64,000 bases of DNA from Lumbricus terrestris. Taxonomy: Eukaryota; Annelida; Clitellata; Crassiclitellata; Lumbricidae. Every line of letters starts with the position of its first letter. The first letter of the stretch is position 1. Below, in pieces: positions 1-64,000 of the stretch. The position numbers were made by a program, and so were the translations under genes. Under the pieces are notes generated by a model. The model had not been told where the DNA came from, ran no database searches, and saw nothing but the letters and a program-made list of their open reading frames with translations. The stretch is taken from positions 19,249,512-19,313,511 of the forward strand of contig OX457038.1 of NCBI GenBank assembly GCA_949752735.1. The letters run 5' to 3'.

Positions 1-630
1 TTAGTAGGCCTACTTTTGTTTATTATTATATTTTAGCCTGTTTAAGTAAACATTAATCAAGCAATAAAAGCTTGGTTGGTCAACAATTGAAGTTCAAAAG
101 CAAGTAAAGCAAATGGCTTAGGCCTATATTGAAGTCTGTACAAATGCAAATTGCTTACACTTTTGAAGCCTACATTTGAGGGAAATGTTCGAGGGAATTG
201 TTCCATTGAAACGCTCTGGTGGAATCCAGAGAGGTAATTACGGGGAGTGGTCCAGGGAAATGTCCATGGGATTTGTTTGGATCCCAAAATGGATATTGCT
301 GAGTATAGTACAACTGACGGTTGACTACTCAATTTGATATAGGGCCTACCAAAAGAAAATTATATTTTACTGAATGCTGAACCTTTCCAAACTTCATAGG
401 ACTAAGTACTAGAGTGTCGCACTGTTAACCCATAATGAGAAATTTTACAATGTTACCATTATATTGTGCAAATTACAAAAAATTAAATAATGGAGAGGCT
501 ACATTTTTATCCTAAACCACGTTTCTGAGCATTGAATTCACGAGCAACTTTGGGAAAATGACAGCTTAAAAAGGTATAATTACAGCCAGCATGCAAATAC
601 CAAAAAGGGAAATTTTCATGACTTTATCGT
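1..630. other. AT-rich non-coding stretch, nothing recognised
   Basis: No coding segment, RNA gene or repeat boundary could be recognised. The palindrome TAGGCCTA, which recurs through the whole window, occurs at 5-12 and 119-126. Confidence 0.5.
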
Positions 631-689
631 TCATAAACAGCTAGCAAACAAGAGCCTAAACATGCGCTTTAGTCGATGCCAACAGCTAA

Positions 690-836
690 AAATGCATTGG
701 TTTCTGGGGCTCTGCCCCAGACCCCGCTGGGGGAGCTTACGACGCTCCCCAAACCCCCTAGTCGCTATATGGGTATCGTGCCTTCGGCACTCGCAGCTTC
801 GCGCCTTCGGCGCTTGCAATATATATATATATATAG
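690..836. repeat. GC-rich cluster of short hairpins followed by (AT)n
   Basis: Inside AT-rich DNA there is a compact run of perfect small inverted repeats. These include a CTGGGG/CCCCAG pair around 703-719, a GGGGGAGC/GCTCCCC pair around 728-750, GTGCCTTCGGCAC at about 778-790 and GCGCCTTCGGCGC at about 799-811. The last two have stable TTCG-type loops. An (AT)n tract follows at about 818-835. It resembles mobile GC-rich hairpin clusters rather than a gene. Family assignment is not possible by eye. Confidence 0.5.
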
Positions 837-900
837 GCAAAAAGTTTCTGTTAGGGGGGGGGGACTGCTTCCAGCTTCCAAGGGGGGATAGTAGGCCCTG

Positions 901-2431
901 ATGCGCTTGAATACGTGTGGTAGAGGACTTTGAGAAGAGAACGAAGGCCTCGAGAAACGATTCAGAGTGAAAAGGGAAGATATTCTATATAGTATAGGGT
1001 CTCGCTGGATGACCTATCTGTAGGTCCGTCTATATAGCTTTGAATTCGTCTAAGACTCCAGTCTGCTTTGCTTTCGCTACGTTTCTCTGCTTTGCATCAG
1101 ATACAAATAAAATTCCTGAGCTGTAGAAATGCGTTGCTAAGGCGTGAAATGAGAACACTGGATGCCGAATGAATTCCAAAGACCGCCAGATTAAGCTGCA
1201 GGATTTGGCCGACTGTTGTGCATACGACATGAAGGCTGCTGACTTGCTGTGTTCTATAATGTTGCCACATAGGCAATAGCGTTCTGTTAAAAAAAAGATA
1301 GTAGGCCTATATACTGCATGTGCGAAGAAAAAAAGCAGAGAGCCAATAAGTGTATAATTAGTTGCGCAGAAAACTCTAAATTGGGAATCGTATTTCCCGG
1401 TCATTTTATCATGCACAGTGTTTGCCGTGTCCCACGCATGGATAATTATAATTATTGGGACATTTTTATTATGATCTTCCCATCATGGAAACCTCTGCGC
1501 AACTCTTGTCTAATCAAAAATTGTGAATAATTTTGACTAAGCATGCATTGGTTGTCATTTATAGTCAATTAAAAGCTCCCTATTAGCGGGGTCAGTGATC
1601 CCTTCAGGGCCCATCCTTGTGGCCATTCCCATTGAATATGTGGCTTGTAATTTTTTTTGGCTGTAAAAAGTGATTGGTTACAAAATAAAATGAAAATAAA
1701 AAATGAAAATGAAAGCACTCGTTGGAATAGTTGGATAATGGATGTGTGTTTGAATTCGCTGTAGGCGAAACAGAAACAAGTCCTGAATGATTTATGTCAT
1801 CATTTTCCTGGCAAACAATATTATGTTCAATGCTCAGACAAGCTGAAGTCAATTATATAGGCATATAGCTGCAGGTGTACACTGCTGTCTGCTGTAAATA
1901 GAAGTCACATATCTATATATTGCTGACTTTCCAGCATGACATCTGTGAATGTCTGTAATGCATGTGGTTACTTCAGACTCGATACTCATTTCTTTTATAT
2001 ATGTATGACTTACTTTGCAGCGTTTTATTCGAGTCAGTCACCTGGTCTTTTATCGTAGATATCCATCTACAATTATCTTCGAGAACGGAAGTGAGGTCGA
2101 TTTTGTTTGTCGCAAGAGAGTGCATCATTTTCAAAGGAGTAAAAAACCTTTGTGGTCATAGAAGTCTTAAGCAACAGTCCGTTTTCTCACCATGCAGGAG
2201 TGCCTCATACATATCGTGGTCATAATTGCACAATTAATAGTCTGTCAAAGAGAATCTCCCATATATATATATATAATTATATATACTGAGCTACAAAGAT
2301 CATTGCATCTCCACTGCATCTTACCTTCCAACATTAATCTTGTCTTGTCTTACCACTGTTGTTCTTAATAATAACTAGTTGTTCAGTCTGTTGTACTCTT
2401 TATTGGCCTCTTCTGCATGCAGGTCTACTCT
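901..2431. other. Non-coding stretch, nothing recognised
   Basis: Short open frames are present, but none has a recognisable domain, splice context or biased composition. A short (AT)n run lies at about 2261-2285. Confidence 0.4.
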
Positions 2432-2577
2432 CAGGGCTTAGAGGGTGCCTGAACGGTCATGGACGGCGTCCATGCACTTATTTTAAAATCTGAACGCCGT
2501 CCTGCCACTTATTGGCCAGCACTGACTGGAAAGGTAAGGGACGTCCAGGTACTTATTTTCCCACACTATTAGCACTG
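2432..2577. mobile_element. Small hAT-like MITE, copy 1 of a two-copy family
   Basis: The 146-bp segment starts CAGGGCTTAGAGGGTG and its reverse-complemented right end reads CAGTGCTAATAGTGTG, giving imperfect TIRs of hAT type (CA..TG ends). Flanking 8-mers TCTACTCT and CCTTCTCT match at 6 of 8 positions, consistent with an old 8-bp TSD. The interior shares the block GGACGGCGTCCATGCACTT with the element at 13231-13381, where it reads GGACAGCGTCCATGCACTT. There is no transposase, so it is non-autonomous. Confidence 0.55.
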
Positions 2578-2711
2578 CCTTCTCTGGAGCTTCCACTTTC
2601 TCCTTTTGTCCATGCATGCCATCCATATTCTTCGATGTTACCCATGGCATGCATGGTGTGCAAAGTTCTATGCCATTCATCTCGAATCCCAGCATCGCTG
2701 TGATTGAAACG

Positions 2712-2790
2712 GTATATATATATATATATATATATACGTTTTGCTGTTTAACGACATTGTGTCATATATATATATATACAGTATATATCA
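2712..2790. repeat. (TA)n microsatellite, two tracts
   Basis: Two alternating TA tracts at about 2713-2736 and 2764-2788 are separated by about 28 bp of unique sequence. Confidence 0.8.
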
Positions 2791-2808
2791 AAGATTATTA
2801 GTGCTGAC

Positions 2809-2870
2809 CCCTCCTTTCTCTACGCTTGGGACTGGCACTGACAATGTACGAGCAGTGGTGGAAGTCAGCA
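2809..2870 (+). repeat. Dispersed short repeat with GGGACTGGCACTG core
   Basis: The sequence runs CCTCC..., then CTTGGGACTGGCACTGACA. The same core follows a CCTCCTCCTTTATCC block at 14163-14235 and 21366-21425, with degenerate copies at 14355-14402 and 27635-27670 and a reverse copy near 3980-4022. The family is not identified. Confidence 0.5.
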
Positions 2871-3715
<845 letters not shown>

Positions 3716-3979
3716 TCCTTCAGGCTGAGCAAACAGCTGTCTGTTGCGTTGTAGACTGATCCAAGCTGCAGCAGACTAAGCAGCAGCCGCGTTTAAATAT
3801 GGTACAAACGCTGAAAGCATAACAAAGGCTACAAAGCAGTTGGTTTAAACGTATACTTCCGAACCATTTAGCATCTCAAGATGCAAACTGGGTGCATGTT
3901 GGCCAATACTGAAAGGCTGCTGCATAAATAGGTATATACAATTGTGAAGTTGATTAAACTCCGCTACTGGTTGTTCTCT

Positions 3980-4022
3980 GCCAGTGCCAGTCCCAAGCCT
4001 CGATAAGGGAGGAGGGCGACAC
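3980..4022 (-). repeat. Dispersed GGGACTGGCACTG repeat, reverse copy
   Basis: The plus strand shows CAGTGCCAGTCCCAAGCC followed by a GGGAGGAGGGCG block. This is the reverse complement of the dispersed repeat seen at 2809, 14163 and 21366. Confidence 0.55.
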
Positions 4023-4530
4023 TAATCAACTCTGATATGGCAGTGTCGTTAAACTTGTAACAAGTGAAGTTGAGTTTTTTGAAACATGTTATGGTGCTGC
4101 ATTGGTGCAGTTGTAAAGTACATGACGAGGTAAAATTTAGAAAATCGGGTTAACATAAGGTGTAAGAAGCTCAGATCTTCGATATATTAACAGAGAATGA
4201 AAGTTTTTCTGTTTTTTTAGACTAATTGACGTCACACTGAACATGATGCTTTCAGGAAGATTGGACGAGTTAGTCTTGAATCTTTAATGTAGTTGTGTCT
4301 GGCTATACATCAGACATTAATGCACAGAGTGATGTAGGTCATTTGCTGCAGTGTTCTACGAACAATATTACATGCGTACGTATACATATATTACGTACAC
4401 GTATAGCAAATTGACAGCTGACGGCCTTGCGTTACATAAGCAGATAAGACGGACAGAAAGGACAGATGAGGCAAAAGAAGAAACTTCAAATCTTCTATTA
4501 ATCACCTTAGCCTGGAATCGGCAGTTGAGC

Positions 4531-4785
4531 ATGAAACAGCAGCAGCAGCAGCAGCAGCAACGGTCTCCGCAGCCTCAAGCTAATACATGTCTCGCACCTG
4601 TCGCGGCCTTACCTGTCTGGCACGATGCCAATGCAATCCAATTGCCCGGATGAGTCGAGCGGTCGAGGCTTTTTCTCTGTTTCCTGTTCGGCTTTTACTC
4701 AGCAGCGCCGCCATACGGTCAGCATCTGCGGTGAGCTTATCGTTAAAAGCCCATCAACAGCAGCAGCAACAGCAGCATCGGCAGT
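4531..4785 (+). repeat. Two short CAG-rich tracts in non-coding sequence
   Basis: A (CAG)n run lies at about 4533-4559 and an interrupted CAG/CAA run at about 4753-4785. Both fall in overlapping open frames that would encode polyglutamine, but the surrounding residues look random and no gene is called. Confidence 0.6.
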
Positions 4786-5481
4786 ATAGTTGCGATGGAC
4801 AGACAGACCATATTATTGTCTGCGAATGTCTCATCAAGCACGTGGACATTCGCCGACAAAGACATAAATTTTATGACGCTTCCATCCTTTTAATAGACAA
4901 TGTCCAAGATAAAGTTACAAGCTATACGCTAAATGGCTATTAATGTGTGCGGTATACTAGAATAATATCCCAACACGCGAAAAGGCATAAACGTGCATGT
5001 GAACGTATAGGCTACACACAGCAGGTGCTCTATATATTATAAGGTAAAATACACTTTGGAAGAGCGTCATTATTTTATATGCGACTGCGCTATTCAACTG
5101 CGCGAACTAACCTGTGTTTAATAGTCGCACAAAACGAACAGAGTTGTACAATTGCAATATAGAATTATGAGATTTAAGTACAATCGTGGTAAATACTTTC
5201 TTGTCAAAATTGGTCATACATCTATATAATACATACATGTAAATATAATTTATACAGAACGTGTATATCCTGCTGTTTGTCTGTCTCTCCTTGGTTTTTG
5301 AATCTGTGTCTCTGCATGCTACATGTTTCTGTCTGTCTGTCTATTAGGGACCAACTTAGGTGGTTGGTCTATTTTTCTGAACTTGCACACCCTCGCCACA
5401 CACACCCCATATACACACGGACCCCCCTCAACTCACACGCATGACACAGATGTGTAAAAATATTCTCCGCGTCTATATCCA

Positions 5482-5483
<2 letters not shown>

Positions 5484-5546
<63 letters not shown>
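5484..5546 (+). repeat. Compound (CA)n(TA)n microsatellite
   Basis: A CA tract of about 30 bp runs directly into a TA tract of about 30 bp. Confidence 0.95.
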
Positions 5547-5548
<2 letters not shown>

Positions 5549-6570
5549 TCTATATATACTGTTTAGTAATCAAGACACACCTTGCTAAAACACTTCTGTC
5601 GATGAAACATGAAACTTAAAAAGACTTTGGCTCCTCCGATATCTGCTGTGTATATGCACCACATGAATAGATGAATGTATGCAGCGCGGTAACGAAACCA
5701 ACATGCGGACTAACAGCGAGAGCGGTTGTGCTGCATGCGCTATCGTATACGCGTGGCCAAGTCTGAGCAGACATATTTTTAAGAGTTTGTCTATCTGCCT
5801 GTGTCTCTATGTGTCTCTATGTGTCTCTATGTGTCTCTGTGTGTTGCTGTCCTTTGTTATCTGTTTCGCATCTATTCTGTCTCAGGTCTCTTTCTTGCTG
5901 AGGTCATGCTGCTAAGACGTTTTTAATCTGATTCATGGCGTGCAATTCAAAAACTACTAGGCCTACAGACATGCTATACTCTAACAATTAATGGTATATC
6001 AGTGCATTGCGTCCATAGCCAAAAATTCGGAAAACTCTTTCTACGTCGCGACGAATTAACTATTGCCAGTGAAAAAGGCTAAAGGTCATTGCTTGCTTCT
6101 GCCAAAAGATATCGCGTGAGGTCAACGGGTGACCATATAAAAGTCCGCACCCGTAGACCAAACTCTTTTGCGTGTTCGATTTCAAGACAGCGCGATGACA
6201 GCAGCGCCATGTCAATGATTCATTCGCACTTTGATGTTTGCCGCGCGTGCTTCGCTTCCGTTTGGTTCCGATTTGTTCCGTGCAACGTTCCGCCGCTGAA
6301 GCCACCTCCGACGAACGCACGCACTTGCAAATTGGCGCGAAATTCGATTTCACTGATAGTGGCGCATTGATTGCCTTCTCTGCGGTCGCTAGGAGGCGTC
6401 GTGATTGATTGCTTCAGCGGTCGGTAGAGGGCGAATCCTTTAAACATTTGCCTGGGCGTCGACGAAAGGGAAAGGAATTCGTGTTGGGTCCTTGGAGTGA
6501 ACGAATGCATGATACACTCGTAATGGCATGCAGCGTGTCTGAACTTCCGGAGACATAAACTGTCTGACCG
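5547..6570. other. Non-coding stretch, nothing recognised
   Basis: Moderately GC-balanced sequence at 6060-6510 contains overlapping open frames on both strands without recognisable domains. A short GTGTCTCTAT tandem repeat lies at about 5802-5840. Confidence 0.35.
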
Positions 6571-6574
6571 TGGA

Positions 6575-6680
6575 GCACAAATTATTTATTTATTTGTACT
6601 TCGGTTATTTATTTATTGCTTTATTATTATTTATATAGCGCCCGTTCAAGGTCATCTACTCAGAAGCGAGTAGTGTGTTG
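6575..6680 (-). mobile_element. Very short 3' end of an L2/CR1-like LINE
   Basis: On the minus strand, TTGAACGGGCGCTATATAAA is followed by an A/T-rich AATAAATA tail. This matches the 3' end of the longer copy at 6735-7422 and marks a 5'-truncated LINE or the tail of a SINE partner. Confidence 0.6.
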
Positions 6681-6734
6681 TGTTTTTTGTGTCTTAGCTT
6701 GACCCATTATTGTATTATTTATTTATTTATTTAT

Positions 6735-7425
6735 TTCAGAAATTTATATAGCGCCTCTTCAAGGTAGGCTACTCAGAAGCGCTCCCGGCCCAGCCACGGC
6801 TAAATAAAACAGTTTTTAGGTTCTTAAGGAGCAGAGCGGAGTGACCCCTGGGAATTAAGCGCAGTGTAACAGGGAGACCATTCCAAGCTGTAGGACCTGC
6901 AACAGAGAATGAACAACGCTGTCGGATAGCAGTCCGTGAGCGGGGAACCAGAAGCTCAGCGTGGTTCGCCGATCGAAGGGTCGATCGACGCTGAACTCCC
7001 AAGGTGGAACAACAGAATTCTCGAAGGTAGGGTGGAGCTAGTCCTTCAATGCACCGCCTAACCAGCGCACAGACCCTGTATGCAATCCGCTGAGGAGAAG
7101 GGAGCCAGTGTAAGGTATCCCGCATATAGGATGAGACATGGCCATACTTTGGAATATGGCCAACAAGTCGCGCCGCAGAGCGGAGGACCCGTTCAAGGCA
7201 GCCAATCCGGTCAGCCGGAAGTCCATGATAGAGGGTGCTGCAGTAGTCAAGGCGGGAAACTACGAAAGAGTGAACAAGAGTAGAGGCAGCACTAAAAGAC
7301 AGAGAACGGGAGACCACCTTAAGCTGACGTAACTGGTAGTAACAGCTTCGACATAGTATACTAGGGCAACGCATGGATCTTATTCTCAGATGAATGCTTG
7401 CAAATGATTTAAATGGAATCACGCT
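6735..7425 (-). mobile_element. 5'-truncated L2/CR1-like non-LTR retrotransposon (C-terminal pol region and 3' tail)
   Basis: The minus strand has about 217 open codons (stop at 6769) with the hallmark C-terminal region downstream of the RT core in L2/CR1-type LINEs. Visible blocks are SRLDYCSTLYHGLP (after HSFVV), LERVLRSAARLV, DTLHWLPSPQRIAYRV, GLAPPYL, VPRSRT and CSFSVAGPTAWNGLP. The RT catalytic core and ORF1 are absent, so this is a 5'-truncated dead copy. The 3' UTR ends with GGCGCTATATAAATTTCTG followed by an (AATA)n tail at about 6718-6736, as expected for target-primed insertion. The open frame begins at a GTG, so no real start is implied. Related fragments lie at 21935, 26340, 38465, 46330, 57256 and 59637. 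Confidence 0.88.
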
Positions 7426-7865
7426 TTAGGGTCAGATGAGGGATTTTACGGCGTTTGTTGGTGTTGAATAATGATGTCCAGTTGTCTGTTCAACTGTTGG
7501 GGTCTTTTTTAGTTCTAGGGCCTTTGGAACTCAGTTACAACTGTCTAACTGCTTGTAGATGCGCATAGCAGTGTAGCCTGTTGATTTATCAGACGATTTG
7601 CAAGCATGCCAGTTACAAGAGTGGCTGGAGTCAACAGAAATTGCCTGCACTGTAAATGTATGAAACTTGCAACAGTGCAGGACATGGAATGTAGAGGAAA
7701 AAGAAGAGGAATGGCGGGAAAATGGTAATAGGTTGCATAGGTTGTTTGTCATGTTGAGAAAGAGCATTTAGTATAAGCCTACCTCTCGCTGTTAGTAGAC
7801 ACTAAAACTTAAAAGGAATCTTGTCGAAATGTCATGGATGCTTCAAGCCCCAGCTGTCATGCTTG
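7426..7865. other. Non-coding stretch, nothing recognised
   Basis: No recognisable coding potential or repeat boundary. Confidence 0.35.
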
Positions 7866-7869
7866 CACT

Positions 7870-8192
7870 TCTCTCTCTCTCTTTGTTTCTGTCTGTCTGT
7901 CTCTGTCTGTCTGTCTCTGTCTGTCTGTCTATCTGTCTCTCTGTTTGTCTCTCTGTCTGTCTCTATGTCTGTCTATCTGTCTCTCTCTGTATCTCTGTCT
8001 CTCTGTCTCTCTCTGCTCTCTGTCTCTTTGTCTGTCTGTCTCTCTGACTCTCTGTCTCTCTGTCTGTCTGTTTGTCTGTCTGTATGTATGCCTGCCTGAC
8101 TTCTGTCTCTGTCTCTATGTGTGTCTGTCAGTCTGTCTGTCTGTCTGTCTGTCTGTCTCTGTCTGTCTACCTATCTGTCTCTCTTATTGATA
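7870..8192 (+). repeat. Degenerate (CTGT)n/(CTCTGT)n simple repeat
   Basis: About 320 bp of interrupted CTGT, CTCT and TCTG units. It is open in three frames because stops are rare in the motif; those Cys/Leu/Ser-rich frames are artefacts. Confidence 0.93.
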
Positions 8193-8296
8193 TTCTTTCT
8201 TTGCCGCCTGAGATAGAAAAGTTACCTCAGGCTCTATGAGATTACAGCTGGGTTATACGAACTCGTTTCCTACGAATTGCTCAAAAATTGGCCCAA

Positions 8297-8298
<2 letters not shown>

Positions 8299-8329
<31 letters not shown>

Positions 8330-8345
8330 CATTATTATTATTGCA
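8299..8345 (+). repeat. (ATT)n microsatellite
   Basis: About 45 bp of near-perfect ATT trinucleotides. Confidence 0.9.
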
Positions 8346-10739
8346 ATTATTAATAACCTATTAGACTATTAACCTATTAACCTATTAGTCTCCGACCCTC
8401 AGAAATGAGGATGGACATCATCATCATCATTAGACTATAATTTTTACTTTATGTACCTCAGATCCCTCGGAATTTAAAACAAATTATCCGGAGACGTAAA
8501 AATTGCATTCTGGAGCGACTGGAACTCGTCAAGATCAGGCTGAACAAAGGTGCCTTGGAAGATAATGGCGTTGAAACGTTGAACTAAAAATAATGGCGAT
8601 GCGCTGGAAAAGAATTAAAGGATAGCTGGTTTCCCTCGTGTCAACGCATTACAAATTTAATTATATAAATATAATTATTAGGCTATTCTAAAGAGCAGTT
8701 TGAAATTGAGCGGGTGCATGACTGAGGTCTACGTTTCCCATCTGACTTGAGTCCATTGCTAGCTCTCCACGGACCTGACAGTAGATGTATATTTACAAAT
8801 AGCATTACCACAGAAGCGTTGTGTTGTTTCAACTCCAAGTTCATAGAAATTTCAATCGTTAACCTGGTTGCTGAGGTTAAGATATTTTATGTTACGCTCG
8901 CTGTCTTCTCGCACTGCAGCCTCAGCTCAGCATCTAACTTTCTCGCTTCTTAGCAGTCTGAGTGATAACAGATCCTCGAGTCGCCTTAACAACCTGAAGA
9001 CGAAAATTGCTTAATGTTTATCACATTCGCCGTCAATGATATAGGATCGTTGAACTCCTCGAAAAGTTTTCACTTAGGCCTATCTCAGTTGTATCGCTCG
9101 TGACTCGCTCTATACTTGAATAGCCGCCTCTATTTCTTTGTGTTCTCAATTTATCAACTTTCCTTATCTTCGTTTTTGGGGTGTGCATGCCACCCACAAT
9201 TCTAATCTTCTCCGCTCCCAGAAACCTTATCTTAGAAGAAGGCAAGACTCGAGAGATAAACAAGACTTTCCTTGCAGAGATTCCAATCTTCTTTAATATT
9301 GATCAATGTGAGCAGAGGAAATATAATAAGATCGTCTGCAGAAATTGCAACTGCTGGTGATCGTTCGAAATTATTTGTCCATGCTCTGCACCTATATATA
9401 ATAACGGCACAAAACTAAATAAACCAATAAACCTCATTTTCAATAACCTTCGTCTGCTGGTCTCAAATGAGATCGATCGATCGACTAACAAACCATCTGT
9501 CACAGATGGCCGAGAGGTCTTGATAGTCATATATAATCTGCGCTGGGCATCATTCATCTCCTTAAAATAGCCTAATGTTTTCATCACTGGTCATTGCTGA
9601 TTGGGTTTGTAATCTAAATTGCGTATGTCGAATTCTTTAGATTCAGTCTTTTTACAAACCCTAGAAACTTCTATGCCTTACATTGCTCCACATAACCTCT
9701 GATCCCTGAAAAGTCAGTGTGTTCGTAAAATTGGAAGGCCCGCTTTATACAAAGCAAACATGCTTGCATAAATCAATTTTCGTATAATACCTGGGTAATA
9801 AAGTATTTTAGGCTTATTGCAGGCTTGGTTATCGCATTCCAATTTGTAACTTATATGCCTGTCGGTTCTGTAACCACACGAACCATTGACTTCCATAATC
9901 TATTAGACCACCATGTAGAGGGTAGGCCTCTACCCTATAGTTGACCACATGAGCTCAGAGTTTCTATAAAAAGATGCCAATGAAACGACCTGTGTTTGCA
10001 TTAATGTTGTGTCAAAGGAGCTGCTTGAACTTTTTCAATCAGTATCATAATTTCATTTGCATAAATTTACATTTCTTTGAATTCAGCAAATTGTGTTGGC
10101 TTCATTCTTGTCCGTTTAACTGCCATGCATTTACATAATTGAACTGCAGAAAAGCATTACTGCATGGCAGCATGCAGGTCACCATTCTCATATCTAAAAG
10201 CCCGTGTAGATTTTTGGCATCCCAGTATAGTAGACCACCCAGGAATATTAGTGTATTCTTATTTCTGTAGTAATGCATGGACAAGTCATAAATATATATT
10301 CCTGATAATATTCTTGAATGGACAATTGGACATTCATACATGGGTGTATATACTTAAAGAACTAGATATAGATGTATTTAGATCTATATATATTTATTCA
10401 TACATAGGCATTTGCACATATACATGTAGGTCCATTCAGCATAAAACCTTGTTTAACCGGAGCCATAGAGTTCAAGAAGAATGAAATGTTCGTCAGAAGT
10501 CGGATGAAGAATCGGAGCAACGAAAGACATCCATATAGACATATATATACATGTATGTACAATACATGTATGTATATGTAGTTGGCAGTTGAAGCGGCAT
10601 TGAGACTCGTGCTGTGATATATTCACTGCATAAAAATATCAACAGGTTCTTAAAACGTGAATTGAGTTTCATCGTGGACGATTGTATAGAAAGCCGAACG
10701 AAATAAAAAAAGAATCTATGAAACAAATTGAAAATAAAC
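8346..10739. other. Non-coding stretch, nothing recognised
   Basis: AT-rich DNA with scattered short open frames and short TA-rich runs near 10370 and 10545. No domain, splice structure or repeat family recognised. Confidence 0.4.
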
Positions 10740-11150
10740 TTTCCATTTTGAAACCGGTGGCGTTCCGCACGTTGCGTAAGTAACCTGACGCCTGGCAACG
10801 AGTCCTAAGGCGCTGCAGTTGGTTGTAGGGGCCACCACATCGACGCCGCTTTGGGTATCGCATGGCCCGGGTCATCGCTGCCAGCGACCCAGTCGAACCG
10901 CCGGTAGAGCGACGCTATCAACTGGGCTAAGCATCGCCTCCGGCAACCTCCGTCGTAGCCGCAGGCGATGAATAAATATCCGCCTCCGTCGTTGCCGCAG
11001 CGGGTCGTCGTCGACTCTCTTCTTAGCTGCAGCAGCCACGGCGTCGTTAAACAGCGTCCGTCCGGTTGAGTTCGACGTCGTTTATCGACCATGGGAAGAT
11101 AGTCAGGCGGTGGGGAGACTCCATGCACGACCGACCGATGGATTGGGAGT
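10740..11150. other. CpG-rich island-like segment without a recognised gene
   Basis: Base composition rises sharply with many CG dinucleotides. A 107-residue minus-strand frame (10805-11128) and other overlapping frames are open, but their residues match nothing known to me. A tRNA-like A-box/B-box pair can be forced on the minus strand near 10890-10930, but its spacing is too short for a tRNA. This could be a promoter or CpG island of an unseen gene, or a decayed repeat. Confidence 0.3.
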
Positions 11151-12374
11151 GTGTGGGGGGTTGTGGTGAAGGGGGGTAGTTAGGGGGTCTCACTGTGCTT
11201 ACAAATACTTTCGCGGGCACCGTCTTGATTCTCTTCGTAGCATGTCATGCCACTCATTGGGAGTCAGCTGTTCCAGATATATTTGTAAACTATAGGAGCT
11301 TAATCTGAAGGGGTTCCAGCGAACTTCGAACAGTAAACAGCTAGCCATGCTGAGTGAGTCCGAGTCCAAGCTGAGTCAGCGATTATTGGGTTCCAGATTT
11401 TTTCAACAGGTTATAGGTCCGCTTATGTATTTATGCGTCTTTTCGCAATCGCTTTCTTCGATGCTTTTATGGGCCACTCTGATAATTCGTTGAGTTGCTC
11501 TATAATAAAGAAAATAAATAAACAATGAGATTAAAAGTACATGCCCCCTCTGTTCATTTTGTCTATGATCAGAGATAATTATCTGTTCTCCTGACTCGGT
11601 TTATGCGAGAGCTTTCCTCATTGTCGACCAAACCGTCTGACGGTCAATTTGTCTTTCAATATCCAACTCTTTCTGGGTGTGTCTCTATCTCTGCCTCTGT
11701 CTGTCGTTATATGTCTTAGTCTGTCTCTCTCTCTTTTGTATCCTGTCCATGCTTGGTGGATCTCTGTCCAGCCTTCGTCCATAAATCTTCACTCATCCTC
11801 TGTGCTTAATCTTCATAGTTTTCAAACCACGAATCGTTTGAACGTTGGTGAGTATTTACAAGTTGAAATGTTGCCGTAATCTTATTCGCAAGACATCAAC
11901 AGATGGAGCACTAAACATAGGCGATAATCTAAGACGCGGATATGGAGTCGATGTTGAGCTATTGCATAGGACATAATTGCATGAAAGGTGCAGTGTAAAT
12001 CTTTAGAAATGCACAATATATTTGAACATATGCAATAATATGCACACCTACATTAATTTTGTGCTACAAGCCTCTAGTGCTGGGCATGCAGTGGTGATCT
12101 TGTAATCCTCACCCTATACATGTGCATGACGCACATGTAGGGGTGCGTGGGGCCGTATCCATAATATACTTCTGAATTCAGTTGAAATTCGTGTGTAAAG
12201 GAGGTTTTTCTGCGATTAAGATAAATAATAGATTTAGGCGCTGAACTCTTACCACTGCTCGCCAAGAAATACTGGAAGACTGTAGAAATTGTCTTCTTTT
12301 TCAGTATAGAACTTAAAATTAATAGCGAGGCACCAATTCAAACGAGCAGACGGACGTCATAATTATCATCCGGG
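11151..12374. other. Non-coding stretch, nothing recognised
   Basis: No coding or repeat signal of note apart from short CT-rich runs at about 11680-11735. Confidence 0.35.
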
Positions 12375-12771
12375 CAGGGGCGGATCCAGGGGGCCAATCC
12401 GGCCATGGCCCCCCATTTAAAAATTGCATGGGACGTGGCCCCCCATTTGGTTTCAAGAAATGTAGTGGGAGAGAAAAAGAGGACATTAGGCCCCCTATTA
12501 CAAAATCGCACGGGACGTGGCCCCCCGGTCGAATTAGCGGCGGATAAAAGGATGAAATGGTATCTTTTCCCCCAAAAATAAGTTGATGACTAAAAAAAAG
12601 GTCATCAGTTTTTTGGGCGGATGAAATGGTATCTTTTTCCCGGAAAACTGATCGATGACTAAAAAAAAAGGTCATCAGTTTGTTTGGCGACACAATGAAA
12701 AAATTTTCCCTGCCCCACCAACAAGACCCTAAATTTTGGCTCCCCTTCGAAAATTTCTGTATCCGCCCTTG
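12375..12771. mobile_element. hAT-like MITE with internal 70-bp tandem unit
   Basis: The left end is CAGGGGCGGATCCAGG and the reverse-complemented right end is CAAGGGCGGATACAG. Flanking 8-mers CATCCGGG (12367-12374) and CATCCGGA (12772-12779) match at 7 of 8, as expected for hAT 8-bp TSDs. The interior holds two copies of an approximately 70-bp unit (from about 12550 and 12620) containing GGATGAAATGGTATCTTTT and the palindrome GATGAC(TA...)GGTCATC. There is no transposase. Related internal palindromes occur in the elements at 20262, 45487 and about 52050. Confidence 0.85.
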
Positions 12772-13230
12772 CATCCGGATACATTACTATAAATGAGGAT
12801 ATCAGTCATTTTTAGCCATTCGATCACACTCTCAATTAACCACTCGACCAATAAATAATGACCAGTGACGCAAAAACGCAATGACTGTTTTTTTAAACAT
12901 ATTGCAGTACTGTAGGTCCACCGGCAAAATTTCAACTTCTAGCGAACTCTAACGAATTTTCCATCTGTCGAATAAATGAGAAACTCATGACTTGGGATGG
13001 CCGCCTAGGATGCCATCTGATGAATGAAGCTGTAGTTTGATGGCTCACTATAATAAAAAATTCTTTGTGCTTCGAATCATGCTTATACAATGTCAACCGT
13101 TACTTGATCACGCCTTTCTTGCACAGTTCAAAAGTGCGCGTTGAGGTCGGGCAACCATTGAGTTTTTAGTCTTTTAGTATACCTTTAAACAATGTCTTTT
13201 GTTATGACATGTTTAATTAAATGTTTTAGT

Positions 13231-13381
13231 CAGGACTTTAAGTGTGGATGGACAGTCATGGACAGCGTCCATGCACTTATTTTATATCTGAGCGCAGTCC
13301 TGCCATTTATTTCGCCAGCACATAGATCTACTAGAAAGTTAAGGGGCGTCCTGGCACTTCCTGTTTACACTTTAAACGCTG
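13231..13381. mobile_element. Small hAT-like MITE, copy 2 of a two-copy family
   Basis: The left end is CAGGACTTTAAGTGTGG and the reverse-complemented right end is CAGCGTTTAAAGTGTAA. The flanks GTTTTAGT and GTTTAGTA are nearly duplicated. The interior block TCATGGACAGCGTCCATG is shared with 2432-2577. Confidence 0.6.
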
Positions 13382-14160
13382 GTTTAGTACATTAATACAC
13401 CAATGTCAGCAAAATAAAATTATTTGGAAAGTGCCTGCTTAGCAGTAGTAAGAAATGGCTTGCGGCAAGAAAATAATTTAGGCCTAAGATTTATCAGTTC
13501 CAGCTGCTTGCTTATGCTATTAATAATAATTTTCGTTCATCCAATGTGCCACACCCCCTCCCCCATTTTATCGCTAACTTTCTGGACAGACCTATTAAGG
13601 CAGTGCTCTCTTACTTCCGTCATCCCTATAGCCTTCCTTCTAAATGTAGCCTAAACTAATGCGTTCGCTTAAATTATGAAAACTGTTCAAATCAATAACT
13701 TCAACATTTTTTACAGTGTATTTCTTGTGCGCTATTTGTGTTGGTAGGAAAGACAGCAGTCGACGGAATGAAGCTGTCGACGGAATGAAGCTGTTGCGCC
13801 GTAATGCTGAGTATTCTGCGACTTTTTCATTTGTGTTTCGAAAGAAGATTTTGCATTAGAAGACTGGAGCTCAGCCAATAATTAAAATACAGAGTTAACC
13901 GACAAAAAATATCAGAGAAAATATTAACTAAGTCAATCATTGCACCTAATTTATCGTGACCACAGGATGTGTATTGCTTATGGTGGGGATAAGTGTAGCA
14001 AAGTTATACGCTGCGGGTCTTTATTTAATCTGAAGGCAGACCTAACCATTGCATTACCTGTGAGCTTTGATTCAGTTGTAGTTTCAGCTTAATGACATTG
14101 TGTGCGACAAAACTAGTACTGTTGCTATGACATTTTCGTTTCAAACATGATTAGCGAATT
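13382..14160. other. Non-coding stretch, nothing recognised
   Basis: One 16-bp direct duplication, GTCGACGGAATGAAGC at about 13759-13790. Nothing else recognised. Confidence 0.35.
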
Positions 14161-14162
14161 TA

Positions 14163-14229
14163 GCGTCCTCCTCCTCCTCCTTTATCCAGGCTTGGGACTG
14201 GCACTGTCAGAGTGCGAACAGTGCCAGTG

Positions 14230-14298
<69 letters not shown>

Positions 14299-14402
14299 GG
14301 TGTGGGTGGGTGTGGGTGGGTGTGGGTGGGTGTGGGTGGTGTGTATGTGACAACGTCGCCCTCCTTCTTTACAAAGGCTTGAGACTGGCCTTGCCTGGCA
14401 CT
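14163..14402 (+). repeat. Dispersed repeat copies flanking a (GT)n(GGGT)n microsatellite
   Basis: A full copy of the CTCCTTTATCCAGGCTTGGG-type repeat (14163-14235) abuts a GT tract (14231-14290) that changes into GGGT/GGTGT units to about 14340. A second, degenerate copy (CCTCCTTC, CTTGAGACTGGC) follows at 14355-14402. The arrangement suggests the microsatellite grew inside or next to the repeat. Confidence 0.75.
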
Positions 14403-15000
14403 AAACAGCGAACGTGCCATTGCCGAGTTAATTGCACAACTCCGCAGTGGCTTTCACAGCCGACTAAGTTTCCTTTGCCGCCTCTTTGTTTTGATCGCCA
14501 AATATATATCTATACGCCCTCGCTCGTTAATGGCTGTTATTTCCGTCAGAGGGAGGCGTCGACAAAACGGAACCTCCGCCGATAAACAGGAAATGATCAT
14601 GGAAGGTGCGAAGGTTACCCATCCTTTTCGTTGAAGATCACTTCCGGTCAGACAGCAGAGGCAAGGTGTCGCCACAGTAGTTCGGCTGATGACGCGCTCG
14701 ATGATGAATAGTCCTTCTTGACGTCGGCTTCAGACTAATTAAGCAAACAACAGGAACAAACGGAAGTTCCTGTGTTGCTATAAAATTAAATCCAGTGAAT
14801 ATGTGCAGCCTACTTTCAGTGGCTAAACTAGGTAACCTGCTGTAAATTTGGTAAATCGATTCATCAGCCTACGCAATGACCCTCATGAACACGACTTCTA
14901 GACATAATTATTTAAATATTTTGTTGGCCAGCGTGAATCTCATATTTAATCCATTGCTGTAGTCAATCTCGTTTAAGACGGATTTATCACCATTTTACCA
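14403..15000. other. Non-coding stretch, nothing recognised
   Basis: No recognisable gene or repeat. Confidence 0.3.
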
Positions 15001-15055
15001 TTACCATTATCGTCATTATCATTATCGTCATCATCATTATCATCATCATTGTAAA
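15000..15055 (+). repeat. (ATC/ATT)n degenerate trinucleotide repeat
   Basis: Interrupted CATTAT/CATCAT units over about 55 bp. Confidence 0.75.
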
Positions 15056-15465
15056 CCATTAAATGAATCATTAAAATCAATTTTAAAGTGTTAACTATAT
15101 TTGTACAGTGCAGCATTAAATTTTTTAGCAATAGAAGAAATGATGATGTGTAGCAAATGCCGTTTAGCCCTTTACCCGTTCATTTTTAAATTTTAAGTCC
15201 GTTTTCAGCGGATATTCTCGAGGCAAACGGGTAGGCCTAAAAGATTAAATGCGCTTAAGCAGCAGCTGCCAATAACATGACACAAACACATCAAGAGTCT
15301 TAAACGTCTTTCGAAAGCGCTCGATGATGACTCAGCATCCCTCGTCACAAGATGCGAGACAAGCAAATAATTCACGCAAGAATGGGCATTAGCCTACATG
15401 TATATAATTGCCTCAGTTGTCCTAGAAGGGGAACATGGTCGAGGCTACAGAAAACGTGTTGCCTA

Positions 15466-15530
15466 TGATGCATGGAATATGATGCATGGCATATGATGCA
15501 TGGCCTATGATGCATGGCATATGATGCACT
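15466..15530 (+). repeat. 14-bp tandem repeat, about 4.7 copies
   Basis: The unit TGATGCATGGMMTA repeats with period 14. Each unit contains the palindrome ATGCAT. Confidence 0.9.
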
Positions 15531-16860
15531 TCGGTCTACATTTATGGCGAGTAATGGGTTCAAGTATAGCCTAGGTGGAAGAGTGAGAACATACTTGACC
15601 AAAGATCGATGGTCATGATATGTCAGATGTAGGTGATTAATGGCATTTTGGTTATAGGCATATTATAGGAACGGCTCAACAGTGCATGGACTTGTTTTCT
15701 TACGAGAATCTTAATCAGTATCGGGAACTATAAACATAAAATTAAAGTATCGTTCGATGATAGGCCTACTATATAGGCCTAATGCCAATTTAAAGCAAAT
15801 AAATTCTCGAATCGCAATGTGAGCATTATTGCAAAAATGTTCAAATGCATCGAACATCGACATAGGTCCTAATGCCTTTTATTCTCAATGTCCCAAAACG
15901 CTACCTGTGCCGGTTCGCTCAAAAGAATGACGCAAAAAGGTGACAAAACAAAATTGTAACAGAACCAGAGAGAGACAAAACAAGAGAGTGATATAAAAAC
16001 CGTATCAACCGAAAAAAAGATTAAAACGAGTAATAGAACATAGTTGATTAAATTTTCATTTGAAGAAGTGCAAAAGATTATAGTTCACTATTAATGATCA
16101 TTGATAATTTGCTACCTGGTACTTATTTTCATCTTCAAGTCTGCAGTAACTTTAGCTGACAGGGATAGTTGATAGGCTACTGTGCGGAATCCCGCGAAGG
16201 TACATACATGTACACATTCAGCGAGAGGGGCAATACCATACCTTCTATGTCTTCAGAAAACAGTACTCTTGTAGTGATCCTTTCCTCCCTCCCTTTAAAT
16301 ATGCTCTTCTTTCGTTTTTTGCTCTAATGTTTCCAGCATTCCGCCTTTTCGCCTCTTCATCTATATGCTTTTAGGATTTCCTTTATCATTGAAAAAACAT
16401 TGCGACTTCTGGGAAATCTCTTGCCCGGTCAATCGCACAACTGAGTTATTCCAGGAGAAACGACGACCAGACAATTTTAACAGTAGACAAGAAGCTTTCC
16501 GCTTCTTTCCTTGTCATCAGTCTTGATGTACAATAACCAGAGACAATAGACCAACAACACTAAATCTATACCATGTATCAATTTTAAATAGGCTTATATA
16601 TATGCATATGTACATTGTGTAGGTCTTGCAGTGTAGGCTATATTACATATATATTAGGCCTATATATGTAACAATGCTGCTTCAGTCCTTCGTTATTGGT
16701 GATATTTGTTGCTATTATCAAAATTGTTCAGTGATTTTTCACTATTTGTTACGTCGCTTTTTCTTTAGTCTATATATCACTCTTATGATGATAATGATAA
16801 GAATAATAATAGAAAACATTTGTTAGCAAATATATTATCTGGGATATTATAGTGGTTCAC
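15531..16860. other. Non-coding stretch, nothing recognised
   Basis: AT-rich with several TAGGCCTA palindromes (for example 15761 and 15774) and no recognised gene. Confidence 0.35.
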
Positions 16861-16864
16861 ACTT

Positions 16865-17285
16865 GTGCTGCTTCAAACCTGTCTCAGATCTGTAGCTATT
16901 TCGGCAGGTTTTGCAGCTGAACAGACTGCTGTTCATAAGTCTGCCAAATATGCATTGCTGCCTGCAACCCACATGTTTGTTCCTGTTGCTTTTGAAACCC
17001 TTGGACCTATAAACGCTGAAGGGGCAGAATTTCTCTCTGAGCTGGGACGTCGCATTTCAGCAGTCTCTGGAGATCACCGTGAACCGAAATTTCTGTTCCA
17101 ACGTCTTTCCATCTGTGTTGCACGTCACAATGCCATTGCATTCAGATGCACATTTCAGGATGGTTGTGAAACCTGGGACGAGGTCTGATTTCTCGGAGAT
17201 TTAGTTTTTACTCCTAAAGTAATTTTTAGAAATCCTGAGAGATCATTTATCCCTCGGGTTAAAAAATAATGATAATAATAATTTC
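16865..17285 (+). mobile_element. C-terminal pol fragment and 3' tail of a non-LTR retrotransposon
   Basis: An open frame to the stop at 17188 contains HKSAKYALLPATHMFVPVAF, then ETLGPINAEG, LSELGRRISAVSGD and FLFQRLSICVARHNA. I recall this block (a KYA..ATH.FVPVA.ET.G segment followed by LGRR...SGD and QRLS) from the extreme C-terminus of many invertebrate LINE-type reverse transcriptase proteins; the exact clade is uncertain. Upstream RT motifs are absent, so the copy is 5'-truncated. After the stop a short 3' UTR ends in an ATAATGATAATAATA tail at about 17268-17285, consistent with a LINE 3' end. An alternative is a captured C-terminal domain in a host gene, but no splice sites support that. 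Confidence 0.65.
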
Positions 17286-18635
17286 CTTTCCGGTTGACAG
17301 ACCGTAACCTGTTACAGTACAGTTATCATTATGCAATGAAACAATTGGCAAGAAGACAAATCACAAATCGCAAATGTTAACTATACTTACAGAACAGACG
17401 GCCTGCAATACACGGCGCTAAAAGCATTTTACAAAGCACATAATATTATAAGCCTATCCTACAGGGGCTTGAGGAATCCAACTCGAGTCTGATTATCTCC
17501 ATGCCAGTGTGTTATCCAATGCGCCCCCGTCTCCCCCCCGTGATGCTCCTCCAATGATGCTAGCCCCTATCATGCTATAATGCTTACTGGTGAACGCGGT
17601 CAATAACATGCAGATAATTATAATTGTCCTGCAAACGCACCTGCTTTTACTGTCACAAAGCATCTTGTGGTCTGTTTTTCCAGAACTTCAGCCATATAGC
17701 AGAAGTATTGATGGTTGTTGAAGTACTTCTTTGGCTTAAGTACAAGCAGACCAAAAATAGCAGCACCTAGCGGGAGACATTTCGGATATGGCGCAATATA
17801 ATGAAGTCATGCTCCATTATACACGACATGCATATTTTATAGGACCTCCCCATGCCCTGTAATTATAGTTGTGAGCTAAGGCCATGTCAGCAACAACAGA
17901 TCCTATGAGACGTTATTCTCTTTGTTTAAGCTACATCTCGCGACGCCTTTGTACAGGATAAAAATGGCGCGTTGCATATTAAATATGATTACTTTACAAG
18001 AACTTGTGTCACCGACTTATATACTGACCGTAAACGGGAACGTACAATAACGTGACGCCCATCCAGAACAATCAAAACAATGTTGATCAAATGACAGATG
18101 ATTTTTCTCAATTCCATAAAAGTACACACTACTTCAGTGGAAAATAATGCGATTACATTTTGGTTTGTTTACCATGAAGGTTCACAGTACATAGACGCAG
18201 CTGAATTTTATCCTCATTGAAGTTTTCGCTCCGAATTAGCAGCTGCCCATTTGCCTATAACCGGATCCCATTAAATGTTATTTGCCTCCACCCACAATGT
18301 TGACCTTTCCTTTGCTCTATTATTACCGTCCGCTGATAGGAGACTCCTTCCGTTAATTAGATATCCACAAATGTGCGCCGCAAGAGAGCGAATGGAAGGA
18401 ATCCAACCGCTTTGTCAAAATAATAATGATGACAGCAGATGAAAATATACCATGAGGATAATTGGATCCATTATGGCATTGGCGCTATAGATGCCAAAAC
18501 GCCAGACGTAATAAAATATAATCTGAGAAAAATGAATGCTATTTGCAGCAGAGAATTCTTGAGAATGTCAAAACAGTTTCTTCATTGGAGACAGATAAAG
18601 CAGTGTTTTGTGAATGTCAAATAGTAGTCGCAAGA
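17286..18635. other. Non-coding stretch, nothing recognised
   Basis: A 61-residue open frame at 18439-18624 is unrecognised and isolated. Nothing else noted. Confidence 0.3.
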
Positions 18636-18639
18636 GTAT

Positions 18640-18722
18640 AGCCTCCAATTTTCTAAAGTGCTCGTCTAAATCTAAGCAGAGGCTGAGAGAGCACCAGTTT
18701 ATTCACGAGCATTGAGTCGTAT
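18640..18722 (-). mobile_element. Diverged LINE/SINE 3'-end fragment
   Basis: The segment from CCAATTTTCTAAAGTGCTCG to GCACCAGTTTATTCACGAGC closely parallels 43022-43085 (TTTCTAAAGCGCC, then GAGCACCAGCTTATTCACGA) and 49465-49530. It is a diverged form of the GCGCTATATAAAT-type 3' end seen at 6735. Confidence 0.5.
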
Positions 18723-20261
18723 TAGAGATTGACGTCCAACGTGGGTCCAAGTCCGACGTCCAGAGAGACTGAGAGACCTGAGAGAGAGACAAAAATGTTT
18801 TTAAAAAGGTAAAAAAAATCAAACGCCAGAGTTTCTTCTCCTCTCTTCCGTTAGACGGTGGCCGAGGACTTCTCCAAACAGTTCTGTCTGTTTTTTCCCA
18901 CGGCATCTCTTATGTACCCTGCACTCTTAGATCCCCCTTTCACATTGTTCATCCAAGCTTTCGCTTGTCTTCCTCTGCGTCTTGTTCGTATCAAGTCACT
19001 TCAAACGCCAGAGTAGCAGGCCTACTTTACAAAAACTACTTTCTTGCGATGGACTATGTCCAAGAAATAGTCGTGGCACGAGCCGCAATATTTTTTGGAA
19101 ATTACTTCTGTAAAATAATAGGGAATGAATGGTGCAGCATCAAATGCATCACAAAATTCACATTGAAGAGAAAAATGTCAACAAAATAGGTTGCATGCGT
19201 TGGCGAGTAAAGACGCAAATCACTGTAATGATCGCTGCATTAAAAAATGTTCATAACATCAGACGCACAAAATGGAAGATGACAACCGTTTTGCTGCAGA
19301 TAGCAGAACCGTGTATCTCCGTCTTATGTTGTCACGCAACAAAGTCATCGTATGTCTATGGAAGCATGGATACGTATTCGTTCTGTCTACCAAGGGAATA
19401 TTCCGGACACAGGAACACATGAATTGATTCGGAATAGGAAGCTAGAAACGAAACAAATAAGGAGGATAAATGCGCTAAATCAACTATCAAACGAGGTAGA
19501 CTTACAAAGAAATAACGAAAATAGATGAAAGGTTGGTAAACTGTTAGAAAACAATTAAGGAAATAAGAGAGGTGACAGAAAGAATGAGGAAAAAATATAT
19601 ATATTTATGTATGTATACATGTATATATTAGGGAAAGAACGGGGTAAAACGAAACAATGAATAAATAATTGTTAAAGTTGACAAAAAAGAGAGTAAGGAA
19701 AAGAACGAAAAGAAATGAAATGACAGGTGAATATAGAAAGGATAAGAAAAAATAAGAAGAAGTCGGTGAAGAAGACAGAAAGAGGGAGCGAATAAATGAA
19801 GGAATCGCGACCAATGACAGTCCTTCGATTCGGCAATGATTTGTCTTCAGTCATGAGATCTGATGTTCTGTGCTCATGCGCCGCTGACATCTGTGGCAGC
19901 TGACTGTCTTCTTGACAATGACAGCAGCACTAATTTGTTAAGCGAAATCCTCTACGTCAGCTGTACCCTGCAGTCTCTAAGATGACCTCGTGTACGAACT
20001 GCGTCCAGACGGCATCAATTTTCCCTGGCTCCGAAGGACACAAAAAAGTCAGTTACTGCGATTACTGTAGGCCTACGTTGTGTAGAAAGACAGCTATTAA
20101 CTCCATCATAATTAATAGAATCAGCACCTCCAAACAATCTAAGTCTAACAGGCTTTAACAACAACTGTTAAATCACGGAATTAGTATACCATCTGACTAA
20201 CGACAACGATGCGAATAGCATTCGGCCATATTGATCCTATCTTGAAATTCTGGTTTCCAGG
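18723..20261. other. Non-coding stretch, nothing recognised
   Basis: Purine-rich low-complexity DNA at 19480-19800. No recognised gene. Confidence 0.35.
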
Positions 20262-20663
20262 CATGGGCGGAGACTCAGAGGGACAGGGTGCAGTCCCCCT
20301 CAATGTTTGTGATGGGGGACCGTCCATGCATTTGTCCCCCAATACTTAAGCAACTTAAGCCTTAGGACATGCATGCTTAATTGGTGAATGGATCTATACT
20401 GATAACATTATATAAGAAGAGATCTTCGTGCAAATGACCAAACGACTAAAAAAGTAATCAGCTATTTTGGCAGGGAAAAATGGTATATTTTCAGGAAATT
20501 TCGGCAACTGACTAAAAAAGGTCGTCAGAAAATGTCGTCGATGAAAATGGAGAATGTTGCTGGTCGGTGACACAGCACGTCCATCCAAAATGTCACGCCT
20601 CGACGATCATCCTTCGGCCGCTCGTTCGTCCCACTCAACTTCTAGACCAAGTCTCCGCCTATG
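20262..20663. mobile_element. hAT-like MITE with perfect 8-bp TSD
   Basis: The left end CATGGGCGGAGACTCAG pairs with the reverse-complemented right end CATAGGCGGAGACTTGG. The 402-bp element is bracketed by TTTCCAGG at 20254-20261 and again at 20664-20671, a perfect 8-bp TSD typical of hAT transposition. The interior has a block GACTAAAAAAGGTCGTCAG related to the palindromic module in the 12375 element, and a GTCCCCCTCA/GGGGGACCGTCC block shared in opposite orientation with 45487-45838. Confidence 0.9.
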
Positions 20664-21365
20664 TTTCCAGGAACTGCCTTTTGTAGCGCATATTGCGTCC
20701 GGTCAACGAGATTCCGAAATAAACAAATATCCTCTTCTTCACCAGTCGCAGACTCGCAGGTCGTCATTCGTCTGCTGCTGTATATTCCGTAATTGCTGAC
20801 ATCCTCCACACAACGCATTTACATACATGAGCATGCAGATATACTATATATATATACATATATATATATACAATAATACATATATAATATACTCTGATTC
20901 ATACGGTGCCGATCTTGTGCTATTCAGTAACGGTAGCCTACATCCAAAGAGAAGCATCGAACAGACATAGGTGGAAAGACATACGCGAGACAGAACGAAA
21001 TTGAGCTAATAATTAGGCCTATTATGTGAACTTTTTGACTAATAATTAAGACATCGAATGACAGGGAAAGAGAAGTCTGAAAACCAAAGTGAACAGAAAA
21101 AGACGAGACACGTGCAGACCTATTATTTACACTACGCTATATATACTAACTATGTAGCCAACGCCGACTCCATGGATATATAGGCCTATATAGTAGGAAC
21201 AGAATGTCAAGAGAGAGAACGTGCAGACTGCAGATACAACGGCACAGCCTCTGTGACATAGGTACACAAACAGTACGAAACGAACGCACACATTGCACAA
21301 AGCCGATTGGCGGCGGCGGCATTTGCAGTTTAACGTCACTGTGTGGTAACAAAGACCATTAGCGA
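20664..21365. other. Non-coding stretch with short (AT)n tracts
   Basis: A TATA-rich run lies at about 20842-20890. No gene recognised. Confidence 0.35.
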
Positions 21366-21430
21366 CGCCCTCCTCCTTTATCCAGACTTGGGACTGGCAC
21401 TGCCAGAGTGCAACCAGTGGCGGAGTTAAG
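21366..21430 (+). repeat. Dispersed GGGACTGGCACTG repeat
   Basis: It reads GCCCTCCTCCTTTATCCAGA, then CTTGGGACTGGCACTGCCAG, and is the clearest match to the copy at 14163. It is followed by CAGTGGCGGAG, which resembles a stray hAT terminus without an identified partner. Confidence 0.6.
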
Positions 21431-21934
21431 CAGATTGGCGTTTTCTGAAAGCAATATGGTCTAGCTATTTTTTTAAATTATTGCCAGAATAGGTCATAGT
21501 TTTGAATCTGGTTATTTTCATGGAATTGGTGATAACCTACAAGAAGTAAGGTAAGCTTCATTGCCATGGTCTAAATTAACCAGACAAGTAGTCGGAAGAC
21601 AGAGGGTTTACAAAACAGACATCTAGACACAATGGTAAGGGCTTTGAGGCACACAATCAGCTAATTATATTGAACGAGCTGTAGGACATACGCACACAAT
21701 ATGTAGAGGGGGGAGACAATATTTATAGAGCAGGACAAAAGGTCCAAATATAGCCTAATTGATACATGGGTTGACAGAGACTTGTTCCACGTGCAAGCGA
21801 GAGAGGAAAAATCCAATCGGACAAATAGCGTGTTCGATGACACAATCAACGTAATTGCAGTTACATGTATGTGGCGCCTGATTTTTCCTTTGTAACAAGC
21901 GACCATAATTATACAGAACAGTCAATGTATGACT
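21431..21934. other. Non-coding stretch, nothing recognised
   Basis: No recognised gene or repeat. Confidence 0.3.
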
Positions 21935-22480
21935 GCATTTTTCATTCGTGAATTTCCATAGCGTCTTTGCAAGGCGACTACTCAGAGGTGATCCCGACTA
22001 GAAACTCTTCAGTAGGAGTCTAAGAAAACAGGTATGGCTCCTCCATGTGAACCCATTTCAGACCACTGGGCCGACCACGGAAAAGTCTCGATTCTGCGCA
22101 GTTGAAGTTCGTGCAAATGGAACCAAGAGCACCCTCTTCTGTGTTGGAGGGGCGGTGACCTTGTGCTTTCTCGTCGTACATCCCTGAAAATCACGATCTG
22201 AAGTTTACAACCGAAACTATCGAGCAAGTGGAGCGAATATAATATGCGAGGCAAAAGTACTCCGGAATCCTGAGCCCAGGCGAAATTCTTTCTTGCTTTT
22301 CTCTCTGTATTTTGAACTCTTTTTAATTTTTGGCAGGATTTCTGCATTGGTCTGGTGCTGCATGGAGGTTCTGGTTCCCATGTAGCATATCAGTGGGGTC
22401 CTGCTGCCCCACCTCTGTTCCAAAGACGAACTGCTCCCCAATCGGCAATAGAGCCGGTGTGGAGTCTTTTCGTGCAACTT
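21935..22480 (-). pseudogene. Degenerate L2/CR1-like LINE 3' fragment
   Basis: On the minus strand, split over frames, one can read KLKRVQNTE.KARKNFAWAQ and SLHLL, and in another frame RDFSVVGPVV followed by a stop, then NGF. These correspond to the L.RVQN.AARL, LHWLP and FSV.GP..WN.LP blocks of the LINE C-terminus (compare 6735-7425). The minus-strand 3' end, with GATCACCTCTGAGTAGTCGC and AAGACGCTATGGAAAT, matches the common tail. Frameshifts and an in-frame stop mark it as dead. Confidence 0.65.
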
Positions 22481-22915
22481 ATTCTCTCATGGCTTATCAA
22501 AGACAAGTTTTAGATCTATCAGTTTAGACAAAACGATACAAAAATATTTAATAATAACTGAACGTTTTAGCTGCATACTGAGTCCGAAAAAGTCTCATAT
22601 CCTACACGGTTTCGTTAAGATACACTCATTGCTTACAGTTTCATAACAGCACAGGTCAAAAATTAACTGCTGGCAAAACGCCATACATACATGTACATGT
22701 AGGTCGTCGGTCGACTCATTGTTCTTACGAAAGCATATATCCCACCTGTTCAGTGTTTGCTCAATGAATAGACACCTGCAGTGTGTACATAAAATGCGCA
22801 CAGTCATTTTTGTTTTGATTTCTATAGCAAATAATTAATCACCTATTCTACAGTCTTCAATCTGCATCAGCGAATGTAAGTTAAGGCGATCATATATGTA
22901 ACGTTAAGCGACATC
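22481..22915. other. Non-coding stretch, nothing recognised
   Basis: No recognised feature. Confidence 0.3.
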
Positions 22916-23136
22916 AGGTCAGATCGGGTCAGGTTATGTCACGTCATTTTGGGTCAGGTCAGATTAGATGCAATCTTTTGAAAAGGTCTACGACTCAACA
23001 TAGAAGGTATCACTCGACGGACAGTTTTAGCTTAAAATGGGAGAATCCTCGCAATTCTGTTGGCCTCAGAATCACGTCAGATTGTTAAAGGTCAGATAAT
23101 GAAGAACAAGGTCAGGTAATGACAGACCAAGTAACG
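22916..23136 (+). repeat. Interrupted GGTCA-rich repeats
   Basis: Clusters of GGTCAG/GGTCA occur at 22916-22970 and 23089-23120. They could be read as nuclear-receptor half sites, but irregular spacing makes simple sequence more likely. Confidence 0.4.
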
Positions 23137-24255
23137 CAGTGATTCCCAACCTTTTTTGGCTTGCGGCGCACTAAGAAATAACAAAAATTTTCGCGGCACA
23201 CTTTATATTAGGCCTAATTAGGCCTACCATTTTTATCTATTTGTCACTATTATTTACTAATAGTCGAATTTTAATGTTCTCATTGTCCAATAATACTCTA
23301 GTGAGTCTAGTCAGACAGCAGATCAAATTGAAACGAAACTCCAGAGACGACAATCATAGGCTACTCGCCGGTGGCGTAACCAAGGCGGTTTCGGGGTTAA
23401 ACCCCTCCCATTGGCCTAGGAACAAAAGTTTTTTTAAGGTTATTTATATATCCACTTAAATAAGAAAAAAACAAAACAATTGCTTGTAGTAACAATTGCT
23501 TTTCTTACTTTATTTCCTTTGCTAATTTATTCCCTTTTTATTTTCTGTAATACTGTTGGGTTGGTTTCAGAAAGGGTATCCGGCCAGGCAAAAAAGCCCA
23601 ACTCCGCCCATGAAAAATTCCTGGCTACGCCACTGCTACTCGCATTTCATCGTTGATTCTAAGAAGTCTCTCCCTCTTTTCACACTTGATTTCAGTTAAA
23701 GCTGAAAATCTAAATTCACAAAACCACGAAGATGCAAATGGCAAAAGAATTTCACTGCTCTTGAACTGACAGAAGGATATGATTTCTGGATGGAAAGCCA
23801 AACCTCATCCAAACTCTTTTAGGACTGATAAAATTTGTCATTTCGTAAATCAATGAGCTGAGTTCTTCACCCTCGGTTATAAGATTTTTTGTTTCACCAA
23901 TTACAAATGGACTGATTGATTAAACAGTATAAATTGCAAGCGAAGGGAAGTATAATGCCGTACTGATGGTTGTAGGTTTATCAATGAATTTAGTATTTCA
24001 AGCGCAATTTTCTTCTTTGACTGAGATCCATTGACCATGGGAAAACAATCAAGACTTATTTGGAAATCTTAACCTGCTACATTGTGAGAGATTTAGACCA
24101 GCTGACTTAAGTTTTGATATTGCAGTGATGATGTTTTAGGATGTTTTGTTTGGAATCATTATTAATTAATACCATATTTGATTTTTTCCCGCGGCACACC
24201 TGCAAAAGTCTCGCGGCACACTAGTGTGCCGCGGCACACCGGTTGGGAATCACTG
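23137..24255. mobile_element. hAT transposon, non-autonomous, with perfect 8-bp TSD
   Basis: The left end CAGTGATTCCCAACC and the reverse-complemented right end CAGTGATTCCCAACC are identical 15-bp TIRs of classical hAT (CAGNGNTTCCCAACC) type. The subterminal GCGGCACAC motifs occur on both sides. AAGTAACG flanks the element at 23129-23136 and 24256-24263. The 1119-bp body contains no recognisable transposase; sequence around 23680-24170 may be decayed coding DNA. A second hAT-like element (23369-23635) has inserted into it. Confidence 0.95.
23369..23635. mobile_element. hAT-like MITE nested in the 23137 element
   Basis: Left end CGGTGGCGTAACCAAGG, reverse-complemented right end CAGTGGCGTAGCCAGG, 267 bp. 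CTACTCGC is directly repeated at 23361-23368 and 23636-23643, a perfect 8-bp TSD. The first bases of the left end (CGG against CAG) have probably mutated. The nesting shows it inserted after the host copy. Confidence 0.92.
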
Positions 24256-24263
24256 AAGTAACG

Positions 24264-25622
24264 TAAAGTAAACGTATATTCATGCATATTTATGCGCGCC
24301 AAGATGCGACTATCACCGTCAGTCGCGAGATCTCTTAATTTCTTCGACTGATGATGTATCATGCATGTACAATTGTAGATGTTGATCGGTAGAAACGCAG
24401 ACATGAAAATAGCAGAGCAACGAGGGAATCCTAAGAATGCGAGACTCGTTGGTCGGCAACAACGTGACCGCTTGACAAGACGAACTGGCAATCGACCATG
24501 CAGTTCCCAGTGCTACTACTATAGGGGAATGCGTTCAAAAGCTTTTCTAATAAATCTGAAAATTTTTCCGTTTCTTTTTGTCATGTTTGCACTGTTTTCG
24601 CTTCAAGTTTCTCTTCTCAGATTGTTTTCTTCCCAATAAAAACCTCGGTTTTTATTGAATCTCTCATATCACTGTGACTCTTGCTGCAATTAGGCATAAT
24701 TATTGTACATCAACCTAGACTGACCCATCAAACTAGAATCCAATGGATTTGAGTTGATAATTATTTATGCGTCGTCAGCGTATAGCGTATACGAGTCTTC
24801 AATGCCTGCAGCATTCGCAGCATTTTCACAGGAACGGAAATGCAGCATTATATAAATTTTTATTCCAGCGGTCATTTTTTTACTACGTAACATCATTAGA
24901 TTCCATAGATTCCATAGTGCAAAAAGACAGCTCTAATCAGATATAATGACTTCTGTAGCACAGCTTTCTAAATGTCCAAGACGTCAACCAAAATCCAATC
25001 GTAATCCATCAGAGAAGTAAGTAAGGTCGACATCAAATTGATCAGGAAACCCATAAGCCATGATAACAGGTTGAAAGAGAGTTAGATTTTAGTGTCATAA
25101 AATATTGAATTGAACAGCAAATTGTAAAGCTTCGGCCAGTCATCAACAGATGAGGGCTATTATTAGGATATTGAGCACGGCAACAGCGACGGGCGTAAAG
25201 GCTACAATGTCCTTGTTGAGCAGATAAAATGTAATTATGAGTCGGGTTAATGAGCGATATTACTTGACATCATTGACATTGACATGTGATGCCGCAGGCA
25301 AATCGCAGAGCTTTTATGAAGCACATCTAAAGTATCTAGGCTACTTTGTGCGGATTGAAGTCGCTCATTATTATGAGTTCAGACGGACAAGTAGCCTGGT
25401 CTGCCTGCAGCATTGGTTTGAATTCAGGGATAAATCAGAAAGCAAATGGCAGGTTGAATGGCAGGTTGAATGTCAAAAAATAAATTCCATCACCAGGTCC
25501 TACGACAGCGATAAAGCTTTCAAATGGCTTTATGCTAGAGTAGCATGGATACGAGGAAGAGTCTCAGATGAGATTTGCAAAGGAAGACAACTCCCGCGGC
25601 AAATCCATTCAGCTTAGGTTCC
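24264..25622. other. Non-coding stretch with one unrecognised 126-codon frame
   Basis: An ATG-initiated frame at 25237-25617 is long for this composition, but its residues suggest no known family and no promoter or splice structure is evident. It is probably chance. No other feature recognised. Confidence 0.25.
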
Positions 25623-25829
25623 TTTGGGAGCAGGGCCGGATTAAGGCATGTTCGACATGTTCGGCCGAACAGGGCCCCCACACTTTTAGGGGCCCCACAC
25701 ATGCAATAGGAATTTTTCATCATTGCTAATTATGATAGTAGATCTAAACTGAGTTCAAAATATATGAAAAATTGTCAAATTATTCAAAAATTAGTGACTT
25801 TAGCATTATGCAACTTTTGCACATGTGGG

Positions 25830-26205
25830 GCCCCTATTGCAGTTTTCATTGCCAGGCAGATTGATCTCAAAATCAGTCAGAAATGCTAGTAAGAGGTATA
25901 CGTTTTTTTGTTCATTTAAAAATTGTGGGGGCTCTTTCTGCAGTTTTCATTGCCAGGCAGATTGATCTTAAAATCAGTCAGAAATGCTAGTAAGAGTTAT
26001 ACGCTTTTTGTTCATTTAAAATTGTGGGGGTCCTTTCTGCAGTTTTCATTGCCAGGCAGATTGATCTTAAAATCAATCAGAAATGCTAGTAAGAGTTATA
26101 CTTTTTTGCTCATGTAAAAATTGTGGGGGCCCTTTCTGCAGTTTTTATTGCCAGGCAGATTGATCTTAAAATCAGTCAGAAACGCTAGCAAGAGTTATAA
26201 ACACT
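25830..26205 (+). repeat. Four tandem copies of an approximately 100-bp unit
   Basis: Each unit contains GCAGTTTTCATTGCCAGGCA, then GATTGATCTNAAAATCA and AGAAATGCTAGTAAGAG. Units start at about 25839, 25940, 26039 and 26138 (periods 101, 99, 99). Copies are very similar, implying recent amplification inside the transposon. Confidence 0.93.
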
Positions 26206-26339
26206 TGTTTGCTTATTTAAACATTTAATACATCGCCTGATCGGAACTCCAGTGCTATGCTACGCATTATGAGATGGCGCGATAATAATATTGAGTAGGC
26301 CTACATGCAGTACGCACTCTATTTTTACGAATTCAATCA

Positions 26340-26645
26340 ATCTCATAAATTTATATAGAGCCCTTCAAATTTTTACTCGAAGGCGCTCCCAACGCAGGCG
26401 TTGTCAAAAAGAAAAGTTGAGAAGACGAAAGAAAGAGCCAGCAGAGTCACAGGAAGCGAGGCAGCCACGGGGAGGCTATTCCAGATAACTGAGCCCACTA
26501 CCGAGAATGCTCGTCGTTACATGGTCACAATAGGCCTACTCGAAAAAGAACAAGGAATTCTCCACGGGCAGCAGAGCGCAGTGAACGACTGTCTAGAGAG
26601 ACATACATCGGGGTGAAAGCTCACATAAATCTAAGCAGGATGGAG
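26340..26645 (-). pseudogene. L2/CR1-like LINE 3' fragment inside the hAT element
   Basis: Minus-strand translation contains RRAFSVVGSVIWNSLPVAAS, the FSV.G..WNSLP block of LINE C-termini, and then the 3' end GAAGGGCTCTATATAAATTT. The region is short, with stops upstream in the same frame. Confidence 0.7.
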
Positions 26646-27132
26646 CTTGAGCCAGGGCCTACTACTGGCATAACCACGAAAATATATTTTAGTTTGTAAA
26701 CAGTGTGGGGCCATGCACAGCAGAGCAAACCAGGTCAAATGCCCTGGTAAGAACCATTTGCCCTGGCCGTTATTCTGCCGCAGGTCCACCAGAAATTTTC
26801 ATAGCCAAGAATTTATTTGGGGCACAAAATCACTTCTGCACTGTTTGCTTGTCTGCTTGTACGAGTGCTGTGCGCTGCATGGTCAGGAGAATGACTGACC
26901 ATGAATCACTTTAATATTCTTAAACCGTAAAAGATATATTGGTTGTTTATAACACTATAAAAAGACGCGTTGATATAATTAGTGTTAAAAATAATATAAG
27001 TAAAGAATTAATAATAGACGAATTAATATAACACGTTTTGTGAGTCATTTTGTCGTGCTTCTGTAAGGTTTGGGCCCCCACAGTTTTACCGAACAGGGCC
27101 CCCACATTTGTTAATCCGGCCCTGTTTGGGAG

Positions 27133-28028
27133 AGAGAAGAATATTAGATGTTTTGTGTCAGATTATGAAGAAATGCTATATATAGGACGCTGGAGATTAA
27201 TTTCGCCGAGTGCGATAATATTCACCTAAGTCTAAGATGTGTTTCTAGAACAGAAGTATACATGGAAGAAGACGTGTTCCTGGCAAAATCGATTTTAGTT
27301 TCAGATACCAATAGTTCCAGGATAGTTGGAATGAAAGTTTAACTCAACAGTATACAAGCAGCTTTGAATTCAATCATGGATCAAATGCGGCCGCTGTCAC
27401 GAATACGATAATGCAAGTTCGAAAAAGTTTGAAAAGGCTAGTAAGGCTAATGCGAAAAATATAATTTTCAAGAAAATAGCCAGAAAAATGTGATACTCAT
27501 TCGATACTTGCTCTAAGCTGATTAGTATTTAGTCATTTCCGTGCAGGTTTGCACATCGGGCAACGCACTTCTTTGCGCTGTTTCTGATGCCTAAGTTGCA
27601 TTACCCGGGTGATTTGCAAGCCCGCCGCGGAACCCCCTCCTTTATCCTGGCTTTGGGCTGGCTCCGGCTATCCTAAGATACCCTTAGGCGGAGTTTGATA
27701 CTTGACCAACAATTAAATCTATAGATCTAAGTTTGAAATAAATATAAGCTACTCCATCGAATACGCGTTTAATAGCAGGTTTGATAAACAGAATTTAAAC
27801 TAAGAACAGCCGGGTGTCCAACCTGCAGACTGCGACTGAAAATGCTTATAAGGAAATGAATCAGACATGCAAGCAATTTGAATGCTTCCTCCACCGATCA
27901 TTTCTCCAACGCATTGTGTAAAGGTTCCAATATTCGCTTTGCAGATGTGCTCAGATACGCACTTGATATAAGTTCACAACTTCACATAATAGGTCATCCA
28001 ATATAATTATGCATTCCAAGTGAAGGAC
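27133..28028. other. Non-coding stretch with a degenerate dispersed-repeat copy
   Basis: The CCCTCCTTTATCCTGGC/TTTGGGCTGGC segment at 27630-27670 resembles the dispersed GGGACTGGCACTG repeat. Otherwise nothing recognised. Confidence 0.35.
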
Positions 28029-28063
28029 GTTGCTGGGCAACCTAAAGGACGTTGCTAGGCAAC
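28029..28063. promoter_or_regulatory. Tandem X-box-like (RFX) palindromes
   Basis: GTTGCTGGGCAAC at 28029-28041 and GTTGCTAGGCAAC at 28051-28063 sit in a 22-bp direct duplication. They fit the RFX-type pattern GTTGCY-N-RGCAAC. They lie just beyond the receptor stop codon, so they could be 3' flank or 3' UTR, or a promoter for an unseen gene. Functional status is unknown. Confidence 0.35.
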
Positions 28064-28114
28064 CTATAAGGCTGAGCGAGTTAGTCATCTGGTCGACATA
28101 ATATAATTGTTGTC

Positions 28115-28723
28115 TTAATGAGTTGCGGATGATTTTGTTCCGTTCGTTTCGACTGAATTCGACGGCGGAGGACAAACGAACTCGACACGAACGAGTCTTT
28201 GATGGCTCGGCTGGTCGAGGTTAGGGGCACTCCTCGAAACATGGATGGCGTTTGAGGAGGCTGCACTCGACCCACCGCCACCGGTCAGTCTTCCTTGACC
28301 AGTGTCCATGTTATACTTGAAGTTAATGGCGCCAGGACTCTGGTAGAGGGCGTAGATCTTCGGGGTGAATAGGCAGAGCAGGGTGACGGTGGCGTTGAGT
28401 AGGAGGGCGGACGACACTACGATCGTCTGCTGGTAGACCCTGAGGGTCGTGAAGTAGGAGGGTATGAAGACCAGCCAGATGAGTAGGGTCGTGTAGACGC
28501 AGAACGTTATGTAGCGCGATTCGTTGAAGTTGTCCGGTAGGGTTCGAGTCTTGAAGGCGTAGTAAGTACATATGATGACCAGGAGGACGTTGTAGGACAG
28601 TGACGTCATGAAACCGGAAAGCGACACTGCGCATGTCAGCTCGATGTAGGCTTCCGTCGCCACGGGCATGCGCTTTTCCACTTCCGGTGGAGCGGCGATG
28701 ACGACACCGATGCTTAAAATAAC
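28115..28723 (-). CDS. Metabotropic glutamate receptor-like class C GPCR, terminal coding exon
   Basis: The exon encodes the last 202 residues of a seven-transmembrane receptor of the mGluR family, G-protein-coupled glutamate (or related ligand) receptors of the plasma membrane. Visible in order: end of TM4 (residues 1-10), APPEVEKR extracellular loop with C31, TM5 (SLSYNVLLVIICTYYAF, from 41), the hallmark third intracellular loop FKTRTLPDNFNESR (57-70), TM6 (YITFCVYTTLLIWLVFIP), TM7 (about 99-124) ending in the class C PKIY motif, then a tail of about 78 residues rich in Ser, Gly and Asn. The start is set by a strong acceptor (TTCTTTCAG before 28723, phase 0); an ATG eight codons upstream lies in the intron tract. 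Upstream exons (ligand-binding Venus flytrap, Cys-rich domain, TM1-3) would lie at higher coordinates but were not found. Receptor subgroup and ligand cannot be fixed from this exon. No PDZ-ligand ending is evident. Confidence 0.9.
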   Translation of the reverse strand, partial: VILSIGVVIAAPPEVEKRMPVATEAYIELTCAVSLSGFMTSLSYNVLLVIICTYYAFKTRTLPDNFNESRYITFCVYTTLLIWLVFIPSYFTTLRVYQQTIVVSSALLLNATVTLLCLFTPKIYALYQSPGAINFKYNMDTGQGRLTGGGGSSAASSNAIHVSRSAPNLDQPSHQRLVRVEFVCPPPSNSVETNGTKSSATH

Positions 28724-29520
28724 CTGAAAGAATTTAAACCAATTCATTCATTTAGGCCATATTTATCTATATAAGGCATTTATTAAGTGCACAAAGTAAA
28801 CAATTCTGAAAGTATGATGTTCATAAAATGCCTGTGAAAGCTTGCGGACAAACGTTTTTTCGGCGATAATTCGATCCTGTAAATAGGCCTACTCTTTATC
28901 GTAATTCTTCTTTGAATATGATATTATAGACTATGTGAAAAATAAAATTTCCATAACGATCGGTTTGTTCGCAACACTCGAACGGCGCTGAAGAAGAAGT
29001 TCTTCGAAAGAAAAACTCGTCTATAGATCTACTAGGTCTAACTGAGCACAAATTGCTATAGAGTCTATAAAATGTTTCAACAAAGATTTCTTTAGATACA
29101 GCGGTAATATTTAATGTTTGATTCAATTTATGGATGGTATGGTTCCTTAAGTTTGAAAATACAGATTTTTACATAATGTAGCTCAAATACGCATGATACT
29201 ATGATAGTCTACCTAGATTAAGTTTAAAAGAAAGCCATTGAGATAGATGAACTTAAAGAGAGAAAGTTACTGGTCAATAGAAATAGAGAGAGCTGTAGGT
29301 CTAAGTAACGCTGCACATTAAAACCCTTAAATTCTTCCTCTTCCTCTTCTTCTTTGTGACCACTAAATGCTCAGTATTTTTGTTCGCTACCGGTGGTATA
29401 TTCAGATGTTGTTACTAGCAACTCATGTATACTTTTAGTTTGGTCTGCAAACTGTGCAGGTAGCCATGTAACTTAAAATATGGATGATTCACTGTTGCAA
29501 GGATCGCATGATTCATCAAA
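28724..29520 (-). other. Presumed intron of the receptor gene, no other feature recognised
   Basis: Sequence immediately upstream of the acceptor is pyrimidine-rich on the minus strand. No further receptor exon was found here. Confidence 0.4.
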
Positions 29521-29554
29521 AAATCTTAATATAGGCCATTCAAAGTAATTTGAT

Positions 29555-29706
29555 TTTGCAGAATGTAATTGAAATTACAAATTACAGGAAGAAATGTAAT
29601 TGAATTACAAATTACTTTGATGCAGAGAATTACAAATTTCCAATTACAATTGTAACTTAAATTACGTAATTTCAATTACTCAATTAAATTACTGCCCATC
29701 CCTGAT
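29555..29706 (+). repeat. AATTAC-rich inverted/direct repeat block, possible transposon end
   Basis: Many TGTAATTGAATTACAAATTA-like units on both strands end in ACTGCCCATCCCTGA. CAGGGATGGGCAGTAATT (reverse complement) looks like a terminal repeat of a DNA transposon, but the opposite terminus was not found. Confidence 0.4.
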
Positions 29707-29834
29707 TGTAAGGCGCTATATAGATGTCCATCATACGCATGCATATATACATGTATGTGTGTGACTCCACGAAGAAAGATGATCTTGCTGCTGCACGGTT
29801 GATCATCAGATGATTCAGATCTATAAGGATGCTA

Positions 29835-30336
29835 GGTAATTGGGTAGTTTAGCGTCCCAAATTATTTTGACCATTTCTTTGCAATAATAACTGAAAGACA
29901 TATACAATAACATATATTTAATTGAGGAAATCATAAAATGTGTGCTTGAAAACCTCAAGGAAGTCCCAAACGAGGTAACTATCGCGTGGAAATGGAAGCT
30001 GGATGAGGATTTCCTATGGTTAAAAAGATGAAAAGAACGCTTCAAAGATTGAAGCTGGATCAAAGTTCTGTAATAGTAGTTGAAATAGAAGCTGGATACA
30101 AGTTTTCATCGATCTGAAATAGAAGCTGGATTCACGAATAGCACGATAAAGAAGTGGAAGCTGGATGAATGTTTTTATAGATCTAAAAATTAGAAGCTGG
30201 ATTTATGAAAAGAACGATAAAGAAATGGAAGCTCGATGAAGGTTCCAGTTTTGATAAAATAGAAGCTGGATTAACGAGAAATTCCAAGCCTCAGCAATAA
30301 CCTGAATAATTTGGGACGCTAAACTACCCAATTACC
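29835..30336. mobile_element. 502-bp TIR element (MITE) with perfect 32-bp TIRs and 8-bp TSD
   Basis: The left end GGTAATTGGGTAGTTTAGCG, continuing TCCCAAATTATT, is repeated perfectly in reverse complement at the right end. GGATGCTA is duplicated at 29827-29834 and 30337-30344. Termini begin with GG, not CA, so it is not a typical hAT; 8-bp TSDs with GG ends suggest a Merlin-like or unclassified superfamily. The interior consists of irregular tandem units with the core GAAGCTGGAT occurring about nine times. No coding capacity. Confidence 0.93.
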
Positions 30337-30617
30337 GGATGCTAAATCGAAAGTATCCTTAGGCGCATCAGAAGTGGTTCAGGTGTCCAGCGTGAGTGGT
30401 TTTCATCACTGATGGTATCATCTAATGGCATATTAGTCGGCGTAGTTTCTGGTTGGCTGATACATCTTCTCGCCTGGTCCAGGGTAGACATTTGCTGTTC
30501 CATCTGTCTACCCTGTTTTACAATCCTGGATAAGTCCAGGCGACCAGAGACTTGGAGGGAAGTGCATAATAGAGACCCTTGGGTGTATTTGGGCATACCA
30601 AGTAGGCTACTGTGAGC

Positions 30618-31654
30618 TGTCACCGTCCATCGAAATCTAGGGTTTTAAATCTAGCTTTAATAGGGAACTTTATGCTCAGAGGCCATTGGGTGATCAATAT
30701 TAGAATGAACTAGGACCTAAAACAAATGTAGCTGAGATTCGTTTAAAGATTATATTATAATAAAACCATATCAAACAGTAAAATACAATCAATAATCCTA
30801 TCTACTTATTGTGGCGTATTATCTAATAATATTATAGCTTGTTTCTTATCTTCCACGTTGGACTTTTCCAGCGTAGATGTAGAAGTTCTTCAGTTCGTAT
30901 GGATTGGAATGAAGGTTTGAAGAGGAAGGAAGGTCACCTTCTTCTTGCTTGCCGTCGTTTCCAATTCTCTTCCGTAGCTGCGTAGACGGAGAATGCTGTA
31001 GCTGGCACAGCACTCTGTAGTTTCGTCCACCTCGTTGTTTCTCCACAAGCAACGGTAGATTCTCGTCGCTTGCTCGTCTTGTTGTAGTTTCGCACCTTTC
31101 TTCTGCCGTCGAACTCCAATCGCAATTGTAGTTCCGAATTCGATCTTCTCCGATGTCGATCGCAGTGCACTCGCAAGTGTCTCACCAAACTTCGCAAAGT
31201 TTCCGTACGACAAGCCCTGGTATCTCTATTCCCAAGGACTTATAGTCTCACCAGTGGGACAGGCCGACAACGTGTCGCCTTCCACACCCAATTCACCGTC
31301 AGATCTTCTGAATTACCGACAAGGAACGCCACAATCGTCAATGGCCGCCCTTGCTCAGAAATCTACGTCTTCTTCCTTCGCCATCTTTTCGCTGTCTAAC
31401 TTTTCGTCTGCCGTTGTTGCCGTCTGCTCAAGTTTGACGCTGCTTTCTGCCCTTCGTTGTGTTTCGATAATTGATGTAGCGCGTATTCAAGAATTGTTAT
31501 AGCGCTATTATTATTATCTAACTTAATGCCACAAGTAATATTAATTATAATCTACAATACGCCACATATTGTCTAGCTTAATTCTTACCTATTTAATACT
31601 TATACAATGCATCATTTAATAGGTTTGTTTGATAAGAAGCATTCTACCGCTACA
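30618..31654 (-). repeat. 3' LTR of the Gmr1-like element
   Basis: 1037 bp with TG..CA ends, offset exactly 6514 bp from the other LTR. Short open frames inside it (for example 30890-31213) are repeated identically in both LTRs apart from one residue and are not treated as genes. Immediately outside it, at 30614-30617, is the GAGC target duplication. Confidence 0.96.
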
Positions 31655-31658
31655 AATG

Positions 31659-31668
31659 CCCCTCCTTC
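31659..31668 (-). promoter_or_regulatory. Polypurine tract
   Basis: On the minus strand GAAGGAGGGG lies four bases upstream of the 3' LTR. It is the expected primer site for plus-strand DNA synthesis. Confidence 0.75.
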
Positions 31669-31811
31669 AAAAGACTGTTTACAGGCTTTTACAAACTCAC
31701 CTACTTAACAAACTAACCTAGTAAACTAATTCACTTACTATACACGACATGACAATTAATACACTTTACTCACTGGCTTACACTTCTTCATTTACTTTAT
31801 CTCAACTTATA

Positions 31812-34800
31812 CTACACAATCCCTCTACTTAAATAGTCGGACATAACATTTTCGGACCCTTTAATATATCTAATGTTAAAGGAATAGTTTTGGAGTGCCA
31901 AACTCCATCTCATCACCCTTGCATTTTTCATTCGACCCTCTTTCATATATTGCAATCCGCAATGGTCTGTCTCAATTGTAAATGTCTTTCCACAAAGATA
32001 TCGGTCGAACCTGCTTATACCCCACATGATTGCTAAGCACTCTCTCTCTTCCACAGAATATCTTCTCTCTCGCTCTAACAGCTTCCTGCTCGCATACGCT
32101 ATGGGATGATTCGTCCCCTCGTACTGCTGCATTATCACACATCCGATTCCACTCCCACTTGCATCAGTTTGTAGGATGAAATCCTTCTCTAAATTTGGAA
32201 GTCTCAGAATTGGTTCTTTCGCCAATTCGTTCTTCAACTTTGTAAAGCTAACCTCCAGCTCTTCATTCCATTCTACTATCCCAGGTGCTATCTTCTTCGT
32301 TAAGTCACTTAACGGTGCCATAATTTCCGCACAGTGTGGTATGAATTTCCGATAATAGTTTATCGCTCCAAGGAAACTCCTGACTTGTTTCTTTGTCTTT
32401 GGACGTGGCATGTCTATTATTTTATCCACTGATTTCTCCTTTGGACTTATGTCATCCTTGTTCAACGTATGTCCCAAAAAGTCAATCTTTCCATATCCTA
32501 TTGAACACTTCTTCGGCTTCAATGTCAAATTCGCTTGTCTCACTCTTTCGAAAAATATCTCCAATGTCTTCAAATGTTCTCTCCATCCTTTATTATGTGC
32601 TAGAATGTCGTCGACATAACTTTCAAGATTTTCTGTTCCTTGAAGAATCTTCCTGATTAAACGGTTGTAACTTGACGCACTATTGATCAATCCAAAAGGC
32701 ATCACATTGAACTTGTATATCCCGTTGGCACATACAAATGTAGTGTAGTCTTTCGATTCTGGACTCATAGGGATCTGCCAATAACCCTTGCAGAAATCGA
32801 ACTTGCTGTAGATTTTACTACCACTCAACTTATTAAAAATATCCTCATTTGTCATCATAGGCTCAGGATCAAATATTGTAAGTTTGTTTAGCTGTTTGTA
32901 ATTACAACACAGTCTATTGCTTCCGTCTGATTTCTTGACAACCACCAGCGGTGCTGCATAAGCTGCCTCTGATCTTTCTATCACCTTATTGTCTAACATC
33001 GTCTGGATCTCCTTATCTATTTCTTTTTGCAAATGGTATGGTGTTGGATAAGCTCTTTGTCTTACTGGCTCTTCACTCGTCAAATGTATTTCATGCTTCA
33101 CTAAGTCTGTTCTCCCAGGCTTGTCTGTGAAAATGTCTTCATATTTCTTCAGTAGTTTCCTCATTTCTCCTTTTTGTTCTTCATCCAAATCAGGATTTAT
33201 ATCTACATCTTCATAGGTCTCTGTTTGTTCACTTACATATAAATCCAATATTTCTTCTTCTTCATCTTCACCCACTTTTCCGTCATATACTACTGCTGAA
33301 ATGTACGCTACAGTCTCGGCATCTTCTCTTTCGTGATATTTCTTTAATATATTAATGTGATATGTCTTTATCTTTCCTTTCTCGATTTCAACTCTGTAAT
33401 CATAGTCTCCAATCTTCTCTTTCACAACATATGGCCCTTGCCACTTTACTAACATCTTGTTCTTACAACTAGGCAATAGTAACAACACCTTATCACCTAT
33501 TTCCAACTTCCGGTATCTCGCTTTCCTGTCATAATACTTCTTGTTTTTAGCGTTCGCTTTGTGTATCGCCTTCTGCGCCATATCACAAGTCTCCTCAATC
33601 CTTTCTCTCAAATCCTGCATATACGTATATACGTCTTTCACTTCTTCTTCCACTGTCTCATTGGTCCATAACTCCTTCAGGATCTGCACTGGTCCCCTAC
33701 ACGATCTACCAAATATTAGTTCGAATGGTGTGAAACCGTGACTCTCATGTACTGTGTCTCTCAACGCAAACAGTAATGGAGCTATATAACGATCCCATTC
33801 TTTCGCTTGTTCACCAATCAACTTCCTCAACGTCGCTTTGATGGTTCCATTAAGTCTTTCTACACATCCATTGCCCATTGCATGGTATGGACTCGTCATG
33901 GTGTGTTTTATCAATAGCATCTTATTTACTTCAGCCATGAGTTCGGAAGTGAACTGGCTTCCACGATCAGTATGGATCTTCTGAGGCACTCCCATACGAC
34001 AATAAAATCCGAACAAAGCTTCTGCAACTTCCTCAGTACTAATTCCTTTCAATGGAATAGCTTCCGGATATCTTGTACTCAAGTCTATGATGGTCAATAT
34101 GTATCGGTAACCCCTTGCAGACATAGGGTTAACTTCTCCGATTATGTCTATGCATATGTGTTTGAATGGTACATCTAATACAGGTAGATGACCCATAGGC
34201 GCCTTGTGGTTCACCTTCTTGTCAACTGATTTTTGACAAATATCACAACTCAACACATATCTCCGTATATCTTGTCCTATTCCAGGCCAATAGAATTCAT
34301 TTAGGATCTTATCATGTGTTTTCCTCATTCCTAAATGAGCCGATAACAATGAATTGTGTGCCACTGCTAACACTTTATCCCTCAATGGTTTAGGTACCAT
34401 TAGTTGCCATTTCACCTCGTCCTTCTGTACTTCTTTGTATCTTTTATACAACAATCCCTTCTTTTTCACATATGGTTTATCTTCTATGTTGTCTTCGTTA
34501 CCATCCCATTCAATTGCTCTTTCCATTTGTTTCGACATAGTTTCATCTTGACTCTGCAACTCCTGTATCTCTTTTACTGACACATTCAAGTTCGGCATCT
34601 CCGCCACTTTCAATGGTTTGTATTTTGCTACCTTTTTAGCTTCTGCCCTAGTCTCCACAACTGCTACTGTCATTAATTTTTCATCTTGATTCCTCATCAC
34701 ATTGTCAGAAAATCTTACTGTTTTCTTTGCACCAATAGGTCTTTCTTCATGTTCTGTTTTTCTAATCAATATTCCTTTGTTTTCCACTTCAGTACATTTC

Positions 34801-36746
34801 TCAATTATTTCTTTTGGCTCATGATTTGTCACACTCTCAGTTCTTTCATCCTTAACCATGTACTTCAATCCTTTGATTTTCCCAATTATTACTGGCTTTA
34901 TTGGCTGTTCCATCACCATCGCTTGTACTTCACCATTAAAATGTTCACTCTCGATATACACCTTAGCCAATGGGAAACATCTTAAACTCCCATCAACTAA
35001 TACACAATGTGTTTCTTCTCCAGTCAACGCTTCTTCATTTATCAAAGAACGTTTTACAATACAACAACTTGCGCCTGTGTCGTATAAGCATCCCACTGTG
35101 TTTCCATTAACTGTCACCTGGTATTCACTCTTATCTTCAAGGCTAATACATCCATCATTGTCTTTTATCACCATTGCACTAGCTGCCATGTACATTGGTG
35201 GTATTTTATTATGTTCACCCTGTTTCATCTGTTGTTCTCCTCTTGTAACTTCAACCACTCTCTGTATTTCACTTTCTGGCTTAACCAAGTGTGCTCGACT
35301 TTCGAATATTTGTACTGCTGCTGCAGTGTGTTTAAATGTACCCCTGTTTTTCTTTGGGCATTGATATGCCTTATGGTTCTGTTCTCCACAGAAAAAACAA
35401 GTAATCTTATGTCCAGTTGCAATTTCTCTTTCTCTACTGAACCCTCGGTTTTGATGTACACCCTGATTTATCTTCACATCACTTCTACTCCTGTTCAAAT
35501 TGTACCCAGACTGTTCCTTGGGTCTGTGTTCAAACGGTCTACCGTTCAACCTGTCACCATGGAATTTCACGTCTGATTTTGCAGACTGCTCGCTGTATTT
35601 GTAACCGTGTGCTTCAATGTGTGATTCCGCACAAACCAACATGTCCTTCAAACTCATTTTACCTTTCTCTTTTATAAACATACGAAGTTCAGTACTGCAT
35701 GTCAGGTAAAACTGGTCTTTCAACAAGAGATCTTCCACTCCTTCATAAGTTCTCTCAAATCCCGCTTGTGCTAACCACTGTTGCATATACCTTCTCAATC
35801 TATGCACAAAACTAGAAGGTGTCTCTCCTGATTCCATTTTACTGGTTTTGAACTTGTTTCGATAACCACCTTCAGTAAGTTGAAATCTCTTCAACAGCTG
35901 AGTCTTCAAACACTCATAATCTTGCACTTCATCTGCAGACAACCTTTGGTATACTTCTAGTGCTCTGCCTTCCAAATGTCTAGCTAGCGTCAGCGACCAA
36001 ACTTCTTTTTTAACTTCGTACGCAACACAGGTTCTCTCGAATCTCAACAAGTAGGCATCTAAACAATCCTTTGACTCGTTGAATATAGGGAATTTGATAT
36101 TTCTAATTCCTTTATTGTTTTCTCGGTGATCTCCCTGTTGTTGACCATCACCGATCCTCATGTAGTCACTCTCGTGCTCTCGGTTTTGTTCCCCTCTCGA
36201 ATCAATTTCACGCATTCTCACCTGTGCTTCAAGTCTCTTTATCTCTAACTGGTGTTCACGCTGTTCTCTGGCTTCTGTTGCCAAGCGACTTTCTCTCGCT
36301 TCTGTCTCAGCTGCTTCACGATTCAATCTGGCTTCTGCTTCAGCACTCCTGATTGCTTCCAATTCCAGTTCAGCCTTCTTTGCTTGCATTGCAGCCTCTG
36401 TTTCAGCTTTTCTTGTTTCTGCTTCAGCTTTTCTCGTTGCTGCTTCTGTTTCAGCTTTTCTCGCTGCTGCTTCAGCTTTTCTCATTTCTGCTGCTGCTTC
36501 AGCTTCCATCTCTGCTTTTCTCGTAGCAGCTTCTGTTTCAGCCTTCCTCGTTACTGCTTCTATCTCAAGTCTCTTGACTTCTGCTGCTGCTTCAGCTAAT
36601 TTCATCTCTTTGGCGATCTCCCTCTCAGTCGCTCTATCTTGTCTCCATTCTGCCTGTCTTTCTTTGACAAAGGCACGTGTCTCGTCCCCTTCCATGTTCA
36701 TCCGTTTGGCAATTTCTAACCAAGCTTCAAAATCACTGACAGACAT
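31812..36746 (-). CDS. Gag-pol polyprotein, order gag-PR-IN-RT-RNaseH
   Basis: One 1644-residue ORF supplies capsid and enzymes for retrotransposition. Residues about 35-190 form an Ala/Glu/Lys-rich coiled coil with KAETEAATRKAE-type repeats. A Ty3-like gag core is about 215-380. A CCHC zinc knuckle is C450-X2-C453-X4-H458-X4-C463. The aspartic protease motif DTGAS is at 556-560. Integrase follows: zinc-binding H797, H804, C834, C837; catalytic D867, D927, E963 (D-X59-D-X35-E); GPY motif at 1104-1106. RT comes after integrase: about 1235-1430, with YVDD at 1377-1380. RNase H carries D1528, E1567, D1594 and D1637 and ends just before the stop. Usual Ty3/gypsy elements place integrase last; this order is the Gmr1 signature. 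There is no frameshift between gag and pol, so expression as a single polyprotein is inferred. The ATG at 36744-36746 is the first in frame after the leader. Confidence 0.97.
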   Translation of the reverse strand: MSVSDFEAWLEIAKRMNMEGDETRAFVKERQAEWRQDRATEREIAKEMKLAEAAAEVKRLEIEAVTRKAETEAATRKAEMEAEAAAEMRKAEAAARKAETEAATRKAEAETRKAETEAAMQAKKAELELEAIRSAEAEARLNREAAETEARESRLATEAREQREHQLEIKRLEAQVRMREIDSRGEQNREHESDYMRIGDGQQQGDHRENNKGIRNIKFPIFNESKDCLDAYLLRFERTCVAYEVKKEVWSLTLARHLEGRALEVYQRLSADEVQDYECLKTQLLKRFQLTEGGYRNKFKTSKMESGETPSSFVHRLRRYMQQWLAQAGFERTYEGVEDLLLKDQFYLTCSTELRMFIKEKGKMSLKDMLVCAESHIEAHGYKYSEQSAKSDVKFHGDRLNGRPFEHRPKEQSGYNLNRSRSDVKINQGVHQNRGFSREREIATGHKITCFFCGEQNHKAYQCPKKNRGTFKHTAAAVQIFESRAHLVKPESEIQRVVEVTRGEQQMKQGEHNKIPPMYMAASAMVIKDNDGCISLEDKSEYQVTVNGNTVGCLYDTGASCCIVKRSLINEEALTGEETHCVLVDGSLRCFPLAKVYIESEHFNGEVQAMVMEQPIKPVIIGKIKGLKYMVKDERTESVTNHEPKEIIEKCTEVENKGILIRKTEHEERPIGAKKTVRFSDNVMRNQDEKLMTVAVVETRAEAKKVAKYKPLKVAEMPNLNVSVKEIQELQSQDETMSKQMERAIEWDGNEDNIEDKPYVKKKGLLYKRYKEVQKDEVKWQLMVPKPLRDKVLAVAHNSLLSAHLGMRKTHDKILNEFYWPGIGQDIRRYVLSCDICQKSVDKKVNHKAPMGHLPVLDVPFKHICIDIIGEVNPMSARGYRYILTIIDLSTRYPEAIPLKGISTEEVAEALFGFYCRMGVPQKIHTDRGSQFTSELMAEVNKMLLIKHTMTSPYHAMGNGCVERLNGTIKATLRKLIGEQAKEWDRYIAPLLFALRDTVHESHGFTPFELIFGRSCRGPVQILKELWTNETVEEEVKDVYTYMQDLRERIEETCDMAQKAIHKANAKNKKYYDRKARYRKLEIGDKVLLLLPSCKNKMLVKWQGPYVVKEKIGDYDYRVEIEKGKIKTYHINILKKYHEREDAETVAYISAVVYDGKVGEDEEEEILDLYVSEQTETYEDVDINPDLDEEQKGEMRKLLKKYEDIFTDKPGRTDLVKHEIHLTSEEPVRQRAYPTPYHLQKEIDKEIQTMLDNKVIERSEAAYAAPLVVVKKSDGSNRLCCNYKQLNKLTIFDPEPMMTNEDIFNKLSGSKIYSKFDFCKGYWQIPMSPESKDYTTFVCANGIYKFNVMPFGLINSASSYNRLIRKILQGTENLESYVDDILAHNKGWREHLKTLEIFFERVRQANLTLKPKKCSIGYGKIDFLGHTLNKDDISPKEKSVDKIIDMPRPKTKKQVRSFLGAINYYRKFIPHCAEIMAPLSDLTKKIAPGIVEWNEELEVSFTKLKNELAKEPILRLPNLEKDFILQTDASGSGIGCVIMQQYEGTNHPIAYASRKLLERERRYSVEERECLAIMWGISRFDRYLCGKTFTIETDHCGLQYMKEGRMKNARVMRWSLALQNYSFNIRYIKGSENVMSDYLSRGIV

Positions 36747-37016
36747 ACTTACTGTCTTACTTGCTGACTAGCAACTTATGACAAAAATATTGGCAACTAT
36801 GTGCGCTATTTAAATTTCTAACAAATAGAAATTGTTCAATTCTGCAAAGTGTCAATTCAGTTCCACAACAACAACTAATCTATTAAACTATTAGAGATTA
36901 GTAGTTCATACAACCTACTGCAGTATCTTCAATCTACAATTTCAGATTTAGTCTCTAACAATCTCCTAGCTATAATTGTTCAAAGCTTTTCTAATACTGT
37001 TCAAAAGACAGTTTTT

Positions 37017-37106
37017 TACTGACTCAAATCTTTACTGAATTAAATCTTTAATGACTTAAATCTTTACTTACTCAAATCTTTACTGACTTAAATCTTTACT
37101 GACTTT
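37017..37106 (-). repeat. 16-bp tandem repeat in the retrotransposon leader
   Basis: On the plus strand TGACTTAAATCTTTAC-like units repeat about five times with period 16, between the PBS and the gag start. Possible role in packaging or leader folding is inference. Confidence 0.85.
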
Positions 37107-37109
37107 TAT

Positions 37110-37127
37110 CCCGGGCATGGGCACCCA
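37110..37127 (-). promoter_or_regulatory. Candidate primer-binding site
   Basis: Four bases after the 5' LTR, the minus strand reads TGGGTGCCCATGCCCGGG. It begins with TGG, complementary to a tRNA CCA end. The tRNA species was not identified. Confidence 0.6.
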
Positions 37128-37131
37128 CTCG

Positions 37132-38168
37132 TGTCACCGTCCATCGAAATCTAGGGTTTTAAATCTAGCTTTAATAGGGAACTTTATGCTCAGAGGCCAT
37201 TGGGTGATCAATATTAGAATGAACTAGGACCTAAAACAAATGTAGCTGAGATTCGTTTAAAGATTATATTATAATAAAACCATATCAAACAGTAAAATAC
37301 AATCAATAATCCTATCTACTTATTGTGGCGTATTATCTAATAATATTATAGCTTGTTTCTTATCTTCCACGTTGGACTTTTCCAGCGTAGATGTAGAAGT
37401 TCTTCAGTTCGTATGGATTGGAATGAAGGTTTGAAGAGGAAGGAAGGTCACCTTCTTCTTGCTTGCCGTCGTTTCCAATTCTCTTCCGTAGCTGCGTAGA
37501 CGGAGAATGCTGTAGCTGGCACAGCACTCTGTAGTTTCGTCCACCTCGTTGTTTCTCCACAAGCAACGGTAGCTTCTCGTCGCTTGCTCGTCTTGTTGTA
37601 GTTTCGCACCTTTCTTCTGCCGTCGAACTCCAATCGCAATTGTAGTTCCGAATTCGATCTTCTCCGATGTCGATCGCAGTGCACTCGCAAGTGTCTCACC
37701 AAACTTCGCAAAGTTTCCGTACGACAAGCCCTGGTATCTCTATTCCCAAGGACTTATAGTCTCACCAGTGGGACAGGCCGACAACGTGTCGCCTTCCACA
37801 CCCAATTCACCGTCAGATCTTCTGAATTACCGACAAGGAACGCCACAATCGTCAATGGCCGCCCTTGCTCAGAAATCTACGTCTTCTTCCTTCGCCATCT
37901 TTTCGCTGTCTAACTTTTCGTCTGCCGTTGTTGCCGTCTGCTCAAGTTTGACGCTGCTTTCTGCCCTTCGTTGTGTTTCGATAATTGATGTAGCGCGTAT
38001 TCAAGAATTGTTATAGCGCTATTATTATTATCTAACTTAATGCCACAAGTAATATTAATTATAATCTACAATACGCCACATATTGTCTAGCTTAATTCTT
38101 ACCTATTTAATACTTATACAATGCATCATTTAATAGGTTTGTTTGATAAGAAGCATTCTACCGCTACA
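37132..38168 (-). repeat. 5' LTR of the Gmr1-like element
   Basis: 1037 bp, identical to the 3' LTR except at 37573 as far as I could compare. Expected to contain promoter and polyadenylation signals, but neither could be pinned down by eye. Confidence 0.96.
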
Positions 38169-38464
38169 GAGCCTAAAAATTCGGACTAAATATGGCAGGT
38201 GTGAGATTTTGGTATTCCAGCGAATATGCTTCAGATTATGTCTTGTTGGTTCAGGAAATAAATTTAATTATAAATCTTTTATCAATCGCCATAATGTCTG
38301 TCGTGTTATCGCAGTATCAGCCACCTCTTGCTTTCATCAAGACCGAGTCTGAGAAATGTTCCATTGACATAATTATAGAAGTAGAGCAGTCGAACAAGAT
38401 GGCCGATGACATGTGCAGAATGTTCTCTGTCGTCAAGTAGTTTTACTTGTTAATTCATTTAAAA

Positions 38465-38800
38465 ATTTACTTGACGCCTTTTAAAGAAGCCCCTTCAGAG
38501 GCGCTACCAGTTCAACAACGGTGATGCAAAAGGTTTCAAGAAGACTGTAAAACACTGATGAGTCAACCCTAGGTATAACACGCGTAGCCTATCTCCAACG
38601 GGAGACTTTTCCAGACGGACGGACCTACAACCGAGAAAGCACAACGCTGGCAGGTTGAGGTAAAACCAGTTAGTAAGCGGTAAGTCGTGTGGTGTTCTGC
38701 GTGGTTCCGTGTTCAAGACCAAATAGAGATTCACCCATTGTCGCTTCAAATGGTAAATGGAAGGAACTGAGCGATCCACAATCCACATAATCCGCATAAT
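38465..38800 (-). pseudogene. L2/CR1-like LINE 3' fragment
   Basis: Minus-strand frames include CAFSVVGPSVWKSLPLE, the canonical LINE C-terminal block, in one frame and upstream parts in another, so a frameshift is present. The tail with the GGTAGCGCCTCTGAAGGGG region follows. It lies just 5' of the LTR element insertion on the plus map. Confidence 0.7.
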
Positions 38801-39463
38801 TTACGTGAACTTTACTTACTCTAGAGTCTAGACTATGGCATGTTATATAGCTATAGGCCTATGTCACATGTGCAGACGGACACTTGGGTCGACCATCAGT
38901 GGTCGCAAAAACGATCATCGCGACTTAGTTCAGGAACAGTAACTCTGAACAAAAGCGGCGGCTGTCAACTATGGCTAGAAATCAGTTGACTACGCTTAAA
39001 CTATTATGTACATTATACTATAGCCTGTGTGTCTAAAGCACATCCATGTGTACTTTTAAAAGCCTGTGCGTATAAAGCACATTGTATGCCTAAAAGCCAG
39101 TGTGTCTAAAGTAGACTGAAAAATAACTAGGAGTCAAACGCTGATCTATGTGGAATTCTGGTGCGCAATGAAGACTCTACTATAGGGTACCAAGAAAAAC
39201 CAGGAGGTCAAGCAATGAACGCCCCCAGCCCCGGCAATTCTAACCCTGATCTAAATTCTGCATGTCTAAGCCTGCTATAGCGATAACTTTTCTACTTATA
39301 ATTGATCACTCTTTGCTAATCGATTGAATTTAAATTCTAATGACTTTTAACATCTTTTAGCGTCTAATCAGTTGCACTTGAAGCAGCGCTATAGAAATCT
39401 TCAATTACAGTCATAAACTAATGCTCGATCGATCAAGATAGAATTACCCAGATGCATAATATA
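38801..39463. other. Non-coding stretch, nothing recognised
   Basis: Three imperfect direct repeats of GTGTGTCTAAAGCACA-like sequence at about 39027-39115. Nothing else recognised. Confidence 0.35.
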
Positions 39464-39643
39464 TAAGGAAGCAGTGATTCCGTTAAGGTCTGAATTCTTG
39501 GAGTCGTGGACGCATCACATCCAAAAAATTGGAGTCCACACCAAATGGATAAGAGTCATGGACTCCACGCCCATACATTTTTGGAGTCCCATCGGGCCAT
39601 AGTAGGCCAAATGTAAAAAATTCCGAACTTCTTATATTACAGG

Positions 39644-39793
39644 CATAGGCGCAACCACCCTATGGGACCCACGGGACGCGTCCCCCCCCAACTTTTGAGT
39701 GGTCCCTTAGCTTTACTACTATGGTCCCCCCCAACTTTTAGGACGTGATTCATTATGGTCCCACCCAACTTTTAGGATGTGATTGCGCCTATG
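39644..39793. mobile_element. 150-bp hAT-like MITE nested in the 39472 element
   Basis: Left end CATAGGCGCAACC, reverse-complemented right end CATAGGCGCAATC. ATTACAGG at 39636-39643 and ATTACAGA at 39794-39801 form a 7/8 TSD. The interior carries three imperfect copies of GGTCCC..CCCAACTTTT. Confidence 0.85.
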
Positions 39794-40299
39794 ATTACAG
39801 ACGACAAAGGGCCCAACCATTAGATCTATTATTACGTAACCTACGCAAAAATTCGTATTTTTGACCATCTCATTCTGTTGCAACTCGTACATTTTGCGAA
39901 CAGCCACATGCGTAGTTGCGTACGTAAAAATTAGTCCTAACCCTCCTCCGTTTACAAAAGTTCATTTAGGTTATATAGCTAAAGTGAGCTATAAAATTCA
40001 TGTTACTGTTGGCTATTTTTTGTTTGTTAAAATCTGAAGTTGTCGATACCAATACAGAAAATACAAAGTCATAAACTCATAAATTACAGCCAGCTTCTCC
40101 AGAGATAGGCTGAATTGGAATGAAATATAGGCCTGTGTCGTGGAATCGTGAAAGGTCAAGTAGGCCATAGGCCTATAGGCTATAGCCTAAGCCAACGATA
40201 AGTAGAAGTTTTTAGTTGATAAAATTTGAGAACAAATTAACAGCCATTTAGAAGCAAAAGTTGGTGCTAGAGCACAATCAGATTGCATCATATTGAATT

Positions 40300-40380
40300 A
40301 ATATTGACTGGAGAGCGCCTCTGAGAGGGCTTCTCGTAGAGGCGTTAATTAACTTATTGAAATGAATGAATGAAGGCAGA
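40300..40380 (+). mobile_element. LINE/SINE 3'-end fragment with (GAAT)n tail
   Basis: GAGAGCGCCTCTGAGAGGGC is followed by TAGAGGCGTTAATTAAC and a GAATGAATGAA tail, the common LINE 3' end in plus orientation inside the hAT element. Confidence 0.6.
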
Positions 40381-41306
40381 GCCTGAGAGAGCTATAATAT
40401 GCGATTGTCGTTAGCAATGACATCGTTTTGAAAATAGGCCTAAACAGAGAAATAATTAGGACTCTATATTGCCTATAACTATAATATATAGTACCAATTG
40501 AATCTTCCCGACGATAATAAATTTTATACTTTCCAAGAAAAAATATTTTAGCATTGTTGCAGGCCTACTTCTTTTAATTTTCTTGATTTTAGTATCTATC
40601 CGACGACTTTTTAAGCCAGCTCATTGGAACGGTTGAACGCTAGGCTATGGCCTAATATTGCAGATGTGTCGATGGTTTAGGTCTAGGTCTGCATGTAGGC
40701 TAGATACGTCACACACTTACAAAGAAATGAAATATTCATAAATAGGTCATTGCATAAATTATTATATATATATTCGTTTTAAACAGAAATCAGGTTGACA
40801 AGCCGCAACACAGTTACAAGATGAACAGAAAAATAGTTATATATGAAAAAATTAAATAAAATGTTTGTACATTGTTCAAGAGTTGCATTATTTATTAATT
40901 TTAAACTAATCGCTTATTTTTATCATTTGCTTTAAGCTATTGTAAAGTACTCTAGGTATGAAGTTCTTATCATCTTTAGTTGGCAATTCAAAGTTATGAG
41001 ATCTCGGGCGCAGACCGCAGCGACGCTTCATTACAGGCGGAAACAAACTACACAGGACATAGAATGTTATATTCACCACTAACCAGTCAGTTAATACGCA
41101 ATGCATAAAGCTGAGACAGTTGCACATATATGGACCCCACGGTATTTCTTATTGGTGTCCCTTGGACGCATCGCTAATTTATTTGTGCGTCCATCCACAA
41201 CTTCAGTGCGTCCATGGACGCACCGCCTTTATTTTTGTGCGTCCGGCGTCAAAATTTGTGCGTCCGTGCGTCCCGGACGCACGTTAACGGAATCACTGTA
41301 AGGAAG

Positions 41307-42334
41307 TATTTAATGCATGACCTTAATTAGGATGAAAGGTTTTATGGAAAATCATTTACTACGGGTATTCTTATTCTGAGTGTATGATAATAATTCAATC
41401 ATATATATAGCGCCTCAATTTCCTTTATCGGTTCTTAGCTTTTGTTCTTACTTCGAGGCTCGTTCTTACTTCTTAGAGGTTCTTATAAAGACGTTCTTGC
41501 GTGAAACTTTGTTTCGTTTCTGGGAATTAATTTCTTACACACCAAACAATCGAAATCTGTGAATCAAGTATTAACTGTGCTTTGCCTCACATGCATGAAT
41601 GATATACGGCAGATCTATTTGTCTAGCACTAGACACCACATAGCAAATATTTACATGGAGTCGATTTATGAATCAACTGAAGACTGTACTTGATCATCCG
41701 CTACAAAGACATCGTAGCCTTTAATCTCTGATTGCAACGCAATTATCGAGATTGAACCAAACGAAAGGGCATATATATAACTAAAATGGTTCGATATGGT
41801 ACATGATAAAATTATGTATAGCCTACAGTAATATTAGCAGATCTGTTACAGTAGCTTAGTAACATTATTACTACGAACGGTAACCTACAGGTGCAAAGTG
41901 CATAGGTTTCTACTATCGTGATTTTCTCATATTCACAAGTCATCTTTAGCGGCTGAATAAACTAAGTTAAGTGTCGATATATTAAATAACGCATCCAAAC
42001 ATCAGCCACCACTATTCTTCCAACCATTCTCTTAACATTTTGTTCACGAGGTTGAACTAAAACATAGCGGCTGGGAAGACAATGCATCTCGTCACTAAGG
42101 TGTTAACCCATTTCCTCCTTTCTTATTATCAATTTTATGCGCATGCCTAATAACGCTTCCGCCTCCTCTCTGGTCTCTATGGTAACCGAACTCCGATTTC
42201 TCCGTTGACACGAGTGTCAAGGACTAACCAGTTCTATATTCATGTACGAAATAGATTAATAAAAAACATATCTATAGACTATAATTATTACGGCCAATTC
42301 GCTATAAAGATAATTGTCACGCGACCACCTGTCA
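41307..42334. other. Non-coding stretch, nothing recognised
   Basis: A TATATATAGCGCCTC fragment at about 41401-41417 may be another LINE tail. No gene recognised. Confidence 0.3.
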
Positions 42335-42590
42335 TCTGAAAAACGTCATCTGGAAAATATCATCTGGAAATGTCAGCTGAAAAATGTCATCTGAAAGATA
42401 TCATCTGAAAAGTCATCTGAAAAATGTCATGTATGAAGAAACTCATCTGAAAAATGTCACATGAAGAAAGCCATCTGAAAAATCATCTGAAGAATGCCAT
42501 ATAAAAAGGTAATCTGAAAAATGTCAAATATATGAAGAAGGTCATCTGAAAATGTCATCAGGAGAAGTCATCCGAAAAATTAAATATAAA
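42335..42590 (+). repeat. Degenerate GTCATCTGAAAAAT tandem repeat
   Basis: About 250 bp of variable-length units built from GTCATCTGAAAAAT, with inserted ATGAAGAA variants. The unit is 13-17 bp and irregular, so it is a decayed minisatellite. Confidence 0.88.
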
Positions 42591-43500
42591 AAATTGTATT
42601 TTTAATGACATAGAGCATCATGCACAATCTAGCACACAGACTCCAGTCTTTGATTTGTTTTGCTCTTGAGTGGCGCTATTTAAATATTTCATCACAAAGT
42701 CACATTTCTCCCGATGAGACACCTTCGTCTTCTCTGCATGCGAAATGTATCTCCGCATTTTGCACATGAAAAGAGTTCTCCACCGCTGGAGGAGAACACT
42801 TTTCCTACGGTCAGTGCTCCACGTGGTGTTTAACAACATCTTGCATGCATGTTGCATCAAAGGCTCAAATTTCGTACAGTGTTGCAATTTATACTTCCTT
42901 TCACCTGCTCCCTATAGAGAGGCTCTCTTTTTGCGTGTCTTTTCTCTGTGGTTAAGCCGTGGGCGACAGCGCATTAATTTTTTATCTGTAGCAACGCCAT
43001 AGACTTTTTAGTCGTAAACTCGAAATTTCTAAAGCGCCACTCGAAAGCCAAGCGCGGAGCACCAGCTTATTCACGAGCGCTGCGTTGAGCTAGAAGGGTT
43101 GTCCGTGAGAGTAGTCCGTGGTTTAGTTGTGTAGCGAAAGTGTTTGGATCTCTTTGCAAAGCTGATCTTGGTCAGGAATCTCAGGATTACGTAAAAAATT
43201 AGATTATTTCAAGAGTTATCGGTCAGTAGGAGATTTTTAAACTGCATCACATTGACGACGGACTATGTCTTCAGTGATCAATAAAAATCAACTCTCACAT
43301 CTAATCATTCCTCTCATCTTCATCCAATCCTCCAGTTCCGCATCCTCCTTTCCTTATCCGCCCCCTTCTCCTTCTCATCCTTCAATTGAGTTACTATTTA
43401 ACACGAGCCGTCAATGAATCGTCTACTGCAATAAAGCACGATGTGATGCGTTGCGTAGGAGACGTAGACACTGCGTCGCTTTTCGTCGTATCCCTGAATT
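42591..43500. other. Non-coding stretch with one LINE-tail fragment
   Basis: Segment 43022-43085 (TTTCTAAAGCGCCACTCGAA to GCTTATTCACGAGCGCTG) matches the tail fragments at 18640 and 49465. Otherwise nothing recognised. Confidence 0.45.
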
Positions 43501-43507
43501 TCATATA

Positions 43508-43510
<3 letters not shown>

Positions 43511-43569
<59 letters not shown>
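43511..43569. repeat. (TA)n microsatellite
   Basis: About 58 bp of TA with a single phase break. Confidence 0.95.
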
Positions 43570-43573
<4 letters not shown>

Positions 43574-44154
43574 CAACGTCCGGCGGTCAACGTCACGTGA
43601 CCATAGGACGATCAGACGAAAGTCGACGAGAATTTCGGTTGGACATGAAATATATCCTCAGCCGACGACCTAAGACTTTCTGGTTCTCCATTGGACTTCA
43701 ATTAAATGGCGCGACGCCTACTTCTCAATCTGCGGCAATCTGGGGAGCAGCGGTGATGAACGATTCCACTCGACCAGTAAAAAAGATAAATGAGCATGGT
43801 CAAGGCCATACGGCTGGCGCTATATAAAACATAGATGATGTCAAATTTTGATTGTGCTTAATTAATAGCTCTTTATCCGAATCGTAAGTCGCCTGGATCT
43901 CTTAGCGTTTTGATTACCATTGTATAATGTGTTACAAGTGCAAATGAATTCCCCAAATTATAATCACGTTCTTATGATGCAAATGGAAATACTATTAATC
44001 CTTTGAAATTGATTCGCATGTTATCGTGCATTTAGTTGGTGGTTGGCCAAAAGAGATTTCACATCCGTCAGTTGAATTATCTCAGGATAGACACGACTAT
44101 ATAGCGACCGGAGTACAGCGGATTATATTGTTGCCACGTCACTTTCTCCTCTTC

Positions 44155-44650
44155 ATCTGCAGCACCCTCTTCTTCTTCTTCCTTTTCATAATTCATTCAT
44201 CGTCTTCCTCTTCTCCTCCTGTCGTCATCATCATCATCATCGTCATCATCATCTTCGTCTTCTACCTTCACAGCATCAACAACTACTACTAATACTGCTT
44301 ATACTACTCCTACTAGCCTACTACTACTCCTCCGACTACTATTCCTACAACTCCTCCTACTATGACTACTATTACTACTACCACTACTACCATTACTTAC
44401 TACTATAAATTCTTCTTCATCTCATTCATCTTCGTGTCATTTAGTCATTTAGTCATTATAGTCAGTCGTCTATTCCTATTTCTATTCCTACTAGTAACTA
44501 ACAATTATGGCATCCAGTCATTTATATGACAAATCAGCCAGTCAAATATTCAGCTAACCCGTCAGTCAGTTAGCCGTTCATTTTCAGTCGTTCAGTCTTT
44601 CTGTCGTTCAAATCAATCATTCAAACAGCCGTCATGAAGTCATTCAACCA
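44155..44650 (+). repeat. Compound simple-sequence region
   Basis: CTT/CAT-rich sequence (44160-44265) is followed by CTA/ACT trinucleotides (44278-44402) and degenerate CAGT/GTCA tetranucleotides (44440-44665). Confidence 0.8.
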
Positions 44651-44665
44651 GTCAGCCAGTCAGCC

Positions 44666-45480
44666 GACGTGTGTACTGTGTAATCTTCCTGCTCCGTCTG
44701 CTTATCTGTCTTCTTCAGCTGTATTCGTACAATTGATCCGCATATGGCTGTGGCTTTAATCGCCACATCAGATGAATGTTGCCAATTCATGATTCGATCT
44801 GACAGAAAACAGTCGTTCGCTTTAGCAAAGATCCGTCTGCTCTTCAATCGAAGACGCAAGCATCTGCGCAGATTAATATCGTTACTGCTTTTCACGACTG
44901 ACTTCACCATAGCTCGGTGGTATAAGCAACATGCCAATGTCTTTTCTGCAATAATATGGCAAGCTGCAACCCTTTCATATACTTAGGCGGAATATATGCT
45001 CGCCCAGGTTTCAAGCGAGTCAAAAAATGTAATAAGCAGCGAATTTGGTTGTGTTGTAAGCCTATATGATATGGCGACGATCACAGAGTGGAACAATTAT
45101 GTCAGTAATGGTAGAAAGATAAACATGTCTCAGCCGTTGATATATTTTTAACAGCGGATTACATGAACTGCGTTAGCGGAGATTAAGTAAAAGTCCATGC
45201 ATACCATGCATTGGAAAGAGGGATGTGCAGAATTAGATATAGCGAGATCAGAAGCATTCTCCATGCAGTGTTTTCCATGCGTAGACTATAATTATTCGTC
45301 TGAGATAATGAGTTCAGAAGGAGAAGAAACGAAATAATATTTTCCAATTCCTGCACGTTATAAAACAACATCAATTTGCGAAAGAGATGCGGTGAAAATA
45401 AGTAAAACTTGCAGATGCATAGCCATATTCGTATATGTTTAGCTTTAGATTTTATATGCGCGAGAATAACTGATGGTCGG
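44666..45480. other. Non-coding stretch, nothing recognised
   Basis: Open frames at 44644-44986 on both strands overlap each other and match nothing known. Confidence 0.3.
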
Positions 45481-45486
45481 AGATTT

Positions 45487-45838
45487 GGGCGGAGACTTGG
45501 GCGGAGACTTGGGGGGCGGGGAGGACGAAAACGACCGGGCGAGCCAAAGATTTTGGGCGGACGAGTCGCCTACACAATTTTCCATTTTGCCGGCCAAAAA
45601 GTTGACGACCTTTTTTTAGTCATCCGTTTTTGAAGTTTTTTAGTCATCCGTCCGAAAATGTCGACGAAAACCCAATATTATCTGCATGAAAAAGTTGATG
45701 ACTTTTTAAGGTCATCACTTCTAACGTGACATGTCCTAACGCTTACCAATTGGGGAGGAGAGGACAAATGCATGGGCCGTCCCCCACCACATTAATTGAG
45801 GGGACCGTCCCTCTGTCCCCCTTAAGTCTCCGCCCATG
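45487..45838. mobile_element. hAT-like MITE related to the 20262 element
   Basis: The left end region GGGCGGAGACTTGGG (duplicated once in tandem) pairs with the reverse-complemented right end CATGGGCGGAGACTTAAG. The interior carries GACGACCTTTTTTTAGTCATC, one strand of the shared palindromic module, and a GGGGACCGTCCC block shared with 20262-20663. The exact left end and TSD could not be fixed because of the tandem duplication. Confidence 0.7.
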
Positions 45839-45984
45839 CATGTGCACGCCACTTTGCAATCAGATGTAGTCAATAGTCATGCTTGTTCTGTGGCATATGA
45901 TATATATATATATATATATCATAGGCCTAATTATATTATTGCGTGACCTTATAATATATCTATGCAAGTCTATGGTTAGCCCAC

Positions 45985-46060
45985 GTTAGCTACATCGGTA
46001 AGAGAGCTGGCGGCCGCGCGTCTGTTGAAGAGAGCGTGCGGGTCGCGGGTCGATTTCCAA
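45985..46060 (+). mobile_element. tRNA-derived SINE head (A and B boxes)
   Basis: TTAGCTACATCGGTAAGAG resembles an A box and GGGTCGATTTCC (46047-46058) a B box. Separation is about 61 bp, longer than in a tRNA, so this is a SINE or tRNA pseudogene rather than a functional gene. Confidence 0.5.
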
Positions 46061-46329
46061 AGGTGGCTCTTTCAGAGATTCAAAATCTCGAGCTAGCACG
46101 TCATGAAAAATGCGTATAATTGAAAATATTTTGCTCTAATCAAAATTTAAAGTTACTCTAATTGTTTTAAGTGTCCTAAGCAATGTTCAGAGAAAGCCAA
46201 CTCGAATTTATTTAGTGACTCTGAGTGTTCTTAAGTGCTTTAAATGTTCTAAGTGCTCTAAAACCAAAGCAAAAAATTTATCTAGTCGGAATAAACATAC
46301 CCGCTAGTGTCATTGTTCAAAACGAAGCA

Positions 46330-46600
46330 GATGAAAATTAATTTGCAAAAACAAACAGACACCGAAGTGGCTTTTTCGACTTTTCTTCATTTGGGAGATA
46401 CGATTAATACGGGGATACTCTATTTCGTGACACCGGCGCTATGGAATGGCCTTCATCTTGAGCTGCACCTGTTGTCTATGTCGCTCTCTGACAAATTTAT
46501 ACAAGAACTTTAAAACTGTTCTTTTTGGTCGTGATGGAGTCGGGAACATCTCTGAGCAGTTTCTTTGAAGAGGTGCTATATAAATACTTGAATGAATCAA
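46330..46600 (+). pseudogene. L2/CR1-like LINE 3' fragment
   Basis: The plus-strand frame ends VTPALWNGLHLELHLLSM, matching the GP..WN.LP..LR block, then a stop and the 3' end GAAGAGGTGCTATATAAATA with a (GAAT)n-like tail at about 46580-46605. The tRNA-like head at 45985 lies upstream in the same orientation, but about 380 bp intervene. Confidence 0.7.
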
Positions 46601-47435
46601 TGAATTAACTCCACATTAATTTTAGTAACACATACGGATCGAAAGGCAGTAAAATTAGACTGAAATCGGAAACATAAATGCAGTGTTCGTATATACGAAT
46701 TTTAGCAGTAAGCATGAAACGACTTGATTTATTTTGAGGCTTCAGTTTCGTTTGTGGGGCTTAACCACAAGGCCAATGCTTGTTACGTCCATGTTAATGC
46801 TACACATTTATAGCATATATATATACACATATATAATGAACAGTAGACCATATATACATAATGAATAGATCTATACATATGAATGTGGCCGCATGTGCGT
46901 TGATAGGCATAATTACATATATATAATTATATATATACTTAAATATACGGTTGCTTGCTGTAATTCAGACATTGCGTCAGCGTCTCCGGTGTTTATCAAG
47001 ACAAATTGCCGTCTGTCTCGTTGCACTTGTATCTGTATGTGTCAGTTCGTCTGCCAGTATGCTGGGCATTGCTGACGTTCAGTATCTCGACTCCAGTTTC
47101 GCCGGATACGTGCAGAACACACTGTCCGATTGTGTTTCTCACTTCTGCTCATGGTATAACGGTCTCAATTTTGAGATCAGCTCCACCTGATGTGCTTCCG
47201 AAAGCTACACACAAATACGTTCTTCCCCTACCAGGCTACATGACATGCTACATAAAGACATTATTGCAAGCTTCCGTAGGGTAGGCCTAATGATGGGAGT
47301 CGGTCGTTCTTTGCACTTCTAATAATTATAATTAATAAGTATAGGACAGTAGTCACGCAATATCCTCACAAGTTCTCCAGTAGCAACAATAGCTCAGGTA
47401 AAAACGGATTTTTTATTATCCCTGTGGCCATTCAA
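46601..47435. other. Non-coding stretch, nothing recognised
   Basis: Short TA tracts lie at about 46816-46835 and 46915-46936. Overlapping open frames at 46950-47284 are unrecognised. Confidence 0.3.
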
Positions 47436-47482
47436 AACACGCGCATGGATACATGCATAACACGCGCATGGATACATGCATG
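47436..47482 (+). repeat. 23-bp tandem duplication
   Basis: AACACGCGCATGGATACATG is followed by CAT and then repeated once. Confidence 0.85.
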
Positions 47483-47663
47483 TGGCACAGAGTGTTACAT
47501 AAATAGACGTAATGCATTGCAATACATATGGCCCAATGCTATTTTGGGTGTGCATATAGCAATGGTACGACGTCAAACTAACCCTATATTATGTGCTCTT
47601 GCAAGTATATCCATTCTTTGAGCTGAGACTTTGGCATTTGATCTCGACTCTACAACAAAGTCC

Positions 47664-47676
47664 GTTGCCAAGCAAC
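47664..47676. promoter_or_regulatory. X-box-like RFX site upstream of a short ORF
   Basis: GTTGCCAAGCAAC fits GTTGCC-N-RGCAAC. It lies 24 bp upstream of an ATG at 47701. Confidence 0.35.
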
Positions 47677-47700
47677 TGTATTGGATCTGCAGAGTAAACA

Positions 47701-47889
47701 ATGACGGTCGGAATAAGCGTCGAAAAGCGTCAGGAACAAAGAATAGCGAAGAGCTATTATCTCCGCTTTGGAAGAATCCATCAGGCAACGACGACTGATT
47801 TTTTCGATGGAAAAACGAAGACACGAGTGAAAGAAAAACTCTATGTGAGGAAGCAAATCAGAGGCAACTCAGAGGCCATACAGTCTTAA
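47701..47889 (+). CDS. Hypothetical short ORF or first exon downstream of an X-box
   Basis: A 62-codon ATG frame (context ACAATGA) encodes a basic, non-repetitive peptide beginning MTVGISVEKRQEQRIAK. I do not recognise it. A GTGAGG potential donor lies at about 47845, so it could be a first exon. RFX sites typically control ciliary and spermatid genes, which makes the placement suggestive. Chance is equally possible because no promoter core, downstream exon or polyadenylation signal was tied to it. Confidence 0.2.
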   Translation: MTVGISVEKRQEQRIAKSYYLRFGRIHQATTTDFFDGKTKTRVKEKLYVRKQIRGNSEAIQS

Positions 47890-49460
47890 GAATTGTGTGG
47901 AATGACATTGATTAAACTGCAGACTATATATAAAGAAGAAGCGGTGATTGTTTCGAGTGGGATCAATGCACTGAATGAAAGCAAATGGAAAGGTCCGCAT
48001 CCATTATCTCATGACTCATGCGGTTGAAGGGCATGGAGTGAGATGACATGGAAGGTATGCTTAATTTCAGGTTAGTTATAGATGGAAAGGATTAATTACG
48101 AGAAAGAACGAGACTGCTTTGAAAACCACTGTAAGAGTGGATTCACGATACTATTAAAAGCTACTATACATGTAGTAACAGTAGAACGGAATGAACTATA
48201 GTCGAATGAATGAATGATGTTGGTAACTGGTCATAATGTTGATGATTATGGTTGGGATAATAATGGTTTTCCTTTGATACCAGTCCATCGCTTCCAAACG
48301 GCTTAAGACGCTGATTTATTCCAAGTATACCTCTATAGAAATAGCGCTGGACAGCGTCTGGAGATTTACAATGGCCCTCTAGAAAGAGTCTAGACCCGTT
48401 TCCGTTTTTATGAAAGCACGCAAACAGCGATATATAAAGCGGTCATCGACTTATACGCTGGTTGGACACGAGCATGATAATTGCCGACGAAGCCAAAGAG
48501 AGGACTATTTGCAGCGCTGAGAGGCCTTAGCAACACAGCCATGCGGAAGCCAGTCAACCAGAAGGCAGTCGGAAGGGAATCATGGGCTTTCTATCAACAT
48601 TATGTGCTGACAAGAGAATTTGCGGTTTATGTGGGCTGTAGATAGACGAACAGATGGACGGACTAATGATCGAATGGAAGGACGAGCGGACGCAGAGAAG
48701 ACAAATTACACTGTATACCAGACATGTAGTTCAACGACAGTAGTGCGATGGATTTGTAGGTCAGCTACACTGCAGTAAAAACGCTAACAACAAATTGATG
48801 TATAATTTATGGTCCACTCTTGGTTCATTAGGTTAAAAGGAAGAAGCAATGGCAATAATCATTTGGAACGTTTTGTGCTTAGCAGCTGTAGACCAAACCA
48901 AAGAGATAAAGAGTCAGCCGAACATATAGCATTCCGGAGAGAACATCGCTTTCCTGATGTCAGTCAGATAATGATAAGCAAATGTAAAGTGCGACTCGGT
49001 GATGGATACATCAGCTTAGATAAAGTATGCAATTTATTCAATTCAACTCCTCATCTCATGTTCTGATTTCGGTCACGTTGAAGTACATTTGCTTAATTTC
49101 AAAGTAAGACAAATTCAGGTGACATAACGCACCAGGTTACAGGTCTGAGAAGTAAAAATAATACACAGCAGTAATAATAAAGTTTAGTAATAATAATGTA
49201 ATAAAATCGCAGCAGCCATGAGCTGGCACCCATCAGTCATGCTGTTGATGTTAAAAATAAACAGTTGATGTTGAATTACTCTCATTGAATCAAGATAATG
49301 CCTGCCTATTGTTATATTAGTGCCTAACGAGGATCAAGACTTCTTTCAACAATAATTCTTAAACGCAGCTGCAACCGTGTCTTGTATTTGTCTTCTATTT
49401 GATAAAGCCGATTAAAGTGCTCAATATCTATGGCAGGCGTAATCGTAATCGTAAGCTTGA
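47890..49460. other. Non-coding stretch, nothing recognised
   Basis: No repeat or gene recognised; an 85-codon frame at 48809-49066 is unremarkable. Confidence 0.35.
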
Positions 49461-49464
49461 AACT

Positions 49465-49530
49465 TCTATTTTGCAGGCGACACTCGAAATCCATGCTCAG
49501 AGCAGCACCTTATTGACGAACGCTGACACA
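49465..49530 (-). mobile_element. Diverged LINE-tail fragment
   Basis: GGCGACACTCGAAATCCATG to AGCACCTTATTGACGAACGC parallels 43022-43085 and 18640-18722. Confidence 0.45.
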
Positions 49531-49787
49531 CACATAATTATTGCAGGAGGTGTACGTGTGTGCCTTCAGGGTACGCGGGACCGATAAAATCTATTAGATC
49601 TATATCCGAGGCTTCGTTTTCGTTAGAAAATATTGTAAGCATTTTAATTGAATCACTGAGTGCTTTAGACATCCTCTGTGTCCAATACTTTGTTAGCTTA
49701 TAACTTCAGATGACCTTCTTACATGTATGTCCTTGAATAGTGTCTTCTGTATTCAGAAGACGCGTAAATACCGCACCCTGAGCTTTG

Positions 49788-49950
49788 GTTACCAAGGCAA
49801 CATATTGTGATCGGGGGTGCGATATGACTGGCTGTAGGCCGGTTACCAAGGCAGCGTATTGTGTTCAACGCTGCGCTATGATTGGCTACAAGCGGTTCCT
49901 TTTTGGCCTGAAATCCATAAAAAAGAAGCGTTCCCTTATGGCACTCAGTC
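49788..49950 (+). promoter_or_regulatory. Promoter of the protamine-like gene: two X-box units, CCAAT-type box, TATA-like box, initiator
   Basis: GTTACCAAGGCAAC (49788-49801) fits the RFX consensus GTNRCC-N2-RGYAAC exactly; GTTACCAAGGCAGC (49842-49855) differs at one base. They lie in two tandem 54-bp units that also share TATTGTG and a GACTGGCT/GATTGGCT block. ATTGG (49881-49885) is an inverted CCAAT box. CATAAAAAA (49916-49924) is TATA-like, and TCAGTC (49945-49950) is an initiator about 30 bp downstream, placing a likely start at about 49947 and a 43-nt 5' UTR. RFX and CCAAT boxes would suit testis or ciliated-cell expression; this is inference. Confidence 0.6.
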
Positions 49951-49989
49951 CGTCCTACGCTGGAAGAAGATCGGAAGAACAACAAGAGG

Positions 49990-50612
49990 ATGGAAGACTA
50001 CGAAGATCTCGAACTGGTAAGTTTGACTTATATAACTTATACTGGCCGAAAGGAAGCGGTCCTCGGACCGTCTCTCTTCGGCCAGTGTAAGAGTCAAACT
50101 TACAAGAGAACCGGGCCATTTTAGGCCTTAGATAGGAGTAATAATAGGCCTAGCTGTTTATAAAGTGTAAGGTTAAATAGATTGAGCTTTATCTATATCT
50201 AGATTCTTCTATATTTAGATTTTTCTATATTTAGATTTATCATTACTAGTCCTGTATACGGACCGATGTCTAAGCTTTTAAGCTTAGTCACTGGCCTGTT
50301 TTAATATAGCTTAGATTCAGGCGATTGTTGCCCTTTAAGGCGTTCTCTTAGGGCAGGGTGTGGTTATTCTTTGTTGCGCAGGAAGAAGACCTGGGAGAGG
50401 AAGTCGAAGCGAGTCGGAGGGCGAGGTCTCGCAGCGCTCGGCCGGGAGCGTCGGCAGCAGCGGCGGCCAAGGACGACGATGACGAGGGAGGGACTCCTTC
50501 GAGACGGAGACGGAGGCGCGGCCGACGAGGGAGCCGCCGTCGCCGACGAGGGAGCCGTCGCCGACGACGAAGCCATGGACGCCGCCGACGACGTCGCCGA
50601 CGCCACTACTAG
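49990..50612 (+). CDS. Protamine-like arginine-rich small protein, two exons (49990-50016, 50382-50612)
   Basis: Spliced, this encodes 85 residues. Exon 1 gives MEDYEDLEL (ATG in context AGGATGG) and stops at a perfect GTAAGT donor in phase 0. Exon 2 follows TTGTTGCGCAG and continues in frame with EEDLGEEVEA, so an acidic head crosses the junction, which supports the model. Then come RRARSRSAR, a five-alanine run, an acidic KDDDDE linker, and a C-terminal block of Arg clusters separated by G, S and H (SRRRRRRGRRG, SRRRRRG, SHG, then eight Arg and HY). Arg-cluster tails of this kind are typical of protamines, which replace histones in sperm chromatin; an acidic removable leader is known for some protamine precursors. 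The promoter and AATAAA (50738-50743) complete a compact gene. Other frames of exon 2 are open only because the DNA is GC-rich. Alternatives are an RNA-binding basic peptide or a chance frame. Confidence 0.6.
50017..50103 (+). other. Intronic hairpin starting exactly at the 5' splice site
   Basis: GTAAGTTTGACT (50017-50028) pairs perfectly with AGTCAAACTTAC (50092-50103). After a 7-nt bulge, CTTATACTGGCCGAA (50036-50050) pairs with TTCGGCCAGTGTAAG (50077-50091), with one G-U pair. A partly paired 6x6 internal loop follows, then CGGTC/GACCG closing a CTCG tetraloop. The donor GTAAGT is fully inside the basal stem. The geometry matches a 3'-tailed mirtron (hairpin at the intron 5' end, about 278-nt tail to the acceptor) or a splice-site-masking structure. 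Confidence 0.65.
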
Positions 50613-50737
50613 ACGACGCTGCTACGATCGGGAGGGCGTCCTCCTCCTTCTTCGCTGAAGACGGGGAAGATACGAGCGACCGCAACAGATGAACTAATTT
50701 AAAATACTAGACCGATGAAGTCTATGAATATTCGCTC

Positions 50738-50743
50738 AATAAA
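50738..50743 (+). terminator. Polyadenylation signal AATAAA
   Basis: It lies 125 bp after the stop codon of the protamine-like ORF and is the first AATAAA downstream. Confidence 0.6.
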
Positions 50744-50774
50744 AGTTGAAATGAAATAACTTGTCTTATTCTTC

Positions 50775-51002
50775 TAGGGTTATAGGCCTAGATATATGTT
50801 TTAGACCTAGTCACTTTAGGCTGCCCAGCAGACCGCATAGGCTCCCTGTGACGTTAGGCTCTCCTGTAAATTGGAGGTTTCAGCTTCAGGAGTTCTAGGG
50901 TTATAGGCCTAGATAGGTTTCAACCACTTTAGGTTGCCTGCAGACGATTAGGCTCCCCGCTCCCTGGAATATTAGGCTCTCCCGTAGCTTCAGAAGTGTA
51001 GG
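50775..51002 (+). repeat. Diverged tandem duplication of about 118 bp
   Basis: Both copies start TTCTAGGGTTATAGGCCTAG and contain CACTTTAGG.TGCC, then TTAGGCTCTCC and CTTCAG. Copies begin at about 50775 and 50893. Confidence 0.8.
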
Positions 51003-51667
51003 CTAGGCCTATTCAGCTTCCCAATTAGAAAGTTAGTCCCTCCACTGGTAGTGGCGGCGCTACCATAGGCCTAGGTTGCAGACGGTCATTTCACATATTG
51101 TCAATTTTGCCCAGGAACTTGCTTTGTGAACTGCCAAAATTCTTTGGAATTTTAGTATCTTCCTTACATTTAACTTCCTCGACCTACTAAATAACTTACA
51201 TGACCTTGACGCGACCTCCTGAAATTGTAGGCCTATAGGACTAGCTAAAGCCGCCACAGCCTTCCAGAATTTTATGTCCAACCTACACACACATTACTAT
51301 ATACGACCTTGGAAGCACACAGTGATGGTAGACAGCTGATTGACAAAAGTTGCAGTGCAGCATATCAAAATTGCTTTGTGGACTTTGACGAGGAGCTTTT
51401 CCATCAATAGCAGACAAACCGAGATTCTGTCCAAATTCAGAGCAATAGGCCATCTCACATCCCAACTTTCATTAGGCCTATACAACGAAATTTGACATAT
51501 TTATAATTACAGTGGCACGTGACTTTAAGACGGCTCAACACGCAAAGGGTTACAGCAACGCCACTACTGAAGTGAGTCAACATTTATAAGCGTATGTAGG
51601 ATAGCAGTACCAGTGCCACCTCCCGAAGCGAGAAAGTCAGAATCTTGATTTCATAACAATTCTCTTC
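51003..51667. other. Non-coding stretch, nothing recognised
   Basis: Overlapping minus-strand open frames at 51060-51485 have no recognisable domain. Confidence 0.3.
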
Positions 51668-51895
51668 TGTTTGTTTGTATGTGCCCATTCATAGCGCCCA
51701 TTCAAGCTCTCTACTCAGAGGCGCTCCCGAGTCCCGATTAAAGCACGGACACTGCATCGGAGTTCACACCGAAGCGTTTAGCAATTGCGAGTGAGGGACT
51801 TGCCCAGGGTCCATACGTGGCGACTTGAGGTAGATTCGAACCTGCGACCCTCCGGTTGCAAGGCAACGAACATACCCACTACACCACCGCGCCCC
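51668..51895 (-). mobile_element. tRNA-derived SINE with LINE-like 3' end
   Basis: On the minus strand the head contains TGGTGTAGTGG (A box, 51876-51886) and GGTTCGAATCT (B box, 51832-51842). The CCCTGGGCAAGTCCCTCACT segment common in tRNA-derived SINEs follows. The 3' end has GGGAGCGCCTCTGAGTAGAG and GAATGGGCGCTATGAATG, the same tail as the LINE fragments here. This implies mobilisation by the L2/CR1-like LINE. Confidence 0.88.
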
Positions 51896-52039
51896 ACTGT
51901 TATAGACTAAAGATGCACTCAGGGTTTACACTATGGGTGGGAACGCCGTCCCCTCTGCTCTTGCAATTCTTTGCGGAGTTCCCACTGCTCATCATGCATG
52001 GAACCCTAGAAACACATCAGTTACAACAATTCTTCTTGA

Positions 52040-52396
52040 CATTCCCATTTCCCACTGCTCACCCTTTCGGCGGCGTTCATGCTGCTGGTGTTTCTTCATC
52101 TTCAATTTCCCGTCCGAAAAACTGATGACCTGTTTAGTCATCCGGCCGAAATCTTCAGAAAATGTCACCAATTACCCGTCCGAAAAAACTGATGACCTTT
52201 TTTCATCCGGCCAAAATCTTCAGAAAATATCACCAACTGATTCAAATTTTTTACACTTTTCATTTCGGGGAGTGTTTTCATGCTTTTATTTTATGGTTTT
52301 ACATCATGTGCTTATAAATGCATTCTTTAATTTGTTATATTTTCCATTTCGGAGGGTGTTCAAACACCCCCTCCCCCCTAGCTACGGCCTTGGTTG
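52040..52396. mobile_element. hAT-like transposon remnant, right end visible
   Basis: The right terminus (reverse complement CAAGGCCGTAGCTAGGGGG) resembles hAT ends. Two units with CCGTCCGAAAAAACTGATGA, then CCTTTTTTCATCCGGCC, repeat the palindromic module of the 12375 element. The left terminus was not found, so the TSD could not be tested. Confidence 0.5.
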
Positions 52397-53570
52397 CCAG
52401 ACTCGCCGCTACAGTTAGCTTCATTCCTTGAGTCATCAACTTTCTGATTCCCTGCCAAGTCGTTGTCATGCGGGTTGTCAATGCAACTGTCGTCTGTGCA
52501 TAACATAAACTTCAACTAACGTCAGTTTTTATGTTATGGATTATGTGCAGACGCACTGCAGAGTAACGCAAACGAACTATAGTTATGGCATCAGGCATCA
52601 TAATGACTGTCTTCAATGTACCAATATTGCTGGGGGAATTTCAGCTTAGAGACAAACAATAACGTCACAGTATATATACGCAGACAGCGTTTCTTTACGA
52701 GTGACTTACATGAGTTACATCGTCCATATCTGCTATTCAAACTATACGGACGCATAAGTTTACAGTCAAGTACATTAGCAGCAGACCACTGTACCATTCA
52801 TAAACGATAAATTTACTATATATATATATCTATTATGTAGGGTATACGCGATAATACAAACATAAAGTAATTGTTAAAATAAGAAAAATTTCAGATGTCA
52901 AATTCCTCAAATGCACAGTATGGAATCACCCATGTAGGTCCATACCAACTTGCGATGTCTAAAAAAGGGGCAGTAGAAAGATCCGTTCACACACACACAT
53001 GTTCCTATACATGTATAGCTAGTACATAATAAGTATGCACCAACATTACATGCACCGACTTTCAAATAACAATAGAGCTAACGAATCTCAGCTCCTCAGT
53101 AATCGATCATAAGAGATGCTCTGCCGGTTCCTCTTCCGACTTCAGAGACAGTTGCCTAGCAACGAAAGACAAGACCTCTTCAGACATCATAGTCAATCAA
53201 GCCTGGAAGCCGACTTCTTCCGATATGACGGAGTGATGATGCATTGAGAGTCACGCAGTGGCAAGACAGTATATATCCAGCAGCACAATTTACCATTTCC
53301 ATCTCCCTATGCATACATATATGTATTATATATACATTATATTTAATTATTATGTCTCGACCAAGTAACGCGACGTGTGTGTATTCTACAGGGGAAACGT
53401 TGAATTGAGACGCAGTGTTAATTTAGGCACGTTTCGAATATCATCTCCATTTAGTTCGTGACAATATTGCGAAGAGATCTGCAGATTGCATTGGGTTTTT
53501 TTTATATTGTATTCCATTACAACTATCTACTATTAGGCTATAACCACTGCGGCTACCATTACTTCTGCTA
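52397..53570. other. Non-coding stretch with one X-box-like palindrome
   Basis: GTTGCCTAGCAAC at 53151-53163 is a perfect 13-bp palindrome of RFX type; no associated gene was recognised. Confidence 0.35.
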
Positions 53571-53578
53571 TGCTATTA

Positions 53579-53752
<174 letters not shown>

Positions 53753-53825
53753 ATCCACTCTATATATTATATATACAACTTATATATATAGGCCAAGATT
53801 TTCACAGACTGTGGTGCACCGTATA

Positions 53826-53892
53826 GGCTAATGGTCAGCGTATTAGACTGTCTACCTAGATGATCTCATTGCTCTGGGTTCAAATTCCGAAC
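53826..53892 (+). mobile_element. tRNA-like sequence (SINE head or tRNA pseudogene)
   Basis: CTAATGGTCAGCGTATTAGA resembles an A-box region, and GGGTTCAAATTCC (53877-53889) resembles a B box about 46 bp downstream, the spacing expected of a tRNA. Acceptor arms do not pair convincingly, so a functional tRNA is not called. Confidence 0.5.
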
Positions 53893-54769
<877 letters not shown>

Positions 54770-54784
54770 TATATATATATATCA

Positions 54785-55480
54785 CGTGACTGCAGGGCCT
54801 GGCGGCAACTGTTTTTAAGGAGCTGGAGGGGAGTGGCGCAGTGGAAAAATCCATCTGCAGCAGTTGCGGTGTGGGTTGCGGTGTGGGAGAGAATGGAAAG
54901 ATAGATGGGATTTAGATGGTTGACGCACGAAAAAAATATATTCTCGTAGAGCTGCAGTTAACGGAAGGATGTTCGATGGCGACTGTGAGTTGAGCATCGT
55001 CTCATATGAACTGCCATGCACATGATGCACGTGACGAGTTTGTTGGCTGAAGCCTCTCAGAAATATACCGTCGTCATCATGTATTACCAACAATCATTGA
55101 CGTTCGTCAAGGTCTCTGACAAGGTAATGGAAACACTTTGCACCGAGTCAACGAAAGCCCATGCATGACTAGATCGCATGTGCAGCCAATTCGAAGGAAA
55201 AACTGGTGAATCTATGGCTTCCGAATCCGAAAGAGTGATTCGCATTTTCATGATTCGTGTATATAATTATATCAGAAAGTAGAAACTCCAAGGTCTTCAT
55301 CAAAGAAATTTCCTACGACTTACTAATGCCTCTGTAGACAATTTTTCTTATTCCTACCTGTTGTTCGGTTTCCACGACAACTGGCACCTTTAAATCTTCT
55401 TTACCTGATCATTATAATCTGATACCTGATGACTTGCTTGTTGATCAGTGTATTCTCTCTGCTTTTAAAGAATTGATATG
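54785..55480. other. Non-coding stretch, nothing recognised
   Basis: No gene or transposon boundary recognised. Confidence 0.3.
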
Positions 55481-55481
55481 A

Positions 55482-55511
55482 TATGGCAACGATTTTGTTT
55501 ACAATATTATC

Positions 55512-55551
<40 letters not shown>

Positions 55552-55600
55552 TAGATGGACGTTGCTTATATGTAGATGACACAGTCCGTGCGGTCGGATC
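55482..55600 (+). repeat. Duplicated segment, copy 1, containing (TA)n
   Basis: GGCAACGATTTTG, AATATTATCTTCATATATAT and GGACGTTGCTTATATGTAGA, then TGACACAGTCCGTG, recur at 56650-56755 with a few changes. The TA tract is expanded in this copy. Confidence 0.85.
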
Positions 55601-56649
55601 AACTTTCTGTCTCTCTCTATGGCAACAGACCAAGGTCAGTGTATGTCGATCCGTGCTAAATTTATACAATAAAGATATGGCAGGACTCGCCTTCCTATGC
55701 CACGTAATAATAATTACTGTCTCGGTTTGCATGAAACCCCGCTCAGCAGTCGTTCGCTTACCATTGCAACAGTCGAGTTGCTTCAGATAAAATATCGACT
55801 CCTTGTGGAACGGCTTTTTCTCTGATTGTACCATAGCAAAGCTCCCCATCTCTTTAAGCTTTTCTGAATACCGAGAGATAACAAATGCCTCAGGGAAATA
55901 ATGGGAAAGTAATCGGCGAATAATTCTTTCCAATTCGGATCGTTTTGATGGAGCGCATATATCCGGCAGCCATGACGGTCTCAGTCTTTTCTCCTCTCAT
56001 TATAGCCTACTTCGTAATTTCATCTCACTCTCGATATAACAATCGCGATCATTATCTTAGGGTTGCATAGCTACAGTTGACCAAGGGCTGTGTTTGTACC
56101 GGGTGATTAAGTGCTAACTGCGCTATTCGAGAAGGCACTGGACAATGCGGTATGTAAACAGTGTGCCATTCTTCGCGATAAAATTGAAGGCATTACCAGT
56201 TGTCATGCGGTGAGAATAGTGGTAATTTTGGAATTTTATCTCGATGCCTCATAATAAACGTACGTGCTTCATGCATAGGCGTGCATCTTTTCTTGGAGAA
56301 AATGATTGTCGGAGCCCCCTTGCTGAGAAACCGATATAAAAGTTCTCTCTTATGTATACATGCATACATTACATATAATAGACATTCGCTCACACATGCA
56401 TGCACATTAATTATAGGCTATGCATGCATATTGCTTATATTAATGTCGTGCTTTTGCTATTGCTGGTCCTTTAATTTGGATCACCTTCCTCCTGAAATTC
56501 GTCGCAGGATTCTTGTAAGAAATTCACCTGCAAATTCTAGAAATCGGTCAACAGATTTGTTTGGGTATAGGCCTACGCTGCATGCTTTCCTTTATGCTGA
56601 CGATACTGCATGGGACGGACTGAAATTATTTCATAACCGTGGAGGTCCA
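55601..56649. other. Non-coding stretch, nothing recognised
   Basis: A 144-codon minus frame (55499-55933) and a 150-codon plus frame (56200-56652) are open but unrecognised and lack supporting gene structure. Confidence 0.3.
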
Positions 56650-56755
56650 TGAAATATGCCAACGATTTTGATTATAATATCATCTTCATATATATACACA
56701 CATATATATGCATAGGTGGACGTTGCTTATATGTAGATGATACAGTCCGTGTGGT
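56650..56755 (+). repeat. Duplicated segment, copy 2
   Basis: It matches 55482-55600 from GCCAACGATTTTGATTATAA to CAGTCCGTGTGGTCG. The copies are about 1.17 kb apart in direct orientation. Confidence 0.85.
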
Positions 56756-57255
56756 CGATATATGAATACCATAGATAATAGATTAGACCTTTAGCATAAA
56801 CGCGTATTCTTTATGGCAGAACCATGCAGCCGCGTAATACGTCGTTCAGCTGACGATTATAGCAACTATAAACAGCAGCTGTGCGCTGAGCGACGAAATT
56901 TTGAAGGACCATATCGAAAACATGTTGTTGGACAGATTCAATTTCCTGATATTACGATATATAAAAGGAACATAATTTGGTGCTCAACATGGTTCAGAAG
57001 ACTTGCAATTTTTTTTACCTATTTCAAATAACAAGCCGCAGAAGCAAATATCATGACAATGGATGACAGGTAATAAAAGTTATTGCTCTAGAATCTAGAC
57101 TAAAGGTAAGAACTAAACAAGATTTATATAGTCTATAGTTAGCATCTAACGAACAAATGCTATAATTGCCAATAGCTTGACTGAAAATGTCGGTACTCTG
57201 GGAACTATAATTATATAGAGCACCAACTTCTACGGTCAATCAATTAGCATGCAAT

Positions 57256-57395
57256 TACAGGTTGTAGGAAGAGCGACAGAGAATGAACCAGAAGCTCAGC
57301 TTGGTTCGCCGTTCGAAGGATGGATTGACGCTGAATACCTAAGATGAAACAACAGAGTTCTCAAACATCCCTCAATGCATCGTCTAACATAGTAC
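57256..57395 (-). pseudogene. Diverged LINE fragment homologous to 6885-7065
   Basis: It shares GAATGAACCAGAAGCTCAGC, TGGTTCGCCG.TCGAAGG, TTGACGCTGAA and GAAACAACAGAGTTCTC with the LINE at 6735-7425 (plus-strand reading), with internal deletions. Confidence 0.8.
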
Positions 57396-57555
57396 AAGAA
57401 CATGAAGGACCTACAACGCAGGCTGTGCGAGATTGACCACAGTCACCTGTGTAACAACATGTTGTCTTCAAGATACATTCCAGAGATCTTAGATCAAGAC
57501 CGAGACGAAAGCCAAGCAAAAATATACAGTGAATATTATATATAGTTCAAATATA

Positions 57556-58712
57556 CAGGGTGGGCCGAAAAAGTACTCCATAAGGTTTTTGTCAATATCT
57601 TAAATAAAATTCTGCAGGTTCAAAGGCTGTTCATTTTTACGTACAATCGCCAAATTTCACCAAAATATTTAAAACAGAACAAAGTTATAATCACTTTTAG
57701 TGAGATCATCCACTGTTTTGTGACGATTCAAAAACATAACGCAAGAAAAAGTGACAAAAAAGCGATTTTATAAAGTCACATCTAACAGAATTTCTATCAA
57801 ATAAACTTGATAGTACCTCACAACTTGTGCTCAATGTGTCCACCACCAGTGCTCACACTTGCTCTGGGTTTTCATGTAAAGCTCTTGAATGCTTGCTCTG
57901 GGTATCTATGTAAAGTTTTTGATGGCCTTGTCCAGAGCTAAATCTTCCAATATCAGCTTCAATACAACTATCAATTCTCTTATCGCCCTTGGTTTTGGCC
58001 GCAGATTGTGGTATTTCTCCAGCATAGCACTCTTCACTTGATAAACCATCGGTTCGAATCCGGAGATCTTGGGTCATTATATCTTCTCAATAAAACCAGG
58101 ACGATTGACAATTGAGTCGATATCCTTTCATGATCGGCTTATTTTCAGAACTCTCAATTTAACTTTTAATATCTGCGCTCTCGCTGCTTTTCAGAGTAAG
58201 CAGTGATTATAGCTTTAGCTCCAGCCTCCAGAACCTTGCTTTCACAGTGTCTGAAAGCACAATTTGTCTGTCATTGAGATTTGGCCAATTTCATTTTTAG
58301 AAATTTGAATGTTATTGTTTTAGGAACAAAATTATTAATCTGACACATTTCTCATTCTCCAACTGAGAGAAGCCATGCATCATTTTGCTAAGTGACTTCG
58401 CTGGTACCCTATGTTCTTTTAAATGATGACAAGGATTGTCTGGCAATATAAGGTTCATTTGATAACAATTCCTTGAGATGTGACTGAATAAAATCTTACT
58501 TTTTTGTTGCGTTATGTTTCGAATCGTCAACAAACAGTGCGTGGTCCCTCTAAAAGAGATGTAACTTTTGTTCTGTCTCAAATATTTTGGTGAAATTTGG
58601 CCATTGTACGTTAATATGAATTGCCTTTGCGCATGCAAAACATCAGTTAAAACTTCTTACTTCTGGCCAAGATATTGGCAACAAACCATAGAGGACTTTT
58701 TGGCCCACCCTG
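57556..58712. mobile_element. Tc1/mariner-like element with TA target site and long TIRs
   Basis: It starts CAGGGTGGGCCGAAAAAGT; the reverse-complemented right end is CAGGGTGGGCCAAAAAGT. TA dinucleotides flank both ends (57554-57555, 58713-58714). Imperfect TIR homology extends about 210 bp, including CCAAATTTCACCAAAATATT. Open frames inside (57853-58077, 58312-58638, minus) overlap or abut the TIRs and do not show a recognisable DDE/D transposase, so it is non-autonomous or decayed. Confidence 0.85.
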
Positions 58713-58714
58713 TA

Positions 58715-59326
58715 CATAAAAAGAGAAGCCATGCATGAAAGATGTGATTTCTGGACCAAGGAAAACCTCACATGATTTTAACCAACGGTCTCTAAGTATC
58801 CTTCAGCGCCGACCCGAGGAAAATCCTGAGAGTAAAAATAGCATGCAGGTCAAGTGGGCTCTTCAACACAGATATAAAGATTCAACGAGCAAAACCTCGC
58901 CTCAATAAATACCTCTTGCAGGCATATACTCATGGGCACCCGCACATATATGTCCCCTTGGAAAATTTATAGGCCGACCTATTTCTTATCTAGGCCTACT
59001 ATACTTTTGGTTTCCAGCAAATTTCTTAACAGCAAAGCACCTATGATTCTAGCGATACACAAAGTCAAGCTCAGAAATTTACATTCAGAAACCTCTGTGA
59101 AAAATACCCATGTTCTTAGATTCTTGCTTTACATTTTTCAAGCACTGTGCGTTCCATTGTATTTTTCCGCTCCTGCAAAAATATCTACGAACGCCCATGC
59201 AAGCATGCATACGCTTAGCAACGCAGAAATTTTCACACTTACGCTATTTATTCTTCTTCCATTACAAGTCTACGTAACCATTAAGAAATTCATATAATAT
59301 TATAGATTATATACATATACATTAGA
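58715..59326. other. Non-coding stretch, nothing recognised
   Basis: A 121-codon plus frame (58932-59297) is unrecognised. Confidence 0.3.
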
Positions 59327-59636
59327 CCCCCTATCATAGGCGTAGGGGACATTTTAGCAGTGGGGGGCAAAGATTTTACTTTTGCCCGAAAAATTAAACC
59401 CGGAATAATTGACGTCGTGCACACATAGCCATCTCTGTTCTTCCACCCACACCAAGGACAAGGGACAAATACACCGGGGCCCGGCCATATCATAGGGACC
59501 AGGCTGGGTAATTTTAGGCATATATGCAAATTTATTATGTAGCCTATGTATATACTCCTGGCGCTTAACCAGTTCAAACTTCACACGAGCAACTTATTAA
59601 ATTCATAATTGTACATTGTTTTGTATTGTATCTAAT

Positions 59637-60290
59637 CATCTATACAAAGAGCCTCTAGTAGGGTGAACTATTCAGAGGCGCTCCTAGTGCGTAAAACCGC
59701 GCTCGAAGAGGCAGGTTTTAAGATGAGAGAATAAAGAAGAGAGACTGCCGCAGAAAGTGTATAGAGCGAACACAAGGAGAAAGCTCATTTCAAAGAGAAG
59801 GACCAATTGAGGCAAATGATCAAGACTGAGCCATTGCAGTTCTAGAAGGCGGAAGCAAGAGTCAAGTCTGTTGTATGAACGAAGTGGACGGTGGGAGGAA
59901 GCTGAGTGAGGCCTTAGTTTAACCGCGGTCAGATATTTGGGGTCAAACCCCGCTGAGCCTTGAAGATCAGAGTGAGGAATTTAGATTGTATGTGAGCACG
60001 GAGAGGAAGCCAATGAGTGGAGACAGAACAGAGAAAGATCCTGATACATCTTAAATGAAAGTAAGAGGAACGTGGGCTTTTGGAAATGTGCTCAGTTAAG
60101 GTATTATCCTTCCCGTAATATAAGTGAGCTATCAAGTGCAACACCCTGATCCCACACACTTGACAAGTAGGAAAAGATTGTAAATTTTCAGAGAGCAGAC
60201 CAAGATCTGCACGTTCAATGTTGATGATCGCAAGATTATCGTGTCTATTTTGCCTCATGACCAGTAGCAATTTCCATGTCATTGAGGCAG
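59637..60290 (-). pseudogene. L2/CR1-like LINE fragment inside the hAT element
   Basis: The minus strand encodes THWLPLRAHIQSKFLTLIFK followed by AQRGLTPNI, the LHWLP..RI.YK..LVFKA..GLAP block of LINE C-termini, then a degenerate tail and the GAGCGCCTCTGAATAGTTCA 3' end. Confidence 0.78.
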
Positions 60291-60344
60291 TGAATTCCGT
60301 GTTCTATTACACCTAGCTTGCATGATGTGAATTTCCCCAAATGC

Positions 60345-60780
60345 CACGAATAGTCGCAATTTTCGGTCAAATTTCGGCTCTTGAATTTGTTGCGACTCTA
60401 GCCATTATTTACCGTGAATTCAGAACTTTTCGGGAATTTCTGCCATCCATAGTTGTTGTGAGCTAATATCTAACTCGATTCGGGCAAGATTTTCGGGCAA
60501 ATTTCGGCTCTTGAAGTTGTTTCGATTCTCGCCCTTATTTACAAAATGCTACCATGAATTCAGAATTTTTCGGGAATTTCTGCTATCAATGGTTGTGAGT
60601 TAATATCTAACTCGATTCGGGCAAGATTTTTGGGCAAATTTCGGGTCTTGAATTTGCTGCGATTATCGCCATTAAGCTCATTTATAAAATGCTACCCTGA
60701 ATTCAGAACTTTTCCGGAATTTCAGCTAACCATGGTTGTTGTGAGCTAATATCTAACTCGATTCGGGCAAGATGGAACTG
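60345..60780 (+). repeat. Tandem array of an approximately 133-bp unit, about 3 copies
   Basis: Each unit has GGCAAATTTCGG.TCTTGAA, GAATTCAGAA.TTTTC.GG and GAGCTAATATCTAACTCGAT. The GGCAAATTTCGG anchors lie near 60360, 60497 and 60632. Confidence 0.88.
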
Positions 60781-60935
60781 GGAGACAATGTGGTATACTA
60801 ATGAACGTTGATCTTCAAGAAGTTTGGTTAATATTTTCCCGGGTCAACTTGCCCGAAAAAACAGACTTGCCCGAAATTTGGGGGGGGGGCATTTGCCCCC
60901 TCTGGACCCCCGTCTCCTACGCCTATGCCCCCTAT

Positions 60936-61548
60936 ATTTGTATCTATCGTATTATTATAAAAATTTATTAAACGCCGCTTCCAATAGACCTATACCAGCC
61001 ATTCAGAAATTTCGCTATTTTCAGACATTCGCGCAGTTTCGCAGCTTTACATGTACACCTCAAACCTTGCAGCTAGAGATAGAGAGCGACCATGGCCACC
61101 ACACACAGACAGCACACACATCCGCCCCGCGGGTTGTGTTTGGTTTTTTGGGGAAGCGGGGTGGGGTGGAGGGTTGACGAAAACCCGAAATTTAGCGGTC
61201 AACGCTGGATACTCCAAAAGATCAATGTCGAAAACCCAACATTTCCCGGGCTACGCCGGGTCCCACATATAGTATCATATATCTACTAGAAGCATTACCG
61301 TACGCATTAATTATAGATCTATGCATATACCGCATATGCATATAGTGTATAATATGTTGATCTATAATATTTATATTCATATTTGCGCAAGCAATTCGTT
61401 TTTCATTTCACGGAAGATTAGAATCTGTCACTCAATGTCAATCTTTCTCCTTCCTTCGCCTCCGCTGATGATTATCTTTCACTCATTCGATCTTTCACCC
61501 AATCTGGGCTAATATAAGGTCTTTCCGTTTCCATTGCAGACTCGCGTA
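60936..61548. other. Non-coding stretch, nothing recognised
   Basis: AAATTTATTAAACGCCGCTTCC (60962-60983) may be another LINE tail. Otherwise nothing recognised. Confidence 0.3.
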
Positions 61549-61556
61549 TACCAACC

Positions 61557-63021
61557 CAGAGCCCTGCGCCGGCCGCGCCGCGCCGCGCCGCCGCCGCCGA
61601 CACTTTTGTGGGCGCCGCCGCCACCGACTTTTTTGAGTCAGCGCGCCGACGCCGTCGAAAATTTGTCGGCGCGCCGCCGATGCCAAGTGGAGTCGGTTAT
61701 TTCTTTTCGTTGCATTTTTCATCTCTTGCATGATTTCGCGAAAAAATTGCTGCGTAAATGAAAATAGAATCTTTCTCTTATATACTTCGATTTTTTCTGG
61801 CAACACCGTTTTTGCATCAATGCTATGAAACCTATGATGCTACCTATTCGTTTGGACTTTTCGAACAGTGCGCTTATTTTGTGATTTGATTGAATTATGG
61901 CATCAACAAAGGTAAAAAGAACTCCAGGTATGCCTAAGTGAATGCTATGCCGTGTGTGCGTTCCTGCCTGATAGTCCGCTAGGATGGAACAGAACCGTCT
62001 GCCCTCTAGTATTAGGATACACGTTACTATTACGTTGCAAAGAGGTGGCGCTCTGCAATTTTATGTAGGCGATTGGTTGTGTCCACAGGCTTGTGATTCT
62101 CCATTGCCGGCCAGTTACTACCTAATTCCTATTTTTCTCACAAGTATCAAACTCCTACGCTGTACGTGACCTATGTGAAATTGGTGACTAATTAAGCTTT
62201 CCAACATTAATAGGCCTGTCTATATGCACAGTGGAGTAATGTTAGGCAATTGGACAATAGATCCTATTTTGTCAACAATTTGAGCAACGTCTCACAAATG
62301 GGATCAAATTAGAAAGATAATAACATTTTCTGCACAAAACAAGTGTAACTTAGGGTGACTTGCAAATAGGGTGACAGAACGTACGTACGTATGTATGTAT
62401 GTATGTATGTATGTATGTACGTATGTATGTGTGCATGCATGCATGCATGTATGCATATAATCTATGTATGTAAGTATGCATGTATGTATGTGTGTATGTA
62501 TGTGTGCATCTTTGCATGCATGCAGATATACAATTTCAGCCGGTCGCGTCAAGAAAAATGGGCCTCTAGAATTTTTGACGGGTCATAAGACAGGTCAAGA
62601 GTAAAATAGGCAGGTAGCGCCGCCACTGCGTAAACAGTCCTTTAAGTGTTATTAGAAGGTTACGTAAGCTGGAGGCCAGAATTTGAAAACGTTGTCTTGT
62701 GTTTTTCTTAATCAAGCCTTTGCAGAATTTTGCAATTGAACGTTAATTCAGGAAATAATTGTTTCTAATCGATATTGACTAAAGAGAAAAGATAATTGCC
62801 AAAAATAATGGTTGAACAAGCTTATCTTGATAATATAGGGTTCTTGTGTTTGTGTAACAACATTCAAAATAAGTATGCGACGCTGAAGCAGTAATTCCAC
62901 GACGCCGCCGACATTTTGAGGGCGCCGTCGCCGCCGATTTTTGTTTGTCGGCGCGCCGCCGCCGCCGACCAAAAATGACGGCGCGCCGCCGCCGACACTC
63001 TCATATCGGCGCAGGGCTCTG
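61557..63021. mobile_element. hAT-like element with extremely GC-rich termini
   Basis: The left end CAGAGCCCTGCGCCG is perfectly inverted at the right end. TACCAACC (61549-61556) and TACAAACC (63022-63029) form a 7/8 TSD. Both terminal regions are built of GGCGCGCCGCCGCCGAC-type repeats with T-rich spacers, while the interior is AT-rich. It carries the ATGT microsatellite at 62385-62520 and no recognised transposase. Confidence 0.88.
62385..62520 (+). repeat. (ATGT)n microsatellite inside the GC-ended element
   Basis: Interrupted ATGT/ATGC tetranucleotides over about 135 bp. Confidence 0.92.
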
Positions 63022-63069
63022 TACAAACCACACGAGCGGCGCAGTTCATGGCAAATGAGCCTAGTTTTT

Positions 63070-63150
63070 ACACACACGCACACACACACGCATACGCACA
63101 CACACACACGCATACGCACACACACACACGCATACGCACATACACACAAT
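63070..63150 (+). repeat. (CA)n with CGCATACG interruptions
   Basis: Higher-order repeats of CACACACACACGCATACG, a variant dinucleotide array. Confidence 0.9.
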
Positions 63151-63904
63151 ACATATTAGGCCCATTCTGCTTTTGTCACGTGCAGTGTGCGTGCGTATGT
63201 ATGACGTTGTATGTCACTCCAGAACTACTGAACTTATTTCTATACTCTCATCACAGACCTGCTGCCATTCAATCGAGAGCAATCATAACGACGGCCAACA
63301 TTTTCTCCCGCGTTACATCATAACTGCAAACTGCACTATTATAATTATAACATACTGTACACATAATTCATTCCGAATGAATATCTGCCTTTAAGTCTGT
63401 AAACTTTTACTTAACTATATAGTATATACTCTTGGCCAAACTGTTAGCAAATAACGTTAGGGTACTTTTTCTTCCACCCTGTATAGTGTATGTACCATTA
63501 TCCTATGACAAATTGTGATCTATATTGTACAGACCCGTGAACAAATGAACATGCGCCGTTATTAACAAAATCCCATACACTATATACATACGGCAAATAA
63601 ATCCCGTCGGAAGAGAAGTGATTTGTATATCGCCAGCTCACATCAATTGAGTTTTCTGTGAGTAAAGAACTTTGTCTCATTCATCGATTTGAATAGTAGA
63701 CTGGACAATGAAACAAATGAGTAAATGAATGCTGGCTACATTAATCAAATTTAAGTGGATGATTTGGACAGTTGAGATGAATGAGCCAATAAACTGGTCG
63801 GCATGTTGAGTACAGATAGACAAATAGGTAGAAAAGAGACAACAGATTTAGTGAATGGACTAATTCGTTATACAATATACGCATGTCAGGGTCATTAATT
63901 CATT
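63151..63904. other. Non-coding stretch, nothing recognised
   Basis: No gene or repeat boundary recognised. Confidence 0.35.
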
Positions 63905-63991
63905 TGACTGACCGACTGACCGACTGACCGACTGACTGACTGACTGACCGACTGACCGAGTGACCGACTGACTGACCGACCGACTGACCTG
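63905..63991 (+). repeat. (ACTGACCG)n / (ACTG)n tandem repeat at window end
   Basis: About 85 bp of alternating ACTG and ACCG tetranucleotides. Confidence 0.93.
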
Positions 63992-64000
63992 AATAGAGAC

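Follow-up and report, generated by a model that had tools for sequence, protein, structure and literature searches.

Does a short, arginine-rich stretch of the 64-kb window analysed here (the whole stretch of DNA, to which all coordinates below refer) encode a protein that packs sperm DNA, and if so, what could be the role of an acidic head on that protein and of a predicted RNA hairpin that coincides with the 5' splice site of its only intron? Sperm DNA-packing proteins are of low complexity and often fast-evolving, and are therefore missed by ordinary homology searches (PMC12216123). Arthropods have been described as one of the large groups for which very little is known on these proteins (PMC11607694). 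A gene found by its anatomy would add a possibly independent protamine type along with a clear test case for the function of an acidic head, and might also exemplify how splicing controls a protein that is possibly harmful if made too early. We favour, with a probability of roughly 0.62, a real, protein-coding two-exon animal gene, whose product would be the acid-headed precursor of a protamine-type sperm nuclear basic protein. The anatomy of the predicted gene, the charge layout of its product, the X-boxes upstream of it and the predicted hairpin are established from the sequence, and are discussed below together with the alternatives that each of them leaves.

Anatomy of the gene and its surroundings

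The predicted gene lies on the plus strand and has two exons, whose coding parts (49990-50016 and 50382-50612) are spliced in frame (phase 0, GTAAGT...GCGCAG) to give a protein of 85 residues. The first exon (49947-50016) consists of a 5' UTR of 43 nt followed by the ATG at 49990 and the remaining codons for MEDYEDLEL, and the start codon is found in the context AGAGGATGG, with A at -3 and G at +4. The phase-0 intron of 365 nt (50017-50381) begins with GTAAGT and ends with TTGCGCAG, and the junction 50016/50382 links MEDYEDLEL to EEDLGEEVEA. The coding part of the second exon (50382-50612) comprises EEDLGEEVEASRRARSRSARPGASAAAAAKDDDDEGGTPS, the Arg tail and a TAG stop. The tail (50502-50609) has 36 residues, 26 of which are Arg, and contains an internal repeat of 21 nt (D1); the C-terminus of the protein reads RRRRRRRRHY, i.e., eight Arg followed by HY. 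A sequence match to the AATAAA poly(A) signal is located at 50738-50743. The second exon has no upstream in-frame ATG of its own and the protein therefore depends on the splice. The ATG, donor, acceptor, junction, terminal Arg run with HY and AATAAA, as well as a TATA-like box and an initiator described later, are all positioned where the original prediction had placed them, and, judged on these signals, the two-exon gene model is well supported. The tandem X-boxes and the donor hairpin treated below were not among the features of the original prediction, and they strengthen the case. A further ATG, at 49938, lies 9 bases 5' of the predicted transcription start and would be the first one in any message that starts 5' of it.

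By blastn, no other copy of the gene was found within the 64-kb window, and the best match beyond the gene itself and the arms of the hairpin was a repeat of 23 nt downstream of it. This exact repeat, TTCTAGGGTTATAGGCCTAGATA, occurs just past the poly(A) signal at 50772-50794 and again at 50893-50915, 121 bases apart, and further repeated pieces (D4, D6) are seen at a similar spacing. The window at large has a GC content of 0.36-0.48 per 2 kb and is rich in microsatellites. On its minus strand, what appears to be the last exon of a metabotropic glutamate receptor, a class C GPCR, could be recognized at 28118-28747 by its match to the Pfam family 7tm_3 (E-value 1.6e-31) and to mGlu5 in the PDB (E-value 3.4e-29). 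Beside this exon, at 28023-28071, is a tandem repeat of 22 nt with GTTGCTAGGCAAC, an X-box-like palindrome. A tandem array with a unit of 99 nt (3.8 copies, 92% matches) spans 25824-26199. Also on the minus strand is a retroelement of the LTR type (30849-38013, labelled by eye) with one long open frame at 31815-36767; its flanking segments, 30849-31499 and 37363-38013, have nearly identical translations and look like its two LTRs, and the insertion may therefore be recent. The receptor exon and the retroelement, along with the spliceosomal signals of the predicted gene, are the grounds on which we regard the window as animal DNA.

Sequence searches and charge layout of the protein

Searches with the 85-residue protein did not find homologues at E-values up to 10 among about 5.8 billion proteins (47 word-sharing candidates, none of which scored), nor a sequence match in the PDB at E-values up to 10, nor any Pfam family, the linker-histone winged-helix domain included, at E-values up to 1. 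As a positive control for the protein database, the metabotropic glutamate receptor exon of the same window retrieved 44 relatives, with 88% identity across 88% of the query for the best of them, which shows that the database covers animal sequence. Homologue searches are weak for short, low-complexity Arg proteins that are split by an intron, and simple gene callers often miss short spliced genes; the short Arg repeats of honey bee P2 are reported to have likewise defeated the first searches (PMC12216123). Since homology to a known protamine was sought and not found, we assign the protein to no named protamine family and liken it to protamines by its working only; the gene is perhaps lineage-specific. 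Baculovirus P6.9-like proteins are protamine-like, and a viral origin of the gene was also considered. It is unlikely because of the intron and the host-type signals, and 600 pattern matches on viral contigs yielded no tblastn relative at an E-value of 1e-3, in a comparison from which records near the window's own genome may be left out.

The charges of the predicted protein are arranged in blocks. Residues 1-19 form a head with 11 acidic and no basic residues and a net charge of about -11.5, followed by a linker (residues 20-39, +5.5), the segment DDDDEGGTPS (residues 40-49, -5.2) and the tail (residues 50-85, +25.9). The original prediction suggested a protamine precursor whose charge is neutralised until deposition on sperm DNA. 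We find that the charge of the tail is partly offset by the head and the DDDDE patch but not cancelled: the whole protein stays at about +15.7, and 'neutralised' is therefore too strong a word. Being small and having dense Arg clusters, 26 of the 36 residues of its tail, the product of 85 residues is like a protamine. Protamines are typically 60-80% Arg (PMC3073880), and the whole protein, with 31 Arg among 85 residues (36%), is below this range, so that, on predicted composition, the protamine-like part is the tail only. The protein should be disordered.

Predicted promoter elements and the probable site of expression

A TATA-like box, CATAAAAAAG, is present on the plus strand at 49916-49925 (-31 to -22), upstream of an initiator, TCAGTC (49945-49950), the A of which, at 49947, is the predicted start of transcription. 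In the 64 kb, counting both strands, this is the only TATA/initiator pair of the searched form and spacing, which is only suggestive because the pattern was written after the site was seen. Further upstream on the same strand are two repeat units of 47 nt that are 81% identical and have a spacing of 54. The first unit (49787-49833) carries the X-box GTTACCAAGGCAAC at 49788-49801 (-159 to -146 from the predicted start), and the second (49841-49887) carries the X-box GTTACCAAGGCAGC at 49842-49855 (-105 to -92) along with an inverted CCAAT (ATTGG) at 49881-49885. The X-box pattern GTTRCCNNGGCARC, which was written after seeing the sites, matches these two X-boxes only and has no match in 100 shuffles. 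With three mismatches allowed, the motif has 10 matches against 4.35 expected, a count equalled in 2 of 100 shuffles; weak X-box matches therefore mean nothing, unlike the two strong ones, which are conspicuous. Being a duplication, the units amount to one observation and not to two independent ones.

RFX2 is reported to be a major regulator of mouse spermiogenesis, with sites that in most targets lie very near the start, and RFX factors to control ciliogenesis genes generally (PMC4498915). The X-boxes of the present gene similarly lie near the transcription start, as far as this start is correctly predicted. If they are functional, the tandem X-boxes would lend independent support, though not proof, to a sperm or germ-line role, as ciliary genes carry X-boxes too. 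According to the mouse Rfx2 study, protamines are made after the arrest seen in the knockout, and the mRNAs of the transition proteins are not reduced (PMC4498915); that study therefore offers no direct precedent for RFX control of a protamine. The general role of RFX factors in ciliogenesis also leaves room for a real gene with a function outside sperm, for example, a nuclear or ciliated-cell peptide that is rich in Arg, binds RNA or the nucleolus and is switched on by RFX in ciliated cells. Stretches such as RARSRS together with acidic runs are also found in RNA-binding nuclear proteins, which would fit such a role. The Pfam searches, however, detected no RNA-binding or other domain in the protein, and its Arg residues are concentrated in a terminal tail with breaks of Gly, Ser and His, which presumably resembles protamines rather than RS repeats. 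We therefore consider a function of this kind unlikely. The small size of the protein, its Arg clusters broken by Gly, Ser and His, the 21-nt repeat in the tail and the RFX sites together favour the precursor of a sperm nuclear basic protein, and a protamine precursor in which the head restrains the charge is plausible, with a working parallel in mouse protamine 2, whose head is cleaved off.

The Arg tail compared with chance

None of 3000 randomised versions of the second exon (1000 each of Markov order 1, 2 and 3, read in six frames) reached 26 Arg in 36 residues. The counts of Arg per 36 residues in these versions had means of 13.4, 14.0 and 15.5 and maxima of 19, 24 and 24 for the orders 1, 2 and 3, respectively. 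The highest count elsewhere in the window, 18 of 36, comes from an RE microsatellite. All six kinds of Arg codon are used among the 31 of the protein (CGA 10, CGC 9, CGG 4, AGG 3, CGT 3 and AGA 2), and the entropies of the tail frame by codon position are 1.31, 0.59 and 1.80, the third position varying most. The minus strand of the tail is likewise rich in Arg (23 of 36), probably as a by-product of the CGN codons, and a minus-strand Arg gene was set aside as its frame is without a start codon. We also note that both other frames of the plus strand are open across the Arg-coding stretch, at 50305-50655 (rich in Asp, Glu and Ala) and at 50483-50689, and this too is probably a by-product of the CGN codons.

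It could be argued that there is no working gene at this locus, but a GC-rich, CGN-rich stretch with signals that arose by chance, or a gene that has decayed. The lack of a homologue in the searches above, the Arg-rich minus strand, a CpG ratio of 1.42 in the second exon as against 0.88 for the window, and a donor that is locked in a predicted hairpin would all agree with this view. The outcome of the randomisations and the mixture of AGR and CGN codons for Arg argue against it, as do the promoter, splice and poly(A) signals, which are complete and in order, and the two X-boxes. On balance, we regard the absence of a working gene as improbable.

A predicted hairpin at the 5' splice site

The 5' end of the intron is predicted to fold into a hairpin of 87 nt (50017-50103, plus strand) in which the donor GTAAGT is wholly paired with ACTTAC. 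A hand count on the predicted structure gives a stem of 36 pairs (33 Watson-Crick and 3 G-U) with two A/C mismatches, a bulge of 7 nt and a loop of 4 nt, and the stem base is G50017, the first base of the predicted intron. The stretch of 107 nt at 50006-50112 has a folding energy of -58.3 kcal/mol as compared with -24.0 +/- 3.3 for 200 shuffles (z -10.3), and of 6389 overlapping segments of 110 nt (10-nt step, plus strand only) the one at 50001 has the lowest energy. The 64 kb hold 15 pairs of inverted repeats that are 24 nt or longer and lie within 200 bases. Sorted by eye, these comprise the donor hairpin, 13 pairs that are microsatellites or palindromes rich in AT, and I13, with a match of 71% and a gap of 89 nt. 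The arms of the donor hairpin differ by five substitutions and the one 7-nt bulge, a G-U pair being kept in three of the five; such differences are similar to those expected from neutral decay of an inverted duplication, and the pairs are therefore no proof of selection. The striking feature of the modelled hairpin is that its stem base coincides with the splice site. Insertion of an element with terminal inverted repeats was set aside as the source of the intron, as no target-site duplication could be seen by eye beside the hairpin and no related copy was found in the window. If the intron were retained, translation would yield MEDYEDLELVSLTYITYTGRKEAVLGPSLFGQCKSQTYKRTGPF and then a stop, giving a product of 44 residues without the Arg tail.

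Could the hairpin instead be a source of small RNAs for RNAi, i.e., a 3'-tailed mirtron with the protein gene as its host? The splice donor is reported to define the 5' end of 3'-tailed mirtrons (PMC4513878, PMC10853799), and the 5' end of the predicted stem likewise coincides with the 5' splice site of the predicted intron, as also in Drosophila miR-1017. In miR-1017, the donor is described as paired in the base of the hairpin, which lowers splicing, and the host intron as tending to be retained; splicing was abolished when a different hairpin was put in, and came back in part once the donor was freed (PMC10853799). However, the branch point of miR-1017 is given at a distance of 8 from the hairpin (PMC10853799), and for human tailed mirtrons a hairpin end within 5 nt of the branch point is reported in 13 of 17 cases (PMC4513878), whereas 278 nt of the present intron lie 3' of the hairpin, so that its branch point is probably far. 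For this reason the mirtron is ranked below both a splicing brake and an accident of inverted duplication. The window also has no Rfam family at gathering scores over its whole length, and the five arm differences (three G-U and two A/C) look like neutral decay. A stem of 36 bp, moreover, exceeds the usual length of a pre-miRNA. A mirtron is compatible with a protamine-type precursor encoded by the same gene, but on these grounds it is quite unlikely.

The lowest-ranked alternative, a fragment of a larger histone H1-derived protamine-like (PL) protein whose winged-helix part is encoded by further exons, draws on the proposal that H1-domain PL precursors are the origin of many protamines, those of spiders included (PMC11607694), but is very improbable given the gene's own promoter-like signals, start codon and nearby poly(A) signal and a Pfam scan of the protein and 9 other reading frames of the window that detected no linker-histone domain in the protein.

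A hypothesis for function

Under the preferred reading of an acid-headed, protamine-type precursor, we infer male germ-line expression, cleavage of the protein, DNA packing and splicing control. Binding of RFX-family factors to the tandem X-boxes would turn the gene on in the male germ line, and each transcript would undergo a single splicing event. The hairpin that buries the donor would probably slow this event, and transcripts left unspliced would give the short peptide without the tail. In the translated precursor, the acidic head and the DDDDE patch would weaken DNA binding by the Arg tail, or would keep a chaperone bound, up to the removal of the head by a cleavage that perhaps occurs near GGTPS/RRRRRR. 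The freed tail of 36 residues would then pack the DNA of sperm. It is tempting to combine these steps into a double safety, in which the hairpin retains the intron until a helicase or splicing factor of the spermatid stage acts on it and the acidic head restrains the tail until cleavage, with small RNAs that may additionally arise from the hairpin. We offer this combination as a speculative and rather unlikely extension. The hairpin may be without effect if the donor is bound by U1 ahead of transcription of the 3' arm, and the strong pairing of the donor could equally mean that the intron is simply badly spliced. A hairpin of this kind at the splice site of a protamine gene is not known to us, and the portions available of the literature matches listed mention none, which gives a claim of novelty little to stand on.

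Comparison with known systems

The predicted hairpin is similar to that of Drosophila miR-1017 in starting from the 5' splice site, in having the donor paired in its base and in being followed by a 3' remainder of the intron; the two differ in that the host genes are unrelated and in the branch point, which here is probably far from the hairpin.

Among the protamines, the head of the squid pro-protamines is not known to be strongly acidic. The squid proteins (Loligo Sp1/Sp2) are like the present one in being invertebrate pro-proteins with long Arg runs, but the mature form of Sp2 is described as a chain of 58 residues that is 79% Arg and includes 4 Tyr (PMC3073880). Apis P2, Nasonia PL1/PL2 and the protamines of Steatoda share with the present protein a basic peptide that is presumably released from a longer precursor (PMC12216123, PMC13148410, PMC11607694). 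The spider protamines differ in being linked to a precursor with the histone H1/H5 winged helix (PMC11607694), which was not detected in the present protein, and the word 'acidic' is absent from the main texts that describe these insect and spider precursors (PMC12216123, PMC13148410, PMC11607694). No acid-headed invertebrate protamine was noticed in the portions available of the literature matches listed, although such a protein may still have been described elsewhere.

Mammalian protamine 2 (PRM2) has no sequence relation to the present protein that we could find, and its cP2 peptide, as described, mixes basic and acidic residues, unlike the exclusively acidic charges of residues 1-19 here. 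PRM2 contains Cys, whereas the tail of the present protein is without Cys. In layout, nevertheless, the PRM2 precursor is alike, being a small gene product in which a head with many acidic residues is followed by an Arg tail (PMC9273070). Cleavage of an N-terminal domain is reported to be common among protamines of both vertebrates and invertebrates (PMC12216123); in PRM2 the head is removed during condensation, DNA binding by the precursor before the cut is reported to be weaker than that of the mature form, and deletion of the cP2 head leaves male mice infertile (PMC9273070).
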